Of a stretch of 64,000 bases of DNA, positions 1-64,000 are shown in pieces. The number at the start of each line of letters is the position of its first letter. The stretch's first letter is position 1. The DNA comes from Glaciecola amylolytica (GTDB taxonomy: Bacteria > Bacteroidota > Bacteroidia > Flavobacteriales_D > Crocinitomicaceae): contig CP034120.1 in NCBI GenBank assembly GCA_003856375.1, positions 2,666,001 through 2,730,000 on the forward strand, read 5' to 3'. The position numbers and the translations under genes are program-made. The notes under the pieces were generated by a model. It was given only the letters and a program-made list of their open reading frames with translations, was not told where the DNA came from and did no database searches.

Positions 1-355
1 CGGCGAAAAGTACTCCAACCAGAAGCGAACTTACCGTTAGAAGTAATTGTTTGGTCAGCAACGACGATTTCGGCAAAAATGCAGGAATGAGAAATCCGAG
101 AAGGAAGACCCAAACGGTTGTAAATTTCCACGAAGCCGGCATATCGCGCCAATTGAAGGCAAAGAAAAATACCAATCCGAAACCAAGAAGTGAAATTCCT
201 CCCACCAGCAGAATCCACTTTAAAAATTGCTGGTATTCTACCCGATGTATGGGAATTTGTTCGTTGTAGGCCTTTCGTATTTGTTCCGGACCCAGATCAC
301 TGTGACTTGCCAATGCAGTAAGTTCGGTACGGGATAAGCGTTTTTCCTGTTCCAT
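1..355 (-). CDS. DUF2157-type membrane protein, N-terminal part
   Basis: The window edge cuts this gene, so only the first 118 residues are seen. It starts at the ATG whose complement ends at 355, giving MEQEKRLSRTELTALASHSD. The first 40 residues are charged and soluble. Three hydrophobic segments follow, at about 47-67, 79-93 and from 103 to the edge. A short cytoplasmic head followed by a run of membrane helices, with the FNWRDMP junction after the first helix, is typical of the DUF2157 family of predicted membrane proteins. Its biochemical role is not known. The family assignment is from memory of the family's shape and rests on a partial protein. Confidence 0.6.
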   Translation of the reverse strand, partial: MEQEKRLSRTELTALASHSDLGPEQIRKAYNEQIPIHRVEYQQFLKWILLVGGISLLGFGLVFFFAFNWRDMPASWKFTTVWVFLLGFLIPAFLPKSSLLTKQLLLTVSSLLVGVLFA

Positions 356-521
356 AGGTTGTTTTTAGTGTTTATCGCAAGGTAATAATAACCAAGTTTA
401 TTCGTAAATAACTCAATCAGAATGAAAAAAAAGGTTAAAGCCCTTCATTCATTGAGTTTTTCAGAAAAGATAAACCCCAACCTTTGAACACCAAAAGCAA
501 ATTGCTTTTTCAGCTCTCAAA

Positions 522-1148
522 TCAAGACACTTCGACTTTCCAGGTATTGTCCTGATTCAAAGTAACTGTCATTTCTTTGATTCCGGGAGGGAAATCGATT
601 TTTTCAGTATTGGTTAATTCCTGCATATCCAATGTCTGTCCTTGTTCAAAATTTCCGAAAGCAACCCAATATTCCGGATTCGGAGTGAATACCAAATTCA
701 TATTCGGTTGTGCCTGAACAACAAAAGTTCCAGCTCCTGACATGCCTATTCCCACAGAAGCCTGCTTCAATGGAATGGTATTATCCATTTTAACATATAA
801 ACTTCCGGGCTGATCTCCACTCGTTTGATCCGCAAATTGATAACCGGAATTATACGTTAATGAGATCTGGTTTGATGTCTCTAAATTGGTGGGTACACAT
901 TGCGAAGTTCCTGAACTAATTCCGGAAACCGGAGAATCATTTTCAAACCAAACGAAATCGTATTCTCCCGACCAGCTGAAAAAGCCCTGAACTCCCGGAT
1001 TGGCATATTTTGTAATCCAGGCCAAAGCGCTCACGTTTTCTACTTGCAAATCCGGAGTTTGCTGAAAAACCATAAAGGTTCCGGCATTCGCAGAATTGTT
1101 GACAAAATTAAGTTGGTATTGAACCCCGTTTGAAGAATTTTCACTCAT
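522..1148 (-). CDS. RhiA-like protein
   Basis: A 208-residue protein without signal peptide or membrane segment. It looks like the RhiA family, named after a rhizosphere-expressed Rhizobium leguminosarum protein. The matching features are the opening YQLNFVNNSANAGTFMVFQQ, an LAWITKYA stretch, VGIGMSGAGTFVVQAQPN near residue 140, a PNPEYWVAFGNFEQGQ block and the closing TLNQDNTWKVEVS. Residues around 60-110 contain aromatic-rich beta-like segments (FFSWSGEYDFVWFEN). In Rhizobium, rhiA lies in the quorum-sensing-controlled rhiABC operon, but its biochemical function is unknown. Here it stands alone between two unrelated genes, with no LuxR-type regulator nearby. The family call is from remembered motifs and was not searched. 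Confidence 0.6.
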   Translation of the reverse strand: MSENSSNGVQYQLNFVNNSANAGTFMVFQQTPDLQVENVSALAWITKYANPGVQGFFSWSGEYDFVWFENDSPVSGISSGTSQCVPTNLETSNQISLTYNSGYQFADQTSGDQPGSLYVKMDNTIPLKQASVGIGMSGAGTFVVQAQPNMNLVFTPNPEYWVAFGNFEQGQTLDMQELTNTEKIDFPPGIKEMTVTLNQDNTWKVEVS

Positions 1149-1362
1149 ATGAATAATGTTAGCGGATTAAAAGTAAGTAAATATTCTCTCCGGATTTACC
1201 AATCACCGCATAACAAGGGGAAACCCTATCAAACGATCGGTGGTTTTCCATTTCTGTGAACATTGGAAATATCGGACCGCTTCAATTCACCCGTTGACAA
1301 CAACTTCTTCTCTCAACAACAAACTTTCACTATATTCGTACACGAAAAAAAGAACTCATTTC

Positions 1363-2253
1363 ATGAAAAACGTAGCAGTTATTGGAGCAGGAACAATGGG
1401 AAATGGAATTGCCCACACCTTCGCACAATTTGGATATAACGTATCGCTTATCGATGTAGCACAGGCTTCATTGGATAAAGGTTTGGCAACAATTACCAAA
1501 AATCTGGACCGTCAGGTTTCAAAAGAAGCGATTACTGAAGCTGATAAAGCAGAAACATTGGCAAATATCACCACTTTCACATCGATGGAAGAAGGTGTAA
1601 AAGGTGTTGAATTGGTTGTTGAAGCAGCTACTGAAAATGTAGATCTGAAATTGAATATCTTCAAGCAATTGGATGCTTTGACTCCTGAAAATGTGATTTT
1701 GGCTTCCAATACTTCATCTATTTCCATCACCAAGATTGCTTCGGTAACGAATCGTCCGGAAAAAGTGATCGGGATGCACTTCATGAACCCGGTTCCGGTC
1801 ATGAAACTGGTTGAAATTATCCGCGGATATTCCACAACGGATGAGGTAACAAACCTGATCATGGAAACTTCCAGGAAACTGAACAAGGTTCCGGTTGAAG
1901 TAAATGATTACCCGGGATTTGTGGCAAACAGAATTTTGATGCCGATGATCAACGAAGCAATTTATACATTGTATGAAGGTGTTGCAGGTGTTGAAGAAAT
2001 TGATACGGTAATGAAATTGGGAATGGCTCATCCGATGGGACCATTGCAATTGGCAGATTTTATCGGTTTGGACGTTTGTTTAGCGATTTTGGAAGTATTG
2101 CACAACGGTTTCGGAAATCCGAAGTATGCTCCATGTCCTTTGTTGGTAAACATGGTTACGGCAGGTAAAAAAGGAGTGAAATCCGGAGAAGGATTCTATT
2201 CCTGGAATCATGGAACAAAAGATTTGATCGTTGCTCCGAATTTTAAAAAGTAA
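1363..2253 (+). CDS. hbd: 3-hydroxyacyl-CoA (3-hydroxybutyryl-CoA) dehydrogenase
   Basis: A 296-residue cytoplasmic enzyme that interconverts 3-hydroxyacyl-CoA and 3-ketoacyl-CoA with NAD(H), as in butyrate/acetoacetyl-CoA metabolism or beta-oxidation. The NAD-binding Rossmann motif GAGTMG lies at residues 8-13. The SNTSSISIT segment is at 115-123, and the HFMNP motif at 139-143 holds the family's catalytic His139, with Glu151 as its partner. The C-terminal helical domain begins near NDYPGFVANRI. An in-frame TTG 123 bases upstream would add residues unlike any dehydrogenase N-terminus, so I start at the ATG at 1363, directly before the Rossmann strand. Length fits Hbd/PaaH single-domain enzymes. 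A hairpin terminator follows, so it appears monocistronic. Confidence 0.93.
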   Translation: MKNVAVIGAGTMGNGIAHTFAQFGYNVSLIDVAQASLDKGLATITKNLDRQVSKEAITEADKAETLANITTFTSMEEGVKGVELVVEAATENVDLKLNIFKQLDALTPENVILASNTSSISITKIASVTNRPEKVIGMHFMNPVPVMKLVEIIRGYSTTDEVTNLIMETSRKLNKVPVEVNDYPGFVANRILMPMINEAIYTLYEGVAGVEEIDTVMKLGMAHPMGPLQLADFIGLDVCLAILEVLHNGFGNPKYAPCPLLVNMVTAGKKGVKSGEGFYSWNHGTKDLIVAPNFKK

Positions 2254-2270
2254 CAAAACCATAAATATTG

Positions 2271-2303
2271 AAGCGGAATTCAGAAATGAATTTCGCTTTT
2301 TTT
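2271..2303 (+). terminator. intrinsic terminator after the dehydrogenase
   Basis: The hairpin AAGCGGAATTC/GAATTTCGCTT has one G-U pair and a four-base loop, and is followed by a run of seven T. It begins 17 bases after the stop codon at 2253. Confidence 0.75.
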
Positions 2304-2397
2304 GTACCCGGAAGCGGGAATTTCACAAGGAAGAAACACCCTTCATTTCGCGCTTTTCAAAGTTTTCTTCTAACTTAGCTCCATCCAAAAAATAAAC

Positions 2398-3810
2398 GTG
2401 AGATCATTCCTGGCACTTCCGGTTTTCAAAGACATTCGATTCTGGATCGTTTTGTTCTTCCTGATTCGTATGTACGGAATTACCAATCCACCATTAGAAG
2501 TTGCCCACAACTGGCGGCAAACAACCGGAACGATGGTTACGCGCAATTTCTACGAAGAATCTGCCAATATTTTGTATCCGAGGATCGATTTTGCAGGTGA
2601 AAAAACGGGAATAACCGGGATGGAGTTTCCGCTCTTGAATTACATCGATTATTGGGTTTCGGAATTGTTCGGCTACCAGCATTGGTATGGAAGATTGATC
2701 AATTTAATTGTCAGCAGTTTGGGAATCTGGTTTTTCTTCCGGATTCTGAAACGTTATTTCAGCAAGGAAACAGCCTTCAATGCTTCGATTATCCTACTTT
2801 CATCCATTTGGTTTGCATACAGCCGGAAAATCATGCCCGATACCTTTGCCGTTTCTTTGGTTCTAATGGGATTTTTCTACGCTTGCAGGTATTTTGAGGA
2901 AGATCAGAAAAAATGGCTGAACCTGACATTGTACGCATTGTTGACGCTATTTGGCGTGTTGGCAAAATTGCCAACCGGTTTTTTACTCGTTTTGTACGCA
3001 TTTTTCATTTTCAACAAGCACATTTCGATCAATCTCAAAATCGGATTTTTCATCGTTAGCGGGATTATTCTGGCTCCGATTGCGTGGTGGTATTTCAGTT
3101 GGGTTCCTTACCTGGTGGAGAAATATCAATTCTGGCATTTTTTCATGGGAAAATCCATCAGTATCGGGGCAAAAGAGCTGCTCGAAAACTGGAAAGACGG
3201 ATTGAAGCATTTTTACGATTCAGCATTGAAATTCATCGGATTCGGAGCTTTTGTGATGGGAATGTACTTCGCTTTCAAAAGGGGAAACAAGCTCCTTCTT
3301 CGAATTACCGGACTTAGCTTTGCCGCTTTTTTGATCATTGCCCTCAAGGCCGGATTCACCTTTACACATCACTCCTACTACATCATTCCTTTTGTTCCGA
3401 TTATGGCTTTGGTTGCAGGATACGGAATTTCAGAACTCAAAAAAAGATACCTTCAAATCATTTTCCTGGTATTGATCGGATTGGAAGGAATTTTCAATCA
3501 ATTGCACGATTTCCGCCTGAAGGAACACGAACTGGCTTTTGTGAAACTGGAATCCGAGATGGATCATTTCTCGAAACGAACAGATCTCATTGCCGTAAAT
3601 ACGATCGATAACCCGACAGCGATTTATTTCGCGCATCGCAAGGGCTGGGTAGCAAGTAATGATGAACTTTCAGATCCGGTATTCAGAGAAACCATCCGGC
3701 AAAAAGGATGTAAATACATCGTTGTTTTGAAACGCTACCTTGGCGGAGAGTTGTATCTGGAATTACCGGCTGTGGTGAACAACGAAAATTGGGTGATTTA
3801 CAAGCTTTGA
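2398..3810 (+). CDS. GT-C type membrane glycosyltransferase (ArnT/PMT-like)
   Basis: A 470-residue integral membrane protein starting at GTG. About nine hydrophobic helices can be read, including FWIVLFFLIRMYG near 15, a WFFFRIL helix near 115, and several between 160 and 365. A soluble C-terminal tail follows from about 375. A conserved-looking acidic residue (Glu34, in PPLEVAHNWRQ) lies in the first extracytoplasmic loop, where GT-C enzymes of the ArnT/PMT family keep their catalytic acid. Such enzymes move a sugar from a polyprenyl-phosphate donor to lipid A, protein or another envelope acceptor. Acceptor and sugar cannot be read from sequence. It is not obviously co-transcribed with neighbours. 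A weak ATCCGAAT/ATTCGGAT inverted repeat lies just downstream. Confidence 0.72.
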   Translation: MRSFLALPVFKDIRFWIVLFFLIRMYGITNPPLEVAHNWRQTTGTMVTRNFYEESANILYPRIDFAGEKTGITGMEFPLLNYIDYWVSELFGYQHWYGRLINLIVSSLGIWFFFRILKRYFSKETAFNASIILLSSIWFAYSRKIMPDTFAVSLVLMGFFYACRYFEEDQKKWLNLTLYALLTLFGVLAKLPTGFLLVLYAFFIFNKHISINLKIGFFIVSGIILAPIAWWYFSWVPYLVEKYQFWHFFMGKSISIGAKELLENWKDGLKHFYDSALKFIGFGAFVMGMYFAFKRGNKLLLRITGLSFAAFLIIALKAGFTFTHHSYYIIPFVPIMALVAGYGISELKKRYLQIIFLVLIGLEGIFNQLHDFRLKEHELAFVKLESEMDHFSKRTDLIAVNTIDNPTAIYFAHRKGWVASNDELSDPVFRETIRQKGCKYIVVLKRYLGGELYLELPAVVNNENWVIYKL

Positions 3811-3931
3811 CAGCTCAGATAAGTCTTTTATCCGAATGTGATGACGGTCTTGTTAAATACAATTCGGATCAACTTCGTTTGTATTTTGGTTGAAGGTTCT
3901 AAAAAGAAAGCGATTGGTATTGAATTTAATC

Positions 3932-3939
3932 TAAATTTG
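3932..3939 (+). promoter_or_regulatory. -7 promoter element of the GH25 gene
   Basis: TAAATTTG matches the Bacteroidota -7 consensus TAnnTTTG and ends 10 bases before the ATG at 3950. The nearest upstream TTG is at 3914-3916, giving a spacer of 15, shorter than usual, so the -33 half is doubtful. Confidence 0.5.
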
Positions 3940-3949
3940 CAGCCGATTC

Positions 3950-4723
3950 ATGGCTAAAAGAAGAGTTTCTGGTAAATCATCTACCAAACGTAGATCAAAA
4001 AAGAGTAAAAAGAATAAAAGCAAATTCTTTTTTTGGGTGCTTATTCCGGCCGGAATAGCAGCATTTATTTTCTTTTGGTATAAATCCGAAGGAATGGTTC
4101 AGACTTCGTCTCACTTTCATGAGATCATTCCGCCCGGCTATAAAAGCGTCGGTCTCGATGTTTCGCATCATCAGGGAGAAATCGACTGGGATTTATTGTT
4201 CACTGAAAAAGGCTTCGACACCATCATTGATTTTGTTTACTGCAAAGTCACCGAAGGTTCGGATCACCTGGACACTCAGTGGGAAAGAAACCGCGATTAC
4301 CTGAACAAACACGGAATTTCCAACGGAGCATATCACTATTTCAATCCGAAATCTCCACCACGACCACAAGCCGCTTTTTTTCTTGAAACATACAAAATCC
4401 GGAGTATCGACCTTCCGCCCGTTTTGGACGTAGAAGATGAAGGTTTTTCTGATGAAGATTTGAGAGCAAAAGTGCTTATCTGGTGTGAAGAAGTAAAAAA
4501 AGCTACGGGCGTTAAACCGATTATTTATACCTCTTTGAGTTTTTACGAAACCAAGTTTCGCGGAAAAATGGAAGGTTATAACTTCTGGATTGCCGCTTAC
4601 AGTCGTGAACCTCAATATATGACGGATCGCGAGGTATTGCACTGGCAATTCTCGGAATCTGGAAGATTACCCGGAATTTCAGGAAATGTCGATTTGAATG
4701 TGAGTAAACTGGACGTTTATTAA
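3950..4723 (+). CDS. membrane-anchored GH25 lysozyme
   Basis: A 257-residue protein. Residues 1-25 are very basic, 27-44 form one membrane helix, and about 66-257 form a glycoside hydrolase family 25 domain. GH25 enzymes are N-acetylmuramidases that cut peptidoglycan between MurNAc and GlcNAc. Diagnostic pieces are GLDVSHHQG (68-76, with Asp70), YCKVTEG (97-103), GAYHYFNP (126-133) and the DVE motif at 160-162, which supplies the family's acidic catalytic pair. The C-terminus ends with the usual NVDLN segment. The helix has no clear cleavage site, so I infer inner-membrane anchoring with the enzyme in the periplasm, for cell-wall remodelling rather than secretion. It is convergent with the next operon across a 69-bp hairpin element. 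Confidence 0.9.
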   Translation: MAKRRVSGKSSTKRRSKKSKKNKSKFFFWVLIPAGIAAFIFFWYKSEGMVQTSSHFHEIIPPGYKSVGLDVSHHQGEIDWDLLFTEKGFDTIIDFVYCKVTEGSDHLDTQWERNRDYLNKHGISNGAYHYFNPKSPPRPQAAFFLETYKIRSIDLPPVLDVEDEGFSDEDLRAKVLIWCEEVKKATGVKPIIYTSLSFYETKFRGKMEGYNFWIAAYSREPQYMTDREVLHWQFSESGRLPGISGNVDLNVSKLDVY

Positions 4724-4787
4724 TTGAAAATGTAAAATTGATAATTGAAAAGTCTTCTCACTTTTACATTCTCCATTTTCAATTAAT
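4719..4787. repeat. hairpin-forming intergenic repeat between convergent genes
   Basis: Perfect 14-bp arms, ATTAATTGAAAATG at 4719-4732 and its complement at 4774-4787. A second nested pair is TGTAAAA (4731-4737) with TTTTACA (4762-4768). The element covers the stop codons of both convergent genes. A 24-base part of it (4754-4777, minus strand) recurs with one mismatch at 6334-6357. Confidence 0.6.
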
Positions 4788-5334
4788 TGTTCCAATACTG
4801 CCCTTCTCCGCCTTTCATTTGATGGTAAGAACGTGTAATGTAAGCCAATAAGATGCGCATCGCGTCGAAAGCTTCTTCTGTTTCCTGACTGATTTCTTTT
4901 TTCTGCAGCTTCAGTAAAAGCTTCATGTAAAGCGCATGGAAACACACTTCCAGATGATTCATTCCCTTTAGATTGGAATGCTCGATGAAATCTTCGATGT
5001 AAGGAAGCGCCGTTGTGTAAAGTGTACGGTATTTTTCGTCATTCACCACCGTGAGCAATGAATTGTGCAGGTAAGACAATTCCACCAAAACATCCTGCAA
5101 TTCCAAACGATGTCCGGATTCTACAATACGTTCGGATTTCATATCCTGAATCAAACCGGAATACCAGGCGCGGTATCGCTCCAAATAAGCTCTGTCGGGA
5201 AGATTGGGTTCCACAACCTCCTTCATGATCCGCTCGAGATCAAATTGATAAGCACGTATCAGATCTTCAATCTGGTACATGTACAAAATGTACTCGGCAA
5301 CATTCTCGTTAAGCTTCTGTTGTGCTATCAGCAT
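4783..5334 (-). CDS. DUF4924 family protein
   Basis: A 183-residue, probably all-helical cytoplasmic protein with no signal peptide. Its start, LIAQQKLNENVAEYILYMYQ, and the downstream IEDLIRAYQFD and WYSGLIQDM blocks are characteristic of DUF4924, a family found in Bacteroidota. The function is unknown. It is the third and last gene of a minus-strand operon: its ATG at 5334 is three bases after the stop of the OmpH-like gene, which in turn overlaps the small upstream gene by four bases. Translational coupling of all three is therefore likely, and a link to envelope protein handling is a guess from the OmpH neighbour only. Confidence 0.8.
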   Translation of the reverse strand: MLIAQQKLNENVAEYILYMYQIEDLIRAYQFDLERIMKEVVEPNLPDRAYLERYRAWYSGLIQDMKSERIVESGHRLELQDVLVELSYLHNSLLTVVNDEKYRTLYTTALPYIEDFIEHSNLKGMNHLEVCFHALYMKLLLKLQKKEISQETEEAFDAMRILLAYITRSYHQMKGGEGQYWNN

Positions 5335-5337
5335 AGT

Positions 5338-5949
5338 TTATTTCCCCAGGTCCTTGTCCATGATTTCTTGCTCGTGATTCAGAAAATCAATGAATGATTG
5401 TGTCACGTTCATTTTCTCATTAATGAAATTGATTTGTCCGCCTTGTCCGTGGATCAAAAGCACATCAACACCATATTTCTCGCAGTATTTCTTTCCCGCC
5501 ACTTCTATTTTCTTCGACAATACAGTAAGTGCTTCATTGGTTTCTTTTTCCAATTGTGCACCGCGTGTTTGCTGCATGTTCATCAATTGCTCACGCATAC
5601 GTACGATTTCGTTTTCCAGGCTTTGCATATCAGCACCGGTCATCGTTCCTTCACGCATGTATTTCTCGTAGTTCTGTGCTTTTTGCTCCAGCAATCGCTG
5701 TTTGGAAATCATTTCATTTTGAAATGCTTCTCCTTTTTTAGTGATTCGGGAATCTTCATTTTTATAATACGTAAAGCCTTCCTTCAAGCTATCCGAATAA
5801 TAAAATGCAATCTTCAGATTTTTGGAGTCCACAGTAGGAACAACCGGAGGATTCTCTTCTTTTGTTTTGGATTCTTCTTTTTTATCCGAGCAAGCGAATG
5901 TTGTCAATCCAAGAATTAAACCTGCCGCAATAACTTGTCCTAATTTCAT
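5338..5949 (-). CDS. OmpH/Skp-family lipoprotein
   Basis: A 203-residue protein with a lipoprotein leader: hydrophobic residues 5-17 and Cys20 in the box TTFAC, followed by SDKKEE. From about residue 80 to 160 there is a long charged helical stretch (EIVRMREQLMNMQQTRGAQL) typical of the coiled tentacles of Skp/OmpH periplasmic chaperones, followed by VAGKKYCEKYGVDVLL as in OmpH C-termini. Skp holds unfolded outer-membrane proteins in the periplasm. Here the lipid anchor would tether it to a membrane, which differs from the soluble E. coli protein. It overlaps the upstream 82-residue gene by ATGA and is followed after three bases by DUF4924, forming one operon. Confidence 0.82.
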   Translation of the reverse strand: MKLGQVIAAGLILGLTTFACSDKKEESKTKEENPPVVPTVDSKNLKIAFYYSDSLKEGFTYYKNEDSRITKKGEAFQNEMISKQRLLEQKAQNYEKYMREGTMTGADMQSLENEIVRMREQLMNMQQTRGAQLEKETNEALTVLSKKIEVAGKKYCEKYGVDVLLIHGQGGQINFINEKMNVTQSFIDFLNHEQEIMDKDLGK

Positions 5950-6194
5950 ACTTGTTTATTTTTAAATGCTTCTTCCCAGTCTGTTCGCATGGAAAGAAAC
6001 CGTTCTAAAGAGTTACGTAATAATTGATCTGTCACCATACGCTTCACTTCCTCTACTCCTCCTTCCACGTCTGATTCTGCAATTTTGAAGGTTTGCTCAA
6101 ATTGACCTAATTCAATTTTAACCAAATACTTCGCATTATACAAGAAAATCTGAATCTTGTAACGGGGATGAGGGATATCAGCAATTACACGCAT
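5946..6194 (-). CDS. small conserved protein, unknown function
   Basis: An 82-residue soluble protein beginning MRVIADIPHPRYKIQIFLYN. It reads as a beta-rich first half (two or three strands, including KYLVKIELGQFEQTFKI) and a helical second half ending RTDWEEAFKNKQV. I do not recognise a named family. The four-base ATGA overlap with the OmpH-like gene, and good coding character throughout, argue it is a real gene and the first of the three-gene operon. No promoter element of TAnnTTTG type was found directly upstream. Confidence 0.7.
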   Translation of the reverse strand: MRVIADIPHPRYKIQIFLYNAKYLVKIELGQFEQTFKIAESDVEGGVEEVKRMVTDQLLRNSLERFLSMRTDWEEAFKNKQV

Positions 6195-6333
6195 AATACT
6201 GACAAAAATAATGAAATTGGAAAAAGAGGGGCTGTTTCTGGCGGATAAATGAGAAATAAACTAATATCAGCTCAAAGAAAGTTCAAAAAGTGAAACCGTT
6301 CGAAGGGAAATAAATTGATAATAATGAATTAAT

Positions 6334-6397
6334 AATGGAGAATGGAAAAGTGAGAAGTTGCTTAATGAAAAACTATTGATCCCGATAGCTATCCGGA
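6334..6397 (+). repeat. AT-rich dispersed repeat plus CGATAGCTATC palindrome
   Basis: Bases 6334-6357 (AATGGAGAATGGAAAAGTGA and on) match the minus strand of 4754-4777 at 23 of 24 positions. Further on, at about 6381-6395, lies an imperfect palindrome CCCGATAGCTATCCGG. The 285-base gap between 6195 and 6479 contains nothing else I can read. Confidence 0.45.
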
Positions 6398-6479
6398 ATT
6401 GAACTATTGAACAAGACAAGTCCTCCGATTCGAGAATCGTCACTCAACTTTGTAAAACATCAATAAAGGGGGATGAAAC

Positions 6480-6878
6480 TTATGCGACCACTAAATCATT
6501 GTCCGTATACTCACGGAAATCAAATGGAACGTGAACCATAAAAGCGTAATCCTGGCCTACTTCGTACATATCTTCATCAGATTGTCTGTAATACCATTCA
6601 ACTTTCGCTTTTTTTCCTGAATCAACTAATTCATTCAATTTATACAATAAGAATAGAATACGTTTCGATGAAGTTATATTAAAATACTCCAAATCAATTT
6701 TTACAAGCGTTTCTTCATTCGGATTCGCCATGTAAGCATCAAACCATGTTAAAACAACACCCCAAAAAGATTCAGGATCGTCCGGAATCGAACGACCTCT
6801 TATTTCCATGATTCCTGTAGAAGGATTCAAATCTACTAAGGGGGTTTGAGCTGTTGCCTGAATTAATAATGTATCCAT
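6480..6878 (-). CDS. SiaC-family (DUF1987) regulatory phosphoprotein
   Basis: A 132-residue soluble protein. It matches DUF1987, now the SiaC family: an opening PxVxLNPSTGIMEIRGRS-like block (here from residue 13), PDDPESFWGVVLTWFDAY at 32-49, and YFNITSSKRIL at 65-75. In Pseudomonas aeruginosa, SiaC is phosphorylated by the kinase SiaB on a threonine in the corresponding segment and dephosphorylated by SiaA. The unphosphorylated form activates the diguanylate cyclase SiaD. Thr69 (or Ser70/71) is the likely equivalent site. None of siaA, siaB or siaD is next to this gene, so its partners, if present, are elsewhere. The signalling output here is unknown. Confidence 0.82.
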   Translation of the reverse strand: MDTLLIQATAQTPLVDLNPSTGIMEIRGRSIPDDPESFWGVVLTWFDAYMANPNEETLVKIDLEYFNITSSKRILFLLYKLNELVDSGKKAKVEWYYRQSDEDMYEVGQDYAFMVHVPFDFREYTDNDLVVA

Positions 6879-7003
6879 TTCTCACTTTCGCTTCTGCAAG
6901 TTGTGAATTATTTTTCAAACCACAAGAGACTTTTCTACGAAAGATTTAATATTTTCGACTAAACACCTCAGTATCAACAGTGAAATAATTAACACTTACT
7001 TAA

Positions 7004-7810
7004 TTATTCATTCATTCGGTAATAATGCAGTAAGTCATCCATTGGATCTGCAAGGCATTTTTTGATTCTGATTTTGTGTTTTTGAAACGTTTCGGCAAAA
7101 ACTTTTCGCTGCTCAAATCCATACGTCCCGATGAAAGCAATTTCCTCTAAATCAGAAATTTTCGAGCAATATGCATTCAGAAAGAGCTCTGCATTTTCCC
7201 GGTGTAAAAAATCAAAATTCAACTGAGCTGTTTCGAAGGCCAATCCGGCGATCCATTTTTGAGCATCTGCTCCCGCCAGTTTGCTCAGAATAACTTCTTT
7301 CGATCTGAATTGTTTCGTCCAGGAAGCTTCCCATTCGGGAGTTTCCAATAAGAAGCGTACGAGCAGTTTTCCGAAATAAAACCCGCTTCCTTCATCTCCT
7401 ACCAATGAACCGTATCCGCCAATCCGTTGGATGATTTTAGAACCATCGGTTTGAACCAACACAGAACCTGTTCCCAAAATGCCAACCCAACCGGCTTTGT
7501 TTCCATAAAGTGCCCGGCAGGCCGCAAGTGTATCCGGATAAACTTCGACTTCCGAAAACCCGGCCTCTTTCAGAAATGCTTTCATTTCTTGCTGCACGGC
7601 TTCTGAAGAACAACCTGAACCGTAAAAATAAAGCGGTGCATTCAGTCCGCTGAATTGCTTGCGCAGCTCTTCCTGAAGTGCAGAATCTGAAAAGGCGTAT
7701 TTCGGATGCAAACTCCCCGTCCGGACAACAGTTACTTCGTTGTTCCGGAAAACAAGTGCCCAGGTAGTTGAAGATCCACCGGAATCAGCAATAAGGTATT
7801 TTACATCCAT
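7004..7810 (-). CDS. BadF/BadG-type ATPase, N-acetylglucosamine kinase-like
   Basis: A 268-residue member of the ASKHA (actin/hexokinase) fold. The phosphate-1 loop is ADSGGSSTTWALV at residues 8-20, the second phosphate/adenosine region contains GILGTGSVLVQ, and VGDEGSGFYFGKLL follows, the arrangement of GlcNAc kinase-like BadF/BadG/BcrA/BcrD proteins. The likely reaction is ATP-dependent phosphorylation of an amino sugar (GlcNAc or a muropeptide sugar) in the cytoplasm, which would suit cell-wall recycling. No murQ or sugar transporter lies beside it, so the substrate is inferred only from the family. It starts at the ATG just downstream of a promoter -7 element. Confidence 0.78.
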   Translation of the reverse strand: MDVKYLIADSGGSSTTWALVFRNNEVTVVRTGSLHPKYAFSDSALQEELRKQFSGLNAPLYFYGSGCSSEAVQQEMKAFLKEAGFSEVEVYPDTLAACRALYGNKAGWVGILGTGSVLVQTDGSKIIQRIGGYGSLVGDEGSGFYFGKLLVRFLLETPEWEASWTKQFRSKEVILSKLAGADAQKWIAGLAFETAQLNFDFLHRENAELFLNAYCSKISDLEEIAFIGTYGFEQRKVFAETFQKHKIRIKKCLADPMDDLLHYYRMNE

Positions 7811-7814
7811 AAAC

Positions 7815-7822
7815 CAAAAATA
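7815..7822 (-). promoter_or_regulatory. -7 element of the sugar-kinase gene
   Basis: On the minus strand TATTTTTG (TAnnTTTG) lies only four bases before the ATG whose complement ends at 7810. If used, the transcript would be leaderless or nearly so. No TTG at the expected -33 spacing was seen. Confidence 0.4.
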
Positions 7823-7991
7823 CTTTTTTTCGGATAGTTTTAAAGATTTCCTCTGCTAAGGATAGTCAAATCATTTATTGAAGTCCTCACATCAAACAAA
7901 GAAAGTATCCGCTCACACTTATCTCCCCGGAATCCCCTTCAGAATGTAACAGAATTTATACTACATTGCGGATTGACTATGAAGCGAAACA

Positions 7992-8882
7992 ATGAACCCT
8001 GCTGAAAAATACCGGATTTTAGAACAAATAGACGCCGCTAAAAGAAGAAAGTTTTCTTCCGTTTTTCTGGCCGAAAATAAGATCTCCGGAGTAAAATCCA
8101 TTTTGAAAACCGTTCAGAAACGCGAAGACAATCTACTTGCTCAGGAACGTCTGAGAAAAGAAGCCGCTTTTTCGTTCATTGTAGATGGTTTACCGGAAAC
8201 ATTGGATTTTTTTGAAAGCGAATCGGAAATACTGCTCTTCAAATCTTTTCAAAACGGAATCACTTTAAACGATTATCTGGAACAATTCCGATCCAAAGAA
8301 AAACCCCTGCAGTTATTCAAGGTTCTGGAACAATTGGAACCCATTCTGGAGCACATTCATCAAAATGCGATTTATCACCTGGATATCAAACCCGGCAACC
8401 TGATCATCGACAGCTCCAAAGAGTTGCGGGTATCTTTAATTGATTTCGGGCTGGCAATCAATAAAAATGAGCCGGATATCAGAAATACGCTTTTCCCTTT
8501 GGGTTTTGCCGCACCTGAATTACTGTTGAATCAATTGGAATTAGTGGATGCAAGAACGGATTTTTTTGCGTTGGGAATCACCTGCTGGACCTGTCTGCAG
8601 GGACGAATGCCTTTGATTGATCCAAATCCGAGTATTACAACCAATCTGCAGCTGACTTATCCATTACCGAATCTCGATACGAAGTACAAAAATCTCAGTC
8701 CGGTTCTTCAAAAATTAGCGGCAAAGCATCAATTCACTATTCCTCCGAATAAACTCAATCAGGAAGAACAAAAAGCGGCATTGCTTAAAGGAATGAATAA
8801 ACGATATGGAACGTATTCCGAATTCCTTGCCGATTTTGAAAAGCAATTGATGAATCAGAAAAAAGGCTGGTGGCCCTTTTAA
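7992..8882 (+). CDS. serine/threonine protein kinase-like protein
   Basis: A 296-residue soluble protein with a single eukaryotic-like kinase domain and no membrane or sensor domain. The catalytic loop HLDIKPGN is at 129-136 with Asp131, the metal-binding DFG at 151-153, and an APE-like FAAPELL in the activation segment. Lys39 (SILK) is the probable ATP-anchoring lysine. The glycine-rich loop near residues 11-25 is not recognisable: the stretch reads EQIDAAKRRKFSSVFLAE and has no GxGxxG. It therefore either binds ATP in an atypical way or has reduced activity. The divergent neighbour is the sugar kinase. Substrates are unknown. Confidence 0.85.
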   Translation: MNPAEKYRILEQIDAAKRRKFSSVFLAENKISGVKSILKTVQKREDNLLAQERLRKEAAFSFIVDGLPETLDFFESESEILLFKSFQNGITLNDYLEQFRSKEKPLQLFKVLEQLEPILEHIHQNAIYHLDIKPGNLIIDSSKELRVSLIDFGLAINKNEPDIRNTLFPLGFAAPELLLNQLELVDARTDFFALGITCWTCLQGRMPLIDPNPSITTNLQLTYPLPNLDTKYKNLSPVLQKLAAKHQFTIPPNKLNQEEQKAALLKGMNKRYGTYSEFLADFEKQLMNQKKGWWPF

Positions 8883-8935
8883 GAATTGAAAAAGAAAAAG
8901 TTAAAATCTACAACGTGATTCTTTTCACTTTTCAC

Positions 8936-9592
8936 TTAAAAGAATAAATCTTTTCTATATCCGATGGTGCAGCCAAAGTTCAGTACAGAAACCTGAGAAT
9001 TAGCGTTTCCTGATAGTTTGGCAGAACCTGCAGCAACAATTGCATAAGACAATGAAACATCCATAAACAAAGTTCCGAATGCAAATTGCTTCTTAGCACC
9101 TCCCTGCAAACCGAAGCTTAATAGAAAAACGCTTCCTTTATTTTGCTCACGAAGCGTATACGCTGTCGCATCAAACGTTCCCATTGTTTTACTGCTTAAA
9201 CGGTACAATGAAAAATCAAACACTGTTCCACCGTATAAACCAAATCCGTAATCAAAATTGGAACCGATAAAATAACGTCTTGTCCCGCCCTGGATACCAA
9301 ATTGGGTTACACCGTTTTTCACTCCTACCATCATCACTGACGGACTTGTTCCAAGTTCTATAGCCTCTGCATAAGTTGAATCCAGTTTGCTGTTTTTCAA
9401 ACTGGCATAAGCACGCACAATAATCGATGCATTTTCATCGCGTGGAATCTCGACTCCAAGATTCAATGTTTTGAACAATTGTCCGGATCCGAATCCGTAG
9501 TTTAACCCTGGACCAATCATCAGACCAACCTGAGCATTTAGCGAAAAGCTAACAATCACCGCAATGATGGGAAGTAATATTTTTGTTTTCAT
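8936..9592 (-). CDS. secreted outer-membrane beta-barrel-like protein
   Basis: A 218-residue protein with a Sec signal peptide (residues 1-20, ending SLNAQ). The mature part consists of alternating amphipathic strands rich in Gly, Phe and Tyr (LMIGPGLNYGFGSG, GTRRYFIGSNFDYGFGLYGG) and ends with GCTIGYRKDLFF. The terminal aromatic is the usual signal for outer-membrane insertion. Size suits an eight-stranded barrel. Its function is unknown. Its ATG overlaps the stop of the Tag glycosylase gene by four bases, so the two are probably co-transcribed although their roles look unrelated. Confidence 0.7.
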   Translation of the reverse strand: MKTKILLPIIAVIVSFSLNAQVGLMIGPGLNYGFGSGQLFKTLNLGVEIPRDENASIIVRAYASLKNSKLDSTYAEAIELGTSPSVMMVGVKNGVTQFGIQGGTRRYFIGSNFDYGFGLYGGTVFDFSLYRLSSKTMGTFDATAYTLREQNKGSVFLLSFGLQGGAKKQFAFGTLFMDVSLSYAIVAAGSAKLSGNANSQVSVLNFGCTIGYRKDLFF

Positions 9593-10113
9593 GATCCTGT
9601 ATTTAGTTCCTTATATCTAAAACAATTCGTATGGTGTGCTCCCGGAAGATACCCTGTGCTCATTAAAAACTCGTTCACAATCTCTCCTCCGACAAATTTA
9701 AAATGTTTTTTAAACAACTTCACCCACTCTTCTTTCGTTTTCCCCAAGTTGCTGTCTAACCACAACTTAAAGCTACCACATTCTTTTCGTATTAACAATA
9801 CCTGATTGGCATTATATATAACGGCATTAATCTTTAGTTTATTTCTTATTATCCCGGAATTTTGAAGTAATTCATTTATTTTATCCTCCTGATAATTAGC
9901 AATCTTTTCTATATCATAAACGTCAAAAGCTTCCAAAAAGTTTGTTTGCTTCTTTAAAATAATGTCCCAGGACAATCCTGCCTGATTAATTTCCAGAATT
10001 AAACGTCCGAAAAGCTCGTTATCATCCTCAATTGGCGTGCCATAATGAAAATCATGATAGATACGATGAATGTCGTCTTTTGGTTTGGTTGAAACATAAT
10101 CGCAATAACTCAT
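9589..10113 (-). CDS. tag: DNA-3-methyladenine glycosylase I
   Basis: A 174-residue DNA repair enzyme that removes 3-methyladenine from alkylated DNA, opening base-excision repair. The Tag zinc site is intact: Cys4 (MSYC), His20 (YHD), His160 and Cys164 (AHHTNC), the same spacing as in E. coli Tag. The catalytic-region glutamate Glu41 sits in EINQAGLSW, followed by GIIRNKLKI at 87-95. A TTG 30 bases upstream gives a longer frame, but that TTG lies inside the promoter -7 element. Tag proteins begin close to the first zinc cysteine, so I start at the ATG ending at 10113. It overlaps the next gene by ATGA. Confidence 0.9.
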   Translation of the reverse strand: MSYCDYVSTKPKDDIHRIYHDFHYGTPIEDDNELFGRLILEINQAGLSWDIILKKQTNFLEAFDVYDIEKIANYQEDKINELLQNSGIIRNKLKINAVIYNANQVLLIRKECGSFKLWLDSNLGKTKEEWVKLFKKHFKFVGGEIVNEFLMSTGYLPGAHHTNCFRYKELNTGS

Positions 10114-10140
10114 TTTGCCGTTTTGATTGTTTATTTTTAC

Positions 10141-10148
10141 CAAAAATA
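10141..10148 (-). promoter_or_regulatory. -7 element of the tag gene
   Basis: TATTTTTG on the minus strand, 27 bases upstream of the tag ATG. A TTG lies 24 bases further upstream (10173-10175), slightly longer than the usual 17-23 spacer. Its position rules out the alternative TTG start at 10143. Confidence 0.5.
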
Positions 10149-10155
10149 GGTATTC

Positions 10156-10755
10156 ATGGCGGTATATTCATTCAATGGTTTTATTCCAGTTGTTAAAAAA
10201 TCCAGCTTTATTCACCCTCAAGCCGTAGTAACGGGAAATGTCATTATCGGCGAAAATGTTTACATCGGTCCGGGAGCTGCCATTCGCGGAGATTGGGGGC
10301 AAATTATTATTGAAGACGGATGCAATGTTCAGGAAAATTGTACCATTCACATGTTTCCCGGAACGACTGTTACCTTGAAGAAAGGAGCACACATTGGTCA
10401 CGGAGCAATTGTACACGGCGGAACAATCGGTGAAAACTGTTTGATCGGAATGAATTCGGTAATCATGGACGATGTGGTGATCGAAGATGAATGCATCATC
10501 GGAGCCTTGTGTTTTGTACCTGCAAATACCGTCATTCCAAAAAGAAGCGTGGTAGTCGGAAATCCGGCAAAAGTAATCAAAGAAGTTTCGGACGACATGA
10601 TTGCCTGGAAAACCAAAGGAACTGCACTTTATCAGGCTCTGCCGAAAGAATGCTACGACACATTGATTCCATGTGAACCATTGGAAGAGATAGAAGCAAA
10701 TCGCCCGAGTCAGGAAAAAATGTACCAAACCTGGGAGACTATTAAGAAGCGTTAA
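10156..10755 (+). CDS. PaaY/gamma-carbonic-anhydrase-like hexapeptide protein
   Basis: A 199-residue left-handed beta-helix protein, with hexapeptide repeats running from about residue 22 to 140 (GNVIIGENVYIGPGAAIRGD and so on) and a helical tail. The zinc ligands expected for the gamma-carbonic anhydrase fold are present: His65 in CTIHMFPG and His82 and His87 in GHGAIVHG, spaced as in Cam. Length and the C-terminal ALYQALPKECYDTLIPCEPL segment resemble PaaY, a thioesterase that clears dead-end CoA esters in phenylacetate breakdown. No other paa genes are next to it, so this may be a general CoA-ester hydrolase or carbonic anhydrase. It is divergent from tag, with 42 bases between the starts. 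Confidence 0.82.
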   Translation: MAVYSFNGFIPVVKKSSFIHPQAVVTGNVIIGENVYIGPGAAIRGDWGQIIIEDGCNVQENCTIHMFPGTTVTLKKGAHIGHGAIVHGGTIGENCLIGMNSVIMDDVVIEDECIIGALCFVPANTVIPKRSVVVGNPAKVIKEVSDDMIAWKTKGTALYQALPKECYDTLIPCEPLEEIEANRPSQEKMYQTWETIKKR

Positions 10756-10786
10756 TTGCGAATTGCTTATTCAAAAATTTTAGTTT

Positions 10787-12289
10787 CTACTTCGAATACG
10801 TAATCTTATTGATAAAGAAGATCGTTCGCTTTCGGGAAACTTTTTCGTCTTCCTTGTTTTTGATCGTCTGAACTCCATAAACCAAATAGCTGTCTTCGTA
10901 CCAGTAAGAACAGTTTGTAAATCCGGTTGATCGGACGTTATCTCCTTCATGATTCGTGATGATTTCTCCAAAATCCGTTTCTGTCATTTCCTGATCAGTT
11001 GTGATGGTTGTTGCTTTCAACCTGCTTCCGGTGGAATACATCAAACGCATATCTCCGGTTTGATTTTCCGTGATCCGTAAATTCCGAACCACTCTGAAGG
11101 GTTTGTTGCTCAGATACATGGAGAAGCAATAATCTTTGATTTTCTGTCCTGATTCATCCAGATCCAAAACAGCAGCATGCGTATACTGATAACCATCAAA
11201 AACCTGTCGTGTGCTCGTTACAGCTCTTCCATTCACAAAACTGGTATACGTTTCCGTGCGGTAGGTCGGATAATACACTTCTCCGATGATCCGGTACGAA
11301 TCTCCGATGATCATGACCGGATGAATGGCTACATAACTTTGAATGATATCCGTTGCTCCTTTTTCCTTTTTGCGGTTCATGCGTTTTTCCATTTTCTTCT
11401 GAGTTTTCTGCGGCAAATAGCTCAGATAATTGGCAAACTCCGTAAAGGAATGATAGGTAATAAAATCCTGCTTTTCATCCGTCCATTTTGAAAAGTAGTA
11501 ACCAGCCGAATATCCTCTGCGGCCGGAAGTTCCATAGGTTCCCGCAATTAAAAAGCTTCCTTCATTGATCCAGGTCACGGCTCCGTCGATAATGGCGAAA
11601 TTCGGATCTTTATCCAATTCCATACTGCTTGAGATTTCTCCGTTTGATTCCAGAAGCAGCAAATGCATCGTGCCCGTTTTCATATCTTTTCCGTCGCGCA
11701 TGAAAACCGTTACTTTTTCATTCAGGTTGTCCAAACCGATGGATTCAACGGTTCTTTTTGAGCTGATTCCCGGAACCAGAACAAACTGCTGATCTCCCGA
11801 CATCAAGTCCATGATCAAAATGGTTGGTTTTCGTTTCTGAAAGCCATTCATTACAACCTTTCCTCCCAATAACAAATAATTCAATGACTGAAAACCCGCA
11901 TCCGCTTTTTCAAAAACACGTTCGTTCAATGACTGATTGTTTACGTCGTAAATCTTCAAAATCCATTCCTTTCTGTTGGAAAAAAGAAAAATGATCTGAC
12001 TGCTGTCGTTCGAAAGCAAAGTGGCATGATTCGTAATTCTCGATTCGCGTTCAAAATCAACGGAGCTTTCTTTTTGAAGACTCGTTGAATACATGGAAAT
12101 GTGGAAAATATCATTTGCACCTTTCACGTTTTCCAAACCAAGAGTTACGAAACCGCGTTCTCCTACCGGAATAACTTTATCAATTCGTTCGTCTGTTTTC
12201 AGATCGAATTCAATTCTTCCTTCATTGGTGATTTGTGAGAACCCAAAAAAGGTGTTCAACAGGAAAACAAAAGCGATGATTTTTTTCAT
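10787..12289 (-). CDS. secreted protein of unknown function, possibly beta-propeller
   Basis: A 500-residue protein with a clear signal peptide (residues 1-18, ending FFGFSQ). The mature part is a chain of short beta-segments with regular DLxxGxx-type turns (ILMDLMSGDQQFVLVPGI, TMHLLLLESNGEI) that looks propeller-like. It carries a basic stretch, KKMEKRMNRKKEKG, near residue 300. No T9SS tail, lipobox or known catalytic motif was found. I do not recognise a family. It is convergent with the PaaY-like gene with only 31 bases between the stops and no strong hairpin. Confidence 0.65.
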   Translation of the reverse strand: MKKIIAFVFLLNTFFGFSQITNEGRIEFDLKTDERIDKVIPVGERGFVTLGLENVKGANDIFHISMYSTSLQKESSVDFERESRITNHATLLSNDSSQIIFLFSNRKEWILKIYDVNNQSLNERVFEKADAGFQSLNYLLLGGKVVMNGFQKRKPTILIMDLMSGDQQFVLVPGISSKRTVESIGLDNLNEKVTVFMRDGKDMKTGTMHLLLLESNGEISSSMELDKDPNFAIIDGAVTWINEGSFLIAGTYGTSGRRGYSAGYYFSKWTDEKQDFITYHSFTEFANYLSYLPQKTQKKMEKRMNRKKEKGATDIIQSYVAIHPVMIIGDSYRIIGEVYYPTYRTETYTSFVNGRAVTSTRQVFDGYQYTHAAVLDLDESGQKIKDYCFSMYLSNKPFRVVRNLRITENQTGDMRLMYSTGSRLKATTITTDQEMTETDFGEIITNHEGDNVRSTGFTNCSYWYEDSYLVYGVQTIKNKEDEKVSRKRTIFFINKITYSK

Positions 12290-12496
12290 TATTAAGTGGA
12301 TTTAGTTGCAAATAACGCAAATTCATTGAAAACAGCTTTCAGATAATTGCAATTATTCACCTTTTTGCTTCCAAAAATTCAACCATAACTTATTTATACT
12401 CATCACAAACCTCTATTTGTTCTTTTTACGGAAAAAGTGCATTTACCTTTCTACAATCCGGACATCTGTATTTAATAACCCCGAAATAAAGGTCAT

Positions 12497-14998
12497 ATGA
12501 AGCAGTTAATCACCCTCGTTTTAATTCTGGCAGCTAACCACACTTTTTCGCAATGCAGCGTGTGTTTTTCGTTGGAAGAAGCAAAAATAGCACCTTATGA
12601 AGTGGAAGAACTTCATTTAAGCAATTCCTCTGTCACGATCATCGACAGCAGTTTTAACCGCTTCACCTTACTCAAAGTATTGGATTTGTCTTACAATCCG
12701 ATTGTGGAAGTGTCCGAAACAGCGTCCATTCCATCGCTGAAAGAACTCAATCTTTCAAACTGTTCCTACAATCCCTGGAAAATCGGTTCGATCGGAAAGG
12801 CATTTCCAAAACTGGAGCGTCTGGATCTGAGAAGCAATCAATTGTCGTTCATCTGGTCGGGGCTTCAAAGTCTGGGAAATCTCGTTCATTTAAATGTATC
12901 GGACAATCAGTTAATCAACATTCCGGTAGAAGTGATGTATTTATCGAACTTAAAAGAACTCAACATCTCTCAAAACGAAGTCAAACTTCAGGCAAATGAA
13001 CTGGGCGCTCTCTGGTCTTTAGAAAAACTGGACATTTCCAATAATTCCGGTTTAAGCACCGACAACCTCGTTTTTAACATTTCGGAAAACAAGCGTCTGA
13101 AAAATTTAGTCATCGACGGAGATCAATTGAGTTCAAAAAGTATTCAGTTGCTTTCACGTATGAATTTAGAACGCCTGGAACTTGCGGATGTCCAAAAGCC
13201 TTCCGGAATCGATTTCACACGCTTTCCTTCCGTCAGAAATATTGCTTTTACCCGTTCTTCGAATTGGCTTTCCAATGAAAACATCAAGCAATTTGGTAAT
13301 GTATCCGAATTGGAATTGACGAATTCATCCATTCCGGCAGCGCTTTCAAAAATGAAGTCTTTGAGAAGGCTGATTCTGAACAATATTGCAGCAACTGAAA
13401 TCGCGAACCTGTTTCCGTTGAAACAATTAAGTGTGCTCGATGTGACGAATACCAACCTGGATGTCAACCAGATTTCTCAGTTGAAACAAAAATTACCGAC
13501 TACTCAAATCATCACAGGAACCAATGATGCAACACCAAAAATGATTTCCAACAGCCTGGAACCACTTATTGAAATTCCGGCAAAAGAGATTTTCTTGCTT
13601 TCCGACAAACCTTCTTCAATCACCGAAAAGAATGTCAGCTTTGAAATTCCCAAAAATGCCTTTCTCGATTCCAAAGGAAATCCTTATTCCGGAAAAGTAA
13701 AGGTGGAGCTGACTGTTTACGATGATCCCATTCAAATGGCTCTTGCAGGAATTCCAATGTCTTTTACGGAAAACAACAAGGAAGAGATTTTTGCCTCAAA
13801 CGGGATGTTTCGTTTTGAAGCAAAAGGAGAAAACAATGAAAATCTGCAGCCTGACCCGGCAAATCTGATTCAGGTTTCAATGGGCGATTTGCAGCCGGGC
13901 AACAAAGGAGGCCTTTTCGTTTTCAATACTCAAACATCGCAATGGAATACCATTTCCGACACCGTCAGTTCGCAAAATATGGCCGCGCGGATTCAGTGGA
14001 TTACCGATTCCATTAATCAACTTGATCTCAAGAATCTGATTCCCCGCTCTGTTAATGATCGTTTGTTTTCCATTCACCCTGTTTTTGCGCGTCTGGACAG
14101 AACGCAAATTACACTTCGTTCTCAATTCTTTCCCATGCAGCAGAACAACATCATGGTGCTCCAAAACAGGAATAATCATGTTGGAAAAGCCATGACGAAA
14201 CAAAAATGGGTGCTCGATACGCTTATGAATCCCGAAATGAAAAAGCAGCTTAAATTGATGAGAAAGGAAACAAAACCGTGGAACAGCAAAAAATTCACAA
14301 AGAGAGGAAACGAACTATTCATTCCACGACTGATCAATAACCTGATGATTGTTCCTGATCCGTTACACGATAATTACAGACTGATTTTCAAATACAGGGA
14401 TTCCACCATCAACCTTCCTGTTGCTTTAAGCGGAACCTCAAACAAGCAGATTCAACAAAATACGCGAAAGTTTGAATCCAATTTCAAGACCAACAGTGCG
14501 AAAGACCTGAAAGAGAAAAAGGCGTACGATAAAAGTGTGGAAGAGCAATTGAAAGTCACTGAAACACAATTAAGACAGTCTTTGATCAATCGTGCGGTAG
14601 CTCAGATCAATACCGGTTCGAACCTGAATTTTCAATACAGTCCGAATCGTCTGAATTTTGGTTTAACCATCTTCGGATTAGTAAACTGTGATTTCTTTAT
14701 GCGGGAACAAGGAGAATATTTGGTTAAAACGGGTTCACAACTGATGGATCAAAACGGAGAAAAGCACAAAAAACCTTCGTCTGTCATTACTGTTGACCCG
14801 GTAAGGAATTTTTACCTCGAAACAACGACTGAGAATCAAACCACTTGTTTCAGAACTTCCTATCTGATTTATGATCTGGGAGATAAAAAATTAGGCGTAA
14901 CAAAACCCGGAAGAGGTGAAATCATTAAACAAATAACCTTGATTGATATCCGGGATAAAACTCCTGAAGAAGTTTCAAAAGCAATTCTTTCGATCTGA
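12497..14998 (+). CDS. secreted leucine-rich-repeat protein
   Basis: An 833-residue protein. A signal peptide (1-18, ending NHTFSQ) precedes leucine-rich repeats from about residue 40 to 340. Examples are LLKVLDLSYNPIVEVS, LERLDLRSNQLSFIW, LVHLNVSDNQLINIP and LKELNISQNEV, spaced about 23 residues apart. From about 365 comes a different region that opens with VSFEIPKNAFLDSKGNPYSG, a beta-sandwich-type sequence common in Bacteroidota envelope proteins. The rest is uncharacterised and basic, with a helical part near 670-710. It has no T9SS tail. It shares a TGATG stop-start junction with the next gene, so the two are translationally coupled. A role in surface or periplasmic protein binding is a guess. 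Confidence 0.75.
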   Translation: MKQLITLVLILAANHTFSQCSVCFSLEEAKIAPYEVEELHLSNSSVTIIDSSFNRFTLLKVLDLSYNPIVEVSETASIPSLKELNLSNCSYNPWKIGSIGKAFPKLERLDLRSNQLSFIWSGLQSLGNLVHLNVSDNQLINIPVEVMYLSNLKELNISQNEVKLQANELGALWSLEKLDISNNSGLSTDNLVFNISENKRLKNLVIDGDQLSSKSIQLLSRMNLERLELADVQKPSGIDFTRFPSVRNIAFTRSSNWLSNENIKQFGNVSELELTNSSIPAALSKMKSLRRLILNNIAATEIANLFPLKQLSVLDVTNTNLDVNQISQLKQKLPTTQIITGTNDATPKMISNSLEPLIEIPAKEIFLLSDKPSSITEKNVSFEIPKNAFLDSKGNPYSGKVKVELTVYDDPIQMALAGIPMSFTENNKEEIFASNGMFRFEAKGENNENLQPDPANLIQVSMGDLQPGNKGGLFVFNTQTSQWNTISDTVSSQNMAARIQWITDSINQLDLKNLIPRSVNDRLFSIHPVFARLDRTQITLRSQFFPMQQNNIMVLQNRNNHVGKAMTKQKWVLDTLMNPEMKKQLKLMRKETKPWNSKKFTKRGNELFIPRLINNLMIVPDPLHDNYRLIFKYRDSTINLPVALSGTSNKQIQQNTRKFESNFKTNSAKDLKEKKAYDKSVEEQLKVTETQLRQSLINRAVAQINTGSNLNFQYSPNRLNFGLTIFGLVNCDFFMREQGEYLVKTGSQLMDQNGEKHKKPSSVITVDPVRNFYLETTTENQTTCFRTSYLIYDLGDKKLGVTKPGRGEIIKQITLIDIRDKTPEEVSKAILSI

Positions 14999-15771
14999 TG
15001 AAATCCTTTGTTTTTATTCTTTTCATTCATCTTTCCCTTTTCTGCGGAGCGCAAGGTCTGTTTATTCAGGAAGCCCGATATCATCTTCCCCGCAAGGATT
15101 CGCTTTTCGTGTTTCAATCTGACTTTGCAGCTTCGGGAAAATACAGCTATCTCTCCGATTCGACTGAGAATATCGGATTAATGCTAAATCAGCTGTTGAA
15201 AAAGGCAAACAAAAATCGGGCTGACACCTTGAAACAAAGTTTGGTTTTAACAGAATTGGCAACACTTTGCGTTAAGCGCATTCACACCATTATGCCCGCA
15301 AATCCTGAAAGAAAAAAATGTTTGGAAAAACGAATCCGCCGGATTTTCTTTGGTTCTAAATGCAGCTTCGGATTGATTGAAACCGTTTCATTTGAAATTC
15401 CTCTCGTAAAAACAAAGGGGAAATTTTATTACAATAAAAAGGGTGCTGAAGGAGGATACAATCTGTATGATGGAAAAAACAAGCCTAAAAAGACCAAAAA
15501 AAATCCTGAGCCGGAAGAAATTGCTCTGGAAGAATACAGTTATGAAGAGATTCAAAAACACATCAGCAATCAACTGAGCAGAAAAAGGGTTTATCGTTAC
15601 TTCAGTGAGAAAAACATCGCGGCTTTCGGCTATTACATTCAATTGGATCAATCCACGTTTCAAAAAAACAAAGTCCCCACATTGAAAGTATTATTGATCC
15701 TTGGAGAAAAGCGTTTTTCATACAAACAGCGAAAGTCATTCAACAAAAAAACCTCATCCGTTTCCGAATGA
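14998..15771 (+). CDS. secreted basic protein, unknown function
   Basis: A 257-residue protein with a signal peptide (1-19, KSFVFILFIHLSLFCGAQG). The rest is strongly basic, with the stretch KKGAEGGYNLYDGKNKPKKT near 143-162 and a helical region EEYSYEEIQKHISNQLSRK near 180-200. No family is recognised. Its ATG overlaps the stop of the LRR gene by one base, so it is probably made together with it and may act with it. The last codons run into the terminator hairpin, so the stop codon lies within the stem. Confidence 0.65.
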   Translation: MKSFVFILFIHLSLFCGAQGLFIQEARYHLPRKDSLFVFQSDFAASGKYSYLSDSTENIGLMLNQLLKKANKNRADTLKQSLVLTELATLCVKRIHTIMPANPERKKCLEKRIRRIFFGSKCSFGLIETVSFEIPLVKTKGKFYYNKKGAEGGYNLYDGKNKPKKTKKNPEPEEIALEEYSYEEIQKHISNQLSRKRVYRYFSEKNIAAFGYYIQLDQSTFQKNKVPTLKVLLILGEKRFSYKQRKSFNKKTSSVSE

Positions 15772-15778
15772 GGTTTTT
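15746..15778. terminator. bidirectional terminator between convergent genes
   Basis: ACCTCAT/ATGAGGT stem flanked by A-run on the left and T-run on the right, so it works for both the 257-residue gene (plus) and the cold-shock gene (minus). It overlaps the last codons of the former. Confidence 0.75.
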
Positions 15779-15798
15779 CAAAGAAAATATCTATATAG

Positions 15799-15990
15799 TT
15801 ATGCGTGTTTCACGTTAACAGCCATCAATCCTTTTCTTCCTTCTTCTAAGTCAAATGTAACGGCGTCGTTTTCATTTACTTTGTCAACCAATCCTGAAAC
15901 GTGTACAAAATACTCTTTGTTAGTTTCATCTTCTTTAACAAAACCAAAACCTTTAGTTTCGTTAAAGAACTTAATAGTTCCTTTATTCAT
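15799..15990 (-). CDS. cold-shock-domain RNA chaperone
   Basis: A 63-residue single cold-shock domain. The RNA-binding motifs are KGFGFV at 13-18 (RNP1) and YFVHVS at 27-32 (RNP2). The opening MNKGTIKFFNETKGFG is standard for the CspA family, which binds single-stranded nucleic acid and melts RNA secondary structure in the cytoplasm. Length is slightly under the usual 66-70. It is a single-gene unit between two terminators. Confidence 0.95.
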   Translation of the reverse strand: MNKGTIKFFNETKGFGFVKEDETNKEYFVHVSGLVDKVNENDAVTFDLEEGRKGLMAVNVKHA

Positions 15991-16066
15991 ATTCTCATTT
16001 ATTTGATAAACAAAGATGTAATAATAAATTGAATACGAACTATTTATTTAAAAAAATATCGCTAAA

Positions 16067-16102
16067 AATAAAAAAGCCTCTCAGACGAGAGGCTTTTTTA
16101 TT
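16067..16102. terminator. terminator after pdhC
   Basis: The stem AAAAAGCCTCTC/GAGAGGCTTTTT has loop AGAC. It lies just past the stop of pdhC on the minus strand and is symmetrical enough to work both ways. Confidence 0.8.
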
Positions 16103-16115
16103 GATTTATCAATTT

Positions 16116-17384
16116 CTAAACCAGCATCATAACCGGGTTCTCCATGTACTGTTTAAACGTCTGAAGGAATGCTGCTCCCGTTGCTCCGTCCACCACGCGG
16201 TGATCGCAGGAAAGTGTCACTTTCATGATATTTCCGGGCACAACTTGTCCGTTCTTTACAACCGGTTGCTGAGAAATTCCTCCGATTGCCATAATGCAGC
16301 TGTCAGGTGAATTAATGATCGCCGTGAATTGCTCAATTCCGAACATTCCCAGGTTTGAAATGGTGAAGGTATTTCCTTCCCATTCTGCCGGCTGCAATTT
16401 TTTATCTTTTGCTTTTTGAGCCAATACTTTTACTTCGTCACCGATCTGCGTCAAGCCCTTGCTGTCTGCAAAACGAACTACAGGAACCAAAAGACCTTCT
16501 TCAACAGCAACAGCAACACCAATGTGTACGTGGCTGTTTCTGCGAATTACGTCTCCCATCCAGGAAGAATTGATTGCAGGATGCTTGCGCAATGCCATTG
16601 CAACTGCTTTGATCGCCATATCGTTGAAAGATACTTTCACACCTTCATTGCTGTTCATAGACTTACGTGCAGCAATTGCATTGTCCATATCCAATGAAAT
16701 CGTCAAATAGAAATGCGGAGCAGTAAATTTCGATTCTCCTAAACGACGTGCAATTGTTTTACGCATCTGAGATACCGGCTCGTCTACGAAAGATTCACTC
16801 AATGAAGCAGCTGAAGAACCAGCAGGTCTTGCAGGTGCGTCATACGGTACATAATGATCTACATCGCGTTTGGTGATTCTTCCTCCTTCTCCTGTTCCGG
16901 AAATGAAGCTTAGGTCAACTCCTTTTTCTTCTGCTAATTTCTTAGCAAGCGGAGAAGCCAGAATACGTCCGTTTGATGTATTTGATACTGCAACAGGCGC
17001 AGCTTTCGGAGCAGAAGTTACAGCAGCTGGTGCTTTTTCTTCTACTTTTTTCGCCGGTTCTGCTTCAGCAGTTTTTTCTTCCTTCTTTTCTTCAGCCGGA
17101 GCAGCTGTTGTTCCTGCAGAAGCCAGTAATGCAGAAATATCTTCGCCTTTCTCTCCAATGATTGCTAACAATGAGTTCACCGGAGCTGGCTTTCCTTTTT
17201 CTATTCCAATATGTAATAAAACACCATCGAAAAATGATTCGAATTCAAGGGTTGCTTTATCAGTTTCAATTTCAGCTAGTAATTCACCTGACTTTACAGT
17301 ATCCCCAACTTTTTTATGCCATTCTGCAACAACACCTTCTGTCATGGTGTCACTCAATTTGGGCATGTTAATGATTTCAGCCAT
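16116..17384 (-). CDS. pdhC: pyruvate dehydrogenase E2, dihydrolipoamide acetyltransferase
   Basis: A 422-residue core enzyme of the pyruvate dehydrogenase complex, moving acetyl groups from lipoate to CoA. Domains in order: one lipoyl domain at 1-80 with the lipoylated Lys43 in ETDKATLEF; an Ala/Lys/Glu/Pro linker at about 88-130; an E1/E3-binding domain at about 137-172 (RILASPLAKKLAEEKGVDL); and the catalytic domain, with His395 and Asp399 in CDHRVVDG. It begins 20 bases after the stop of pdhA, so they form an operon. There is only one lipoyl domain, whereas some relatives carry two or three. No pdhB is adjacent, and the E3 gene is at 34.8 kb. Confidence 0.95.
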   Translation of the reverse strand: MAEIINMPKLSDTMTEGVVAEWHKKVGDTVKSGELLAEIETDKATLEFESFFDGVLLHIGIEKGKPAPVNSLLAIIGEKGEDISALLASAGTTAAPAEEKKEEKTAEAEPAKKVEEKAPAAVTSAPKAAPVAVSNTSNGRILASPLAKKLAEEKGVDLSFISGTGEGGRITKRDVDHYVPYDAPARPAGSSAASLSESFVDEPVSQMRKTIARRLGESKFTAPHFYLTISLDMDNAIAARKSMNSNEGVKVSFNDMAIKAVAMALRKHPAINSSWMGDVIRRNSHVHIGVAVAVEEGLLVPVVRFADSKGLTQIGDEVKVLAQKAKDKKLQPAEWEGNTFTISNLGMFGIEQFTAIINSPDSCIMAIGGISQQPVVKNGQVVPGNIMKVTLSCDHRVVDGATGAAFLQTFKQYMENPVMMLV

Positions 17385-17404
17385 CTACGATCTATTATAG
17401 TCTA

Positions 17405-18457
17405 TTAATATTCAATAATGTAAGGGTAATTCGGCTCCTGATAAATGTCTTCATACAAATCATCAGCATCCGGATATGGAGATTCTTCAGCAAATTTCAC
17501 TGAATCCTCTACTTCATTTTTCACCCAGGCATCAATTTCTTCGATTTCTTTTGCAGTCAACCATTTGTTGGATTGGATCATTCTCAAACAATGTTCGATC
17601 GGATCTTGTTCCATCCACTCTGCTACCTCTTCTTTCGTGCGGTATTTTTGCGGATCTGACATCGAGTGACCTTTATAACGGTAAGTACGGATATCCAACA
17701 ACGTTGGTCCGTCTCCTCTTCTTGCTCTTGCAACTGCTTCTTCGATTGCTTCGTGAACTGCCTCAGGCGACATTCCGTCTACAGATTTCGAAGGCATTTC
17801 GTATGAATCTCCGATCTTGGACAAATCGGTAACGTTGGTTGTACGCTCAACGGATGTTCCCATCGCGTAGTTATTGTTTTCAATAATGTAAATCACCGGT
17901 AATTTCCAGTTCATTGCCATATTGAATGTTTCGTGCAATGCTCCCTGACGAACAGCTCCGTCACCCATTGAAACGAATACCACATTATCAGTTCCCTTAT
18001 ATTTCTCTGCGAAAGCAACACCTGTTCCCATTGGAATCTGAGCTCCAACAATTCCGTGTCCACCCATGAAGTTTTTCTCTTTATCAAAGAAGTGCATGGA
18101 TCCTCCCTTTCCTTTGGAACATCCTGTAGAACGACCATACAATTCAGCCATTAATACACGAACATCTGTTCCTAATCCGATCGGATGAGCATGATCACGA
18201 TAAGCTGTCATATGCGAATCAGTGGGTCTTGACGCACTGACTGTTCCTGCAACGATTGCTTCCTGACCAATGTATAAGTGACAAAAACCTCCAAATTTTT
18301 GTTGAATGTATAATTGCCCTGCTTTTTCTTCAAAACGGCGCATCAACAGCATATCCTTATACCATTTGATGTATGTTTCCTTTGAAAATTTAGCGGTGCT
18401 TTTCAAAGCACTTTTATTTGTTGTTTTTGATGGTTTTGAAGCTGTTTTCGTAGCCAT
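17405..18457 (-). CDS. pdhA: pyruvate dehydrogenase E1 alpha subunit
   Basis: A 350-residue thiamine-diphosphate enzyme subunit that decarboxylates pyruvate and acetylates the E2 lipoate. The ThDP motif begins at MGDGAVRQG and closes with ENNNYAMGTS. The RYKGHSMSDPQKYRT segment is the regulatory and active-site loop of E1 alpha. The N-terminus is a Lys/Ser/Thr-rich tail of about 25 residues. A TTG nine bases upstream is possible, but the ATG ending at 18457 is preferred. E1 beta (pdhB) is not next to it, so this is an alpha2-beta2-type E1 whose partner is encoded elsewhere. A good Bacteroidota promoter lies upstream. Confidence 0.95.
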   Translation of the reverse strand: MATKTASKPSKTTNKSALKSTAKFSKETYIKWYKDMLLMRRFEEKAGQLYIQQKFGGFCHLYIGQEAIVAGTVSASRPTDSHMTAYRDHAHPIGLGTDVRVLMAELYGRSTGCSKGKGGSMHFFDKEKNFMGGHGIVGAQIPMGTGVAFAEKYKGTDNVVFVSMGDGAVRQGALHETFNMAMNWKLPVIYIIENNNYAMGTSVERTTNVTDLSKIGDSYEMPSKSVDGMSPEAVHEAIEEAVARARRGDGPTLLDIRTYRYKGHSMSDPQKYRTKEEVAEWMEQDPIEHCLRMIQSNKWLTAKEIEEIDAWVKNEVEDSVKFAEESPYPDADDLYEDIYQEPNYPYIIEY

Positions 18458-18485
18458 GCTTACCAATTTTTGTTTGTTTAACGGA

Positions 18486-18519
18486 CAAATATAAAAAGAA
18501 CTGCGTAGATAGAAGCCAA
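18486..18519 (-). promoter_or_regulatory. promoter of pdhA-pdhC
   Basis: On the minus strand TTG (18519-18517), a 23-base spacer and TATATTTG (18493-18486) fit the TTG-N17-23-TAnnTTTG pattern, 28 bases before the pdhA ATG. Confidence 0.6.
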
Positions 18520-18525
18520 AGCTTC

Positions 18526-18542
18526 AATTGAAAATGGAGAAT
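18526..18542 (+). repeat. copy of dispersed AT-rich repeat
   Basis: AATTGAAAATGGAGAAT is the same as the minus strand of 4769-4785 in the first repeat element. It sits in the 214-base divergent gap between pdhA and the phosphoesterase. Confidence 0.35.
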
Positions 18543-18643
18543 TTTAAAATTGAAAAGGCAATTCCTGATTGTGAATACCGAATAACGAATGAGATGAAGG
18601 ATCTGCTCTTTCTCATTTTCCATATTCAATTTCACAAAATGTG

Positions 18644-18651
18644 TAGTTTTG
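18644..18651 (+). promoter_or_regulatory. -7 element of the phosphoesterase gene
   Basis: TAGTTTTG fits TAnnTTTG, 20 bases before the ATG at 18672. No clear -33 TTG at the normal spacing. Confidence 0.4.
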
Positions 18652-18671
18652 TGTGAATTCTAATCCTCGAA

Positions 18672-19193
18672 ATGGTCAAAATCGGTTTATTGTCTGACAC
18701 TCATAGCTTTCTTCCCGAACGCGTTTTTGAATTGTTCAAAGATGTGGATGAAATCTGGCATGCAGGTGACATCGGGAGTCTTGAAGTGACCGACCGATTG
18801 AAAGCTTTTAAACCGTTGAGGGCCGTTTTCGGCAATATTGATGATCAGCAGATTCGTTCGGAATTTCCGGAAGATCTGACTTTTCAGGTCGAAGATGTGG
18901 TTGTTTCGATGACTCATATTGCAGGAAGACCGGGAAGATACAGCAAACACGCGCTGGATTTTATTAAAGAAAGTAAACCGGCTATCTTCGTGTGCGGGCA
19001 TTCGCATGTGCTTCTTGTGCAGCACGACAAGAGTAAAAATCTATTGTGGCTGAATCCGGGAGCTTGCGGAAACAAAGGTTTTCATTCCGTTCAGACAGCG
19101 CTCAGATTTCAGATCAACGGTTCCAAAGTGGAACAAATGGAAGTGATCGAATTCGGAAAAAGATCAAGTTTGAACAATGAAGACAAAAATTAA
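18672..19193 (+). CDS. YfcE/MJ0936-type metallophosphoesterase
   Basis: A 173-residue cytoplasmic phosphoesterase of the compact YfcE family. The two-metal site motifs are in order: LSDTHSF (Asp9, His11), WHAGDIGS, VFGNIDD, and CGHSH. The family hydrolyses phosphodiesters in vitro, and the physiological substrate is usually unknown. Length matches the family (about 165-185). It is followed after 15 bases by porQ, so the two may be co-transcribed. Confidence 0.9.
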   Translation: MVKIGLLSDTHSFLPERVFELFKDVDEIWHAGDIGSLEVTDRLKAFKPLRAVFGNIDDQQIRSEFPEDLTFQVEDVVVSMTHIAGRPGRYSKHALDFIKESKPAIFVCGHSHVLLVQHDKSKNLLWLNPGACGNKGFHSVQTALRFQINGSKVEQMEVIEFGKRSSLNNEDKN

Positions 19194-19208
19194 ACGTTAT
19201 TGCCACAT

Positions 19209-20234
19209 ATGAAAAACAAACTGAGACTCATATTACTATTTCTTCTTCCATTCGCTTCTTTTGCACAGACAGGAGGAATTCATGCCTTTCAGAATCTAAA
19301 CAGCCAATACAATGCCCGAACAATGGGTTTGGGCGGAGATGCCATCACCATTTATGACAATGACCAGAATTTAGGACTGAATAACCCTGCAATCATGAAT
19401 TATCAGATGCACGGGAGATTCGGGTTCAACCAATCGATTATGACAAGCGGTGTGAATACCGGTGCTTTAACATACGCACGAAAAATCCGGAAAACGATGG
19501 GAATGGTTCATTTCCGCTATGCTTCATACGGTAAAATGCAGCGCACAGATATTGACGGTGCAAACTTAGGAACTTTCAGTCCGGGTGATTTTATTCTCGG
19601 AGCAAGTGCTCAGCACAAATTCAACGAACGCATGTCGGTTGGAGCTACTCTTAATATTTTATACTCTCAATTAGATTCCTACACGGCTTTCGGAACCAGT
19701 CTGGATATTGCCGGACTTTACCGCGACAGTGCCCGGAATCTGAACATTGTCGGTGTTATCAAAAATCTGGGAGTTCAATGGAAAGGTTATACGGATTTTA
19801 AAAATCCTTTGCCGCTCGAGGTTCAATTTGGAATTTCACACAAGCTGAAACACGCACCTTTCAGAATCAGTTTGGTTGCACAGCATTTGCAGAAGTGGAA
19901 TTTGTCTTATGTCGATCCGAATGCAAAGCCGAGAGTAGACCCTTTAACAGGTGATACTGTTCAGGTAAAAAAGGCCGGCTTTTTCGACAATTTAGCGCGC
20001 CATGCTAAAATTCAGGTCGAAGTATTGATCGGAAAAAAACTACAAATCCGCACTGCATTTGATTATCAGAGAAGAAAAGAATTGGCAATTATAGGCCGCG
20101 GCGGTTTGGCCGGATTCAGTTTTGGAGCAGGAATGTCATTCAAACGTTTCAGCATCGATTACGGATGGTATATCTATTCAGTTGCAGGCGGACAGCATGG
20201 TTTAACATTGAACTTTTTGCTCTCCAAAAAATAG
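19209..20234 (+). CDS. porQ: type IX secretion system protein PorQ
   Basis: A 341-residue outer-membrane barrel with a signal peptide (ending SFAQ at about residue 19). The mature start GIHAFQNLNSQYNARTMGLG and LGLNNPAIMN are typical of PorQ, a FadL/PorV-like barrel. In Porphyromonas gingivalis it works with PorU, PorV and PorZ in attaching T9SS cargo to the surface. The C-terminal HGLTLNFLLSKK is also as in PorQ. A TTG nine bases earlier would add three residues, but the ATG at 19209 gives a normal leader. In many Bacteroidota porQ sits beside cmk, and here cmk follows with one barrel gene between, which supports the call. Seven proteins in this window would be clients of this pathway. Confidence 0.82.
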   Translation: MKNKLRLILLFLLPFASFAQTGGIHAFQNLNSQYNARTMGLGGDAITIYDNDQNLGLNNPAIMNYQMHGRFGFNQSIMTSGVNTGALTYARKIRKTMGMVHFRYASYGKMQRTDIDGANLGTFSPGDFILGASAQHKFNERMSVGATLNILYSQLDSYTAFGTSLDIAGLYRDSARNLNIVGVIKNLGVQWKGYTDFKNPLPLEVQFGISHKLKHAPFRISLVAQHLQKWNLSYVDPNAKPRVDPLTGDTVQVKKAGFFDNLARHAKIQVEVLIGKKLQIRTAFDYQRRKELAIIGRGGLAGFSFGAGMSFKRFSIDYGWYIYSVAGGQHGLTLNFLLSKK

Positions 20235-20316
20235 GCAACAACTATCTGATTACAAAGCGATAACCCTTACACTCAACGATTTCTCGAGTTATCCACCAAA
20301 ACCTGTTAACATTTTT

Positions 20317-20349
20317 TTGTAACCTGAATCCATTTAATACGTAAATTTG
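20317..20349 (+). promoter_or_regulatory. promoter of the outer-membrane barrel gene
   Basis: TTG (20317-20319), a 22-base spacer and TAAATTTG (20342-20349) fit the Bacteroidota consensus, 24 bases before the ATG at 20374. Confidence 0.65.
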
Positions 20350-20373
20350 CCCAAACCAATAATAATTTATAAC

Positions 20374-21078
20374 ATGAAAAAGTTAAGTTTACTTTTAGGT
20401 GGTGTGATTTTATCAACTGCTGTTATGGCTCAAAAGCCAACTGAAGGAGCGCCTTTGTCAATTGAAGGACAATTAGGATTATCTGCACTAGGTGGTGCTG
20501 GTACAAACCTGAACTTCACTGCTCCGGCTCTTCGTCTACGTTACTTTGTGAATGAAAACATCGCAATTCGTTTGACTCTTGGTCTTGACAATGCAAAAAG
20601 AACTTTAAACGCATATGAGTTTGCAGATGGAACTGGTCAATCAGGAACATACGAATTCAAAAGATCAATGACAAACATCGCTATCGGTGGTGAATACCAT
20701 TTCACAGGTACTTCTCGTTTGTCTCCATACGCTGGTTTGGATATCAAATTCGGAATGGGTGCTAACAAAGAGGATGCTTCTAACGCTGTTATGGTAGGTC
20801 CTGATGCTGCTTACTTCTTGAACAGAACTGAAACTTACGAAGCAAAAGCTTCTGCTTTCGGTGTTAACCTGGTAGCTGGTACTGACTTCTATTTCGCAGA
20901 GAACTTCTACGTAGGTTTGGAATTGGGTCTAGGATTTACAGCTTCTACTGAAAAGGATGCAACACGTGAGGTTACTATTTCACCAAACCCTACAGTAAAA
21001 ACTGTTACTCCAGAAGTTAAATCTTCTAGCTTCTCTAACAACTTCATCACAAACTTCCGTTTGGGTTGGAGATTCTAA
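20374..21078 (+). CDS. outer-membrane beta-barrel protein (OmpA/OprF-barrel type)
   Basis: A 234-residue protein with signal peptide MKKLSLLLGGVILSTAVMAQ. Amphipathic strands fill the rest (LRLRYFVNENIAIRLTLGL, NIAIGGEYHFTGTSRLSPYA) and it ends NFRLGWRF with the C-terminal Phe needed for barrel assembly. Size suits an eight-stranded barrel, and there is no peptidoglycan-binding domain. Codon use is more uniform than in neighbouring genes (many GCT, GGT, AAC), which together with the strong promoter and terminator suggests high expression. An upstream TTG at 20347 lies inside the -7 element and is not the start. Confidence 0.78.
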   Translation: MKKLSLLLGGVILSTAVMAQKPTEGAPLSIEGQLGLSALGGAGTNLNFTAPALRLRYFVNENIAIRLTLGLDNAKRTLNAYEFADGTGQSGTYEFKRSMTNIAIGGEYHFTGTSRLSPYAGLDIKFGMGANKEDASNAVMVGPDAAYFLNRTETYEAKASAFGVNLVAGTDFYFAENFYVGLELGLGFTASTEKDATREVTISPNPTVKTVTPEVKSSSFSNNFITNFRLGWRF

Positions 21079-21101
21079 TCTTAGAGAAAGATTATAATAT
21101 T

Positions 21102-21133
21102 AAAGGGTTCGTCTGATGGCGAGCCCTTTTTTT
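21102..21133 (+). terminator. terminator after the barrel gene
   Basis: Stem AAAGGGTTCG/CGAGCCCTTT with one G-U pair and an eight-base loop, followed by a T-run. Confidence 0.75.
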
Positions 21134-21178
21134 ATGCCAGAAAACAGCCGTTTCATTCTTTTGCCTTAAATTCGCAGT

Positions 21179-21880
21179 ATGCATTCAGAGCAACAAATTA
21201 CGATAGCAATCGACGGTTTTTCCTCTTGCGGAAAAAGCACCCTGGCAAAAGCACTGGCAAGAAAATTAAACTACACCTTTATTGACTCGGGAGCTATGTA
21301 TCGCTGTGTGGCTTTGTATGCAATCAGAAACGGTTGCGTTTTAGGTTCACACAAAATCAATTTGTCCTGCATTGTTTCTTCGCTTTCAGCTATTACGATT
21401 CAGTTCGGAGACGCAGATGCAAACGGAAACAGAGCTGTTTTGCTCAACGGAGAGGATGTTTCGGATACTATTCGTCAATTGGAAGTAGCCAATATTGTAA
21501 GCGAAGTTGCAGCGATCAGAGAAGTGCGTGAATTTCTGGTCAAACAGCAGCAGGAGCTTGGAAAAAACGGACGTGTTGTTATGGACGGCAGGGATATCGG
21601 AACAGTTGTTTTCCCGAAAGCCGAATTGAAATTGTTTATCACCGCAAAACCTGAAATCCGTGCTCAAAGACGCTTTCTGGAACTTCAGGCAAAAGGAGAA
21701 GCCAACAGTCTGGAGGAAATTCTGGAAAACCTGAAACACAGAGACCGCATTGACAGTACCAGAGCAATCAGCCCCTTAACTCAAGCCGAAGATGCAATCG
21801 TAGTTGACAACTCCGATATGAACGAACAGCAACAGTTAGAATACGTACTTGACATTGTTAAAAATACAACAAGCCATTAA
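21179..21880 (+). CDS. cmk: cytidylate kinase
   Basis: A 233-residue nucleotide kinase that phosphorylates CMP and dCMP with ATP in pyrimidine salvage. The P-loop GFSSCGKST is at 13-21, followed by the nucleotide-binding FIDSGAMYRCVALYA. The CMP-binding GRDIGTVVFP lies in the middle, and KAELKLFITAKPEIRAQRR opens the lid region. Length fits the family. Its place next to porQ is a recurring arrangement in Bacteroidota, although a separate barrel gene with its own terminator stands between them here. Confidence 0.95.
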   Translation: MHSEQQITIAIDGFSSCGKSTLAKALARKLNYTFIDSGAMYRCVALYAIRNGCVLGSHKINLSCIVSSLSAITIQFGDADANGNRAVLLNGEDVSDTIRQLEVANIVSEVAAIREVREFLVKQQQELGKNGRVVMDGRDIGTVVFPKAELKLFITAKPEIRAQRRFLELQAKGEANSLEEILENLKHRDRIDSTRAISPLTQAEDAIVVDNSDMNEQQQLEYVLDIVKNTTSH

Positions 21881-22035
21881 CACTAACTACAACTTACGTT
21901 TGCTAATTTAATTGCTTCATAATCTTGCCCCAACAGAATATTCATCAAATACGAAGTTTCCTTCATTGAAATCAATAGTTTATTCATTTTGTATAAATTC
22001 TAACACCCAATAGTTCTTTTCCACCTGTATTTGTG

Positions 22036-22043
22036 TAAATTTG
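22036..22043 (+). promoter_or_regulatory. -7 element of the ACT-like gene
   Basis: TAAATTTG, 26 bases before the ATG at 22070. The -33 half is not evident. Confidence 0.45.
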
Positions 22044-22069
22044 CACACCTATATAATTCAAACCAAAAT

Positions 22070-22732
22070 ATGTTATCAATTGGAAAAATAACAGAAGAAA
22101 TCATTGGTAGAAGCCCGTTTTTGCGCGAAGCAATGACCGATGACTTAATCAACATTTCTTCGTTAGCACGAAAAATCAAACCCGAAATTGAAGAAGCTTT
22201 AGGAAAAGAAGTGAAAGAAGGAGCGATCGTTATGGCAATCAAACGCATGTCTCCGGGACTTTACCACCGTTTAAATATCAAGATCACGAATATTATCGGT
22301 GAACTTGGAGACTTTTTAGTTCGTTCAAACTTAGAAGATTTCACCTTTGAAAATACAGAATCACTTCGCCTGAAACAAGCAGACCTGGTTCAACTGGTTA
22401 ACTCTGAATCGGATATTTTCTATACCATTTGCAGAGGTGTCACTGAAACAACGGTTATTTGTTCTCAAAGCATTTCCCAAAGAGTAGAAAATTTATTGAT
22501 CAACGAACGCTTAAAATCACACACACGTGATTTGGCTTCGATCACAGTTAAACTACCTGCTGTTAATTCTGAAGTCTACGGTATTTACTATTACATCCTG
22601 AAGCATTTGGCTTGGGAAGGATTAAACATTGTGGAAATCGTTTCAACTGCAAACGAATTCACCATCATTGTAAAACAAGATCACGTTGACAAAGCATTTA
22701 AAGTGCTGATGCAATTGAAAAGAGGAAAATAA
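22070..22732 (+). CDS. conserved protein with C-terminal ACT-like domain
   Basis: A 220-residue cytoplasmic protein. Residues 1-60 look like a small helical DNA- or ligand-binding unit (LINISSLARKIKPEIEEALG, then VKEGAIVMAIKRM). The last 65 residues (ITVKLPAVNSEVYGIYYYIL, GLNIVEIVSTANEFTIIVKQ) have the beta-alpha-beta-beta-alpha-beta pattern of an ACT domain. Homologues are sometimes labelled aspartate kinase because of this domain, but no kinase domain is present. A regulator that senses an amino acid is plausible. I start at ATG 22070, because the longer TTG frame begins before the -7 element. An exceptional 40-bp palindromic terminator follows. Confidence 0.72.
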   Translation: MLSIGKITEEIIGRSPFLREAMTDDLINISSLARKIKPEIEEALGKEVKEGAIVMAIKRMSPGLYHRLNIKITNIIGELGDFLVRSNLEDFTFENTESLRLKQADLVQLVNSESDIFYTICRGVTETTVICSQSISQRVENLLINERLKSHTRDLASITVKLPAVNSEVYGIYYYILKHLAWEGLNIVEIVSTANEFTIIVKQDHVDKAFKVLMQLKRGK

Positions 22733-22740
22733 AAAATTGG

Positions 22741-22780
22741 AATAAAAAAGGGGCGAAAAATTTTTCGCCCCTTTTTTATT
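22741..22780. terminator. loopless palindromic terminator 1
   Basis: A perfect 40-bp palindrome centred between 22760 and 22761, with core GGGGCGAAAAA/TTTTTCGCCCC and outer A and T runs. It separates convergent genes, so it serves both strands. Confidence 0.85.
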
Positions 22781-22783
22781 CTT

Positions 22784-23524
22784 CTAATTCTCCGACAAGA
22801 CCTTTCCCGTTCCGTTTAACAAGACATCTATTCCGAGAGGCGTTCCTTTATAAAGAATATTTCCCGACTCCGTAATATAGCCGTGAATAATCAGATTGTC
22901 GGCATTGATCTTCATATTTCCTACGGTTTCAGAAGCTACATAAATCGAATCACTGACATGCAATCCGCTTACGTCGCAATAGCTGTTGCTTTTAGCGCAA
23001 ATGCGGGCAAACTGAGCAGTTCCCGACAAGGTGAAATTACACCATCCGTGATTTGCTTCTGCATCAACCACAATCGCATTGACATTCAAATTCACATCTC
23101 CTGCCCCATCGCGGGAATAGAATGTGAAGTAATCCGTATTAATTTCTCCCTGACATGTCAACGATTCTGTTCCTACAAAACGGATATTGATCAAACTGGT
23201 GCAATGAATTTCTGCAACCACCACTTTCTTCGCATCTCTGAGAAATCCGCAGCGGTTTTTATTTTCTATTGTCAATAAACCTCCGGAAACATTCACTTCT
23301 ATCAGGTTCAGGAGATTCTTCCCTCCTTTGAGCACCACTTTATTCAAGGAATCCTGAATGATCACATAACGCACATGCTCTCTCAGATCCAAACGGTCGA
23401 AATTTTCCAAGGCGATTTCTTTTGTTGTCTCGGTTCCAGCCATTTTAAAACACCTTCTGTTCTCCGGTTTTTTACAGGAGAAAACAACAAGTATTGAAAG
23501 CAAAAAGAACAAACTATTTCGCAT
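22784..23524 (-). CDS. GIN-domain (DUF2807) lipoprotein
   Basis: A 246-residue protein with lipoprotein leader LLSILVVFSCKKPE (Cys around residue 17). The rest is a right-handed beta-helix-like GIN domain (DUF2807, putative auto-transporter adhesin head). It opens with IALENFDRLDLREHVRYVII and contains repeated VVVAEIHCTSLINIRFVGTE-type rungs. It is likely on the outer membrane, facing either side. Its function in Bacteroidota is not known. A longer upstream frame exists but has no signal peptide, so I use the ATG ending at 23524. It overlaps the end of the deacylase-like gene by 11 bases, so the two are coupled. Confidence 0.8.
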   Translation of the reverse strand: MRNSLFFLLSILVVFSCKKPENRRCFKMAGTETTKEIALENFDRLDLREHVRYVIIQDSLNKVVLKGGKNLLNLIEVNVSGGLLTIENKNRCGFLRDAKKVVVAEIHCTSLINIRFVGTESLTCQGEINTDYFTFYSRDGAGDVNLNVNAIVVDAEANHGWCNFTLSGTAQFARICAKSNSYCDVSGLHVSDSIYVASETVGNMKINADNLIIHGYITESGNILYKGTPLGIDVLLNGTGKVLSEN

Positions 23525-24617
23525 GATATCTTGGTTTATAGTTAAAGGTGTATCCAACACCGTATTCGATGTAATCAGCTTTTGCCCAATGGGATTTGAG
23601 AACCAGGTTGAACAACAATCCGTTCTGACATTGGTAACGCATTCCCACCCGGTGATAGAACATATTGTCCGGATTGTAACGGTCTTTGATATAAGCACCC
23701 ATTCCGATCACAAAACGGAATTTATCCAATGGAATATTGTATCCGATAAAACCGCCGACCTGCAAAATAGATAATTGTGTTTTCGGAATATACTCCCGAT
23801 AGTGAAGAATCGACTGTTTTGAAACGATGTCCAATGCGATTTCCATTCCTACTTTCGGTTTAAACTGTTTGTGAAGTATTGCACTCAAAGCAAAAACCGG
23901 ATAGTGTTTTCCTCCGGTAGGAAAAATTTGTTTCTCGGACAGAATTGCCACCAATGAAGTATTCCAGCTTTTAAAGAACGGAACACGCTGAAAAGTTGTC
24001 AGTTCCGGTTTTTCACGCTCCTTCTTTTTGAAGGTGTATTCATATCCCAATCCGATGAACGGCATATTCACTCCCAGATTGGGAACTTTACTGGAACCAT
24101 TCGAAAAATGCGTCATATCCAGACTATAAATCAATGCATGTTCCGGTTTGATATACCAGCGGCCCTGAATTCCAAGACAAATAATGGCATTCAGATAAGT
24201 ACTCATCGCCACATTCTTCGGGTTTGTTTCCGTATTGTGAACTTTCGTAACAATTCCCAAACCGGCTCCCATCTTGGAGGTAAAAACGTGCTTCTCACTC
24301 CGGGTCCATGGAAATTCAATAAATCCATACATCCCGAAACCGTATCCCAGGATTTGCTTATTTCCAAGGTTCGACCCATACAAAGTTGCTCCTACATAAG
24401 GACTTCGATATTCCTGACTCCAACTTTCGGATCGGACGCGTTTACTGAAAGATAATTCTCCGGAAAAAAGCCGTTCTTTAGCCAAATGCCCCATCGTTCC
24501 GCGATGTGCTGCTAAAAACCCTGACTTGGCTTTCAGTGAAAAAGCCCAATCGTCTACTTTACTTTCCTGAGAATAACATAAAACCGGCAATAAAAAAAAC
24601 AGCAGCGTAAATCTCAT
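23514..24617 (-). CDS. acyloxyacyl hydrolase / PagL-like lipid A deacylase
   Basis: A 367-residue outer-membrane protein with a signal peptide (1-16, ending LCYSQ). The centre reads DMTHFSNGSSKVPNLGVN, where His170, Ser172 and Asn173 form the HxSN signature of the PagL-type lipid A 3-O-deacylase family (pfam acyloxyacyl hydrolase). I could not identify the third catalytic residue with certainty. After about 195 there is a second barrel-like part ending GVGYTFNYKPRYHAK. That makes it longer than PagL itself but normal for Bacteroidota members. The likely role is removal of an acyl chain from lipid A, altering the outer surface. It is the first gene of a pair with the GIN lipoprotein. Confidence 0.78.
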   Translation of the reverse strand: MRFTLLFFLLPVLCYSQESKVDDWAFSLKAKSGFLAAHRGTMGHLAKERLFSGELSFSKRVRSESWSQEYRSPYVGATLYGSNLGNKQILGYGFGMYGFIEFPWTRSEKHVFTSKMGAGLGIVTKVHNTETNPKNVAMSTYLNAIICLGIQGRWYIKPEHALIYSLDMTHFSNGSSKVPNLGVNMPFIGLGYEYTFKKKEREKPELTTFQRVPFFKSWNTSLVAILSEKQIFPTGGKHYPVFALSAILHKQFKPKVGMEIALDIVSKQSILHYREYIPKTQLSILQVGGFIGYNIPLDKFRFVIGMGAYIKDRYNPDNMFYHRVGMRYQCQNGLLFNLVLKSHWAKADYIEYGVGYTFNYKPRYHAK

Positions 24618-24621
24618 AATT

Positions 24622-24653
24622 CAAAATTACAAATTTTGTTCTATGTACATTTG
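24622..24653. promoter_or_regulatory. compact divergent promoter pair (deacylase / mazG)
   Basis: Only 40 bases separate the two start codons. TAATTTTG (minus, 24629-24622) lies 4 bases before one ATG, and TACATTTG (plus, 24646-24653) lies 4 bases before the other. Both fit TAnnTTTG, so both transcripts may be nearly leaderless. Confidence 0.5.
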
Positions 24654-24657
24654 CAGT

Positions 24658-25461
24658 ATGGAATTAGCTAATAATAATTTAAATCAGGATCCAAGATTAC
24701 TGGCTTTCGAACGACTATTAAATATCATGGATGATTTGCGTGAAAAATGCCCCTGGGACAAGAAGCAGACCATTCAATCGCTCAGACATCTAACCATTGA
24801 AGAAACCTATGAATTGGCGGATTCCATTCAGGCAAATGATTTAAACGGAATCAAGGGAGAACTCGGAGATTTGTTTCTGCATTTGGTCTTTTATTCCAAA
24901 ATCGGTTCCGAATTAGGCGCTTTTGATGTAACGGAAGTTCTGAACGGAATTTGCGACAAGCTGATTCACCGCCACCCGCATATTTACGGAGATGTGAAAG
25001 CAGATTCGGAGGAAGAAGTGAAGGCAAACTGGGAAAAGATCAAACTCAAAGAAGGAAAGAAATCAGTTCTGGAAGGAGTTCCGAATACCCTTCCCGCTTT
25101 GATCAAAGCCATGCGGATTCAGGAAAAAGTAAAAGGAATCGGTTTTGAATGGTCAGATATTGAAGACGTCAAAAACAAAGTGATCGAAGAATTTTCAGAA
25201 TTGCACGAAGCGCAGCAAACGCTGGATGAGAATAAAATTCTGGATGAATTCGGAGATGTGATGTTTTCGTTGGTTAACTATGCCCGGTTTATCAATATCA
25301 ATCCGGAAGACGCTTTGGAATCCACCAATCAAAAGTTCAAAGCGCGTTTTCAGAAAATGGAAGAATTAATTGCCGAAGACAAGCAGAACATGAGCGAAAT
25401 GGCTTTGGAAGAAATGGATGTTTATTGGGAAAAAGCAAAATTGATCCTTCGTAAAAACTGA
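24658..25461 (+). CDS. mazG: nucleoside triphosphate pyrophosphohydrolase MazG
   Basis: A 267-residue house-cleaning enzyme that hydrolyses NTPs and dNTPs to monophosphates. It has two MazG repeats. The first is active, with REKCPWDKKQTIQSL, the EETYE motif (EExxE) and GELGDLFLHLVF supplying the magnesium site. RHPHIYGD and NWEKIKLKEG follow in the linker. The second repeat carries EEFSELHEA and DEFGDVMFSLVNYAR. Start: an ATG at 24643 would add five residues but overlaps the -7 element, so I choose the ATG at 24658. Confidence 0.93.
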   Translation: MELANNNLNQDPRLLAFERLLNIMDDLREKCPWDKKQTIQSLRHLTIEETYELADSIQANDLNGIKGELGDLFLHLVFYSKIGSELGAFDVTEVLNGICDKLIHRHPHIYGDVKADSEEEVKANWEKIKLKEGKKSVLEGVPNTLPALIKAMRIQEKVKGIGFEWSDIEDVKNKVIEEFSELHEAQQTLDENKILDEFGDVMFSLVNYARFININPEDALESTNQKFKARFQKMEELIAEDKQNMSEMALEEMDVYWEKAKLILRKN

Positions 25462-25678
25462 TACAAGTCAAGACTGTCAGAGACAAGGGACAAGACTAAT
25501 AATCCGGAACTTATGATTAGTTCTGCCTCTTGAAACCCTAACTCTTTTTCAATTCTCAATTCCCTTTAAAGGCCGTTTAATCAATAATCTGCACGTTTAA
25601 TCATTTTTCAAAATTTTAGCTCGTTAATTAGTGTTAATTATGTAACTTCGAAACTTCTTTAAATTCATGGTAAACCAT

Positions 25679-28021
25679 ATGAAACACATACTCTCCTTAG
25701 TTGCATTCTTAACCATATCGATTTATTCATTTTCTCAAGATCACATCATTCGCGGATTTCTTTTCAATAATGAAAACAGTGAAGTTGTTCCATTTGAAAA
25801 AATAGTTCTTATTCCAACGGAAAAGTCGCAGGCAATTCTGGGAGCAAGCACGGATGTAAACGGATTCTTTACCATTCCGAAAGTTCCGATCGGCACTTAC
25901 CTTTTAAAGATTCAATCTGTTGAATTTAAAGAATATAACAAAGAGATTGTTATCAAAGCAAAATCAGGAATTACCGAAGTCAGAATCGATTTGCTTCCTG
26001 TTGATGCGGTTGGTATTGATGAAGTGGTTATTTCTGCCGAAACAAAAGCAAAAACAACGGAAGTTTTGATGTCCGTAATCAAATTAGACAAAAAAGGCCT
26101 GGAACGCATTCCTTCAGTTGGAGCTGAAAATGATATCACGGCAGCTTTTTCCGTAACTCCGGGAGTTGTGACCACAGGTGACCAGGGCGGACAGTTATAC
26201 GTTCGTGGTGGAACACCTATTCAAAATAAGATCTTATTGGACGGAATGACGATTTACAATCCCTTCCATTCAATTGGTTTCTTCTCTATTTTCGAAACGG
26301 AATTAGTGAAGAACGTAGATATTTACACCGGAGGATTCGACTCAAAATACGGAGGCAGAATTTCTTCCGTAATGGACATTACCTATCGTGACGGAAATAA
26401 AAAGAGTTTCGGAGGAAAAGTTTCTGCTTCTCCTTTCCTTGCAAAATTAGTACTTGAAGGACCGTTGTATCGTGCGAAAGAAGGAAGACCGGGTGCAGGA
26501 TCATTCATTTTCTCTGCAAAACATTCCCTGTTGGATTATACGGCAAAAGACTTGTACCGCGGAGTCAATGACGGAAACGGACTTCCTTACAACTTCACCG
26601 ATTTATACGGAAAACTGACTTTCGCAACAGGACAAGGATCTAAAGTTTCCGTATTCGGATTCAGCAATACGGATAAAGTAAACTACAATGAGACTGCAGC
26701 TCTGGATTTCCAACAAGCAGGGGGTGGATTATCCTGGATTCTTTTGCCGGGAGGTGGAAAAACTTTCATTAAAGGACATTTAACAGCATCCAATTACAAA
26801 ACACATTTCGAGGAAGTAGGTTCTCAACCAAGAACCAGTTCTATTTTCGGAACGGATTTAGGGTTTGATTTTTCTTACTTTTTGAAAAACGAAAGCCAGA
26901 TCGATTACGGGATCGGGATGAATATTTTCAAGACAGATTACCTGACCTTTAACGAAGTTGCTTCCAAAATTCAGGATCAAAACAATACGGTAGAAATTGG
27001 TGCTTACGCAAATTATAAATTTGTTTCCAAGCGTTTTGTTCTTCAACCGGGTGTTCGTGTTCAGGCATATGCAAGTTTGAGTACAATCTCCATCGAACCG
27101 AGATTGGGTGTGAAATACAATGCAACTGACTTTTTCCGTTTGAAATTATCCGGAGGCCGTTATTCTCAAAACTTTACTTCTGCTTCATCAGACAGAGATA
27201 TCGTGAACTTGTTTAACGGACTTTTGAGTGCTCCATCCAATGTGCAGCAAAACTTCATTACGGAAGGCGGTAAAACAAGAAATCCGAAAAACGGAATTCA
27301 GTATTCCTGGCATGCTATTGCAGGGGCTGAGTTTGACCTGACTAAAAACCTATCATTGAACGTAGAAGGGTATTTCAAGTATTTCCCTCAATTGAGTAAC
27401 ATCAATGTGAATAAACTTTACGACGATGTTTCTGAGTTCTCAAAACAAGATGACGTTTATAAAAAAGACTTCTTGATCGAAAGCGGAAAATCTTACGGTG
27501 TTGACGTATTGTTGAAGTATACCATGAACAGATTGTTCTTATGGGGAGTTTACTCTTACGGGAAATCTACCAGATGGGACGGATTCACATCATATGCTCC
27601 GGTATTCGACAGAAGACATAACGTAAACCTTGTAGCATCTTATGCATTCGGTAAAAAGAAAGATCTGGAAGTAAACATTCGCTGGAACTTTGGTTCAGGT
27701 CTGCCATTTACACCAACTGCAGGGTTCTATCAGCCTGAGTCATTCACACAAGGTGTGACAACCGATTATACAACAAGCAATTCTTCATCCGTTGGAGTGC
27801 TTTTGGGAGAGTTTAACTCCAAGAGACTTCCAACTTACCACCGATTGGATATCACGATCAAAAAGCAATTCAAATTCAAAAACAAAACTGAATTGGAAAT
27901 TGTGGCATCAGCTACAAATGCTTACAATCGCAAAAACATCTTCTACGTGAACCGCGTAACAAACACAAAAATTTATCAGTTCCCATTCTTACCGAGTTTA
28001 GGACTTAGTTATAAATTCTAA
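25679..28021 (+). CDS. TonB-dependent receptor with carboxypeptidase-like N-terminal domain
   Basis: A 780-residue outer-membrane receptor. The signal peptide ends near SIYSFSQ. At about 20-100 there is a carboxypeptidase-regulatory-like beta-sandwich (DVNGFFTIPKVPIGTYLLKI), then a TonB plug at about 115-225 (GGQLYVRGGTPIQNKILLDG, DIYTGGFDSKYGGRISSVMD). A 22-strand barrel follows, ending LPSLGLSYKF with terminal Phe. Such receptors use TonB energy to import a scarce ligand. There is no SusD, substrate enzyme or riboswitch beside it, so the ligand is not evident. An ATG 12 bases upstream is possible, but MKHILSLVAFL gives the cleaner leader. Confidence 0.92.
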   Translation: MKHILSLVAFLTISIYSFSQDHIIRGFLFNNENSEVVPFEKIVLIPTEKSQAILGASTDVNGFFTIPKVPIGTYLLKIQSVEFKEYNKEIVIKAKSGITEVRIDLLPVDAVGIDEVVISAETKAKTTEVLMSVIKLDKKGLERIPSVGAENDITAAFSVTPGVVTTGDQGGQLYVRGGTPIQNKILLDGMTIYNPFHSIGFFSIFETELVKNVDIYTGGFDSKYGGRISSVMDITYRDGNKKSFGGKVSASPFLAKLVLEGPLYRAKEGRPGAGSFIFSAKHSLLDYTAKDLYRGVNDGNGLPYNFTDLYGKLTFATGQGSKVSVFGFSNTDKVNYNETAALDFQQAGGGLSWILLPGGGKTFIKGHLTASNYKTHFEEVGSQPRTSSIFGTDLGFDFSYFLKNESQIDYGIGMNIFKTDYLTFNEVASKIQDQNNTVEIGAYANYKFVSKRFVLQPGVRVQAYASLSTISIEPRLGVKYNATDFFRLKLSGGRYSQNFTSASSDRDIVNLFNGLLSAPSNVQQNFITEGGKTRNPKNGIQYSWHAIAGAEFDLTKNLSLNVEGYFKYFPQLSNINVNKLYDDVSEFSKQDDVYKKDFLIESGKSYGVDVLLKYTMNRLFLWGVYSYGKSTRWDGFTSYAPVFDRRHNVNLVASYAFGKKKDLEVNIRWNFGSGLPFTPTAGFYQPESFTQGVTTDYTTSNSSSVGVLLGEFNSKRLPTYHRLDITIKKQFKFKNKTELEIVASATNAYNRKNIFYVNRVTNTKIYQFPFLPSLGLSYKF

Positions 28022-28031
28022 CTTTATTAAG

Positions 28032-28059
28032 AAAAGCGTGTTTTAATCAACACGCTTTT
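28032..28059 (+). terminator. terminator after the TonB receptor
   Basis: AAAAGCGTGTT/AACACGCTTTT stem with a six-base loop and a following T-run. Confidence 0.8.
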
Positions 28060-28128
28060 TTTAATTCATCATTTAGGCAACCAACTATTCATAGTTTCGT
28101 TTTATATTAGAACGCGAAACTAATTACA

Positions 28129-28560
28129 ATGTATTACTACTATAAAGCAAAGCTAATCTGCTGCGTTTCAATCGTATCAATAATAGTTTTATCAACTATT
28201 TCGTTCGGTCAGACGTCAGGCACAGACTCACTACTGCAGCTTCGATCTCAATTGATTTCTTCGAATCAATCGACAACAGAAGTTGATCTCCTCTTACACC
28301 AATCGGGGAATAATCCCACGTGTATTATTCATCAATCAGATGACTACACCTTTTCGTTTGTTTCTTATCAGCCTTTAGGCAATGAACAACGGGAACAAAA
28401 AGTCAATCTCCGGTTGAAAGCACATTACTCCTTTCTCAACCTGATTGATTTCAGCAGTGATTTTACGACTGTTCAAATCAACTGTAATGAGCCTCTCACA
28501 CCTTTCATCATCAACGAATTAGTTACTCACTTTGGATACAGCGGTTATGAAACACATTAA
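28129..28560 (+). CDS. small secreted protein, unknown function
   Basis: A 143-residue protein with a signal peptide (about 1-27, ending TISFGQ). The mature part contains two cysteines (NPTCIIHQ and QINCNEP) and a C-terminal helix PFIINELVTHFGY. No family recognised. Its end overlaps the start of the giant repeat protein by 14 bases, so it is the first gene of a two-gene unit with it. That makes it a candidate accessory factor for the adhesin-like product. Confidence 0.6.
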   Translation: MYYYYKAKLICCVSIVSIIVLSTISFGQTSGTDSLLQLRSQLISSNQSTTEVDLLLHQSGNNPTCIIHQSDDYTFSFVSYQPLGNEQREQKVNLRLKAHYSFLNLIDFSSDFTTVQINCNEPLTPFIINELVTHFGYSGYETH

Positions 28561-31500
28561 ACTTACTTTCATTACTCTCCTCCTCTCCTTTAGTTTTTCC
28601 ATTTTTAATTCTAATCCGGTAAGTGCACAGTGTAATACGAACACCTCCATTTGTACTCCCGGAACTGCGGGTCCTTTTACCTTTGTAAATCCCGGCCCCG
28701 GTGTAAGTTCCTGTCTGGACTGGATTGGTCCGAATACGGGGTACATCATTCTTCATATTACCTCATCAGGACCATTAAATATGCTCATTGACGGTAATTC
28801 CAGTTCAGGATTCCTCGATGTGGCTGTATTTAACATCCCGAACGGTCAGGCTCCATGTAATGCAATTCAAAATTTGTCCAATGAGATCGGATGTAATTAT
28901 GCCAGCGCTGCCAGCGGATGTAATCAATTCGGAAGTGCATTCCCATGCCCGTCTTCCGTTCCCGCTCCGATAGTTACTGCCGGACAGGAAATCATGATTA
29001 TCGTGGAAAACTGGAGTGGATCTTCCAGTAATTTCACCTTACAGCTTGGCCCTGTTCCCGGTGCTCAAACCGGACCTCCGAACCCTGCAATTACTCCTGC
29101 CGGACCATTTTGTGTAACATCAGGCCCTGTGCAGTTGATTGCTGCAGATATGGGAGGAACCTGGTCAGGACCCGGCGTTTCTGCAGGCGGAATGTTCAAT
29201 CCTGCTGCTGCCGGAATCGGAACACACACCATCAACTATGCGATTGGCGTTGCGCCTTGCAACGCTGCGTCTTCAACAACGATTACTGTTAACAGTGCTA
29301 CAGTAACTGCTCCGGCGAATCAAACAATTTGTCCGGGAGGAAGTGCGACATTAACTGCCAGCGGGGCCGGTACTTATTCCTGGTCGCCCACTACAGGCTT
29401 ATCGCCCACTACAGGCGCAACTGTTACCGCCAGTCCTGCAACAACGACAACATATACCGTAACCGGAACAACTTCCGGTTGTACAAGTACGGGTACCGTA
29501 ACCGTGAGCGTTTCGCCGCTTACAGTGGGTGTTTCACCGAATACAAGTATCTGTTCCGGAGCATCGGCAACCTTAACGGCAAGCGGTGCAACCAATTACA
29601 CCTGGTCTCCTGCCACAGGATTATCATCCACTACAGGAGCTTCGGTAACAGCCAATCCGACAAGTACGACAACATATACCGTTACCGGAACTACCGGTTC
29701 CTGTTCGGCTACGGCAAACGTCACTGTAACCGTAACACCAGTGAATGTAACTGTCTCTCCGAATGCAAATATCTGCACAGGAGCTTCAACGACCTTAACG
29801 GCAAGTGGAGCAACAAGCTACGCATGGAGTCCGGCTACCGGTTTATCAGCATCAACAGGTGCCAGTGTAAGCGCCAGCCCGGCTACAACAACAACTTATA
29901 CTGTGACCGGAACTACGGGATCTTGTACTTCTTCCCAAACGGTTACGGTAACAGTTACACCTTTGGCTTTGACGGTTTCACCCAATGCATCTATTTGTAA
30001 CGGAGCATCAACTGTTTTAACGGCAGGCGGAGCAACCAATTATTCCTGGTCGCCGGCTACAGGTTTATCTTCAACAAGCGGAGCAACCGTGACGGCCAAT
30101 CCTACGACGACGACGACCTATACTGTTTCGGGAACAAGCGGAAGCTGTTCTTCTTCTCAAACGGTAACAGTTACTGTAACACCAATCACCGTAACAGTGA
30201 CTCCCAATACATTTATTTGTAACGGAAGTTCGACCACGCTAACAGCGAATGGAGCTGCAGCTTATACCTGGAGTCCGGCTACCGGATTATCTTCAACAAG
30301 CGGAGCATCCGTCACTGCAAATCCTGTAACGACTACAACCTATACTGTAACCGGAACAAATGGTTCCTGTTCCAATACAGCAACGATGACTGTGACAGTA
30401 AATCCGGTTCCAACCGTGACGGCTACAAACAATGGCCCTTTATGCGAAGGAGCAACGATGCAGCTGCAAGCTTCCAGTTTACCGGGAGCAAGTTACAACT
30501 GGTCAGGACCGAACGGATTTACGGCTTCAACACAAAACGGATCGCTCTTGGCTACTCTGAGTGCAGGAGGAACATATACAGTGACAACTTCTTTAAACGG
30601 TTGTACCTCTTCTACCACAACCAATGTGGTGGTTAACTCCACTCAGATTCCTGTTATTACTCAGGCAGGCCCATTTTGTGAAGCTGCAGTCAATACATTT
30701 CTGACAGCCAATATTCCGGGTGGAACATGGTCCGGAACAGGTATTGTCAACGGTACGAGCGGAGAATTTTCCCCGAATCAGGCCGGTGTCGGCTCGCATC
30801 AGATTACTTATACTGTTGCAGGTGGATGTTCTTCTCCCGGAACAACAGACATTGTGATCAATGAAATGCCTCTTGTTCAAATCAATGTTCCGGTTACAGC
30901 CGGCTGTGCACCATTCAATGCTACCTTGGTCGACCTGAGCAGTCCTGCAAGTTCTTCAATTACATGGAATTTTGGGGATGGAAGTGCCAATTCGAATCAA
31001 TTAAACAGCGTCAATCATTCTTTTGTAAATCCTGGCTGTTATGATATCACGGTGACTTCTACCAGTGCAGCAGGATGTTCTACAACGACATCATTTCCAA
31101 GTGCAGTTTGTGTTTTCCCGAATGCCATTGCATCCTTCAATGTAAACAACCCTGTTCACGGATTAATGAACCCGGATTTCCAGATGATTAATTCCTCATC
31201 GAATGCATCAGCTTATATCTGGGATTTTGGTGACGGTGGAACAAGTACTGCTTTTAATCCGGCACATACTTATGCTGAGGCAGCGGGAAGTTATACCATC
31301 ATTCTGATTGCAAACAATATCAATAATTGTCCGGATACAACCAAACTGACAGTTACCATTCAGGAAGAGCTGATTTTCTACGTTCCGAATACCTTCACTC
31401 CTGACGGAGATGAATTCAATAACGTCTTCATTCCGATCTTCACTTCCGGTTATGATCCTTTCAATTATACGATGACGATTTACAATCGTTGGGGAGAAAC

Positions 31501-31654
31501 CCTGTTTGAATCAAACGACGTCAGTGTTGGCTGGGATGGTACGTATGACGGCACACTTTGTAAATCCGGGATTTACACCTGGGCGATTCGATTTAAATCA
31601 TCGATGTCGGATAAAAAGATTACAAGAACCGGGCATATTCAGATTATGAAATAG
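28547..31654 (+). CDS. large repeat-containing surface protein with type B T9SS tail
   Basis: A 1035-residue secreted protein. The signal peptide ends near NSNPVSAQ. Residues about 35-190 form a Cys-containing first domain. Residues 253-624 are five tandem repeats of about 74 residues rich in Thr, Ser and Val, each with ICxGASxTLTAxGA and YxWSPATGLS. Two PKD-type segments follow (WNFGDGSAN and WDFGDGGTS). Residues 944-1035 are the gliding-motility-associated C-terminal domain (FYVPNTFTPDGDEFNNVF and YNRWGETLFES), the type B T9SS signal used by SprB-like adhesins. It is therefore expected on the cell surface or in the medium. I start at ATG 28547, in front of the leader. Confidence 0.88.
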   Translation: MKHIKLTFITLLLSFSFSIFNSNPVSAQCNTNTSICTPGTAGPFTFVNPGPGVSSCLDWIGPNTGYIILHITSSGPLNMLIDGNSSSGFLDVAVFNIPNGQAPCNAIQNLSNEIGCNYASAASGCNQFGSAFPCPSSVPAPIVTAGQEIMIIVENWSGSSSNFTLQLGPVPGAQTGPPNPAITPAGPFCVTSGPVQLIAADMGGTWSGPGVSAGGMFNPAAAGIGTHTINYAIGVAPCNAASSTTITVNSATVTAPANQTICPGGSATLTASGAGTYSWSPTTGLSPTTGATVTASPATTTTYTVTGTTSGCTSTGTVTVSVSPLTVGVSPNTSICSGASATLTASGATNYTWSPATGLSSTTGASVTANPTSTTTYTVTGTTGSCSATANVTVTVTPVNVTVSPNANICTGASTTLTASGATSYAWSPATGLSASTGASVSASPATTTTYTVTGTTGSCTSSQTVTVTVTPLALTVSPNASICNGASTVLTAGGATNYSWSPATGLSSTSGATVTANPTTTTTYTVSGTSGSCSSSQTVTVTVTPITVTVTPNTFICNGSSTTLTANGAAAYTWSPATGLSSTSGASVTANPVTTTTYTVTGTNGSCSNTATMTVTVNPVPTVTATNNGPLCEGATMQLQASSLPGASYNWSGPNGFTASTQNGSLLATLSAGGTYTVTTSLNGCTSSTTTNVVVNSTQIPVITQAGPFCEAAVNTFLTANIPGGTWSGTGIVNGTSGEFSPNQAGVGSHQITYTVAGGCSSPGTTDIVINEMPLVQINVPVTAGCAPFNATLVDLSSPASSSITWNFGDGSANSNQLNSVNHSFVNPGCYDITVTSTSAAGCSTTTSFPSAVCVFPNAIASFNVNNPVHGLMNPDFQMINSSSNASAYIWDFGDGGTSTAFNPAHTYAEAAGSYTIILIANNINNCPDTTKLTVTIQEELIFYVPNTFTPDGDEFNNVFIPIFTSGYDPFNYTMTIYNRWGETLFESNDVSVGWDGTYDGTLCKSGIYTWAIRFKSSMSDKKITRTGHIQIMK
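29303..30418 (+). repeat. five tandem coding repeats of about 222 bp
   Basis: One unit of 76 codons and four of 74. Each carries an IC(S/T/N)G start, a W-S-P-(A/T)-T-G-L-S centre, a TTTTYTV strand and a TVTVTP end. Units are similar at DNA level too, so unequal crossing-over could change copy number. Confidence 0.85.
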
Positions 31655-31676
31655 CGGTAACAACAAAATCCTTTTA

Positions 31677-31716
31677 AAACAAATGGGGGCGAATAATTAT
31701 TCGCCCCCATTTGTTT
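31677..31716. terminator. loopless palindromic terminator 2
   Basis: A perfect 40-bp palindrome with centre GAATAA/TTATTC inside GGGGGCGAA/TTCGCCCCC. It separates the convergent repeat-protein gene and the next minus-strand gene. Confidence 0.85.
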
Positions 31717-31730
31717 CTGATTTATTTTAA

Positions 31731-32690
31731 TTACAGTTTTGATTTAACGTAATCCCATTTTTCCTGGGTGGTGGTTTTAGCCTTAATTTCTTTATTCATG
31801 ACTTTCAAAATGCTCTTATCTTTCTTGGAAATCGTATACATTATTTCCAAATCTTTTTCCAATTCTGAAACGGAAGCAATAAATTTATCTGCATTCTCAG
31901 GAGACTTTTTGGCTTGAGCTTCTTTCACTTTCCAATCCCAAATTTCTCTTAAACCTTCTGATAACGCACCATAAATCGGAGTTGCTACAACCGGTGCAAC
32001 ATACTGATTCACATTTTCCAATACATTTCTCTTGAATTGTGATTCCAGATTATTAATCCCTCTTTCAGCCTGATCGTACTCTGCAGCTTTCTGCTTCGCA
32101 TTGTAATCTTCGATTTGCTTTTTGTTATAAACCGTATTCAATTCGATATACCCAAGCAATTCCCCCTCAGAATATTTGTTTCTGAACTGGTAAGTATCAT
32201 TTGCGTCAAAGTATCCTTCTTCACCAGTGATATAGCAACCGTATACAGCAACCTTACGTGAAATAGGTGTAGCTCCTTCATACTCAATCAGATCTTTGGC
32301 AAGTACTTTGTAATCTGTTTCTTTGAATTTTTTATTGTCGTATGCATAAATCGGAACGATTCCCTTTCCTCCATATTTCTTGGTATTCAATACAGATTCA
32401 AACTCATGGAGATACGAATAGTTCATTTTATCATTCCGCAAATAAGCAACTACTACCACATCGTATTTGTAAGCCTTTCTGAATGCCGCAATATCTATAT
32501 CAACTACGAAGTTTTGCTCAACATTACCTGTCGGACTAAGGCGCATATCAACTTTGTCGCCAGATTTCACTGCTGTTTTAACACCGTCTGCTACATTTAC
32601 TTTTGAAAATTTGAATTGTGCGTTTACCGAATTGGAGAAAATAAAAACAACACCTATCAGGGCTGTTTTAAACAGTTTTTGATTGATCAT
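31731..32690 (-). CDS. secreted protein, unknown function
   Basis: A 319-residue protein with a signal peptide MINQKLFKTALIGVVFIFSN, cleaved after about SVNAQ. A beta-rich first half (RLSPTGNVEQNFVVDIDIA, YKYDVVVVAYLRNDK) leads into a long helical stretch at about 195-245 (NTVYNKKQIEDYNAKQKAA). The C-terminus is strongly charged and ends EKWDYVKSKL. No family recognised. A longer frame begins 30 bases upstream, but the ATG ending at 32690 gives the better leader. It has a repeated promoter-like element upstream. Confidence 0.65.
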   Translation of the reverse strand: MINQKLFKTALIGVVFIFSNSVNAQFKFSKVNVADGVKTAVKSGDKVDMRLSPTGNVEQNFVVDIDIAAFRKAYKYDVVVVAYLRNDKMNYSYLHEFESVLNTKKYGGKGIVPIYAYDNKKFKETDYKVLAKDLIEYEGATPISRKVAVYGCYITGEEGYFDANDTYQFRNKYSEGELLGYIELNTVYNKKQIEDYNAKQKAAEYDQAERGINNLESQFKRNVLENVNQYVAPVVATPIYGALSEGLREIWDWKVKEAQAKKSPENADKFIASVSELEKDLEIMYTISKKDKSILKVMNKEIKAKTTTQEKWDYVKSKL

Positions 32691-32700
32691 TTTATTAAAA

Positions 32701-32745
32701 TTTTCGCCAAAACTAATCAAAAATTCTCGCCAGAACTAATGAATA
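32701..32745 (-). promoter_or_regulatory. direct repeat carrying the -7 element
   Basis: On the minus strand two 23-base-spaced copies of ATTAGTTNTGGCGANAATTTT. The copy nearer the gene contains TAGTTTTG (32715-32708, fitting TAnnTTTG), 17 bases before the ATG, and the distal copy has TAGTTCTG. Confidence 0.45.
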
Positions 32746-32861
32746 GGCGCACTCCATGCTCGTCAAATTTATATTCGCTGATACCTAGCTAATAAGCGTT
32801 GAAAATACTATCAAATTCGTTGAAACGATGAATACCAATTCTGTAAAATCCATTTAAAAAC

Positions 32862-32891
32862 AGTCGGGGCGAATCATGATTCGCCCCGACT
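32862..32891. terminator. loopless palindromic terminator 3
   Basis: A perfect 30-bp palindrome with GTCGGGGCGAATCA/TGATTCGCCCCGAC, 20 bases after the stop of the M61 peptidase gene on the minus strand, with a short T tract in that direction. Confidence 0.8.
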
Positions 32892-32910
32892 TATTATTCT
32901 ATGATTCATT

Positions 32911-34620
32911 TTATTTACTCCAATATTCAAATGCTTTTTTCTGAAAGGAATTCGGATTTTCAATCACCTCTACTCCGTATTCGAGGTAGAAACTACGCTG
33001 CACCTCAGGAAGTGCCAGTTCCAGGATTTTCCCCTGACGAATGACTGTCAATCGTTTGTTTTGATCATCCAGATAAGACAACCAATTATCCAAGTCGCCA
33101 TTCAATTTGAATTCGTTTACAGCGATAATCTCATCGTTGATCATCAACCCTGCTAAATCTGCCGGAGATCCGGGATAGATTGCTGCAACATGAAAATGAG
33201 CCCCGGCTGCAAGTGATTTAAAACCGATTCTTCCTACCGAATACCGGTGATTTGGTTTATGGGTCAATTCCAGACCGATGGTTTCAAGTGCTTCGGTTAA
33301 AATGGCTTCGAAAGGGCGTGTTCCGTAGAAATAATCCGTGATCAGTTCTTCGATTTCCGGGCCTGCCAATTCTTTCAGCAACGCGATGTAATCTGCTTCG
33401 CTCACTCCTTTGTTTGCCAATGCAAAATTGAAGTACAGGCGCTTCATCAATTCATCCAAACCGTGTTTGTTCCCTGAATGCTCGCGGATTTTGACATCAC
33501 AGACAAAAGCAAGTAAACAACCTTCCGTATAGATGGAAACTTTTCTTCCGGGAGCGCCCGGTGCGTATCCGTCCAGCCAGGTATCATAGGAAGAATCTGC
33601 TACTGAGTAATGGAATCTTCCGAAATTATCGAAGTGTTTCTGCAACTGTCCGGTAAATTCATGTAAATACTGGTTCAGATCAAATACTCCCGACTTATAC
33701 AGCATCAAATCTCCCATGTAGGTTGTTACACCTTCACATAAGTATCCCAGTTTCGACAAATTCTCCGTTTGGTAGTCATACGGATACATTTCAATTGGCC
33801 GGATGGCTTTGACATTCCAGGTATGGTATAATTCATGTGACGAAACGCCCAGCAATTCCGTATAGAGTGCTCCGAAAACATCATAAGTCGGTCCGAGTGA
33901 AATCACCGTAGATTTCTGATGTTCCACTCCATGATATGCTTTGTATGGAAGAATATGAAACAGGAAATGATAATGTGACACAGGAAATTCAATGAACTTC
34001 TCGATCTGTTTATCCGTAAATGCTTTGAAATCTTTGATCAAACGCGGCCATTCAACTGCGCAATCTCCCTGAAACCATAAATGAAAGATTGTTCCGTGAG
34101 ATTCATACTGATTGTATTGCAGAGATGCCGAACAAATAAACGGTGAATCTGCCAGCTCATCAAAGTTTGCAGCTTTCAATACGTTTCCTTCGCGTTCCAT
34201 CGAGGAGGCAATGTTCCAATTCGACGGAATATTCAACGACACTTCACACGCTTCTTCTTTCTTTCCATCCTGATAAACGAAACAGTTCACCGGATTCGAA
34301 TAAAGCATTTCCTTACTTAAATAAGTAGAACCGGCATTCAACTCTGCGGCGTAATAACTGTATTCAACCCGAATCGTGGTTGTTTCTTCTACTTCGATTT
34401 TCCAGGAAGAAAGATCTGTTTTATGAAAACTCACAACCTTTCCATTCAGATCAAACACCTTGAACCCTCTCACATTCTTGGCAAAATTCCCCAGTTCATA
34501 TCTTCCGGGTCTCCACTTAGGCAGATGAATGATTGAATCAGGTGCTACATTTTCAAAAATGACTTTGAATTGAATGTATTGCTGATTTGCTTGTTCGATC
34601 GTTAAATGATACTGAGCCAT
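32911..34620 (-). CDS. M61-family metallopeptidase with PDZ domain
   Basis: A 569-residue protein of the glycyl-aminopeptidase family M61. An N-terminal beta-domain (about 1-170) is followed by the gluzincin catalytic domain: HELYH at 262-266 binds zinc with His262 and His266, Glu263 is catalytic, and Glu296 in EGVTTYMGDLML is the third ligand. A PDZ domain at about 470-545 contains YPGSPADLAGLMINDEIIAV. M61 enzymes release N-terminal residues, classically Gly or Ala. No signal peptide is visible, so the protein is either cytoplasmic or leaves by an unseen route. It is a single gene bounded by a palindromic terminator. Confidence 0.9.
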   Translation of the reverse strand: MAQYHLTIEQANQQYIQFKVIFENVAPDSIIHLPKWRPGRYELGNFAKNVRGFKVFDLNGKVVSFHKTDLSSWKIEVEETTTIRVEYSYYAAELNAGSTYLSKEMLYSNPVNCFVYQDGKKEEACEVSLNIPSNWNIASSMEREGNVLKAANFDELADSPFICSASLQYNQYESHGTIFHLWFQGDCAVEWPRLIKDFKAFTDKQIEKFIEFPVSHYHFLFHILPYKAYHGVEHQKSTVISLGPTYDVFGALYTELLGVSSHELYHTWNVKAIRPIEMYPYDYQTENLSKLGYLCEGVTTYMGDLMLYKSGVFDLNQYLHEFTGQLQKHFDNFGRFHYSVADSSYDTWLDGYAPGAPGRKVSIYTEGCLLAFVCDVKIREHSGNKHGLDELMKRLYFNFALANKGVSEADYIALLKELAGPEIEELITDYFYGTRPFEAILTEALETIGLELTHKPNHRYSVGRIGFKSLAAGAHFHVAAIYPGSPADLAGLMINDEIIAVNEFKLNGDLDNWLSYLDDQNKRLTVIRQGKILELALPEVQRSFYLEYGVEVIENPNSFQKKAFEYWSK

Positions 34621-34636
34621 TTGATGAGTTTTTGTT

Positions 34637-34644
34637 CAAAATTA
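34637..34644 (-). promoter_or_regulatory. -7 element of the M61 gene
   Basis: TAATTTTG on the minus strand, 16 bases before the ATG whose complement ends at 34620. Confidence 0.45.
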
Positions 34645-34807
34645 GAAATTCCACAAAGAAAAACGTGTATTTGCAGAAGTATTCATTTCCCTCCTTGATC
34701 CTCCTTCAAGGGAGGAAACCAAGAATTTTTCAATTCACCGCTATATTCATTCACAATTCCTGAGAATTGATTAATTTCGTGCCATTACCATTTTATTGAA
34801 AAGAGAA

Positions 34808-36199
34808 ATGAATTACGATATCATAGTTATTGGAAGTGGTCCTGGAGGATACGTTACAGCTATTCGCGCATCGCAATTGGGTTTGAAAACTGCAGTTGTT
34901 GAGCGTGATTCATTGGGTGGAATTTGTTTAAATTGGGGATGTATTCCAACAAAAGCGCTTTTGAAAAGTGCCAATGTGTTTGAATACATTCAACATGCAT
35001 CTGATTACGGAATTACCGTAAAGGATTCAAAAGCAGATTTCGGAGGAATGGTAGAACGTTCCAGAGGAGTTGCAAACGGAATGAGTCAAGGAATTCAGTT
35101 CTTGATGAAGAAAAACAAAATTGATGTTATCAAAGGTTTTGGAGTTCTTAAAGCAGGTAAAAAAGTAGCTGTAACAGGCGAAGACGGTACAGTAACCGAA
35201 TATACTGCTGATAAAGGAATCATCATTGCAACAGGAGCTCGTTCCCGTCAGTTGCCGAATTTACCGCAAGACGGAACAAAAATCATCGGATACCGCGAGG
35301 CAATGAGCATGAAAACACAGCCTAAGAAAATGGTTGTTGTTGGTTCAGGTGCAATCGGTGTTGAGTTTGCTTATTTCTACAACGCTATCGGAACGGAAGT
35401 AACGGTTGTTGAATACTTACCGAACGTTGTTCCGATCGAAGACGAAGAAGTATCAAAACAATTGGAAAAATCTTTCAAAAAATCCGGAATCAATATCATG
35501 ACCAATGCTTCTGTTGAAGCTGTTGATACTTCCGGAAAAGGATGTGTTGTGACTGTTAAAACAGCTAAAGGAGAAGAAAAAATCGAATGTGATGTTGTTC
35601 TTTCCGCAGTTGGAATTCAGGCAAATATTGAAAATATCGGATTGGAAGAATTGGGAATCGTAGTTGACAAAGGAAGAATCCTTGTGAACGATTTCTACCA
35701 AACAAATATCCCTGGTTACTTTGCAATCGGAGACGTTATTCCAACAGCTGCATTGGCACACGTTGCTTCTGCTGAAGGAATCATTTGCGTAGAGAAAATT
35801 GCAGGTCATCATCCGGAGCCGCTGGATTACGGAAATATCCCGGGATGTACCTACTGTTCTCCGGAAGTGGCTTCAGTTGGTATGACTGAAAAAGCAGCTA
35901 AAGAAGCTGGTTTGGAAATCAAAATCGGAAAATTCCCGTTCTCGGCATCAGGTAAAGCATCTGCTGCAGGAGCAAAAGACGGTTTCGTGAAATTGATTTT
36001 CGATGCTAAATACGGCGAATTGTTGGGTGCTCACATGATTGGAGCTAACGTAACAGAAATGATCGCTGAAATCGTTGCAATCCGCAAATTGGAAGTAACC
36101 GGTCATGAATTGATCAAAACGGTTCACCCTCACCCTACCATGTCTGAAGCCGTAATGGAAGCAGCAGCAGCAGCGTATGGAGAAGTGATCCACTTGTAA
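34808..36199 (+). CDS. lpd: dihydrolipoyl dehydrogenase (E3)
   Basis: A 463-residue flavoprotein that reoxidises dihydrolipoamide in the pyruvate and 2-oxoglutarate dehydrogenase complexes, passing electrons to NAD. FAD-binding GSGPGGYVTAIR is at 9-20, the redox disulfide Cys40/Cys45 lies in GGICLNWGCIPTK, the NAD-binding VVGSGAIGVEFAYFYNAIG lies near 180, and AIGDV precedes the interface domain. The active-site His is in TVHPHPTMSEA near the C-terminus. I start at the ATG at 34808, because an in-frame TTG 12 bases earlier adds residues not found in E3 enzymes. It probably serves the pdhA/pdhC products encoded 17 kb away. Confidence 0.95.
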   Translation: MNYDIIVIGSGPGGYVTAIRASQLGLKTAVVERDSLGGICLNWGCIPTKALLKSANVFEYIQHASDYGITVKDSKADFGGMVERSRGVANGMSQGIQFLMKKNKIDVIKGFGVLKAGKKVAVTGEDGTVTEYTADKGIIIATGARSRQLPNLPQDGTKIIGYREAMSMKTQPKKMVVVGSGAIGVEFAYFYNAIGTEVTVVEYLPNVVPIEDEEVSKQLEKSFKKSGINIMTNASVEAVDTSGKGCVVTVKTAKGEEKIECDVVLSAVGIQANIENIGLEELGIVVDKGRILVNDFYQTNIPGYFAIGDVIPTAALAHVASAEGIICVEKIAGHHPEPLDYGNIPGCTYCSPEVASVGMTEKAAKEAGLEIKIGKFPFSASGKASAAGAKDGFVKLIFDAKYGELLGAHMIGANVTEMIAEIVAIRKLEVTGHELIKTVHPHPTMSEAVMEAAAAAYGEVIHL

Positions 36200-36223
36200 G
36201 AAATCTTATTCTTAATCATACAG

Positions 36224-36251
36224 AAGCCGTTCCGATTGGAGCGGCTTTTTT
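36224..36251 (+). terminator. terminator after lpd
   Basis: AGCCGTTCC/GGAGCGGCT stem with one G-U pair, four-base loop and a seven-base T-run. Confidence 0.8.
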
Positions 36252-36420
36252 TGTTAGGGTAGATCTGAAAGAAATGTGTAATCTCCACTTCCATCGCGAT
36301 TCGAAACCCGGTATTCGCAATTCATAATTCAACGTTCGCAATTCACTCATAATCAATAATATTTTTTGTATACCTGATTTAAAATCATAAATTGTTAGTA
36401 TAAACAATAATCACTACGTT

Positions 36421-37230
36421 ATGAAACAAGCTTTACTTTTCTTATTTGCAGGTGCATTAAGCATGCATACATCTGCTCAAGTTTTAACAGATCCTTCTTT
36501 AGAAGCCAGCGGCCCTGCCAATACTCCCTGGTCTTCTACTTCCTCCAGCTTCGGAACATCCTTCTGTGATGCGGCCAGTTGCGGAACCTGTGGTGGTCCT
36601 TGTGTTCCAAACACCGGATCATGGTATGCATGGTTCGGAGGTACAACAAATGCTGAAATCGGAACAATTGCTCAAACATTTAATGCAACAACTCCCGGAA
36701 CAGGTGTTTTAACCTACTTCCTGAAAGTTCCTATGAAAGGTTCTATCGGTGATACACTTTCCGTCATAATGGATGGTACCGCTAAGAGCAAAACAGCTAC
36801 CGTTGATTCCATTGGTGCTTATCAGCAAGTAACTTTGAATGTTGGTACCGTTCCGATGGGTTCGCATAACCTCACGATTCGGTTTCAGAAACAAGCCGGT
36901 GCTTCTGTCGTAAACGTATTGGTTGATGACATTCAATTAACTATCGGAGGAACTGTCGGAATGGAAGAAATTGATTTTAGCAATGGAATCCAGATTTCCA
37001 ACAACATTGAATCCGGAGAAATCATGGTAGCATATAACTTCAATGAAAACCAAAATGTTCGTTTAACGATAACAGACATTACCGGTAAGGTGGTTTACAA
37101 TGGTCAGTTTGCCGATCAACAAGCCAATCAGCACTCGATTAATTCGAACGATTGGTCTTCAGGACTTTACAACATCACTTTAACATCCGACAAAGGGTTG
37201 GTAAAAACAAAAAAGGTAGTTGTTAACTAG
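36421..37230 (+). CDS. small T9SS type A secreted protein
   Basis: A 269-residue protein with a signal peptide (1-19, ending HTSAQ). Residues 20-180 form a beta-sandwich resembling carbohydrate-binding or MAM-like modules (SWYAWFGGTTNAEIGTIAQ), with a Cys cluster FCDAASCGTCGGPC near 45-60. The tail from about 190 (ENQNVRLTITDITGKVVYNG, SSGLYNITLTSDKG) is a type A T9SS sorting domain, so it should be exported to the surface by the Por machinery. The function of the main domain is unknown. It is monocistronic with a palindromic terminator. Confidence 0.82.
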   Translation: MKQALLFLFAGALSMHTSAQVLTDPSLEASGPANTPWSSTSSSFGTSFCDAASCGTCGGPCVPNTGSWYAWFGGTTNAEIGTIAQTFNATTPGTGVLTYFLKVPMKGSIGDTLSVIMDGTAKSKTATVDSIGAYQQVTLNVGTVPMGSHNLTIRFQKQAGASVVNVLVDDIQLTIGGTVGMEEIDFSNGIQISNNIESGEIMVAYNFNENQNVRLTITDITGKVVYNGQFADQQANQHSINSNDWSSGLYNITLTSDKGLVKTKKVVVN

Positions 37231-37239
37231 TTTTAAAAC

Positions 37240-37279
37240 AAAAAAGTCGGGGTGAAAAATTTTTCACCCCGACTTTTTT
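37240..37279. terminator. loopless palindromic terminator 4
   Basis: A perfect 40-bp palindrome AAGTCGGGGTGAAAAA/TTTTTCACCCCGACTT with outer A/T runs, ten bases after the stop codon at 37230. It shares GTCGGGG with terminator 3. Confidence 0.85.
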
Positions 37280-37602
37280 TATTCAATAATTTCTTTGAGT
37301 TAAAAAATATTCAACCAAACTCCTTATTTGTTCATTTCATAAACTATTTTGAGAACTAGTAAATTCGTTCAGGAATTCTCATGTTCCTGACCACGCGATA
37401 AATATCCGCCAATCGTCTCATTTCGCAAATCTGAAACCGTTTTAACCGGACTCATTTTTTATTGAAATTGTAAAACAAATCATTTACCTTAGGTACACTT
37501 ATTTCAAGATTTCGATCGGTTCTCTCATCTCCCACATTAGTCCAACCGGTTGTAATTCCTGAAAAAGGATTTTGTTAGTGAACTAAACACAACTATTTAT
37601 TC
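37280..37602. other. 323-base gap without recognised gene
   Basis: AT-rich leader region before the DUF1800 gene. I see no tRNA, open frame of note, clear TAnnTTTG element or strong hairpin, only a short CAACCGGTTG palindrome near 37542. It presumably holds the promoter of the four-gene unit that follows. Confidence 0.4.
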
Positions 37603-39246
37603 ATGGCCTCACTCAATCCGATTACAGGTGCTTTGGGCGAACAAAAAGCTGCGCATTTATTGCGTCGTGCTACTTTAGGACCCAGATTGCAAGATATCTC
37701 CATTTTTTCAGGAATGACGGCGCAAGCAGCATTTACAGCTCTTTCACAAAGTCAGCCGATTCCTCCTCTTCCGATTGATCCGATGAGCGGAACTGATTGG
37801 GTATATCCGAATACCATTGATCCGAATCAATTCGGTACGACCTTATCAGACTACACGCGCAGCTGGTGGCTGGAAAATATGCGGGCTTCAACACCCAATC
37901 TTACAGAGCGGATGATCTGGTTCTATCATACGCATTTTCCGATGATCATGAGCCGCATTGAAGGAAATCCGCAGTTCGCTATCGATTATCTGCGTTTACT
38001 CCGATTTTATGCTTTAGGAAACTACAAGGATCTGGCGAAAGCAATCTGTATCGACAATGCGATGCTGGTACATCTCGACGGAAATCTCAATATCAAAGGA
38101 GTTCCGCAGGAAAATTTTGCACGGGAGTTTCTCGAATTATTTACCGTAGGAAAAGGCGAAGAAGTCAGCTTGGGTGATTACACCAATTTCACGGAAATGG
38201 ATGTTCAGGCTCTCACGAAAGTGCTGACCGGTTGGGGAATTGATCCGACCTTTCAAACGCTTGATCCTCTGACGAATTTTCCAACCGGAAAAGTAAAAGG
38301 AAGCGCCACTACTTCATCACAGCATGATGTCAGTTCGAAACAGTTCTCCGGAGCCTTCAACAATGCCCTTATTCAAACAGGCAATATCACAGGTTCAAAC
38401 GCAGCTGTAACGGCCGTTTATACAGAACTGGATGATCTGATCAACCTCGTTTTCAATTCGCCGCATACGGCAAAACATATTTGCAGAAGAATCTACAGGG
38501 AATTTGCTTATTACGATATCACAACGGAAATAGAAACCGATATCATCGAACCGCTCGCAACGGTACTGGTCAATAACAACTTCAATATTCTTCCTGTCCT
38601 GGAAATGTTGTTTCAAAGTGAACATTTCTATGATCTGGACACTCCGATTACCGAAGACAACAATGTAGGTGCAATTATCAAATCTCCGGTAGATCTGATC
38701 ATCGGAACCATGCGCCTGTTCAACTTAACAGTTCCCGATAAAACCACTCAATTACCGGCACATTATGACATGTACGGGCAATTGATCGGGCAATTGAGTC
38801 TTCAGGGAATTGAATTTTTCGAACCTTACGACGTGGCAGGATACGAACCTTATTTTCAGTATCCGGATTTCCACCGGTATTGGATCTCATCCAATTACCT
38901 TGCAAACCGTTATAAATTTTCGGAACTATTGGTCTCCGGATTCACAGGAACAAACGGTGTTTTGTTAAAACTGGATATTGTAGATTTTGTAGAAACGAAT
39001 TGCTCCAATCCTGGCGATGCGACGATCCTCGTGCAGGAATTGGTAAAATGGCTGTTCCCGATTACTCTGGATACAGTCCGCTTCAACTATTTCAGAGATA
39101 CTGTTTTGCTCGATCAGCTTTCGGCGGCAAACTGGACAAGCGAATGGAATAACTATGTCAATACCAGCAGTGATGTTAATGTGCGTTTGCAGCTCGAATC
39201 GCTTGCGATGGCAATGATGCAATCTCCGGAATACCAACTATTTTAA
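37603..39246 (+). CDS. DUF1800 family protein
   Basis: A 547-residue protein with the DUF1800 signatures in order: KAAHLLRRATLGPRLQDI near residue 14, NLTERMIWFYHTHFPM near 100, FAREFLELFTVGKGEE near 175, and TKVLTGWGIDP near 205. NSPHTAKHICRRIYREFAYY follows near 285. The function of DUF1800 is unknown, but its gene almost always precedes a DUF1501 gene, as here with an 11-base gap. Unusually for a likely exported protein I see no signal peptide: it opens MASLNPITGALGEQ. Export together with its twin-arginine partner is one possibility, a cytoplasmic role the other. Confidence 0.88.
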   Translation: MASLNPITGALGEQKAAHLLRRATLGPRLQDISIFSGMTAQAAFTALSQSQPIPPLPIDPMSGTDWVYPNTIDPNQFGTTLSDYTRSWWLENMRASTPNLTERMIWFYHTHFPMIMSRIEGNPQFAIDYLRLLRFYALGNYKDLAKAICIDNAMLVHLDGNLNIKGVPQENFAREFLELFTVGKGEEVSLGDYTNFTEMDVQALTKVLTGWGIDPTFQTLDPLTNFPTGKVKGSATTSSQHDVSSKQFSGAFNNALIQTGNITGSNAAVTAVYTELDDLINLVFNSPHTAKHICRRIYREFAYYDITTEIETDIIEPLATVLVNNNFNILPVLEMLFQSEHFYDLDTPITEDNNVGAIIKSPVDLIIGTMRLFNLTVPDKTTQLPAHYDMYGQLIGQLSLQGIEFFEPYDVAGYEPYFQYPDFHRYWISSNYLANRYKFSELLVSGFTGTNGVLLKLDIVDFVETNCSNPGDATILVQELVKWLFPITLDTVRFNYFRDTVLLDQLSAANWTSEWNNYVNTSSDVNVRLQLESLAMAMMQSPEYQLF

Positions 39247-39257
39247 AACTACACCCT

Positions 39258-40904
39258 ATGGATAGAAGAAACTTTGTACGCATTTCATCCTTACTGGGAA
39301 CCGGAATGTTATTGAAACTAAATGGTATTCCTTTACACGCAGCCGAAGGAAATGGTTTTCTGCATCAAATTGCCAAATCCAGTCTGAATGACCGGATTCT
39401 GGTCTTAATACAACTCCACGGAGGAAATGATGGTCTGAATATGGTCATTCCGATCAATCAATACGGAAATTACTACAATCTTCGGCCAAATATTGCCATT
39501 CCTCAGAGTGGTTCACGACAATACATCACACTCGACAATAATTTACCGAGCAACAAGCAAGTGGGCTTGCATCCTGATATGGTAGGATCGAAAGCCATGT
39601 ATGACAACGGACATATGGCCATTATCCAAAACGTTTCCTATGAAAACATGAATGGTTCGCATTTCCGCAGCCGGGATGTTTGGTATATGGGCGGCGATTA
39701 CAACGAATATTTCAATTCCGGCTGGATGGGCCGTTATTTTGAGCACTATTATCCGGATTATCCGACAGGTTATCCGAACGCGACTGTGCCGGATCCTTTG
39801 GCTCTTGAAATCGGGACGGGAGTTTCACTTGCATTTCATAGAAATCAGGGAATTCCTGCCGGGCTTTCTATTCAGAATCCGGATGCGTTTTACAACCTGA
39901 TAAACAGCGTGGGCGCAGATCCGCCGATCAATTTCCCTCCTACTCATGCGGGTGATGAGATCGAATACATTATGCAGATCGAAAAGCAATCGAATAATTA
40001 TGCGCAGCGTCTGAAAGATGTGTACAACGCAGGAGCGAATTCGGGAACGGTTTATCCGGATCTGTATCCTTACATCGCACCAAGCGGAGCTTTGCATAAT
40101 CCGCTGGCTCCACAGCTAAAGATTATCTCACGTCTGATCAGCGGAGGAATCGGAACAAAGATTTTCCTGTGCCGCATCGGTGGTTTTGACACGCATGCCA
40201 ATCAGGTCATCAATTCCAATACAACCATGGGTTCTCACGCGGCTCTTTTGTATCATATTTCATCTGCTGTGAAAGCATTTTACGATGATTTGGGAGCTTT
40301 AGGATTGTCAGATCGCGTTCTAACCATGACTTTCTCTGAATTCGGACGCCGGGTCGCTTCCAATGCCAGTTATGGAACAGATCATGGAAATGCCGCTCCG
40401 ATGTTGGTTTACGGAACGTGCCTGAATCCGGGAGTTTACGGTGATAATCCAGACCTGCAAAACCTTCAGAATGGAAACATTCCGCTACAGCATGATTACC
40501 GGCAGGTGTTCAGCTCGGTAGTCAAAGATTGGTTTCAGGCTCCGGTTGCAGCCATCGAACATGTCAAATTTGAAGATTTCATCAGCAATCGTGTCGACTA
40601 TATTCAATGCAAAGAATTGAGCACAACAGAACTCTTCAAAGAGAATCTGTGGATGAAATGCTATCCGAATCCGGCAAATTCCTCGATTAATATTACCTAT
40701 GCTTTGCAAAAGGAATCCGCAGTACAAATCGAGGTCAAAGATCTTTCCGGACGAACAATCGGCAAGATTTCCAATGCTCCGGGTGTTCCCGGAGAACATA
40801 CGCTCGGTTTCGATCTGTCCCGTTACGCAAACGGAACTTATATCGTGACCTTTGTAGCAAATGAATCCGTTATTCTCACTGAAAAAGTAATCCTTTCCAA
40901 ATAA
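39258..40904 (+). CDS. DUF1501 protein with Tat-like leader and T9SS type A tail
   Basis: A 548-residue protein. The N-terminus MDRRNFVRISSLLGTGMLLK is a twin-arginine-like leader. The body is a DUF1501 (alkaline-phosphatase-like fold) domain with VLIQLHGGNDGLNMVIPINQ near 48-67, IGGFDTHANQ near 310, and FSEFGRRV and GTDHGNAAP further on. The last 80 residues (CYPNPANSSINITYALQKES through GTYIVTFVANE) form a T9SS type A sorting domain. The protein would thus cross the inner membrane folded, by Tat, and the outer membrane by T9SS. No enzymatic activity is established for the family. It is followed after two bases by a barrel gene. Confidence 0.88.
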   Translation: MDRRNFVRISSLLGTGMLLKLNGIPLHAAEGNGFLHQIAKSSLNDRILVLIQLHGGNDGLNMVIPINQYGNYYNLRPNIAIPQSGSRQYITLDNNLPSNKQVGLHPDMVGSKAMYDNGHMAIIQNVSYENMNGSHFRSRDVWYMGGDYNEYFNSGWMGRYFEHYYPDYPTGYPNATVPDPLALEIGTGVSLAFHRNQGIPAGLSIQNPDAFYNLINSVGADPPINFPPTHAGDEIEYIMQIEKQSNNYAQRLKDVYNAGANSGTVYPDLYPYIAPSGALHNPLAPQLKIISRLISGGIGTKIFLCRIGGFDTHANQVINSNTTMGSHAALLYHISSAVKAFYDDLGALGLSDRVLTMTFSEFGRRVASNASYGTDHGNAAPMLVYGTCLNPGVYGDNPDLQNLQNGNIPLQHDYRQVFSSVVKDWFQAPVAAIEHVKFEDFISNRVDYIQCKELSTTELFKENLWMKCYPNPANSSINITYALQKESAVQIEVKDLSGRTIGKISNAPGVPGEHTLGFDLSRYANGTYIVTFVANESVILTEKVILSK

Positions 40905-40906
40905 AC

Positions 40907-41761
40907 ATGCCAAACAGAATTTTACTTTTTGCCTCTGTCCTGATGTTCAGTTACTACGGGCAAAGTCAAAACTATACCGTACACAGACAAAACAAGGTTT
41001 ACATCGGATTATCCGGCGGAATGAACTTCAGCAAAGCACATGTAAAAAAAGATTACAGCTTGTTGGTCGGGACACCACAGTCGCCGGAAAATTTAGGCGA
41101 AAAGACGTATGAACCGTTGTTCAAAAATCCGGGATCGCAATTCGGACTCTACCTTTCTTTTTCTTTTACAAAGAAATTCTCGGTTGTTTTCGAACCAGCA
41201 TTTCAAACCAGCAGTTTCAATTATCGAACAGCTTATTCCTGGAGCGACACAGTTAACGGCGCTGATTTTTCAATGGAAATGATGCATCAGCAAAAGTTGT
41301 CCTGGGTGAATCTGCCTTTGTTGGTACGTTGGGATTTTACGATGAATCAATTTTCGCCTTACATACAGGCCGGGATTTTTACCAGTTTCCGAACCCACGC
41401 TAAAAAGACGATCTTTTATGATTATACGATCGATGAAAGTGTGGACAAGGAAGCATCTGACAGAACCGAGGAAGCAGATTTGACACAACATATCAATAAA
41501 GCGAATTTCGGGATTTCCGCAGGCGCCGGATTGACTTTTTTCTCCAATTACTTTGCTATCAGCCTGGAGAGTAATTTCCGTTACGGGTTCCGTTCGATTG
41601 TCAATGACAAAAACCGCTATTCAGATTACACCGGATTCAGTGTTCAGTATCTCGACGTGATGGATCAGTTGAAACTCATGAACCTGGACATTCAGCTGAC
41701 GATCATGTTTCCGATCGACAATTCGATTTCTCTGGGAATTTTAAGAAAAAGAAGACATTAA
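40907..41761 (+). CDS. outer-membrane beta-barrel protein (PorT-like fold)
   Basis: A 284-residue protein with a signal peptide (1-20, ending YYGQSQ). The mature part starts VYIGLSGGMNFSKAHVKKDY and continues with amphipathic strands (LYLSFSFTKKFSVVFEPAFQ, LLVRWDFTMNQFSPYIQAGI), the pattern of PorT-type barrels. It sits two bases after the DUF1501 gene and 23 before the lipoprotein gene, so it is probably part of the same transcript and may serve as outer-membrane partner. It ends SLGILRKRRH without a terminal aromatic, which is unusual for a barrel. Confidence 0.7.
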   Translation: MPNRILLFASVLMFSYYGQSQNYTVHRQNKVYIGLSGGMNFSKAHVKKDYSLLVGTPQSPENLGEKTYEPLFKNPGSQFGLYLSFSFTKKFSVVFEPAFQTSSFNYRTAYSWSDTVNGADFSMEMMHQQKLSWVNLPLLVRWDFTMNQFSPYIQAGIFTSFRTHAKKTIFYDYTIDESVDKEASDRTEEADLTQHINKANFGISAGAGLTFFSNYFAISLESNFRYGFRSIVNDKNRYSDYTGFSVQYLDVMDQLKLMNLDIQLTIMFPIDNSISLGILRKRRH

Positions 41762-41784
41762 TTGCACATACACAAAGCATTCTT

Positions 41785-42951
41785 ATGAAACTGTTCATTT
41801 ATTTCATCGTGATCTCAGGACTGTCGGTTTTTCTGGCAGGCTGTAAAAAGGATTCCAAACCGGAAGATTCCTTTATCAAAATTTACGACGACCAAAACGG
41901 CAATAAACACTTTTATCCTTTGAGTATGGCCGCATCCGGTGAAGGGTATCTCGTTTTAAGCGCATATGACGGCTGGAGAATTCACTTGATGAAGATTGAC
42001 AAGGCAGGTGAATTTGAATGGAACTACGAGCTTCCTGAGAACTATGTGAATGCTGTTCCGAATCTGATTCAGCACAACGGGCAAAACTATCTGGTTTGTA
42101 TGGATGCTGTGGGCTTGTTTACCTATGTTTTGAAAATCGACGAAAGCAATCATTCCGTAACTGAAGTTTCCAGTTTTCCGGGGATTCTTTATCCGACTTA
42201 TGCATACAATTCCGGGCAAGAAATTTACATTCAGAACTACAATCGGTTGAGTTATGAAACCGGAATTCATCGTCTGACAACTGATTTATCCGGAATTTCA
42301 CAATCCGGAAGTGTCAATATTTTCACCGATGTGGAAGAACGCATTGTGAATCACGTGACCTTTAACGGAAACCGGATTCCGTTTTTTATAAGTTCAACTC
42401 CGGAACAAAACTACATTGTCATGAACGGGTTTTACAATTACAGCTTTTCGCTGATCTTCCTGAATCCGGATCTGACTTTTGCAGGAGTTTACAACGGAGC
42501 AGGTTTCAATGGCGGATTGGCAGCTATTTCTCCTTCGGGAGGTTCGCAGTTTTCACTGGCCCGTTTTTCATACGACAATTTGTATTACAACGCGAGTGCA
42601 GCGCTGACTCCGACAACCATTGATATCGCAGAATCCATTTCTGCTCAGGGACAATCGGAATTGGATGCAAAAAAGCCCGTTTTGATTAAGAATATATCAA
42701 TCGGCGGAAGCCAATACAAAGCCTTTCTGTCTTCAACGAGAAGCAATCAGATCTTACTGAGTCTTTATTCCAACGGCAGCTTGGTCGGCAAGAAGTATCT
42801 CGGGAAAAACAATCCGTATACCGTTTGTGATTTTATCCAAACCGAAGACAGCGGATTGAATATTCTTATTCAGGCGAAGATTATGGGAAGTTTCGACCGG
42901 ATCGGATTGATTAAATTATCGAAAGAACAGGTAGAGGCTATCGTAGACTAG
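41785..42951 (+). CDS. lipoprotein, probable beta-propeller, unknown function
   Basis: A 388-residue protein with lipobox LAGC (Cys20) followed by KKDSKPEDS. The mature part is made of short repeated strands with segments such as WRIHLMKIDKAGEFEWNYEL and NSGQEIYIQNYNRL. These recall six- or seven-bladed propellers of the kind that track ligand or sugar binding, but no blade signature is strong. The lipid anchor places it in the inner or outer membrane. It is last in the DUF1800-DUF1501-barrel unit and ends at an almost perfect palindromic terminator. Confidence 0.7.
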   Translation: MKLFIYFIVISGLSVFLAGCKKDSKPEDSFIKIYDDQNGNKHFYPLSMAASGEGYLVLSAYDGWRIHLMKIDKAGEFEWNYELPENYVNAVPNLIQHNGQNYLVCMDAVGLFTYVLKIDESNHSVTEVSSFPGILYPTYAYNSGQEIYIQNYNRLSYETGIHRLTTDLSGISQSGSVNIFTDVEERIVNHVTFNGNRIPFFISSTPEQNYIVMNGFYNYSFSLIFLNPDLTFAGVYNGAGFNGGLAAISPSGGSQFSLARFSYDNLYYNASAALTPTTIDIAESISAQGQSELDAKKPVLIKNISIGGSQYKAFLSSTRSNQILLSLYSNGSLVGKKYLGKNNPYTVCDFIQTEDSGLNILIQAKIMGSFDRIGLIKLSKEQVEAIVD

Positions 42952-42967
42952 TCTGCAGATATTTACA

Positions 42968-43009
42968 AAAAAAGGCAAGGGCGAAAATTTTTTCGCCCTT
43001 GCCTTTTTT
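42968..43009. terminator. loopless palindromic terminator 5
   Basis: A 42-base inverted repeat, AAAAAAGGCAAGGGCGAAAA paired with its complement, broken only by two central T. It separates convergent operons. Confidence 0.85.
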
Positions 43010-43030
43010 ATCATTTATATTAATTGCAAA

Positions 43031-43951
43031 TCATGCAATCGTTTCATCTAAAAAGCGATTGTTTGATGCAATGGTAAATTTCCCGTCATCGCGGACCAGA
43101 TTGATATCCAAACGCCCCAGTTTCAATCCTCCGTAACCAACTTGATTCACAAAAACTCCTTTTCCGTCTTTGTTCTTAAATTCCTGCATTTGTTCCAGGA
43201 AAGTATGCGTATGTCCACCAATGATCACATCGATATCTGAAGTTGAAGCCGCCAGTACTTTATCCGAAACCTGGTTTGTGGTTGTATACTCATAGCCTAA
43301 ATGCGACAGGCAGATCACCAGATCACAACCTTCTTTTCGCAGCAAATCAGCTTGTTTTTGAGCCATTTCAACCGGATCCTGATAGCTGATTCCTTTCCAG
43401 TTTTCTTTTGGAACAAGGCCTTGCAGATTGATTCCCAAACCGAAAACTCCGATCTTAAATCCACCTCTGTTGAGGATTGTATGCGGCAGAACAACTCCCG
43501 CAAGCGGTGTTGAGCTCAACTCATAATTTGCGTTGACAACCTTGAACGAAGCCTGCGACAAAGCGTTTTTGTAAGCTTCCATCCCGATATCGAAATCATG
43601 ATTCCCCAGAGTCACAATATCGTATTTCATTGCTTCCATGGTTTTCATTTCCAAAACACCCTGAAACTTATTGAAATAAGGGGTTCCCTGAAAAATATCT
43701 CCTGCATCGAGCAACAATACATGTTCTTCCTGCTCTCTGATCTGCTCAATTAAAGCTGCCCTTCTGGACACTCCGCCCATGTTCGGAAACTTCGGGTGAT
43801 TGACAGGAAACGGATCGATGTTGGAATGGGTATCATTGGTATGCAGAATGACCAACTTCTGTTGTTTTTTCTTCGCGCTAATCAGCGAAGGAGCAATCAT
43901 AGCGGCTCCTGCAACTACACCGGCTTGTTGCAAAAATAATCTTCGTTCCAT
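43031..43951 (-). CDS. 5'-nucleotidase catalytic half (metallophosphatase)
   Basis: A 306-residue protein with a twin-arginine-like leader MERRLFLQQAGVVAGAAMIA. The rest is the N-terminal metallophosphatase domain of UshA/CD73-type 5'-nucleotidases: HTNDTHSN (37-44, Asp40 and His42), LLDAGDIFQG, LGNHDFDIG, and GGHTHTF provide the two-metal site. The domain hydrolyses nucleotides and related phosphates outside the cytoplasm. The C-terminal nucleotide-binding domain is missing, but is encoded by the gene directly upstream (43953-44660), one base away. The two products presumably act together. It is last in the scavenging locus. Confidence 0.9.
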   Translation of the reverse strand: MERRLFLQQAGVVAGAAMIAPSLISAKKKQQKLVILHTNDTHSNIDPFPVNHPKFPNMGGVSRRAALIEQIREQEEHVLLLDAGDIFQGTPYFNKFQGVLEMKTMEAMKYDIVTLGNHDFDIGMEAYKNALSQASFKVVNANYELSSTPLAGVVLPHTILNRGGFKIGVFGLGINLQGLVPKENWKGISYQDPVEMAQKQADLLRKEGCDLVICLSHLGYEYTTTNQVSDKVLAASTSDIDVIIGGHTHTFLEQMQEFKNKDGKGVFVNQVGYGGLKLGRLDINLVRDDGKFTIASNNRFLDETIA

Positions 43952-43952
43952 A

Positions 43953-44660
43953 TTACCAATTTATTCTTTCTTGAGGAGAATATGCAATTTTTTTCTCTTT
44001 TTTAACAGCATTGATGATAAAATCGCGGAACAAAACATTGGTATCCAGACGATCCAGAGGGTTATTAAAAAAGAACATATTGTCTCCACCGTTAGCCAGA
44101 AAATCAGAAGTAATGACCCAAAAGTATTTTTTTTGCTTTGCCAGAGAATCCGGGAACTCCAATTTCCCTTTGATCAACGAAAAACCTCCGATCGGTTCTC
44201 CTCCTTTTTCTTTCAGATATGCTTCTATTTCCGGGATTTTATCGAGCGATAACTTCAGATATACTACCCGGTTGTCGAAAGGCATGACTTTGTAGATATC
44301 ACCAATCGTGATCGGACCTTTCGGTATATCTGCCCGCAAACCTCCGTTATTGATAAAAGCAACCAAAGGTTCCTGCTTGAACAAGGAGCTGTCTTTTGCC
44401 TTTGCAATCAACTGATCACAGATCCAAAAACCAAGAGTTGAATTGGGTCTTCCCGTTACCAGATCATTGGTTGTTTCACCGATCACCTGACCGAATTCCT
44501 TCATCATTTCCCTGCGGTAGGGAGCAATCAGAGAATCCATCTCAACAGATGATTTCGAAGAACCGTTAATGTCTTGCTTCGATCCTTTTATCTGTAAATG
44601 ATAAGAGCAGGCTGTGACACCTGCTCCTATTAGAAAAAAAAGAAAAATGATTTTCTTCAT
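43953..44660 (-). CDS. 5'-nucleotidase C-terminal-domain lipoprotein
   Basis: A 235-residue protein with lipoprotein leader KIIFLFFLIGAGVTACSYH (Cys18). The body is the substrate-binding C-terminal domain of 5'-nucleotidases: ETTNDLVTGRPNSTLGFWIC, AFINNGGLRADIPKG, IYKVMPFDNRVVYLKL, and FLANGGDNMFFF. It lacks metal-binding motifs and so should not be active alone. It precedes the catalytic half with one intervening base, the reverse of the domain order in fused UshA. The pair would be held together at a membrane by this lipid anchor. Confidence 0.88.
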   Translation of the reverse strand: MKKIIFLFFLIGAGVTACSYHLQIKGSKQDINGSSKSSVEMDSLIAPYRREMMKEFGQVIGETTNDLVTGRPNSTLGFWICDQLIAKAKDSSLFKQEPLVAFINNGGLRADIPKGPITIGDIYKVMPFDNRVVYLKLSLDKIPEIEAYLKEKGGEPIGGFSLIKGKLEFPDSLAKQKKYFWVITSDFLANGGDNMFFFNNPLDRLDTNVLFRDFIINAVKKEKKIAYSPQERINW

Positions 44661-44662
44661 GT

Positions 44663-46825
44663 TTAATTCTTAAGAATTGTTTTTTGAGCTTGTCCGTATG
44701 GTGTTTTTACTTTCACAATATACGAACCTGTTTTCAAATCCTGAATATTTAATTCGATAAGAACCTGATTAATTCCATCAGCAGACTTCACTACTTTCCC
44801 ATCCATTGAAACGATTTCGTATCCTGTAATAGTCGTTGCATCAACGTTCATTAACAATACATTCGTTACTGGGTTAGGATATAAAATAAATCCGTTCAAC
44901 AATGCTTCTTCAACGTCTGCAGTACATCCCAATGCCTGGTAGCTCATATTTGTAAAGTTTACAAAACAAGCATAGTTCGGGTTATCTACAAACGGGTTTC
45001 TGTTCTCCTGAAGTGAATCTAAAAAGTCATTTCTTGAAATTTCCCATGCATCCGGTAAATCCTGTACATTCCATTGCTTCAAAATCGCCTGATCCTGTCC
45101 GTAAGGAATAGAACCACTGATTGGATTCGGGAATCCCCAGTTATTAGCTGAAACTGTTGTATAACAAATTGCTTCATACATCATTGCTCTTGCAGCATCA
45201 CCTTTGTGCTCATCTCTTGGTTCAAATACTTGCTTACCGTTTGCATCTGTTCCGAATTTACATCCTAAGTAACCTCCTGTTTGTGTCACAACTTTTCCTA
45301 ATGGGTAGTTGCTTCTCAAAGCATTTGCATTGTTTTGGTTTGTAGGGAACAAATGGTGATAATCATTGTATTCCGGTAAAGATTGCGCCGGGTTTGTAGG
45401 CATCCATGAATGCGGGTATGTGTGCTCTCTACTGAAACCATTTGCAGTAAAATCGAAAGGTTCTGTGTAAATTTTGTTTTCACCACTGTAAACACATGTA
45501 ATAACACGACGGTTCAAAGTTGTATCTCTTGCAGCGAACATTCCAATCATGTAATTTCCATAATTGCTGTAAAATTGCATTTGATGAGGATTTGTCAAGT
45601 TGTGTAAGTCCGCAACAAATGTCGGGCTGCTTGTTGAGATAGAAGCGTAATAACCTGCAGGCTGCATAGAACCCAAAGACGTTACGTTTGCACTTAATGG
45701 TGCAGTCGTTAAATAGTTTCTGTAAGTTCCCGGTCCGTTGTAAGCATATACCGCAAAATAGTAACCTGTACCTGCAACAATGTTGTTTGGAACAAATCCT
45801 GTTTGTGTACCTGAGTAAACTACCTGAGCATCTCCAACAACATCTCCACGTTGATAAACAGTTCCGTCAGCCGGAGTTCCTGTAATCGCAGAACCTTTTT
45901 TACGTAAAACAAGGAATCCTTCAGCTGTTGACGCTGTAAACGATCCGGTTAATCTGTAAGACTTCACATTGGAGAATACCAGGTTTGTAGGCTGGTTTGT
46001 AGGCTCAGTTGCCAAAGTACCTCCGATTCCGTACAAGTTAATAACATATGCAGCTTCATCCGCATCATTGCTGTTAATTGTAAGTACTGCATTTCTGTTT
46101 CCAGCAGCAGAAGGTGTGAAATTCACCGTCAAAGGTTGTGTTGCTGCAGCAGCAACTGTTGAAGGGAAAGATGCAACAGTAAAGTCAGCTGCATTAGTTC
46201 CTGAAATCACAGCACTTGAAATGTTCAATGCGTTAGCAGTTCCAAGGTTTTCAACATCAAAAACAAAAGGAGTCATGGTTGAAACCGGAGAGCTTACGAT
46301 TTGTGTGCTTCCGGAAACAAGTGTCGTACCGCTGTACTTCACATTGATCTCCTGAGCAGGTGTTGCAGCTCCAACAGCAATATTCACATCATCCAATCCC
46401 ATATTTCCCGAAACTTTGTTCGTGTAAATAAAACGGATGTAACGTGTCGTTGCCTGCGGGTTATCTGTATACTGCTGGTATGTTCCTGCAGGAGGAGCAG
46501 TATGTGCGTGAAGCGCAGTGTATGTAACACCATCTCCGGATTCTTCAACGGTAAATGTACCTCCCGTGAAAGAATTTCCTGCTAAATAATACGTCAATGC
46601 ACCCGGGTTACTTGCAAAATAAATGATCAGATAATCACCTGTGTTATCGAATCTCATTGCCGGAGGTGTGTTACCTGAAGCAGTATAGAAACCTGTTCCG
46701 GATTCTGACCATCCTGTTGGCAATGTTGTTGTTGTAAAACTCCAGCTTGTTGGCAAAACCGCCTGTGAATACGATACCATACTCACTAACAAGCTGAAAA
46801 ATAAAGTGTAAACTAGTTTGTTCAT
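44663..46825 (-). CDS. T9SS-secreted endonuclease I
   Basis: A 720-residue secreted nuclease. Signal peptide 1-20 (ending VSYSQ). Residues about 22-150 form a beta-sandwich; about 155-270 an ASPM/choice-of-anchor-D type immunoglobulin-like domain (INVKYSGTTLVSGSTQIVSS); about 275-385 a fibronectin-like segment. An endonuclease I domain follows, with SREHTYPHSW (His468) and NDYHHLFPTNQNNANALRSN. The tail from about 645 (LYPNPVTNVLLMNVDATTIT, LKTGSYIVKVKTPYG) is a type A T9SS signal. Endonuclease I cuts DNA and RNA non-specifically. Followed by the split 5'-nucleotidase genes after two bases, so nucleic acid is cut and the nucleotides dephosphorylated. Confidence 0.92.
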   Translation of the reverse strand: MNKLVYTLFFSLLVSMVSYSQAVLPTSWSFTTTTLPTGWSESGTGFYTASGNTPPAMRFDNTGDYLIIYFASNPGALTYYLAGNSFTGGTFTVEESGDGVTYTALHAHTAPPAGTYQQYTDNPQATTRYIRFIYTNKVSGNMGLDDVNIAVGAATPAQEINVKYSGTTLVSGSTQIVSSPVSTMTPFVFDVENLGTANALNISSAVISGTNAADFTVASFPSTVAAAATQPLTVNFTPSAAGNRNAVLTINSNDADEAAYVINLYGIGGTLATEPTNQPTNLVFSNVKSYRLTGSFTASTAEGFLVLRKKGSAITGTPADGTVYQRGDVVGDAQVVYSGTQTGFVPNNIVAGTGYYFAVYAYNGPGTYRNYLTTAPLSANVTSLGSMQPAGYYASISTSSPTFVADLHNLTNPHQMQFYSNYGNYMIGMFAARDTTLNRRVITCVYSGENKIYTEPFDFTANGFSREHTYPHSWMPTNPAQSLPEYNDYHHLFPTNQNNANALRSNYPLGKVVTQTGGYLGCKFGTDANGKQVFEPRDEHKGDAARAMMYEAICYTTVSANNWGFPNPISGSIPYGQDQAILKQWNVQDLPDAWEISRNDFLDSLQENRNPFVDNPNYACFVNFTNMSYQALGCTADVEEALLNGFILYPNPVTNVLLMNVDATTITGYEIVSMDGKVVKSADGINQVLIELNIQDLKTGSYIVKVKTPYGQAQKTILKN

Positions 46826-46836
46826 CTGTTATTTAT

Positions 46837-49575
46837 TTATATTCCTACTTTCAATCCAATATTGAATCGTCTTCCCATTCCGACAAACACTGTTGCGGAG
46901 CTGGCGTCAAATCCAAGTCCATTTTGAGAATCCGTAATGTATACTTTATCCAAAATGTTCATTATTCCCCCACTGATTCCTAAACGAATCTTTGAGATTT
47001 TAAAGTCATATCCGAAGTTGAAGTCTAAAAGACCATAATTCGGCATTTGCCATGATTCACGATCCTTATTTTCTTCTACAAGAGCCAAAGGATCAAAGTT
47101 TGCAAAGTTCTTACCGAAGAAAGTATAACGCAGTTTCAAGTAAAGATCTTTAATCGGTTCGTATCTTAAACTTCCACCCAATTGCAACTGTGCCGCATCA
47201 CCTACGTGTACATTTTTGGCACTGAAATCAACATTTGCGATTATCTCGTTGTTATCATTTACAATGTTAACAGTCGTTCCTGATATCGTTTTCCAATCTG
47301 CGATAGACGCCAATCCTTCCAAATCAAGTTTCTTGGTAATCTTATAAATGAAATCGATTTCAATTCCTTTATGCAATGCATCCAATCCATTGATGTTGTA
47401 TGAGAAAGTTCCATCTGGTGTAACAACTGATGGTGTATATTGCGGTGGTTTATTGCGCCACAATGTATAGTATAGATTCACATTCGAAGAGAAGCGTTTG
47501 CTCTTAAATCCATATCCTAATTCCCCTGAATAAACCTTTTGATTTTTTGCTTCCAAAAACGGGAAGTTGTTATTATCAAACACCATATTCATCTTCGGAG
47601 CAATTTCCAGGTATCCTACATTCAGGAACACATTGTGATGTTTGTCGATATTGTAGTTTACCCCCGACTTCAACGTTCCTCCAAGGTACCATTTTCTGTC
47701 TGTTGTTGCGTAACGAGCTTCCTTAGATTCGTTCGTGTACTGCTGACCTTTGTATTCTACGACATCACCGTATCCAACAGCCTGACGCATAATCGTATCT
47801 TCAAATACCAAATCTTTTTTCTTGTAGTAATCGATTCGTTGGTAACCGGTTTCTGAAACAGATCCTGTAAAGAAAGTAGACCATTTGTTCTTTTTGTACT
47901 CGATCTGTCCGAAAGCTCCACCCCACATCACAATTGCATCATTGTAGTAAGAAACTTTATCTCCGACTCTTTTCATTGCATACGCAGTGTTTCCGGCTCC
48001 TTTCGGTTGGTTTTTATCGGTATTATCAATAGCGTAATCTCCACCCATCAGGTCATAAACCGTTTGGTAGTGAGATCCTTTGTAATATCTCAGGTCAACT
48101 CCAAACAAAGTCGTAATATGTTTTCCGAAATTATATGACAAAGATGAAATTACTCCTGTCCATAAATGATCGTTATTTGCAGATCTCAAATAGTTTGAAG
48201 AAGCATGCTCCGTTGTACTGTACAAGCTGGAAATACTCGTTAAATTCTGATCATAAATTCGCTGATATTCCAACAAACCAGTAACAGTATCTCTACTTGG
48301 GGTACTCTTTGTAGATGTACCTCCACCCTTTCCGATCGACAAATAAGCGATTGTTGTCACATTCAGTTTTGAATTCGGATTCCAGGAATGAGATAAGTTG
48401 ATCTGAGGTTTATGGAAATAGTTGACACGTTCATTAACGACATCACCGTTAATCGTTCCATAATTCGGATTGTACTTGATTCCTTTTGCTCCGATCGAAG
48501 CTGTTGTATAGTACAAGTTTGAAGTCGTACCTACCGAATCCAGCTGTCTGAGATAATCAACTCCTGTTTCTTTTGACAGTTTTTCACTGATCACAGCAAT
48601 CGGAAGTTTTGTTGCACGTTGTCCGTGAGATTGCGGTGCACCGTTCACTCCTAAACTCAACAAATGGTGCTTTCCGAATTTTTTCTGAATTTTCAGGAAG
48701 TAAGACCACGCATCCGTGAACGTTGCATCAGCATAGCTGCTTCCCCACTTTCTTGATCCGGCAACTGAGAATCCCCAGTTTCCTTTCAACAAACCGGAAT
48801 TGAATCCAGCTGAAGTTTTATACAAACCATAGCTGTTTACTTCCTGCTTTGCATAAACTCCCAATTTTTGGTCAATTCCTTTCGTGATAATATTCATCGT
48901 ACCACCAACAGAAGTAATTGCCAGTTTTGAAGCTCCCAATCCACGCTGAACCTGCATTGTTTTGGTGATATCTCCCAAACCATCCCAATTACTCCAGTAA
49001 ACCTGGCCATTTTCCATATCATTTACAGGAACTCCGTCTACCATCACAGCAATATTTCGCTGATCGAATCCACGGATAGAAACACGGGCATCACCCGAAC
49101 CACCACCCTGCTCGGTTGCATATGCTCCGGGAGTAGAGTTCAAAACCATCGGTAAATCACGTGTTCCTAATTCTTCTGCGATTTGTTTTGCAGAAATATT
49201 ACTGAATGCAATCGGCGTTTCACGAAGTTTCGCTACATCTTTCACAATGACAACTTCATCAATGATGTTATCAGCCGGAGCAAGTTGAATATCGTGCAAA
49301 TAATTCGTTTCGCCGACTTTTATGTCTACAGAATAATCTTCAAATTCAACATAGCTGATTTTCAAATTATGTACTGCGTTCTTAGATACCTTGAAGGAGT
49401 AAATACCATCAACGTCCGTTACAAACTTCTGAAGGGAATCACAAACAACAACTGCTCCGATTACCGGCTCATTTGTCTTGGAATCCAAAACTGTTCCACT
49501 AAGTGAAACTGTTTCTTGTCCGACTGAAATAAATGACAAACAAAAAACACTGAAAATGACTAGGAAATTTTTCAT
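46837..49575 (-). CDS. TonB-dependent receptor of the nuclease locus
   Basis: A 912-residue outer-membrane receptor. Signal peptide about 1-19 (ending ISVGQ), carboxypeptidase-like domain at about 22-105 (TVLDSKTNEPVIGAVVVCDS), plug at about 110-225 (RETPIAFSNISAKQIAEELG, VSIRGFDQRNIAVMVDGVPV) and a barrel ending FVGMGRRFNIGLKVGI. It is 11 bases upstream of the nuclease gene and 43 bases downstream of the lamin-tail gene. From that context I infer import of nucleosides, oligonucleotides or phosphate-bearing products. No SusD partner is present. Confidence 0.92.
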   Translation of the reverse strand: MKNFLVIFSVFCLSFISVGQETVSLSGTVLDSKTNEPVIGAVVVCDSLQKFVTDVDGIYSFKVSKNAVHNLKISYVEFEDYSVDIKVGETNYLHDIQLAPADNIIDEVVIVKDVAKLRETPIAFSNISAKQIAEELGTRDLPMVLNSTPGAYATEQGGGSGDARVSIRGFDQRNIAVMVDGVPVNDMENGQVYWSNWDGLGDITKTMQVQRGLGASKLAITSVGGTMNIITKGIDQKLGVYAKQEVNSYGLYKTSAGFNSGLLKGNWGFSVAGSRKWGSSYADATFTDAWSYFLKIQKKFGKHHLLSLGVNGAPQSHGQRATKLPIAVISEKLSKETGVDYLRQLDSVGTTSNLYYTTASIGAKGIKYNPNYGTINGDVVNERVNYFHKPQINLSHSWNPNSKLNVTTIAYLSIGKGGGTSTKSTPSRDTVTGLLEYQRIYDQNLTSISSLYSTTEHASSNYLRSANNDHLWTGVISSLSYNFGKHITTLFGVDLRYYKGSHYQTVYDLMGGDYAIDNTDKNQPKGAGNTAYAMKRVGDKVSYYNDAIVMWGGAFGQIEYKKNKWSTFFTGSVSETGYQRIDYYKKKDLVFEDTIMRQAVGYGDVVEYKGQQYTNESKEARYATTDRKWYLGGTLKSGVNYNIDKHHNVFLNVGYLEIAPKMNMVFDNNNFPFLEAKNQKVYSGELGYGFKSKRFSSNVNLYYTLWRNKPPQYTPSVVTPDGTFSYNINGLDALHKGIEIDFIYKITKKLDLEGLASIADWKTISGTTVNIVNDNNEIIANVDFSAKNVHVGDAAQLQLGGSLRYEPIKDLYLKLRYTFFGKNFANFDPLALVEENKDRESWQMPNYGLLDFNFGYDFKISKIRLGISGGIMNILDKVYITDSQNGLGFDASSATVFVGMGRRFNIGLKVGI

Positions 49576-49582
49576 AGCTAGT

Positions 49583-49610
49583 AAAAAAGGCTCTGAGTAA
49601 TCTCAGAGCC
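49583..49610 (-). terminator. terminator between lamin-tail and TonB receptor genes
   Basis: GGCTCTGAG/CTCAGAGCC stem with a four-base loop, followed on the minus strand by six T. It lies inside the gene cluster, so the lamin-tail gene may be made in excess over the downstream genes. Confidence 0.75.
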
Positions 49611-49618
49611 CATTCAAT

Positions 49619-50527
49619 TTATTTTATTACGAATTTTTGCTGTCCCACAGCATTATTATCAAAATAAACACGAATAAAGTATGTTCCTTTGGAAACATCA
49701 TTTGTTTCGATCATTGAAACAGAAGAATTAGTAGTCAATTCCTTGCTGTTAATCACTTTTCCTGTCAAATCCAAAATCTGGATTTTAACAGCATTTTGTT
49801 GTGCTTTGATATATACCAAACCATCTGTTGAAGGATTCGGATAAACAGAGAACTCAACATCCTGCGTGTTCTCATTCAATCCTAAGAAACAGTCACATGT
49901 GTGTGTTCCAAGGTTTGACCAGGTATCTTTTGGCAAAGAGTCCCATTGCAATGTTACGATGAATGGATCCGGGCTCACTGAAACTCCTGCCTTAACAGAA
50001 GACTTACGAATCAATGTATGATTTTCAGTCCAGATTTTACCAGCTGAACCATCATAAGGAAACTGATCACTCCAACCATAAGCTGTAAGCATTGCAGCAT
50101 CACCGATTCTTCCCATCAAGTCGATTAATACATTGTTTTTGTACAACGCAATTGCATCGTTTCCGTTCATATAAGTCGGTGCAGGATAAGCTCCGTCTAA
50201 TTGATCAGCCAATAATTGCAATGCAGGAGAACAAGCCGGTGAATTCGGTTGTGTCGTTGTTTGTCCGTTTACAATTACAAAAGTAGAATATGGTGCGATT
50301 GTTCCTGTCAATGATGTGTTACCACCCGCATTTGATGTTGCCTGTCCATTTGAAAAACGGGAGATTTTGTATCCTGACAAGTTAATTGCAGTCCCTGTAG
50401 GATTATACAACTCGATTGCTTTGTCGTTTCCTGTTCCCTCCACGTATTCGGAGATAATAATTTCCGAACAGTCTTGTGCGTGCGCAACAGTAGACAACAT
50501 TCCTAAAAAAAGTAACGCTTTTTTCAT
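49619..50527 (-). CDS. lamin-tail-domain T9SS type A secreted protein
   Basis: A 302-residue protein with a signal peptide (1-17, ending VAHAQ). Residues about 20-150 are a lamin-tail domain (IIISEYVEGTGNDKAIELYN, GYKISRFSNGQ, TFVIVNGQ). In bacteria this domain is found attached to extracellular nucleases such as ExeM. Here it has no nuclease of its own. The tail from about 225 (VYPNPSTDGLVYIKAQQNAV, SKGTYFIRVYFDNN) is a type A T9SS signal. As the first gene of the locus it may bind extracellular nucleic acid or hold it close to the receptor. The binding role is inferred from domain and context only. Confidence 0.85.
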   Translation of the reverse strand: MKKALLFLGMLSTVAHAQDCSEIIISEYVEGTGNDKAIELYNPTGTAINLSGYKISRFSNGQATSNAGGNTSLTGTIAPYSTFVIVNGQTTTQPNSPACSPALQLLADQLDGAYPAPTYMNGNDAIALYKNNVLIDLMGRIGDAAMLTAYGWSDQFPYDGSAGKIWTENHTLIRKSSVKAGVSVSPDPFIVTLQWDSLPKDTWSNLGTHTCDCFLGLNENTQDVEFSVYPNPSTDGLVYIKAQQNAVKIQILDLTGKVINSKELTTNSSVSMIETNDVSKGTYFIRVYFDNNAVGQQKFVIK

Positions 50528-50585
50528 AACTTACTGATTATTTGAATTATAGATAAAATACTAAGTAAAGGTATAACAAATCCAC

Positions 50586-50640
50586 TCAGCGTGCTCGCTG
50601 AAAAATAGCACCAAATACTTCGGGAGAAGTCTCTGCTATT
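50586..50640 (-). promoter_or_regulatory. structured leader element upstream of the lamin-tail gene
   Basis: On the minus strand: a nested hairpin with outer stem AATAGCA/TGCTATT (50640-50634 with 50610-50604) and inner stem ACTTC/GAAGT around TCCC, then five T. A second hairpin CAGCG/CGCTG (50600-50587) follows. It lies 59 bases upstream of the ATG. The nested stem followed by T-run looks like an attenuator or a cis-acting RNA. The 401-base gap 50528-50928 otherwise holds only promoter elements. Confidence 0.45.
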
Positions 50641-50745
50641 ATGGAAAAGTTTCATTCTATTTCATTATACCAAGTGTTTTATTTCTGAATGGTTTCAGTC
50701 TGTGTAATTCACAGCATCAAGGAGAACATTCAAAAATTTCCGAGG

Positions 50746-50753
50746 CAAAGTTA
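50746..50753 (-). promoter_or_regulatory. candidate -7 element of the nucleic-acid locus
   Basis: TAACTTTG on the minus strand. If used, it gives a leader of roughly 215 bases that contains the hairpin element at 50586-50640. No well-spaced -33 TTG was seen. Confidence 0.4.
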
Positions 50754-50883
50754 AATCAAATTATCTTTTCTAACATTACTTAATTGTTAACAATCGACCA
50801 AGGTTATACACGTAGATTTCATTCAATCAAACTCATATTAAACAAGCTGTTAACTATTTTACACCACTTATCAATTATTCACT

Positions 50884-50912
50884 TTGTTCGGAATAGTTTT
50901 TGGTTATTTTTG
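50884..50912 (+). promoter_or_regulatory. promoter of the S9 peptidase gene
   Basis: TTG (50884-50886), an 18-base spacer and TATTTTTG (50905-50912), 16 bases before the ATG at 50929. It fits TTG-N17-23-TAnnTTTG. Confidence 0.65.
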
Positions 50913-50928
50913 CTCAAAACACCATTTT

Positions 50929-53091
50929 ATGAGAATTAAATTATTCATTTCCTTTATCTGTATTGTCTCTTTTTCATTCGCGCAAAACCTTAGTGTTGAA
51001 AGCATTTGGAAATCGGGAGAGTTCTATCCAAACCGAATTGACGGGTTCACCGCTTTAAGTGACGGGCAGTCTTTTACCAAAATTGTGGAAGAGGACGGGA
51101 AATATCTGTTGAAAAAATATCAATTCAAGGATTACAAAGGAGCAGGAACTACTTTGGTAAATCTTTCCACCATTCTTCTGGACGGAAAACCACTTGAATT
51201 TGACGACGTCAAACTAAGTAAAAGCGGAAACTGGCTGTTGATTCAAACAAATACAGCTTCGATTTACAGACACAGTTATTCCACCACTTACTACGTTTAT
51301 AATATCCAAAACAAAGAAACCAAAAAAGTACATGCTGCGGATGCTCCTCAAACCTTGGGAACATTTTCACCGGATGAAACGAAATTGGGATACATTGCGG
51401 GAAACAACCTGTTTGTATACGACCTGACGAATCATTCTTCCAAGCAAATTACTTTTGACGGAAAGCAAAACAGCATTATCAACGGTACGACGGATTGGGT
51501 TTATGAGGAAGAATTTTCGATTACTCAAGGTTTCGAGTGGTCGCCGGATTCAAAATACCTGGCATTCATGCGTTTTGATGAAACGGATGTCAAGCAATTC
51601 CAAATGGCGATGTACGGACATTTATATCCGGATCAGTATACATTCAAATACCCGAAAGCAGGAGAAGCTAATTCGAAAGTAACGTTTCACATTGCAAATG
51701 CTGCAACGGCAAGTATCAAACCGGTTGCTTTGGGAGAATATGAATATTTACCGCGCTTCCAATGGTCGCCGATTAAAAACGAAGTATTTGTTTCTACCTT
51801 GAATCGTCACCAAAACCACGTGAAATACCATTTGGTGAGCAATCCTGAAAATCCTTCCGACCGCATTTTCTACGAAGAGCAGTCAAGCACTTATCTGGAC
51901 GCTGATAATGTACTTTTACTAAAAGACGGCGCTTCCATGCTGCGCACTTCCGAAAAAGACGGATACAATCATATTTATCATTTGACTTTCTCCGGAACAC
52001 TCAGCCAGGTTACAAAAGGAAACTGGGATGTGATCGACTTGTACGGAATTGATGAGAAGAAAGGAACTGTTTTCTACTCTTCTTCTGAAAACGGTGCAAT
52101 CAACAAAACACTCTACTCCATTCATTGGAAAGGAACAGACAAAAAGATGTTGTCTGCAGCTGCCGGATACAACGATGCGGAATTTGCTCCGGGATTCAAT
52201 TATTTTATCCGTACAAGCTCATCTGCAAACACGGTTCCTACTTACAGTTTGTGTGACCGCACCGGAAAAGAATTCCAGGTATTGGAAGCGAACGCAGCGC
52301 TTCAGCAGAAATTCAACAGCATGAATCTGAGCAAAAAAGAGTTCCTGCAAGTAGATGGTGCTGCCGGAAAACTGAATGCATGGATTATGAAACCTGCAAA
52401 CTTCGACCCGAATAAAAAATACCCCGTATACTTTAATGTGTATTGCGGGCCGGGAAGCAACATGGTTACCAATGATTATGACGGACCAAACTACCTGTAT
52501 CACCAATTGTTGACTCAGAAGGGATACATCGTATTTTGTGTCGACACAAGAGGAACACAATTCCAGGGTGCAGAATTCAAAAAATCGACTTACCTGCAAC
52601 TAGGAAAGTTAGAAACCGAAGATTTGATCGCTGTGGCTAAAAACCTGCAAAAAGAATCATATGTGGATGCGAACAGAATCGGAATCATGGGATGGAGTTA
52701 CGGAGGTTTCATGACTTCTCTTGCCATGACAAAAGGAGCTGATGTATTCAAAATGGGAATTGCTGTGGCACCGGTTACAAACTGGCGTAATTACGACAAC
52801 ATCTACACCGAACGTTTCATGAGAACTCCTCAGGAAAATGCAAGCGGTTATGACGATAATTCTCCGGTTAACCATGCTGATAAACTGAAAGGTAAATTCC
52901 TTTTGATCCACGGTTCTGCAGATGATAACGTACATTATCAAAACACGATGGAATTCATCACAGCTTTGGTAAAAGCAAACAAACAATTCGACCTATTCAT
53001 TTACCCGAATAAAAATCACGGAATTTACGGTGGAAACACGCGTAATCACTTATACAATATGATGTTGGACTTTACGCTGAAAAACCTGTAA
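50929..53091 (+). CDS. S9B family dipeptidyl peptidase IV
   Basis: A 720-residue secreted serine peptidase. The signal peptide (MRIKLFISFICIVSFSFAQ) is followed by an eight-bladed propeller at about 40-455, with the substrate-anchoring TDWVYEEEF double-glutamate segment and WSPDSKYLAFMRFDE. The alpha/beta-hydrolase domain carries Ser590 (GWSYGGF), Asp665 (GSADDNVHYQN) and His697 (NHGIYGG), the DPP-IV triad. It removes X-Pro (or X-Ala) dipeptides in the periplasm, the last step in using proteins. Length fits the family. A longer frame starts inside the promoter, so ATG 50929 is used. Confidence 0.93.
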   Translation: MRIKLFISFICIVSFSFAQNLSVESIWKSGEFYPNRIDGFTALSDGQSFTKIVEEDGKYLLKKYQFKDYKGAGTTLVNLSTILLDGKPLEFDDVKLSKSGNWLLIQTNTASIYRHSYSTTYYVYNIQNKETKKVHAADAPQTLGTFSPDETKLGYIAGNNLFVYDLTNHSSKQITFDGKQNSIINGTTDWVYEEEFSITQGFEWSPDSKYLAFMRFDETDVKQFQMAMYGHLYPDQYTFKYPKAGEANSKVTFHIANAATASIKPVALGEYEYLPRFQWSPIKNEVFVSTLNRHQNHVKYHLVSNPENPSDRIFYEEQSSTYLDADNVLLLKDGASMLRTSEKDGYNHIYHLTFSGTLSQVTKGNWDVIDLYGIDEKKGTVFYSSSENGAINKTLYSIHWKGTDKKMLSAAAGYNDAEFAPGFNYFIRTSSSANTVPTYSLCDRTGKEFQVLEANAALQQKFNSMNLSKKEFLQVDGAAGKLNAWIMKPANFDPNKKYPVYFNVYCGPGSNMVTNDYDGPNYLYHQLLTQKGYIVFCVDTRGTQFQGAEFKKSTYLQLGKLETEDLIAVAKNLQKESYVDANRIGIMGWSYGGFMTSLAMTKGADVFKMGIAVAPVTNWRNYDNIYTERFMRTPQENASGYDDNSPVNHADKLKGKFLLIHGSADDNVHYQNTMEFITALVKANKQFDLFIYPNKNHGIYGGNTRNHLYNMMLDFTLKNL

Positions 53092-53095
53092 TTTT

Positions 53096-53380
53096 TTGCT
53101 TCAGGCAGTTGTCAAATCCATTATCTGGACACTTCTCAATTTCGGAGCTATTCAAGTAGTCAAATACGGCGATAGCTCCGATTGGAGTGAATTAAGCTTA
53201 AACCTGCTCATGATTCCCGTCGGAATGATCAATTGCGCCGTGTGTTTTCACTCATTCTACCGTCTACGGAAACCATCCAAAGAACAATTCATTTATTCCG
53301 GGTTTGGTTTACTGAATTCCGCTTACTTTTTCATCAGCTGGAATCAGCTGCACATTCTGTCGGGAGCAATGACCAGTTAG
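53096..53380 (+). CDS. small membrane protein (tentative)
   Basis: An open frame of 94 codons beginning with TTG five bases after the peptidase stop. It has no ATG until the middle. The translation has plausible membrane segments (LLMIPVGMINCAVCFHSFY and FIYSGFGLLNSAYFFISW) separated by a basic loop RLRKPSKEQ, a pattern unlikely by chance. I do not recognise a family. The non-ATG start and the small size keep confidence low. Confidence 0.45.
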   Translation: MLQAVVKSIIWTLLNFGAIQVVKYGDSSDWSELSLNLLMIPVGMINCAVCFHSFYRLRKPSKEQFIYSGFGLLNSAYFFISWNQLHILSGAMTS

Positions 53381-53569
53381 ACCACTTCAAAATCGTAAAA
53401 CGAACTCCTTCAACTTTTTAGCTTCATCCTGTTTTGTCACTTTTTTAAGTTACCAACAAACTATAGTCATTTTGCAAAAAAAGATTGCTTTAGGAGGATT
53501 ATTGTATTTAATTCTTTATTAATTTAGTGCGGCTAATAAAATTGTTAGATAATACTCTTATAGATCATC

Positions 53570-54859
53570 ATGAGCAAAGTTGCGAAAATCGAATTAGACG
53601 GGAAAGTATACGAATTCCCGGTTGTACAAGGTACAGAAAATGAATTGGCTATTGACATTTCAAAATTGCGCCAGGAAACTGGATACGTTACCCTGGATGC
53701 AGGTTATAAAAACACCGGAGCTACTTACAGCGCCATTACTTTTTTAGATGGTGAAGAAGGAATTCTTCGTTACCGTGGTTATCCGATCGAACAACTTGCA
53801 GAAAAAGCAAGTTTCATTGAAGTTGCTTATTTATTGATCTACGGAAATCTTCCAACTCAGGCTCAATTGGATGAATTCATTTCAAGTATTACCAAGCACA
53901 CATTGGTGCACGAAGACATGAAGCAATTCTTCGAAGCTTACCCGGCTCAGGCTCACCCGATGGGAGTTTTATCTGCAATGGTTTGTTCTCTTTCTACTTT
54001 CTACCCGGAATCATTGGATCCGAACAGAAGTGCTGAGAAAAAGAACAGAACAATTCTACGTTTGTTAGCAAAATTACCAACGCTTGCAGCTTGGTCATAC
54101 AAAAACTCCATGCGTCATCCGTTCATGTATCCTAAAAATGAATACGATTACGTAAAGAATTTCTTGTACATGATGTTCGCAATGCCAACTGAAGATTACA
54201 AAGTTGATCCGGTTGTTGTAGATGCATTGAATAAATTATTGATCCTGCATGCAGATCACGAACAAAACTGTTCTACTTCAACAGTTCGTATCGTTGGTTC
54301 TTCTCAGGCAAACCTTTACGCTTCCATTTCAGCAGGTATTTCTGCACTTTGGGGACCACTTCACGGTGGAGCTAACCAGGCAGTAATCGAAATGCTGGAG
54401 AAAATCCACAACGATGGTGGTGACGTAGACAAATGGGTATTGAAAGCGAAAGACAAAGATGATCCGTTCCGTTTGATGGGATTCGGACACCGTGTTTACA
54501 AAAACTTCGATCCTCGCGCTACAATCATCAAGAAAGCTGCTGATGATGTATTGGAGAAATTGAAAATCAATGATCCATTATTGGATATCGCTAAAAAATT
54601 AGAAAAAGTAGCATTGGAAGATGAGTACTTCAAATCAAGAAACTTATATCCAAACGTAGATTTCTACTCTGGAATCATCTACAAAGCTCTTGGAATTCCT
54701 TCCGAAATGTTTACAGTAATGTTTGCATTGGGTCGTCTTCCGGGATGGATTGCACAATGGAAAGAAATGTCAGAAGGTGGAGAGCCAATCGGTCGTCCAA
54801 GACAAATCTACACAGGTGCTGTTACCAGAGATTACGTTTCGATTTCAGACAGAGGATAA
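53570..54859 (+). CDS. gltA: citrate synthase
   Basis: A 429-residue hexameric-type citrate synthase that condenses oxaloacetate and acetyl-CoA at the entry to the TCA cycle. The catalytic residues match E. coli GltA: His265 in GPLHGGAN, His307 in GFGHRVYKNFDPRA and Asp364 in VDFYSG. The first 45 residues form the beta-rich N-terminal domain of type II enzymes (VAKIELDGKVYEFPVVQGTE). The single gene stands between a 189-base leader, in which I see no certain promoter, and a 47-base palindromic terminator. Confidence 0.96.
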   Translation: MSKVAKIELDGKVYEFPVVQGTENELAIDISKLRQETGYVTLDAGYKNTGATYSAITFLDGEEGILRYRGYPIEQLAEKASFIEVAYLLIYGNLPTQAQLDEFISSITKHTLVHEDMKQFFEAYPAQAHPMGVLSAMVCSLSTFYPESLDPNRSAEKKNRTILRLLAKLPTLAAWSYKNSMRHPFMYPKNEYDYVKNFLYMMFAMPTEDYKVDPVVVDALNKLLILHADHEQNCSTSTVRIVGSSQANLYASISAGISALWGPLHGGANQAVIEMLEKIHNDGGDVDKWVLKAKDKDDPFRLMGFGHRVYKNFDPRATIIKKAADDVLEKLKINDPLLDIAKKLEKVALEDEYFKSRNLYPNVDFYSGIIYKALGIPSEMFTVMFALGRLPGWIAQWKEMSEGGEPIGRPRQIYTGAVTRDYVSISDRG

Positions 54860-54872
54860 TAATTCATTATTA

Positions 54873-54919
54873 CAGATAAAAAAAGCGGATGATTTAAAAT
54901 CATCCGCTTTTTTTATCTG
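54873..54919. terminator. near-loopless palindromic terminator 6 (after gltA)
   Basis: A 47-base inverted repeat around a single central A (54896). Arms are CAGATAAAAAAAGCGGATGA-TTT and complement. It serves gltA and the convergent DUF4198 gene. Its core lacks the GGGCGAA of terminators 1, 2, 3 and 5. Confidence 0.85.
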
Positions 54920-54925
54920 CCTTTT

Positions 54926-55639
54926 TTATTTTTTCACCTCCACACAGTAAGTCACACAATTCCAAATTGCTTTGTATTCCTTTCCGTTGTGCGTGTCTTT
55001 TTTCTCTTCCGTAACAAAACTCTCAAGCATGTATCTTCCGTCGGTAAACGGAACAAATGACGCATGTCCGGCTTCATTCACTTCGAAATCTTTTGTCCAG
55101 CCAACCGGCGGCTGTACTGTCAACTTAACATCCTTCGTTCCTTTTTGAAAGAAAATGTCCAAACCAAGCTCTTGCTTCACTTTGAATTCCTTCGTCAACT
55201 GGACCTGAATTGCCAGATCTGTTGCCTTTGCAAGATTTGAAGCACCGGTAGCCGCATCATTATCCACCACCACTGAAGCCAGTGCATAATAATGAATCAA
55301 TGATTCGTAATAAACATCAGCCACCACATGATCAATTGAAAAAACATAAACTCCTTTTGAAGCAGGTGTAAATTCCGTTAAAAAGCAATTACTTTCTGCT
55401 TTTGTTTTCACAAGCGTTTTTGTACCGTCGGGTGCTGTTACAAACAACTGAAAACCTTCCAGATCACTGAACCAATTTTTGGTAGAATCCCGTTCATTCT
55501 CACTGTATTCTCCGAAGTACACTCTGACCGGTTGAGCTTTTCCTTTTTTCCCCTGGGAACTTGTTTCAATCCAAAGCGCATGTCCGAATACATTTCCCTG
55601 AATGACAAACAACATGACTAAAAAACCTAATACTTTCAT
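54926..55639 (-). CDS. DUF4198-type secreted protein
   Basis: A 237-residue protein with a signal peptide MKVLGFLVMLFVIQGNVFG cleaved just before HALWIE. The mature N-terminal histidine and the beta-sandwich that follows (QPVRVYFGEYSENERD, GTKTLVKTKAESNCFLTEFT, GVYVFSIDHVVADVYYE) are features of DUF4198, a periplasmic family often linked to nickel or cobalt uptake. The C-terminus contains two cysteines in WNCVTYCVEVKK. A GTG 30 bases upstream gives a longer frame without a proper leader. It lies downstream of the B12-controlled propeller gene on the same strand, but a terminator separates them. Confidence 0.72.
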   Translation of the reverse strand: MKVLGFLVMLFVIQGNVFGHALWIETSSQGKKGKAQPVRVYFGEYSENERDSTKNWFSDLEGFQLFVTAPDGTKTLVKTKAESNCFLTEFTPASKGVYVFSIDHVVADVYYESLIHYYALASVVVDNDAATGASNLAKATDLAIQVQLTKEFKVKQELGLDIFFQKGTKDVKLTVQPPVGWTKDFEVNEAGHASFVPFTDGRYMLESFVTEEKKDTHNGKEYKAIWNCVTYCVEVKK

Positions 55640-55714
55640 CTTTCCTAATTTTGACCGCAAAGTTGCCACGATACTCCCATTATTTCAATACCTGATTAAA
55701 GGGTATTTTCACAA

Positions 55715-55744
55715 AAAAAGGTCACCGTTTCCAGTGACCTTTTT
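55715..55744 (-). terminator. terminator after the B12-controlled gene
   Basis: AAAAAGGTCAC/GTGACCTTTTT with an eight-base loop, 25 bases after the stop of the propeller gene and, on the minus strand, followed by T-run. Confidence 0.75.
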
Positions 55745-55769
55745 CAGTAGAATAGTGGATTTAGGTATA

Positions 55770-57716
55770 TTACTCTACAATTACTTTTGTAAGCAGATTA
55801 TTCAATTTTACATAGTATAATCCGGATTGCAGGTCAGAAAGGCTGATCGTTGTTTCGGTTGAAGCAACCATCACTTTTCGAACTACCGCACCTTGTGTAT
55901 TTACTAATTCCAATTCGCGCCCTACCAGTTCGGCAGAAACGTTTACCGTTAACACATCAGAAGCTGGATTCGGGTAAACCTGAACGAATGCAGTGCTTAA
56001 ATCTTCCAGACCTGCGCTTGAACAAGAAACCACAACTGTTTGCGCTTCATTGGAACTGTTTCCGTTTCCGTCTGCAAAAACCCAATTAATGGTATAAGTT
56101 CCCGGTATTGCGTATGAAAGCGGATTGCTTGTTGTTCCCGTAACTGTTCCGGTACAGTTATCCGTTGCTGTAGGAGCCGTTACGACGTCATTACAAGCAA
56201 TATTCAAAGTTGGAAGAGGAGTTGTAACAGGATTTTCAGAATCCGTCACGATGATATGCTGATCTACAGTAATGGAATTTCCGTTCCCGTCATTGAACGT
56301 CCACGTAATAGTCGTCATACCGATTGTTGTAATCGGGAAAGCAGTTGTTGTCGTTCCGGTAACTGTTCCCGCACAATTGTCGGTTGTTGTCGGAGCAACA
56401 GGTGTAATGCTGCAAGAGCCGGTTACATTACTTAAAACAGGTGTTGCAGGATCTTCAGCATCATTGATTGTGACAGTCTGAGTCTGCATAATCGTTCCGT
56501 TTGCATTGGTAAAAGTCCAGGTAACGGTGAATGTTCCCTGAGCAGTGTAAGACACAGGATCTGTTGTTGTAGCCGTAACAGCTCCGTTATCTGCAGTTGG
56601 AGCAGTCAAAGTAGCACTGCATTCATCCGAAACAGCCGGAAGCGATGCCAGATCCGGAACAGGAATCGGACCGTTTGGAGCCGGGTACGTTTTCAAAACA
56701 CATTTATTCGGAATGGCACACCCCGGCAAAGTACCGGATTCGATAACCGTAAATGTCGTACCATTCACTACTTCGAAATATGCCGGAGCAACATAGGTAT
56801 GTGCAGAAGCAACTACAAAATCTCCTGTTGACGGATCGATATCAAAAGCTCTTCCGTATCCAAATGTTCCGTAAGTTCCTGTAGTTCCTGCCAATGTACT
56901 TGTATAAACCGGTGTTAACGGTAATGTAGGTGGATTCGTAATATCGTATTGATACATTTTTTTATCTGAAAGTGTCCAGAAATAAAGCTTGTTATTATTA
57001 TAGCGAAGCAACTTTATATTGAAGCCCACATTCACGGGTGTACCCAAAGCATCATTATTCAATACATCGATCGAAACAAGGTTTGTTCCTCCGATCACCC
57101 ATAATTTCCCCTGATTATCATAGGTAATTCCAGCAATTGAACCAACTCCCGGATCAAACTTTGCAACAACCGCATTGGTTACTGTGTCAATTTTCACCAA
57201 CTGAGTTCCCTGATCCAAATACATGAATCCTTTCGCAAACTGCATATGAGAACAATAAGAGGAAATCTCATTATTCGGCTCCGTAACGGGAGTCAAGGTA
57301 TTGTTCTGAAGATCAATCAACGAAACAACTCCTCCCTGAGCATAGCAAGCATAGGCTTTTGTAGCACTTGCAACTCCTAAAGTCTGAGGTGCGTGTGGAA
57401 ATGTGTGAATTTCCGTCATTGAAGGATAATTCACGATCGTGATTCTTCCCGCTCCGTTGGGCTTTTCTGCAAGAATTGCTTTGTTTCCCGCAATGACATA
57501 GTCTTGCAGCACATTAAAGCCTGCCGTACCGTTAGCAGCCTGATACCTTCCTGTGGAGTTTGTTGCAGGACTGAATGTTGTGTTACGGACAAAAATATCT
57601 CCGTTCGTACTCCCGTAATTTCCTTCCGCAATGAGTTCTAAACGAAATGTTGTTTGAGCTTGTAGTGTAGTGGTTAAGATTAAAAAGCCAAGTACCAATT
57701 TGATTTTTTTCATCAT
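55770..57716 (-). CDS. cobalamin-riboswitch-controlled T9SS beta-propeller (BtuG/DUF5074-like)
   Basis: A 648-residue secreted protein. Signal peptide 1-20. Residues about 22-340 form a propeller of YVTN/DUF5074 type: LELIAEGNYGSTNGDIFVRN, VVSLIDLQNNTLTPVTEPNN, GITYDNQGKLWVIGGTNLVS. DUF5074-type propellers include BtuG of Bacteroides, which captures vitamin B12 at the cell surface. Residues about 355-565 are two or three HYR-like beta-domains (ATDNCTGTVTGTTSNPLS), and the tail from about 575 (VYPNPASDVLTVNVSAELVG, LQSGLYYVKLNNL) is a T9SS type A signal. So a probable B12-binding protein is anchored by T9SS rather than by lipid as in BtuG. No btuB is next to it. Confidence 0.82.
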   Translation of the reverse strand: MMKKIKLVLGFLILTTTLQAQTTFRLELIAEGNYGSTNGDIFVRNTTFSPATNSTGRYQAANGTAGFNVLQDYVIAGNKAILAEKPNGAGRITIVNYPSMTEIHTFPHAPQTLGVASATKAYACYAQGGVVSLIDLQNNTLTPVTEPNNEISSYCSHMQFAKGFMYLDQGTQLVKIDTVTNAVVAKFDPGVGSIAGITYDNQGKLWVIGGTNLVSIDVLNNDALGTPVNVGFNIKLLRYNNNKLYFWTLSDKKMYQYDITNPPTLPLTPVYTSTLAGTTGTYGTFGYGRAFDIDPSTGDFVVASAHTYVAPAYFEVVNGTTFTVIESGTLPGCAIPNKCVLKTYPAPNGPIPVPDLASLPAVSDECSATLTAPTADNGAVTATTTDPVSYTAQGTFTVTWTFTNANGTIMQTQTVTINDAEDPATPVLSNVTGSCSITPVAPTTTDNCAGTVTGTTTTAFPITTIGMTTITWTFNDGNGNSITVDQHIIVTDSENPVTTPLPTLNIACNDVVTAPTATDNCTGTVTGTTSNPLSYAIPGTYTINWVFADGNGNSSNEAQTVVVSCSSAGLEDLSTAFVQVYPNPASDVLTVNVSAELVGRELELVNTQGAVVRKVMVASTETTISLSDLQSGLYYVKLNNLLTKVIVE

Positions 57717-57734
57717 TTGTTGTATTTATTAAAA

Positions 57735-57800
57735 CGATGAAAAAGTAACGGCCACAGCCAATGATCTGACTTGACAATTTGCTCCTTCACTTTTTCACCG
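57735..57800 (-). promoter_or_regulatory. candidate expression-platform stem of the riboswitch
   Basis: In the RNA, CGGTGAAAAAGT (57800-57789) pairs with ACTTTTTCATCG (57746-57735), with one G-U pair and about 42 bases between. It ends 18 bases before the ATG. It could hide the start region or be alternatively paired with the aptamer. Confidence 0.4.
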
Positions 57801-57812
57801 AAAGTTACAGTT

Positions 57813-57997
57813 CATGCAAATTGGCAGGTCTCCTGGCTAAGTCCTTCAATTCACCTTCCCATCCTGCTCTCATTTGTTATTGAGATTACGGACAGTGGCA
57901 TATCGAATTAAATATGGACTCTTACAGTTGCGGGAACAGCTCCGGATTTACACCGGATTCCCTTTTAATCCCGTAAAACGGGAACCGAATCGCGGTG
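57813..57997 (-). promoter_or_regulatory. cobalamin (B12) riboswitch
   Basis: Read on the minus strand it shows the class features in order. AAAGGGAATCCGGTGTAAAT is at 57966-57947, and GCTGTTCCCGCAACTGTAAG follows, the conserved core with the GCAACTGTAA stretch. A variable arm comes next, with inverted segments around 57870, then the B12 box GCCAGGAGACCTGCC at 57837-57823. Binding of adenosyl- or methylcobalamin would repress the propeller gene. Only the minus strand carries the aptamer, so it acts on the gene ending at 55770. Confidence 0.9.
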
Positions 57998-58026
57998 CAA
58001 AAGTAACCCGAATTCTCTGGTTTCAA
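57998..58026 (-). promoter_or_regulatory. promoter of the riboswitch transcript
   Basis: TTG (58026-58024), 18-base spacer and TACTTTTG (58005-57998) on the minus strand, directly in front of the aptamer. Confidence 0.65.
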
Positions 58027-58174
58027 AATTTACCTCCATATTATTTGACGATGCGGATAAATTCAATTTCAAATAATACTCTGTTTAAATAAGCTTAAAC
58101 AAAATCAATTTAGTCAAATTTCAATCTTATCTGAAGCATAACCTACTCATAAACAAGCTGCTAAATCTATAGTA

Positions 58175-58182
58175 TACATTTG
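58175..58182 (+). promoter_or_regulatory. -7 element of the T9SS cargo gene
   Basis: TACATTTG, 36 bases before the ATG at 58219. No TTG at the usual spacing. Confidence 0.4.
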
Positions 58183-58218
58183 TAGTATTACAACTCAAAC
58201 TCTTCATTCTCTGGCGCT

Positions 58219-59265
58219 ATGAAAAAAATTCATGCTTTCTTTAAATGCCTGCCCCTAATTCTTTTCATCCTTTTTACAAGTAAAAATGTTGCTGTTGCCC
58301 AGTGTCCGGATGGGACAATCGGCGTATCAGGTGCCGGATGTGGTTGTTTAAGTGGTTGTAATCTAACGAGTTTAGGAGGACCCAATTGCTCCCCGTCTGT
58401 TGGTGGAGATTGCTCCGGCGGACAAAGATCCATGTCGGAAGATATCATTGTTCCTGCCGGATGCACTTACACCGTAACTGCAACGATACGAAACCGGGCC
58501 GGAGGCTGCACTTCATCAGGTGCAGATAGTGGTGATAAAATGAAAGTAGATATTTCAGGTGGAGGTAAAACTTTTCAAAGCGGATCAGGAAATGCTACTA
58601 TAAACGACAGCTATACATTGGCTGGTCCGGGAACAATTACCGTATCCGGAACGGCAAACAGAGCCGATGAAATCATTACGTATACCACCAGTTCAAGCGG
58701 AGCTACCTGCGTCAACTGTATGAGTGTGCTTCCGGTCGAATTGGTTTCTTTTGACGCCAGATCTGAAGGCAACGCAGTTGCTTGTTCCTGGTCGACACAA
58801 TCCGAAAAAAACTGCGATTTCTTTACCGTGGAAAGAAGTGCCGACGGAATTCATTTCGAATTACTGGGTTATATGAAAGGCGCAGGAAATACTTCGAATG
58901 CGATGAAATACAAATTGTATGATTACGACCCGTATTTTTCAATTACGAGCTACTACAGATTGCTGCAAACCGATTTCAACGGCCAAACACGTTACCTTGA
59001 AGTAAAAACAGTAAAAGCAGAAAGAACCAATGAACTGCAGGTTTTCCCGAATCCGTCAAAAGGAACTATTCAAATCAGCGGAGATTTCGAAACATTACTG
59101 AACTCAAAACTGTACGATCTTTCCGGAAGAGAATTATCCATCGACCGTACGGATTTACAGGAAAACTCTTCCATGATCATCTCTGATCTTCCTGTCGGAA
59201 TCTACAATCTGATGTATTTTGACAACGAGAAAACAGTTTCGGAGCGAATTATTATTACTCCGTAA
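58219..59265 (+). CDS. cysteine-rich T9SS type A secreted protein
   Basis: A 348-residue protein with a signal peptide (about 1-27, ending VAVAQ). Residues 28-90 are rich in Cys and Gly (CGCLSGCNLTSLGGPNCS), followed by a beta-sandwich (DKMKVDISGGGKTFQSGSGN) to about 175. The segment LPVELVSFDARSEGNAVACS leads into a fibronectin-like linker module (SEKNCDFFTVERSADGIHFE) that often precedes type A sorting domains. The tail from about 272 (ELQVFPNPSKGTIQISGDFE, LPVGIYNLMYFDNE) is that domain. Its function is unknown; the many Cys suggest a disulfide-stabilised extracellular module. Its end overlaps the convergent methyltransferase gene by 11 bases. Confidence 0.82.
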   Translation: MKKIHAFFKCLPLILFILFTSKNVAVAQCPDGTIGVSGAGCGCLSGCNLTSLGGPNCSPSVGGDCSGGQRSMSEDIIVPAGCTYTVTATIRNRAGGCTSSGADSGDKMKVDISGGGKTFQSGSGNATINDSYTLAGPGTITVSGTANRADEIITYTTSSSGATCVNCMSVLPVELVSFDARSEGNAVACSWSTQSEKNCDFFTVERSADGIHFELLGYMKGAGNTSNAMKYKLYDYDPYFSITSYYRLLQTDFNGQTRYLEVKTVKAERTNELQVFPNPSKGTIQISGDFETLLNSKLYDLSGRELSIDRTDLQENSSMIISDLPVGIYNLMYFDNEKTVSERIIITP

Positions 59266-60409
59266 CAGCTGTTTCCGCCGTTCCTTTTTTCGAACCTTCG
59301 TAAATAGAATACTTTCGGAAAGAGCATTCCAGATCACCGTTAAACAATTTGTACTTTTTGTCCGGTTTCAATGCCAGGTATTTGAATCCGGCTTCGCTGG
59401 AAGAGATAATAAAACAAGTATAACCCAACAGGCGGTGCTTCATAATACTTCCCAAAGTTCCGTACAATTCTTCCACATCGGTTTCCAATCGTTCTCCGTA
59501 TGGCGGATTTGAAATCAAAACAGCCGGTCCTTCCGGGAATGGAAATTCATCTACCGAAGCGTTGTGAACATCAATAAATCTGCCGAAAGAAAAACCTCTC
59601 AGGTTTCTTTTGGTCTTCATTACCATTTGCGGGTCGATATCTCCACCGATTAATGTACAAGGAAGTTCCTTCACAACTTTGTTTGCACTTGTATGAATTT
59701 CGTCCCACAGTTTTGCATCAAAATTCCACATGTTTTTGAATGCATAGTGGTTTCTTTCGATATTGGAAGGAATTCCGGCAGCCAGTAATGCAGCTTCGAT
59801 CAACAAAGTTCCCGAGCCGCAAAAAGGATCGATCAAAGTTGTTTTCTTATCCCATGCCGTCATTCGCAAAAGTGCTGCAGCAACTACTTCATTCAACGGA
59901 GCATCTCCTGTGGATTGTCTGTAACCACGTTGAAAAAGTGGCAAACCACTCGTGTTCACAGAAATAACGCCCTCGTTTTCACGAACATATAAATCGATTA
60001 CAATCTGAGGTGTTTTTACATTGATATCCGGTCGTTCTCCCTTTACATCTCTGAAATGATCCACTATCGCATCTTTTATCAGTAGAAACGGAAATTGAGA
60101 ATGGTTGAAAATCGTTGAATTCACAGCTCCTTTTACTGCAAATGTTTTCTTCACATCAAAAAGAGAAGACCAGTTGATCTTTTTTGCTTCATCATAAAGA
60201 TCCTTTTCTGTTTTCACAGCAAATTTTCTCAACTCAACCAAAACGGAAATAGCACAGCGAATATGCAGGTTCAGGAAATAAACATCCTTCCACTCACCTT
60301 CGATCTGAACAGCTCTATTAAGCTTCGTACATTCAGAATACCCCAATTCATTTAGTTCTTCCGCAAGTACATCTTCTAATCCGTAAAATGTTTTGAGTAC
60401 AATTTTCAT
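59255..60409 (-). CDS. THUMP-domain RNA methyltransferase (RlmL N-half type)
   Basis: A 384-residue SAM-dependent methyltransferase. An N-terminal ferredoxin-like/THUMP RNA-binding part covers about 1-155 (VLKTFYGLEDVLAEELNELG). The linker VNTSGLPLFQRGYRQSTGDA leads into the Rossmann domain with IDPFCGSGTLLIEAALLAAG (about 190-210) and the N6-adenine/N2-guanine catalytic motif NPPYGERL near 305. This is the RlmL/YpsC class that makes N2-methylguanosine in 23S rRNA. The RlmK second half of the E. coli fusion is absent, as is usual outside gammaproteobacteria. Confidence 0.9.
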   Translation of the reverse strand: MKIVLKTFYGLEDVLAEELNELGYSECTKLNRAVQIEGEWKDVYFLNLHIRCAISVLVELRKFAVKTEKDLYDEAKKINWSSLFDVKKTFAVKGAVNSTIFNHSQFPFLLIKDAIVDHFRDVKGERPDINVKTPQIVIDLYVRENEGVISVNTSGLPLFQRGYRQSTGDAPLNEVVAAALLRMTAWDKKTTLIDPFCGSGTLLIEAALLAAGIPSNIERNHYAFKNMWNFDAKLWDEIHTSANKVVKELPCTLIGGDIDPQMVMKTKRNLRGFSFGRFIDVHNASVDEFPFPEGPAVLISNPPYGERLETDVEELYGTLGSIMKHRLLGYTCFIISSSEAGFKYLALKPDKKYKLFNGDLECSFRKYSIYEGSKKGTAETAVTE

Positions 60410-60439
60410 AAAGCGAATTCAATTATTTATATAAGAGCA

Positions 60440-60447
60440 CAAAAGTA
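60440..60447 (-). promoter_or_regulatory. -7 element of the RNA methyltransferase gene
   Basis: TACTTTTG on the minus strand, 30 bases before the ATG whose complement ends at 60409. Confidence 0.4.
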
Positions 60448-60533
60448 GACAAAAGCTAAGAGCTTTTCTAAATAGAACAGAAATAAGGTAAAACACTATT
60501 CTTTTAGGTAAAAAAAAATTAATTTTGATTTTC

Positions 60534-62822
60534 ATGCATTTAGCGAAGCAAATAACTTTTACATTAATCCTAAGCGTACTCCCCTTTTTCATTAAAGCTC
60601 AGGGAGTTGGTGTTGTATTAAGTGGCGGAGGAGCATCCGGTTTCGCTCATATCGGAGTTCTCAAAGCGCTCGAAGAAAATAATATACCTATCAATTATAT
60701 TACCGGAACTTCTGCCGGAGCTCTTGTGGGAGCAATGTACGCCAGCGGCTATTCTCCTCAGGAAATTGAAGATTATGTACTTAGCAATAAATTTCAGCTG
60801 ATGTCTAACGGTCAGATTGAACAACGCTATGAATTTTTATTGCGGGAAGACAATGAAAATGCTTCCGGAATGAGTTTTTCATTCTCTTTGGATAGTATTT
60901 TCAGTAAATCTCTTCCAACGAATTTTATAAGACCGGAATTACTCGATTTCGAAATGCTTCGTTTATTCGGAGCAACCGGTGCTTCGTCTTCGTATAATTT
61001 CGACAGTCTTTTTGTTCCGTTTCGCTGCGTTGCCAGTGATATTGTAGCGAAGAAAAGTGTGGTATTTTCAAACGGCTATCTGAACGAAGCAATCAGAGCC
61101 TCCATGACCTTTCCGTTTTATGTCAACCCGATCCGGATCAACGGAGTGTTGTATTTCGACGGAGGTTTGTACAACAATTTCCCCGCAGATGTGATGTACA
61201 ATAGTTTTCCTGCTGATTTTATTATCGGAAGCAACGTTTCATACAATGCTGCAGCTCCGAAAGAAGACGATTTGATCAGTCAGCTCACCAACATGCTCGT
61301 TTCGCACACGGCTTTTGAAATCCCCTGCGAATCCGGAATCATTATTGAACCCAAACCCAATATCAGCACCTTCGATTTTGAAGATGTAGATGAAGCAATC
61401 AACGCGGGCTACAATGCCACCATTTTGATGATGGATAGTATTAAAAATGCGACTGATGACAGAATTTCAACCGAAGAATTGAATAAAAAACGTTCGCATT
61501 TCAAAGAAAGACTGAATTCTCTGGTGATTTCTCAGGTAAATACCATCAACAAAAAAGGGCTTGATGAAAGCTATGTCCGAAAGTCCATTCTAAAAAACAA
61601 CAAGGGGGAAAAAATTTCCGGAATCCGTTTCAAACGTCGTTATTTCAGAACGTATGCAACTCCTCAGATCAAATATTTGTATCCGACACTCGATCTTCAG
61701 GAAGATTCTACTTACAGTCTGAATATCAAAGTAACGGAATCAAAACCTTTCCGTCTGGATATCGGAGGTATTGTGAGTACGCGGGCCATTAATACCGGAT
61801 TCATTCAACTCAACTACATGCGTCTGGACCGCTTTGCAAGTACCATTCAGGTAGGCGGATATTTCGGGAAGTTTTACAATTCCGGAAGAGCAAACATCGA
61901 CCTGCATTTCCCCTCCTATTATCCCATTTCGGCTAGTGTTTACGGGGTTATTAACCGCTGGGATTACTTCAAAAGTTTCACCACTTTCTTCGATGACGAA
62001 AAACCCTCATTCCTGGTTCAAAACGAAGCATACATCGGAGGAGGAATAAAATTGCCTTTGTTCAACAATTCTAAATTCAGTGTGGATTACAGGCATTTTG
62101 AAACACAGGATCGCTATTATCAGTTGCCGGATTTCACCAACAAAGACACTACCGACAGAACCATATTGTATGGTAACTCCTTAATGGTCACGCTGGAACA
62201 CAATTCATTGAACCGGAAACAATGGGCATCATCGGGAACTTTGGCACTTTTCAAAGCAATTTATAGTGGAGCCAAAGAACACAGTGTGGCCGGATCAACC
62301 TCTTTGGAAAAATATGATTACCGAAACGGGCATCATTGGTTCAACATTCGTGGAGAAATTCAGAATTTTCCTCTGAGTACCAAATATTTCTCATTCGGAG
62401 TTCACGGTTTGGCCAGTATTACCAATCTTTCACTCCTGAAAAATTACACCGCAACGTTGCTGAATATGAATGCTTTTCAGCCCCTGCCCGATTTGCAAAC
62501 GTATTTCTTCTCGGATTATCGTTCTCCTCAGTATATCGGAGGTGGAATCAATATTATTTTTTCCCTGCGTAAAAACATTGATATCCGGGCAGATGGTTAC
62601 TGGTATCAGCCTTTCATTTCCATTACCAAAAACGATGACGGAACCTTTGGTTACTCCAAGCCATTTAAGGGAGAATCTCAGGTTGTATCACTGTCTGCAA
62701 TTTATCATTCGCCCCTCGGCCCTCTTCGTGCTTCATTGAATTACTTTCCGAAGCAAAAATCGCCTCTGGCATTTCAATTTACATACGGATTTATCATTTT
62801 CCACGAACGAGCGTTTCGTTAG
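60534..62822 (+). CDS. patatin-like phospholipase fused to an Omp85-type barrel
   Basis: A 762-residue outer-membrane protein. The signal peptide ends near FIKAQ. The patatin domain (about 24-320) has the oxyanion loop GGGASG at 31-36, nucleophile Ser60 in GTSAG, and Asp209 in DGG, so the Ser-Asp dyad is intact. A POTRA-like linker (about 330-420, LDLQEDSTYSLNIKVTESKP) leads to a 16-strand barrel of the BamA/Omp85 surface-antigen type ending FTYGFIIFHERAFR. The arrangement resembles PlpD of Pseudomonas and other type Vd proteins, in which the barrel carries the lipase to the outside. ATG 60534 is chosen over an earlier TTG. Confidence 0.9.
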   Translation: MHLAKQITFTLILSVLPFFIKAQGVGVVLSGGGASGFAHIGVLKALEENNIPINYITGTSAGALVGAMYASGYSPQEIEDYVLSNKFQLMSNGQIEQRYEFLLREDNENASGMSFSFSLDSIFSKSLPTNFIRPELLDFEMLRLFGATGASSSYNFDSLFVPFRCVASDIVAKKSVVFSNGYLNEAIRASMTFPFYVNPIRINGVLYFDGGLYNNFPADVMYNSFPADFIIGSNVSYNAAAPKEDDLISQLTNMLVSHTAFEIPCESGIIIEPKPNISTFDFEDVDEAINAGYNATILMMDSIKNATDDRISTEELNKKRSHFKERLNSLVISQVNTINKKGLDESYVRKSILKNNKGEKISGIRFKRRYFRTYATPQIKYLYPTLDLQEDSTYSLNIKVTESKPFRLDIGGIVSTRAINTGFIQLNYMRLDRFASTIQVGGYFGKFYNSGRANIDLHFPSYYPISASVYGVINRWDYFKSFTTFFDDEKPSFLVQNEAYIGGGIKLPLFNNSKFSVDYRHFETQDRYYQLPDFTNKDTTDRTILYGNSLMVTLEHNSLNRKQWASSGTLALFKAIYSGAKEHSVAGSTSLEKYDYRNGHHWFNIRGEIQNFPLSTKYFSFGVHGLASITNLSLLKNYTATLLNMNAFQPLPDLQTYFFSDYRSPQYIGGGINIIFSLRKNIDIRADGYWYQPFISITKNDDGTFGYSKPFKGESQVVSLSAIYHSPLGPLRASLNYFPKQKSPLAFQFTYGFIIFHERAFR

Positions 62823-62861
62823 TAAGATCAGAACTATTAAATTCGCATCAAATTCGAGAAA

Positions 62862-63929
62862 ATGACAAAAATCATCTGTGGTATACAGCAAATGGGAATT
62901 GGTGTTCCCAATGTGCAATCAATTTGGAAATGGTATCGTGAACACTTTGGTGTGGACGTAAGAATTTTTGAAGAAGCTGCTGAAGCCCCTTTGATGACAA
63001 GATATACCGGTGGTGTTATTCATTCCAGAACGGCAACTTTGGCACTTTCCATGGAAAGCGGCGGCGGATTTGAGATCTGGCAATTTACATCACGTCCAAC
63101 GGAAAAAAGCACAGAACCAATCATTCTGGGTGATTTCGGTTTATATGCTTGCCGGATCAAATCCAGAGATGTAAAAGCGACCCACGCTTTCCTGACTAAA
63201 AAAGGAGCGAAAGTCTTATCCGAACCACAACAATTACCCAACGGCAGTTTTCACTTCCTGGTAGAAGATCCGAACGGAAATCTGTTCGATATCGTGGAAG
63301 GATCCGGATGGTTCATGGACACTAAATTTGAAGGAAAGACAGGAGGTGTTGCCGGTTCCATGATCGGTGTCAGCTCCATCGAAAAAGCATTGCCCTTGTA
63401 TCAGACTATTTTGGGATACGACCAGATCGTTTACGACGTAACGGATACTTTTGACGCTTTCAATCAGGTTCCAAACGGAAATCACAAAGTAAGACGTGTT
63501 TTACTTCAGCATTCCGAAGACAGAAAAGGGCCGTTTGCAAAATTGCTTGGTCCTACACAAATTGAATTGGTACAGGCTGTAGAACGAACAGATGCAAAAT
63601 CCATTTTCAAAAACCGTTTCTGGGGCGACTGGGGCTTCATTCACTTGTGTTTCGATGTTCAGGGAATGGATGATTTGCAGAAGGAATGTGAAAAGCTTGG
63701 CTTCCCGTTCACTGTCGATTCCGGAAAAACCTTTGATATGGGAGAAGCCGGCGGAAGATTCAGCTACATTGAAGATCCGGACGGAACGTGGATTGAATTC
63801 GTTGAAACTCATAAAGTTCCGGTAATGAAAAAGTTAGGATGGTATATTCATCTTAAAAATAAAAAGCCGGGAGCATTCCTTCCCAACTGGATGCTTAAAG
63901 CAATGAGATTTAACCGTGTAAAAAATTGA
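62862..63929 (+). CDS. VOC-superfamily protein with two glyoxalase-like modules
   Basis: A 355-residue cytoplasmic protein with two vicinal-oxygen-chelate halves. The first half opens QMGIGVPNVQSIWKWYREHF and ends HFLVEDPNGNLFDIVEGSGW; the second begins GSMIGVSSIEKALPLYQTIL and ends RFSYIEDPDGTWIEFVETHK. The metal-ligand positions in each half look preserved (the DPxGxxxE segments). Members include dioxygenases, glyoxalases and isomerases. The length is near that of 4-hydroxyphenylpyruvate dioxygenase, but its signature motifs are not seen. Substrate unknown. An 11-base direct repeat GATTTAACCGT spans the end of the gene (63907 and 63928). Confidence 0.8.
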   Translation: MTKIICGIQQMGIGVPNVQSIWKWYREHFGVDVRIFEEAAEAPLMTRYTGGVIHSRTATLALSMESGGGFEIWQFTSRPTEKSTEPIILGDFGLYACRIKSRDVKATHAFLTKKGAKVLSEPQQLPNGSFHFLVEDPNGNLFDIVEGSGWFMDTKFEGKTGGVAGSMIGVSSIEKALPLYQTILGYDQIVYDVTDTFDAFNQVPNGNHKVRRVLLQHSEDRKGPFAKLLGPTQIELVQAVERTDAKSIFKNRFWGDWGFIHLCFDVQGMDDLQKECEKLGFPFTVDSGKTFDMGEAGGRFSYIEDPDGTWIEFVETHKVPVMKKLGWYIHLKNKKPGAFLPNWMLKAMRFNRVKN

Positions 63930-63982
63930 TTTAACCGTAGTTCCCATTGATTATGATAGTCATTCATTTCATATTTAAATCG

Positions 63983-63990
63983 TAACTTTG
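63983..63990 (+). promoter_or_regulatory. -7 element for a gene beyond the window
   Basis: TAACTTTG fits TAnnTTTG ten bases before the window ends. The gene it serves is not visible. Confidence 0.35.
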
Positions 63991-64000
63991 GGTCAAATTG

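Follow-up and report, generated by a model that had tools for sequence, protein, structure and literature searches.

A 64,000-nt stretch (the window) of the 4.6-Mb, one-contig genome of Glaciecola amylolytica (genome G000) carries a standalone gene whose product combines a type I signal peptide, a predicted BtuG-like β-propeller, HYR-like domains and a C-terminal type A tail of the type IX secretion system (T9SS). The gene lies directly downstream of a cobalamin riboswitch, and this linkage between riboswitch and propeller gene is conserved, since the riboswitch was found directly upstream in all 24 standalone genes examined. The same genome encodes the T9SS protein SprA and also a distant, riboswitch-headed BtuJ-BtuB-BtuG operon. 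Taken together, we propose, with a probability of roughly 0.6, that the gene encodes an auxiliary T9SS-exported corrinoid-capture protein for conditions of B12 scarcity, which would work in trans with the distantly encoded BtuB-BtuG.

A cobalamin riboswitch ahead of a standalone propeller gene

The features of the gene and its leader are compiled in Table 1. The minus-strand promoter described in the earlier note, with TTG, 18 bases and TACTTTTG, was read as described at 58026-57998, and it is of the Bacteroidota type. The corresponding site at the 5′ boundary of the aptamer match reads TAnnTTTG, the same -7 element, in 14 standalone leaders out of 22; a further 7 have TAnnTTCG (by eye), and L079 has neither element. 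The cobalamin aptamer previously read from the letters on this strand was recovered by the Rfam covariance model RF00174 with 110.9 bits (cut-off 31.5; E 6.1e-27), and it was the sole Rfam match in the window above the gathering score. P1 was poorly paired in the RF00174 alignment of the window.

Table 1. Coordinates of the propeller gene, its leader and the parts of its product in the window
Feature	Positions	Strand	Basis or detail
Promoter	57998..58026	(-)	-33 TTG 58026-58024, 18-base spacer, -7 TACTTTTG 58005-57998
Cobalamin riboswitch aptamer, RF00174	57806..58004	(-)	full-length model, 1-189/189
Terminator-like hairpin and U tract	57731..57800	(-)	between aptamer and ATG
Gene for the 648-aa predicted T9SS-exported BtuG-like propeller protein	55770..57716	(-)	ORF
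Signal peptide, ~residues 1-20	57657..57716	(-)	by eye; type I, no Cys, no lipobox
BtuG-like β-propeller (predicted), ~residues 22-345	56682..57653	(-)	AlphaFold2 model
EGN[FY]G..N.D motif, residues 31-40	57597..57626	(-)	alignment A2
HYR-like Ig domains, ~residues 350-563	56028..56669	(-)	HYR_4C
T9SS type A C-terminal sorting domain, residues 580-646	55779..55979	(-)	TIGR04183, PF18962
Intrinsic terminator	55713..55744	(-)	AAAAAGGTCAC..GTGACCTTTTTTT, downstream of the gene

The hairpin at 57800-57735 has a calculated energy of -23.2 kcal/mol, with a z of -4.24 in a 72-nt fold and of -1.17 in a 103-nt fold; folding of the 89-nt leader of the window gave a z of -3.0. A hairpin common to all 22 standalone leaders was sought by folding and found in part only: z was -2 or lower in 11 of the 22, and the hairpin was weak or absent in the remaining half. 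The window hairpin is possibly the expression platform of the riboswitch, and the gene would be under riboswitch control by B12, as judged from the leader sequence.

The 24 standalone genes comprise that of the window, those of G006 and G013, the 19 loci L061-L079 (among which G007 is L063 and G028 is L079), and L194 and L195, which lay outside the alignment. They span Crocinitomicaceae, Flavobacteriaceae (Flavobacterium), Chitinophagaceae and others, and are not independent samples. Loci L061-L081 were found by a scan that used protein patterns only and not the riboswitch. A cobalamin riboswitch was present at all 21 of these loci, directly before the propeller gene in L061-L079 and at the head of a receptor-propeller operon in L080 (Profundicola) and L081 (Chryseobacterium). 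A standalone match in G452, with one in-frame TAA and without a locus, stands outside all riboswitch counts, and L138 (G075), which ends like L103, was omitted from the 24 as a probable duplicate.

As the earlier note had stated, no btuB lies alongside: none was found in 50000-64000, and no receptor ORF adjoins the window gene. The intrinsic terminator downstream indicates that the gene is probably monocistronic. The 247-aa gene located downstream (54926-55669) was ruled out as a partner in the same operon, given that this terminator intervenes, that no such gene is present among the ORFs of at least 120 aa in the G007 locus, and that the gene has no Pfam match above cut-off. Inspection by eye of the downstream genes at 19 homolog loci revealed no partner common beyond close relatives. 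Orthologs of the window protein occur in G006, G007 and G013 (74-76%), and the standalone clade as a whole is sparse. Counting the own genome each time, the gene was found in 4 of 14 genomes of the genus, in at least 11 of 100 genomes of the family (E 1e-20 or better) and, at standalone-level scores, in at least 2 of 395 genomes of the phylum, at least 40 of which match at E 0.001; the family and phylum figures are lower bounds, obtained with a ceiling of 5 or 20 scored candidates per genome.

Domains of the protein and their kinship to BtuG

The signal peptide, the HYR-like domains and the T9SS type A tail proposed beforehand were all borne out, the first of them by eye. HYR_4C matched the window protein in 3 stretches with 43.5 bits (cut-off 27), and these domains would form a spacer or stalk; no HYR match at E 0.01 was obtained with L079 or with the two Flavobacterium homologs L072 and L073. 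The tail scored 46.8 bits with PF18962 (cut-off 27) and 37.8 bits with TIGR04183 (cut-off 23). PF18962 was over its cut-off in all 22 standalone proteins scanned, including that of the window, TIGR04183 missed L066 among 5 standalone homologs scanned, and the tails of L194 and L195 were matched only by an HMM made in this study. Regarding a lipid anchor, the window protein has no Cys ahead of the EGN motif, and the strict lipobox pattern [LVI][ASTVI][GAS]C occurs in none of the 20 rows of alignment A2. The hydrophobic stretch of the signal sequence holds a Cys in 9 of these 20 rows, and a loose lipobox pattern was matched in 7.

BtuG was the best match of the predicted structure with both Foldseek and VIA-align. 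PF16819 (DUF5074) was not reported for the window protein. Among 21 relatives, 4 exceeded the PF16819 cut-off of 27.2 in hmmscan (L067 36.6, L069 33.2, L071 35.2 and L079 66.0), L070 (26.0) and L068 (22.9) remained below it, and the G013 ortholog gave 41.0 bits in a whole-genome profile search yet was unlisted by hmmscan. The 5-row profile A1 retrieved solved BtuG chains with an E of 2.1e-11, and hhalign against 29 non-standalone BtuG-like proteins returned a probability of 99.9 and an E of 4.8e-33. These profile matches indicate that the standalone group has DUF5074-type sequence homology to BtuG. BLASTP of the window protein against the BtuG of its own genome gave nothing (best E 3.3), and the two proteins are joined only by profiles and structure.

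The AlphaFold2 model of the propeller, built from the 20-row alignment A2, reached a pLDDT of 89.1 and a pTM of 0.86 and has a BtuG-type β-propeller fold. When this model was submitted to Foldseek, rows 1-15 were BtuG (best 8okv, E 3.5e-18) and rows 16-18 BtuK1; 3dsm was counted among the BtuG rows on the authority of the accessible text of PMC6143338. VIA-align gave BtuG Z values of 28.7-30.1, the best of them over 300 residues; BtuK1 followed with 27.4, and no other listed structure exceeded 25.7. Likeness of fold alone is no proof that the propeller binds B12. Within the propeller, residues E31, G32, N33, G35, N38 and D40 are invariant in every one of the 20 rows of A2 and make up the densest run of invariant columns. 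The EGN[FY]G..N.D motif aligned with part of Asn54-Thr64 of BtuG2, if the numbering of the chain is, as it appears to be, that of the paper; in the part of PMC10404256 available to us, this segment is one of two loops described as gripping the ligand ‘like a pair of pliers’, and the number of hydrogen bonds to B12 is given as 13. Of the pocket tryptophans of BtuG2, Trp194 falls within an insertion that the standalone group does not have, and the region of Trp272 contains no Trp in this group (both by eye). The N-terminal linker to the EGN motif measures 10-13 residues in the 20 standalone rows, assuming cleavage before Q, and 18-31 residues from the lipid Cys in 26 lipoproteins. Such a short linker may alter the way in which a lid complex with BtuB is formed, and it argues against a hinged lid like that of BtuB-BtuG. 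Net charge of the propeller (mean -8 in the standalone proteins and -11 in the lipoproteins, with wide ranges) did not usefully separate the groups.

The absence of the two pocket tryptophans would fit a protein that is repressed by B12 and, like metE, switched on when B12 is scarce, but whose surface propeller binds something other than a corrinoid, such as cobalt or the surface of a host or particle. HYR domains are known in adhesins, and the riboswitch-controlled metE of this genome illustrates that control by such a riboswitch need not mean B12 binding. We consider this explanation improbable, because the model resembles BtuG and BtuK1 more closely than it does any other listed propeller and the loop motif is kept.

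Compared with BtuG1-3 of B. thetaiotaomicron, the window protein shares the predicted propeller fold, the profile homology, the cobalamin riboswitch and an outward direction. It differs in that its gene is standalone, in carrying a type I signal peptide and a T9SS type A tail in place of a lipobox, in its short N-terminal linker and its HYR domains, and in falling into a separate group of the tree. Since lipobox and btuB neighbour are both absent, we do not class the protein as BtuG itself; it probably works like BtuG. A propeller fold and membership of the B12 regulon are likewise found in BtuK1 (9s6c), a B12-binding propeller lipoprotein, as far as the accessible part of PMC12751083 goes; in contrast to the window protein, BtuK1 is a lipoprotein encoded in a btu operon, and its structural score (Z 27.4) is below that of BtuG.

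A lipoprotein BtuG in the same genome and changes of anchor

The earlier note had suggested a search for other B12-riboswitch genes, and three further cobalamin riboswitches were found, giving four in the genome with that of the window gene. The second heads metE, and the third lies ahead of a gene for a Cys-rich protein of 81 aa, with a thioesterase gene after it. The fourth, ~1.4 Mb from the window gene, heads an operon for a T9SS-tailed DUF4465 protein (BtuJ), a TonB receptor nearest to BtuB1 (8blw_A, E 4.8e-56), a lipoprotein BtuG and a 326-aa protein that also has a T9SS tail. This BtuG carries the lipobox ...FTVAC, and among solved structures it is closest to 8blw_B (E 6.9e-67). The window gene is therefore an extra paralogue beside an operonic lipoprotein BtuG, and the operon lends substance to the suggestion that its product probably acts with a distant receptor. 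Presence of a T9SS is attested by SprA (SprA_N, 516.9 bits). The genome also encodes MetH and methylmalonyl-CoA mutase, which, along with the riboswitched metE, we counted in favour of a role in B12 capture.

The name BtuJ is used for DUF4465 proteins in PMC12751083 and PMC13398666, in the parts accessible to us. According to the latter, the DUF4465 protein F2I9N3 of Fluviicola taffensis binds B12, which does not imply orthology to the BtuJ of the present operon; terms for T9SS were not found in the available text of that paper. BtuJ of this genome resembles the window protein in having a cobalamin riboswitch and a T9SS tail, and differs from it in its jelly-roll fold and in being encoded by the first gene of a btuB operon. 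Twenty-two riboswitch-headed genes read as DUF4465 were chosen by eye from 34 riboswitch loci, L004 alone being checked with Pfam. A tail was present in 19 of the 22, as scored with the HMM built from standalone tails; one gene encodes a lipoprotein (L032) and two are cut by the end of the locus.

All 17 further genomes that have a standalone gene also contain a second DUF5074 gene scoring above the cut-off. The product of this second gene carries a lipobox in 15 of the 17 by pattern and in G045 by eye, G052 being left uncounted on account of its start codon, and a riboswitch lies upstream within ~4 kb on the same strand in 13 of the 17 (the exceptions are G046, G047, G049 and G053). In a tree of 68 propellers, built with a quick method, with SH-aLRT support only and with several long branches, the 20 standalone proteins form one group (SH-aLRT 99), and 10 other T9SS-tailed forms fall among the lipoproteins. 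At least 5 changes between lipid and T9SS anchor are needed on that tree, and its starred branches alone force at least 3 for the 10 T9SS-tailed proteins outside the standalone group. The label ‘operonic’ in the tree means ‘not standalone’ only: genomic context was read for 9 of these 10 T9SS rows (all but L157) and for 6 of the 38 lipid rows (L048, L100, L101, L140, L142 and L156).

All eight operons L168-L175 run in the order riboswitch, TonB receptor (Plug over cut-off) and BtuG-like protein with a type A tail, and in L175 (Flavobacterium subsaxonicum) a lipoprotein BtuG stands between the receptor and the T9SS-tailed BtuG. The T9SS-tailed BtuG comes directly after the receptor in Profundicola (L080), and BtuG is a lipoprotein in all 3 control operons (L176-L178). 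An exchange of anchor beside the receptor has thus occurred in Profundicola and in three other families. These proteins resemble that of the window in their BtuG-like propeller, type A tail and riboswitch, but they are encoded after a receptor (in L175, after the lipoprotein BtuG) and lie among the lipoprotein BtuGs in the tree. The earlier note had held that the present lineage exchanged the lipid anchor of BtuG for T9SS, so that B12 capture would hang on the Por machinery. The receptor operons of Profundicola and of L168-L175 lend this idea plausibility elsewhere, where the swap is real, yet they are not what the window shows. The genome keeps a lipoprotein BtuG (L007) in its btuB operon, and the tree places the window protein in another group, both of which make an exchange in this lineage very improbable.

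A proposed auxiliary role in corrinoid capture

In the mechanism that we favour, binding of B12 to the riboswitch would end transcription within the leader, at the hairpin ahead of the ATG, and the gene would be expressed when B12 is scarce. The protein would cross the inner membrane by means of its signal peptide and the outer membrane through the T9SS, after which the type A tail would be removed and the protein would be attached to lipopolysaccharide on the cell surface or, in part, released. The HYR domains would act as a stalk of variable length, allowing the BtuG-like propeller to catch corrinoids at a distance from the membrane, and these corrinoids may then pass to the separately encoded BtuB-BtuG complex. 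We counted the absent pocket tryptophans, the missed DUF5074 match, the short linker, the sparse clade, the patchy hairpin and the failure of BtuG2-His made in E. coli (see below) against a role in B12 capture, and the delivery of B12 in trans by supernatant with BtuG2 in its favour.

Cargo with a T9SS type A tail may be either bound to the surface or released, and the window protein carries no lipid anchor. Both points are in keeping with a protein that is freed by the T9SS into the medium and serves there as a diffusible corrinoid carrier, comparable to a haemophore and possibly shared among cells. On the other hand, type A tails generally go with attachment to A-LPS. Experiments on BtuG bear on this alternative in both directions. 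In the accessible text of PMC6143338, culture supernatant containing native BtuG2 delivers B12 in trans and feeds a btuG2 mutant, and in that of PMC13374852 BtuG added to a coculture sequesters extracellular corrinoid. Conversely, BtuG2-His made in E. coli delivered no B12 and did not rescue growth, for which the authors suggest that lipidation may matter, and the btuG2 mutant was not rescued by parent cells in coculture (PMC6143338, same text). Overall, we regard a freely released carrier as unlikely. We hold possible, as a tentative and somewhat doubtful extension, that the clade represents a dedicated T9SS-released corrinophore, a BtuG derivative that is B12-regulated and either diffusible or long-stalked and that would gather corrinoids outside the cell and return them to BtuB-BtuG. 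A naturally secreted BtuG was raised in the available text of PMC6143338 and judged unlikely there for BtuG2 of Bacteroides.

No report of DUF5074 together with type IX secretion was found in the open-licence literature. In Flavobacterium psychrophilum, a TonB receptor preceded by a cobalamin riboswitch has been reported, and beyond this report the open-licence literature returned nothing on a cobalamin riboswitch combined with T9SS.

If the capture role proposed here is true, micronutrient capture would join the known cargo of the T9SS. Natural pairs of lipoprotein and T9SS-tailed BtuG could serve to test whether hand-off to BtuB needs lipidation, a question left open in the accessible text of PMC6143338. 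More generally, Bacteroidota would place B12-catching propellers outside the cell in two ways, by a lipid anchor and by the T9SS, sometimes within one genome.

T9SS-tailed proteins at riboswitches and in receptor operons

Nineteen of the 22 riboswitch-headed genes read as DUF4465 (BtuJ-like) carried T9SS tails (L007:8594-9562, in the receptor operon of the window's own genome, and loci within L019-L046); one was a lipoprotein form (L032) and two were cut off. BtuG was followed by a T9SS-tailed 326-aa protein in two operons (L007:4638-5618 and L175:3531-4511), and in the L007 copy Pfam and solved-structure matches were confined to the T9SS tail. Flavobacterium subsaxonicum, whose operon L175 contains tandem BtuG genes, also harbours the standalone propeller, located away from btuB (L073).

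Coordinates of additional features in the window and extracted loci
Feature	Location	Strand	Context
Cobalamin riboswitch	L005:8911-9102 (= G000:C1:2181910-2182101)		Upstream of 81-aa Cys-rich protein gene, ORF end near 8500
T9SS-tailed 348-aa protein	Window 58219-59265	+	Divergent neighbour of propeller gene
Protein combining a lamin-tail domain and a type A T9SS tail	Window 49619-50527	-	
Second cobalamin riboswitch	L169:363-580		Heads two genes; just 5′ of B12 uptake operon
Lipoprotein BtuG and T9SS BtuG in tandem	L175:4518-6857		F. subsaxonicum operon, after receptor

Other riboswitch-headed genes

At L005, in the window's own genome, the Cys-rich protein, CWC-like by eye, was followed by a thioesterase gene and a transporter that, also by eye, resembled VIT1. 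The riboswitch-thioesterase order was seen again in L025 and L041. The two genes headed by the second riboswitch at L169 look by eye like class I ribonucleotide reductase.

Standalone propellers and their neighbours

The standalone propeller match in the relative G452 (C31:22745-23719) contained one in-frame TAA, possibly reflecting decay or an assembly error. The G013 orthologue of the window propeller (L015:5812-7755) scored 41 bits for DUF5074 in the whole-genome search and was absent from the hmmscan listing, a discrepancy attributable to differing tool filters. In another relative (G007), a protein similar to the divergent neighbour of the window propeller adjoins the propeller as well.
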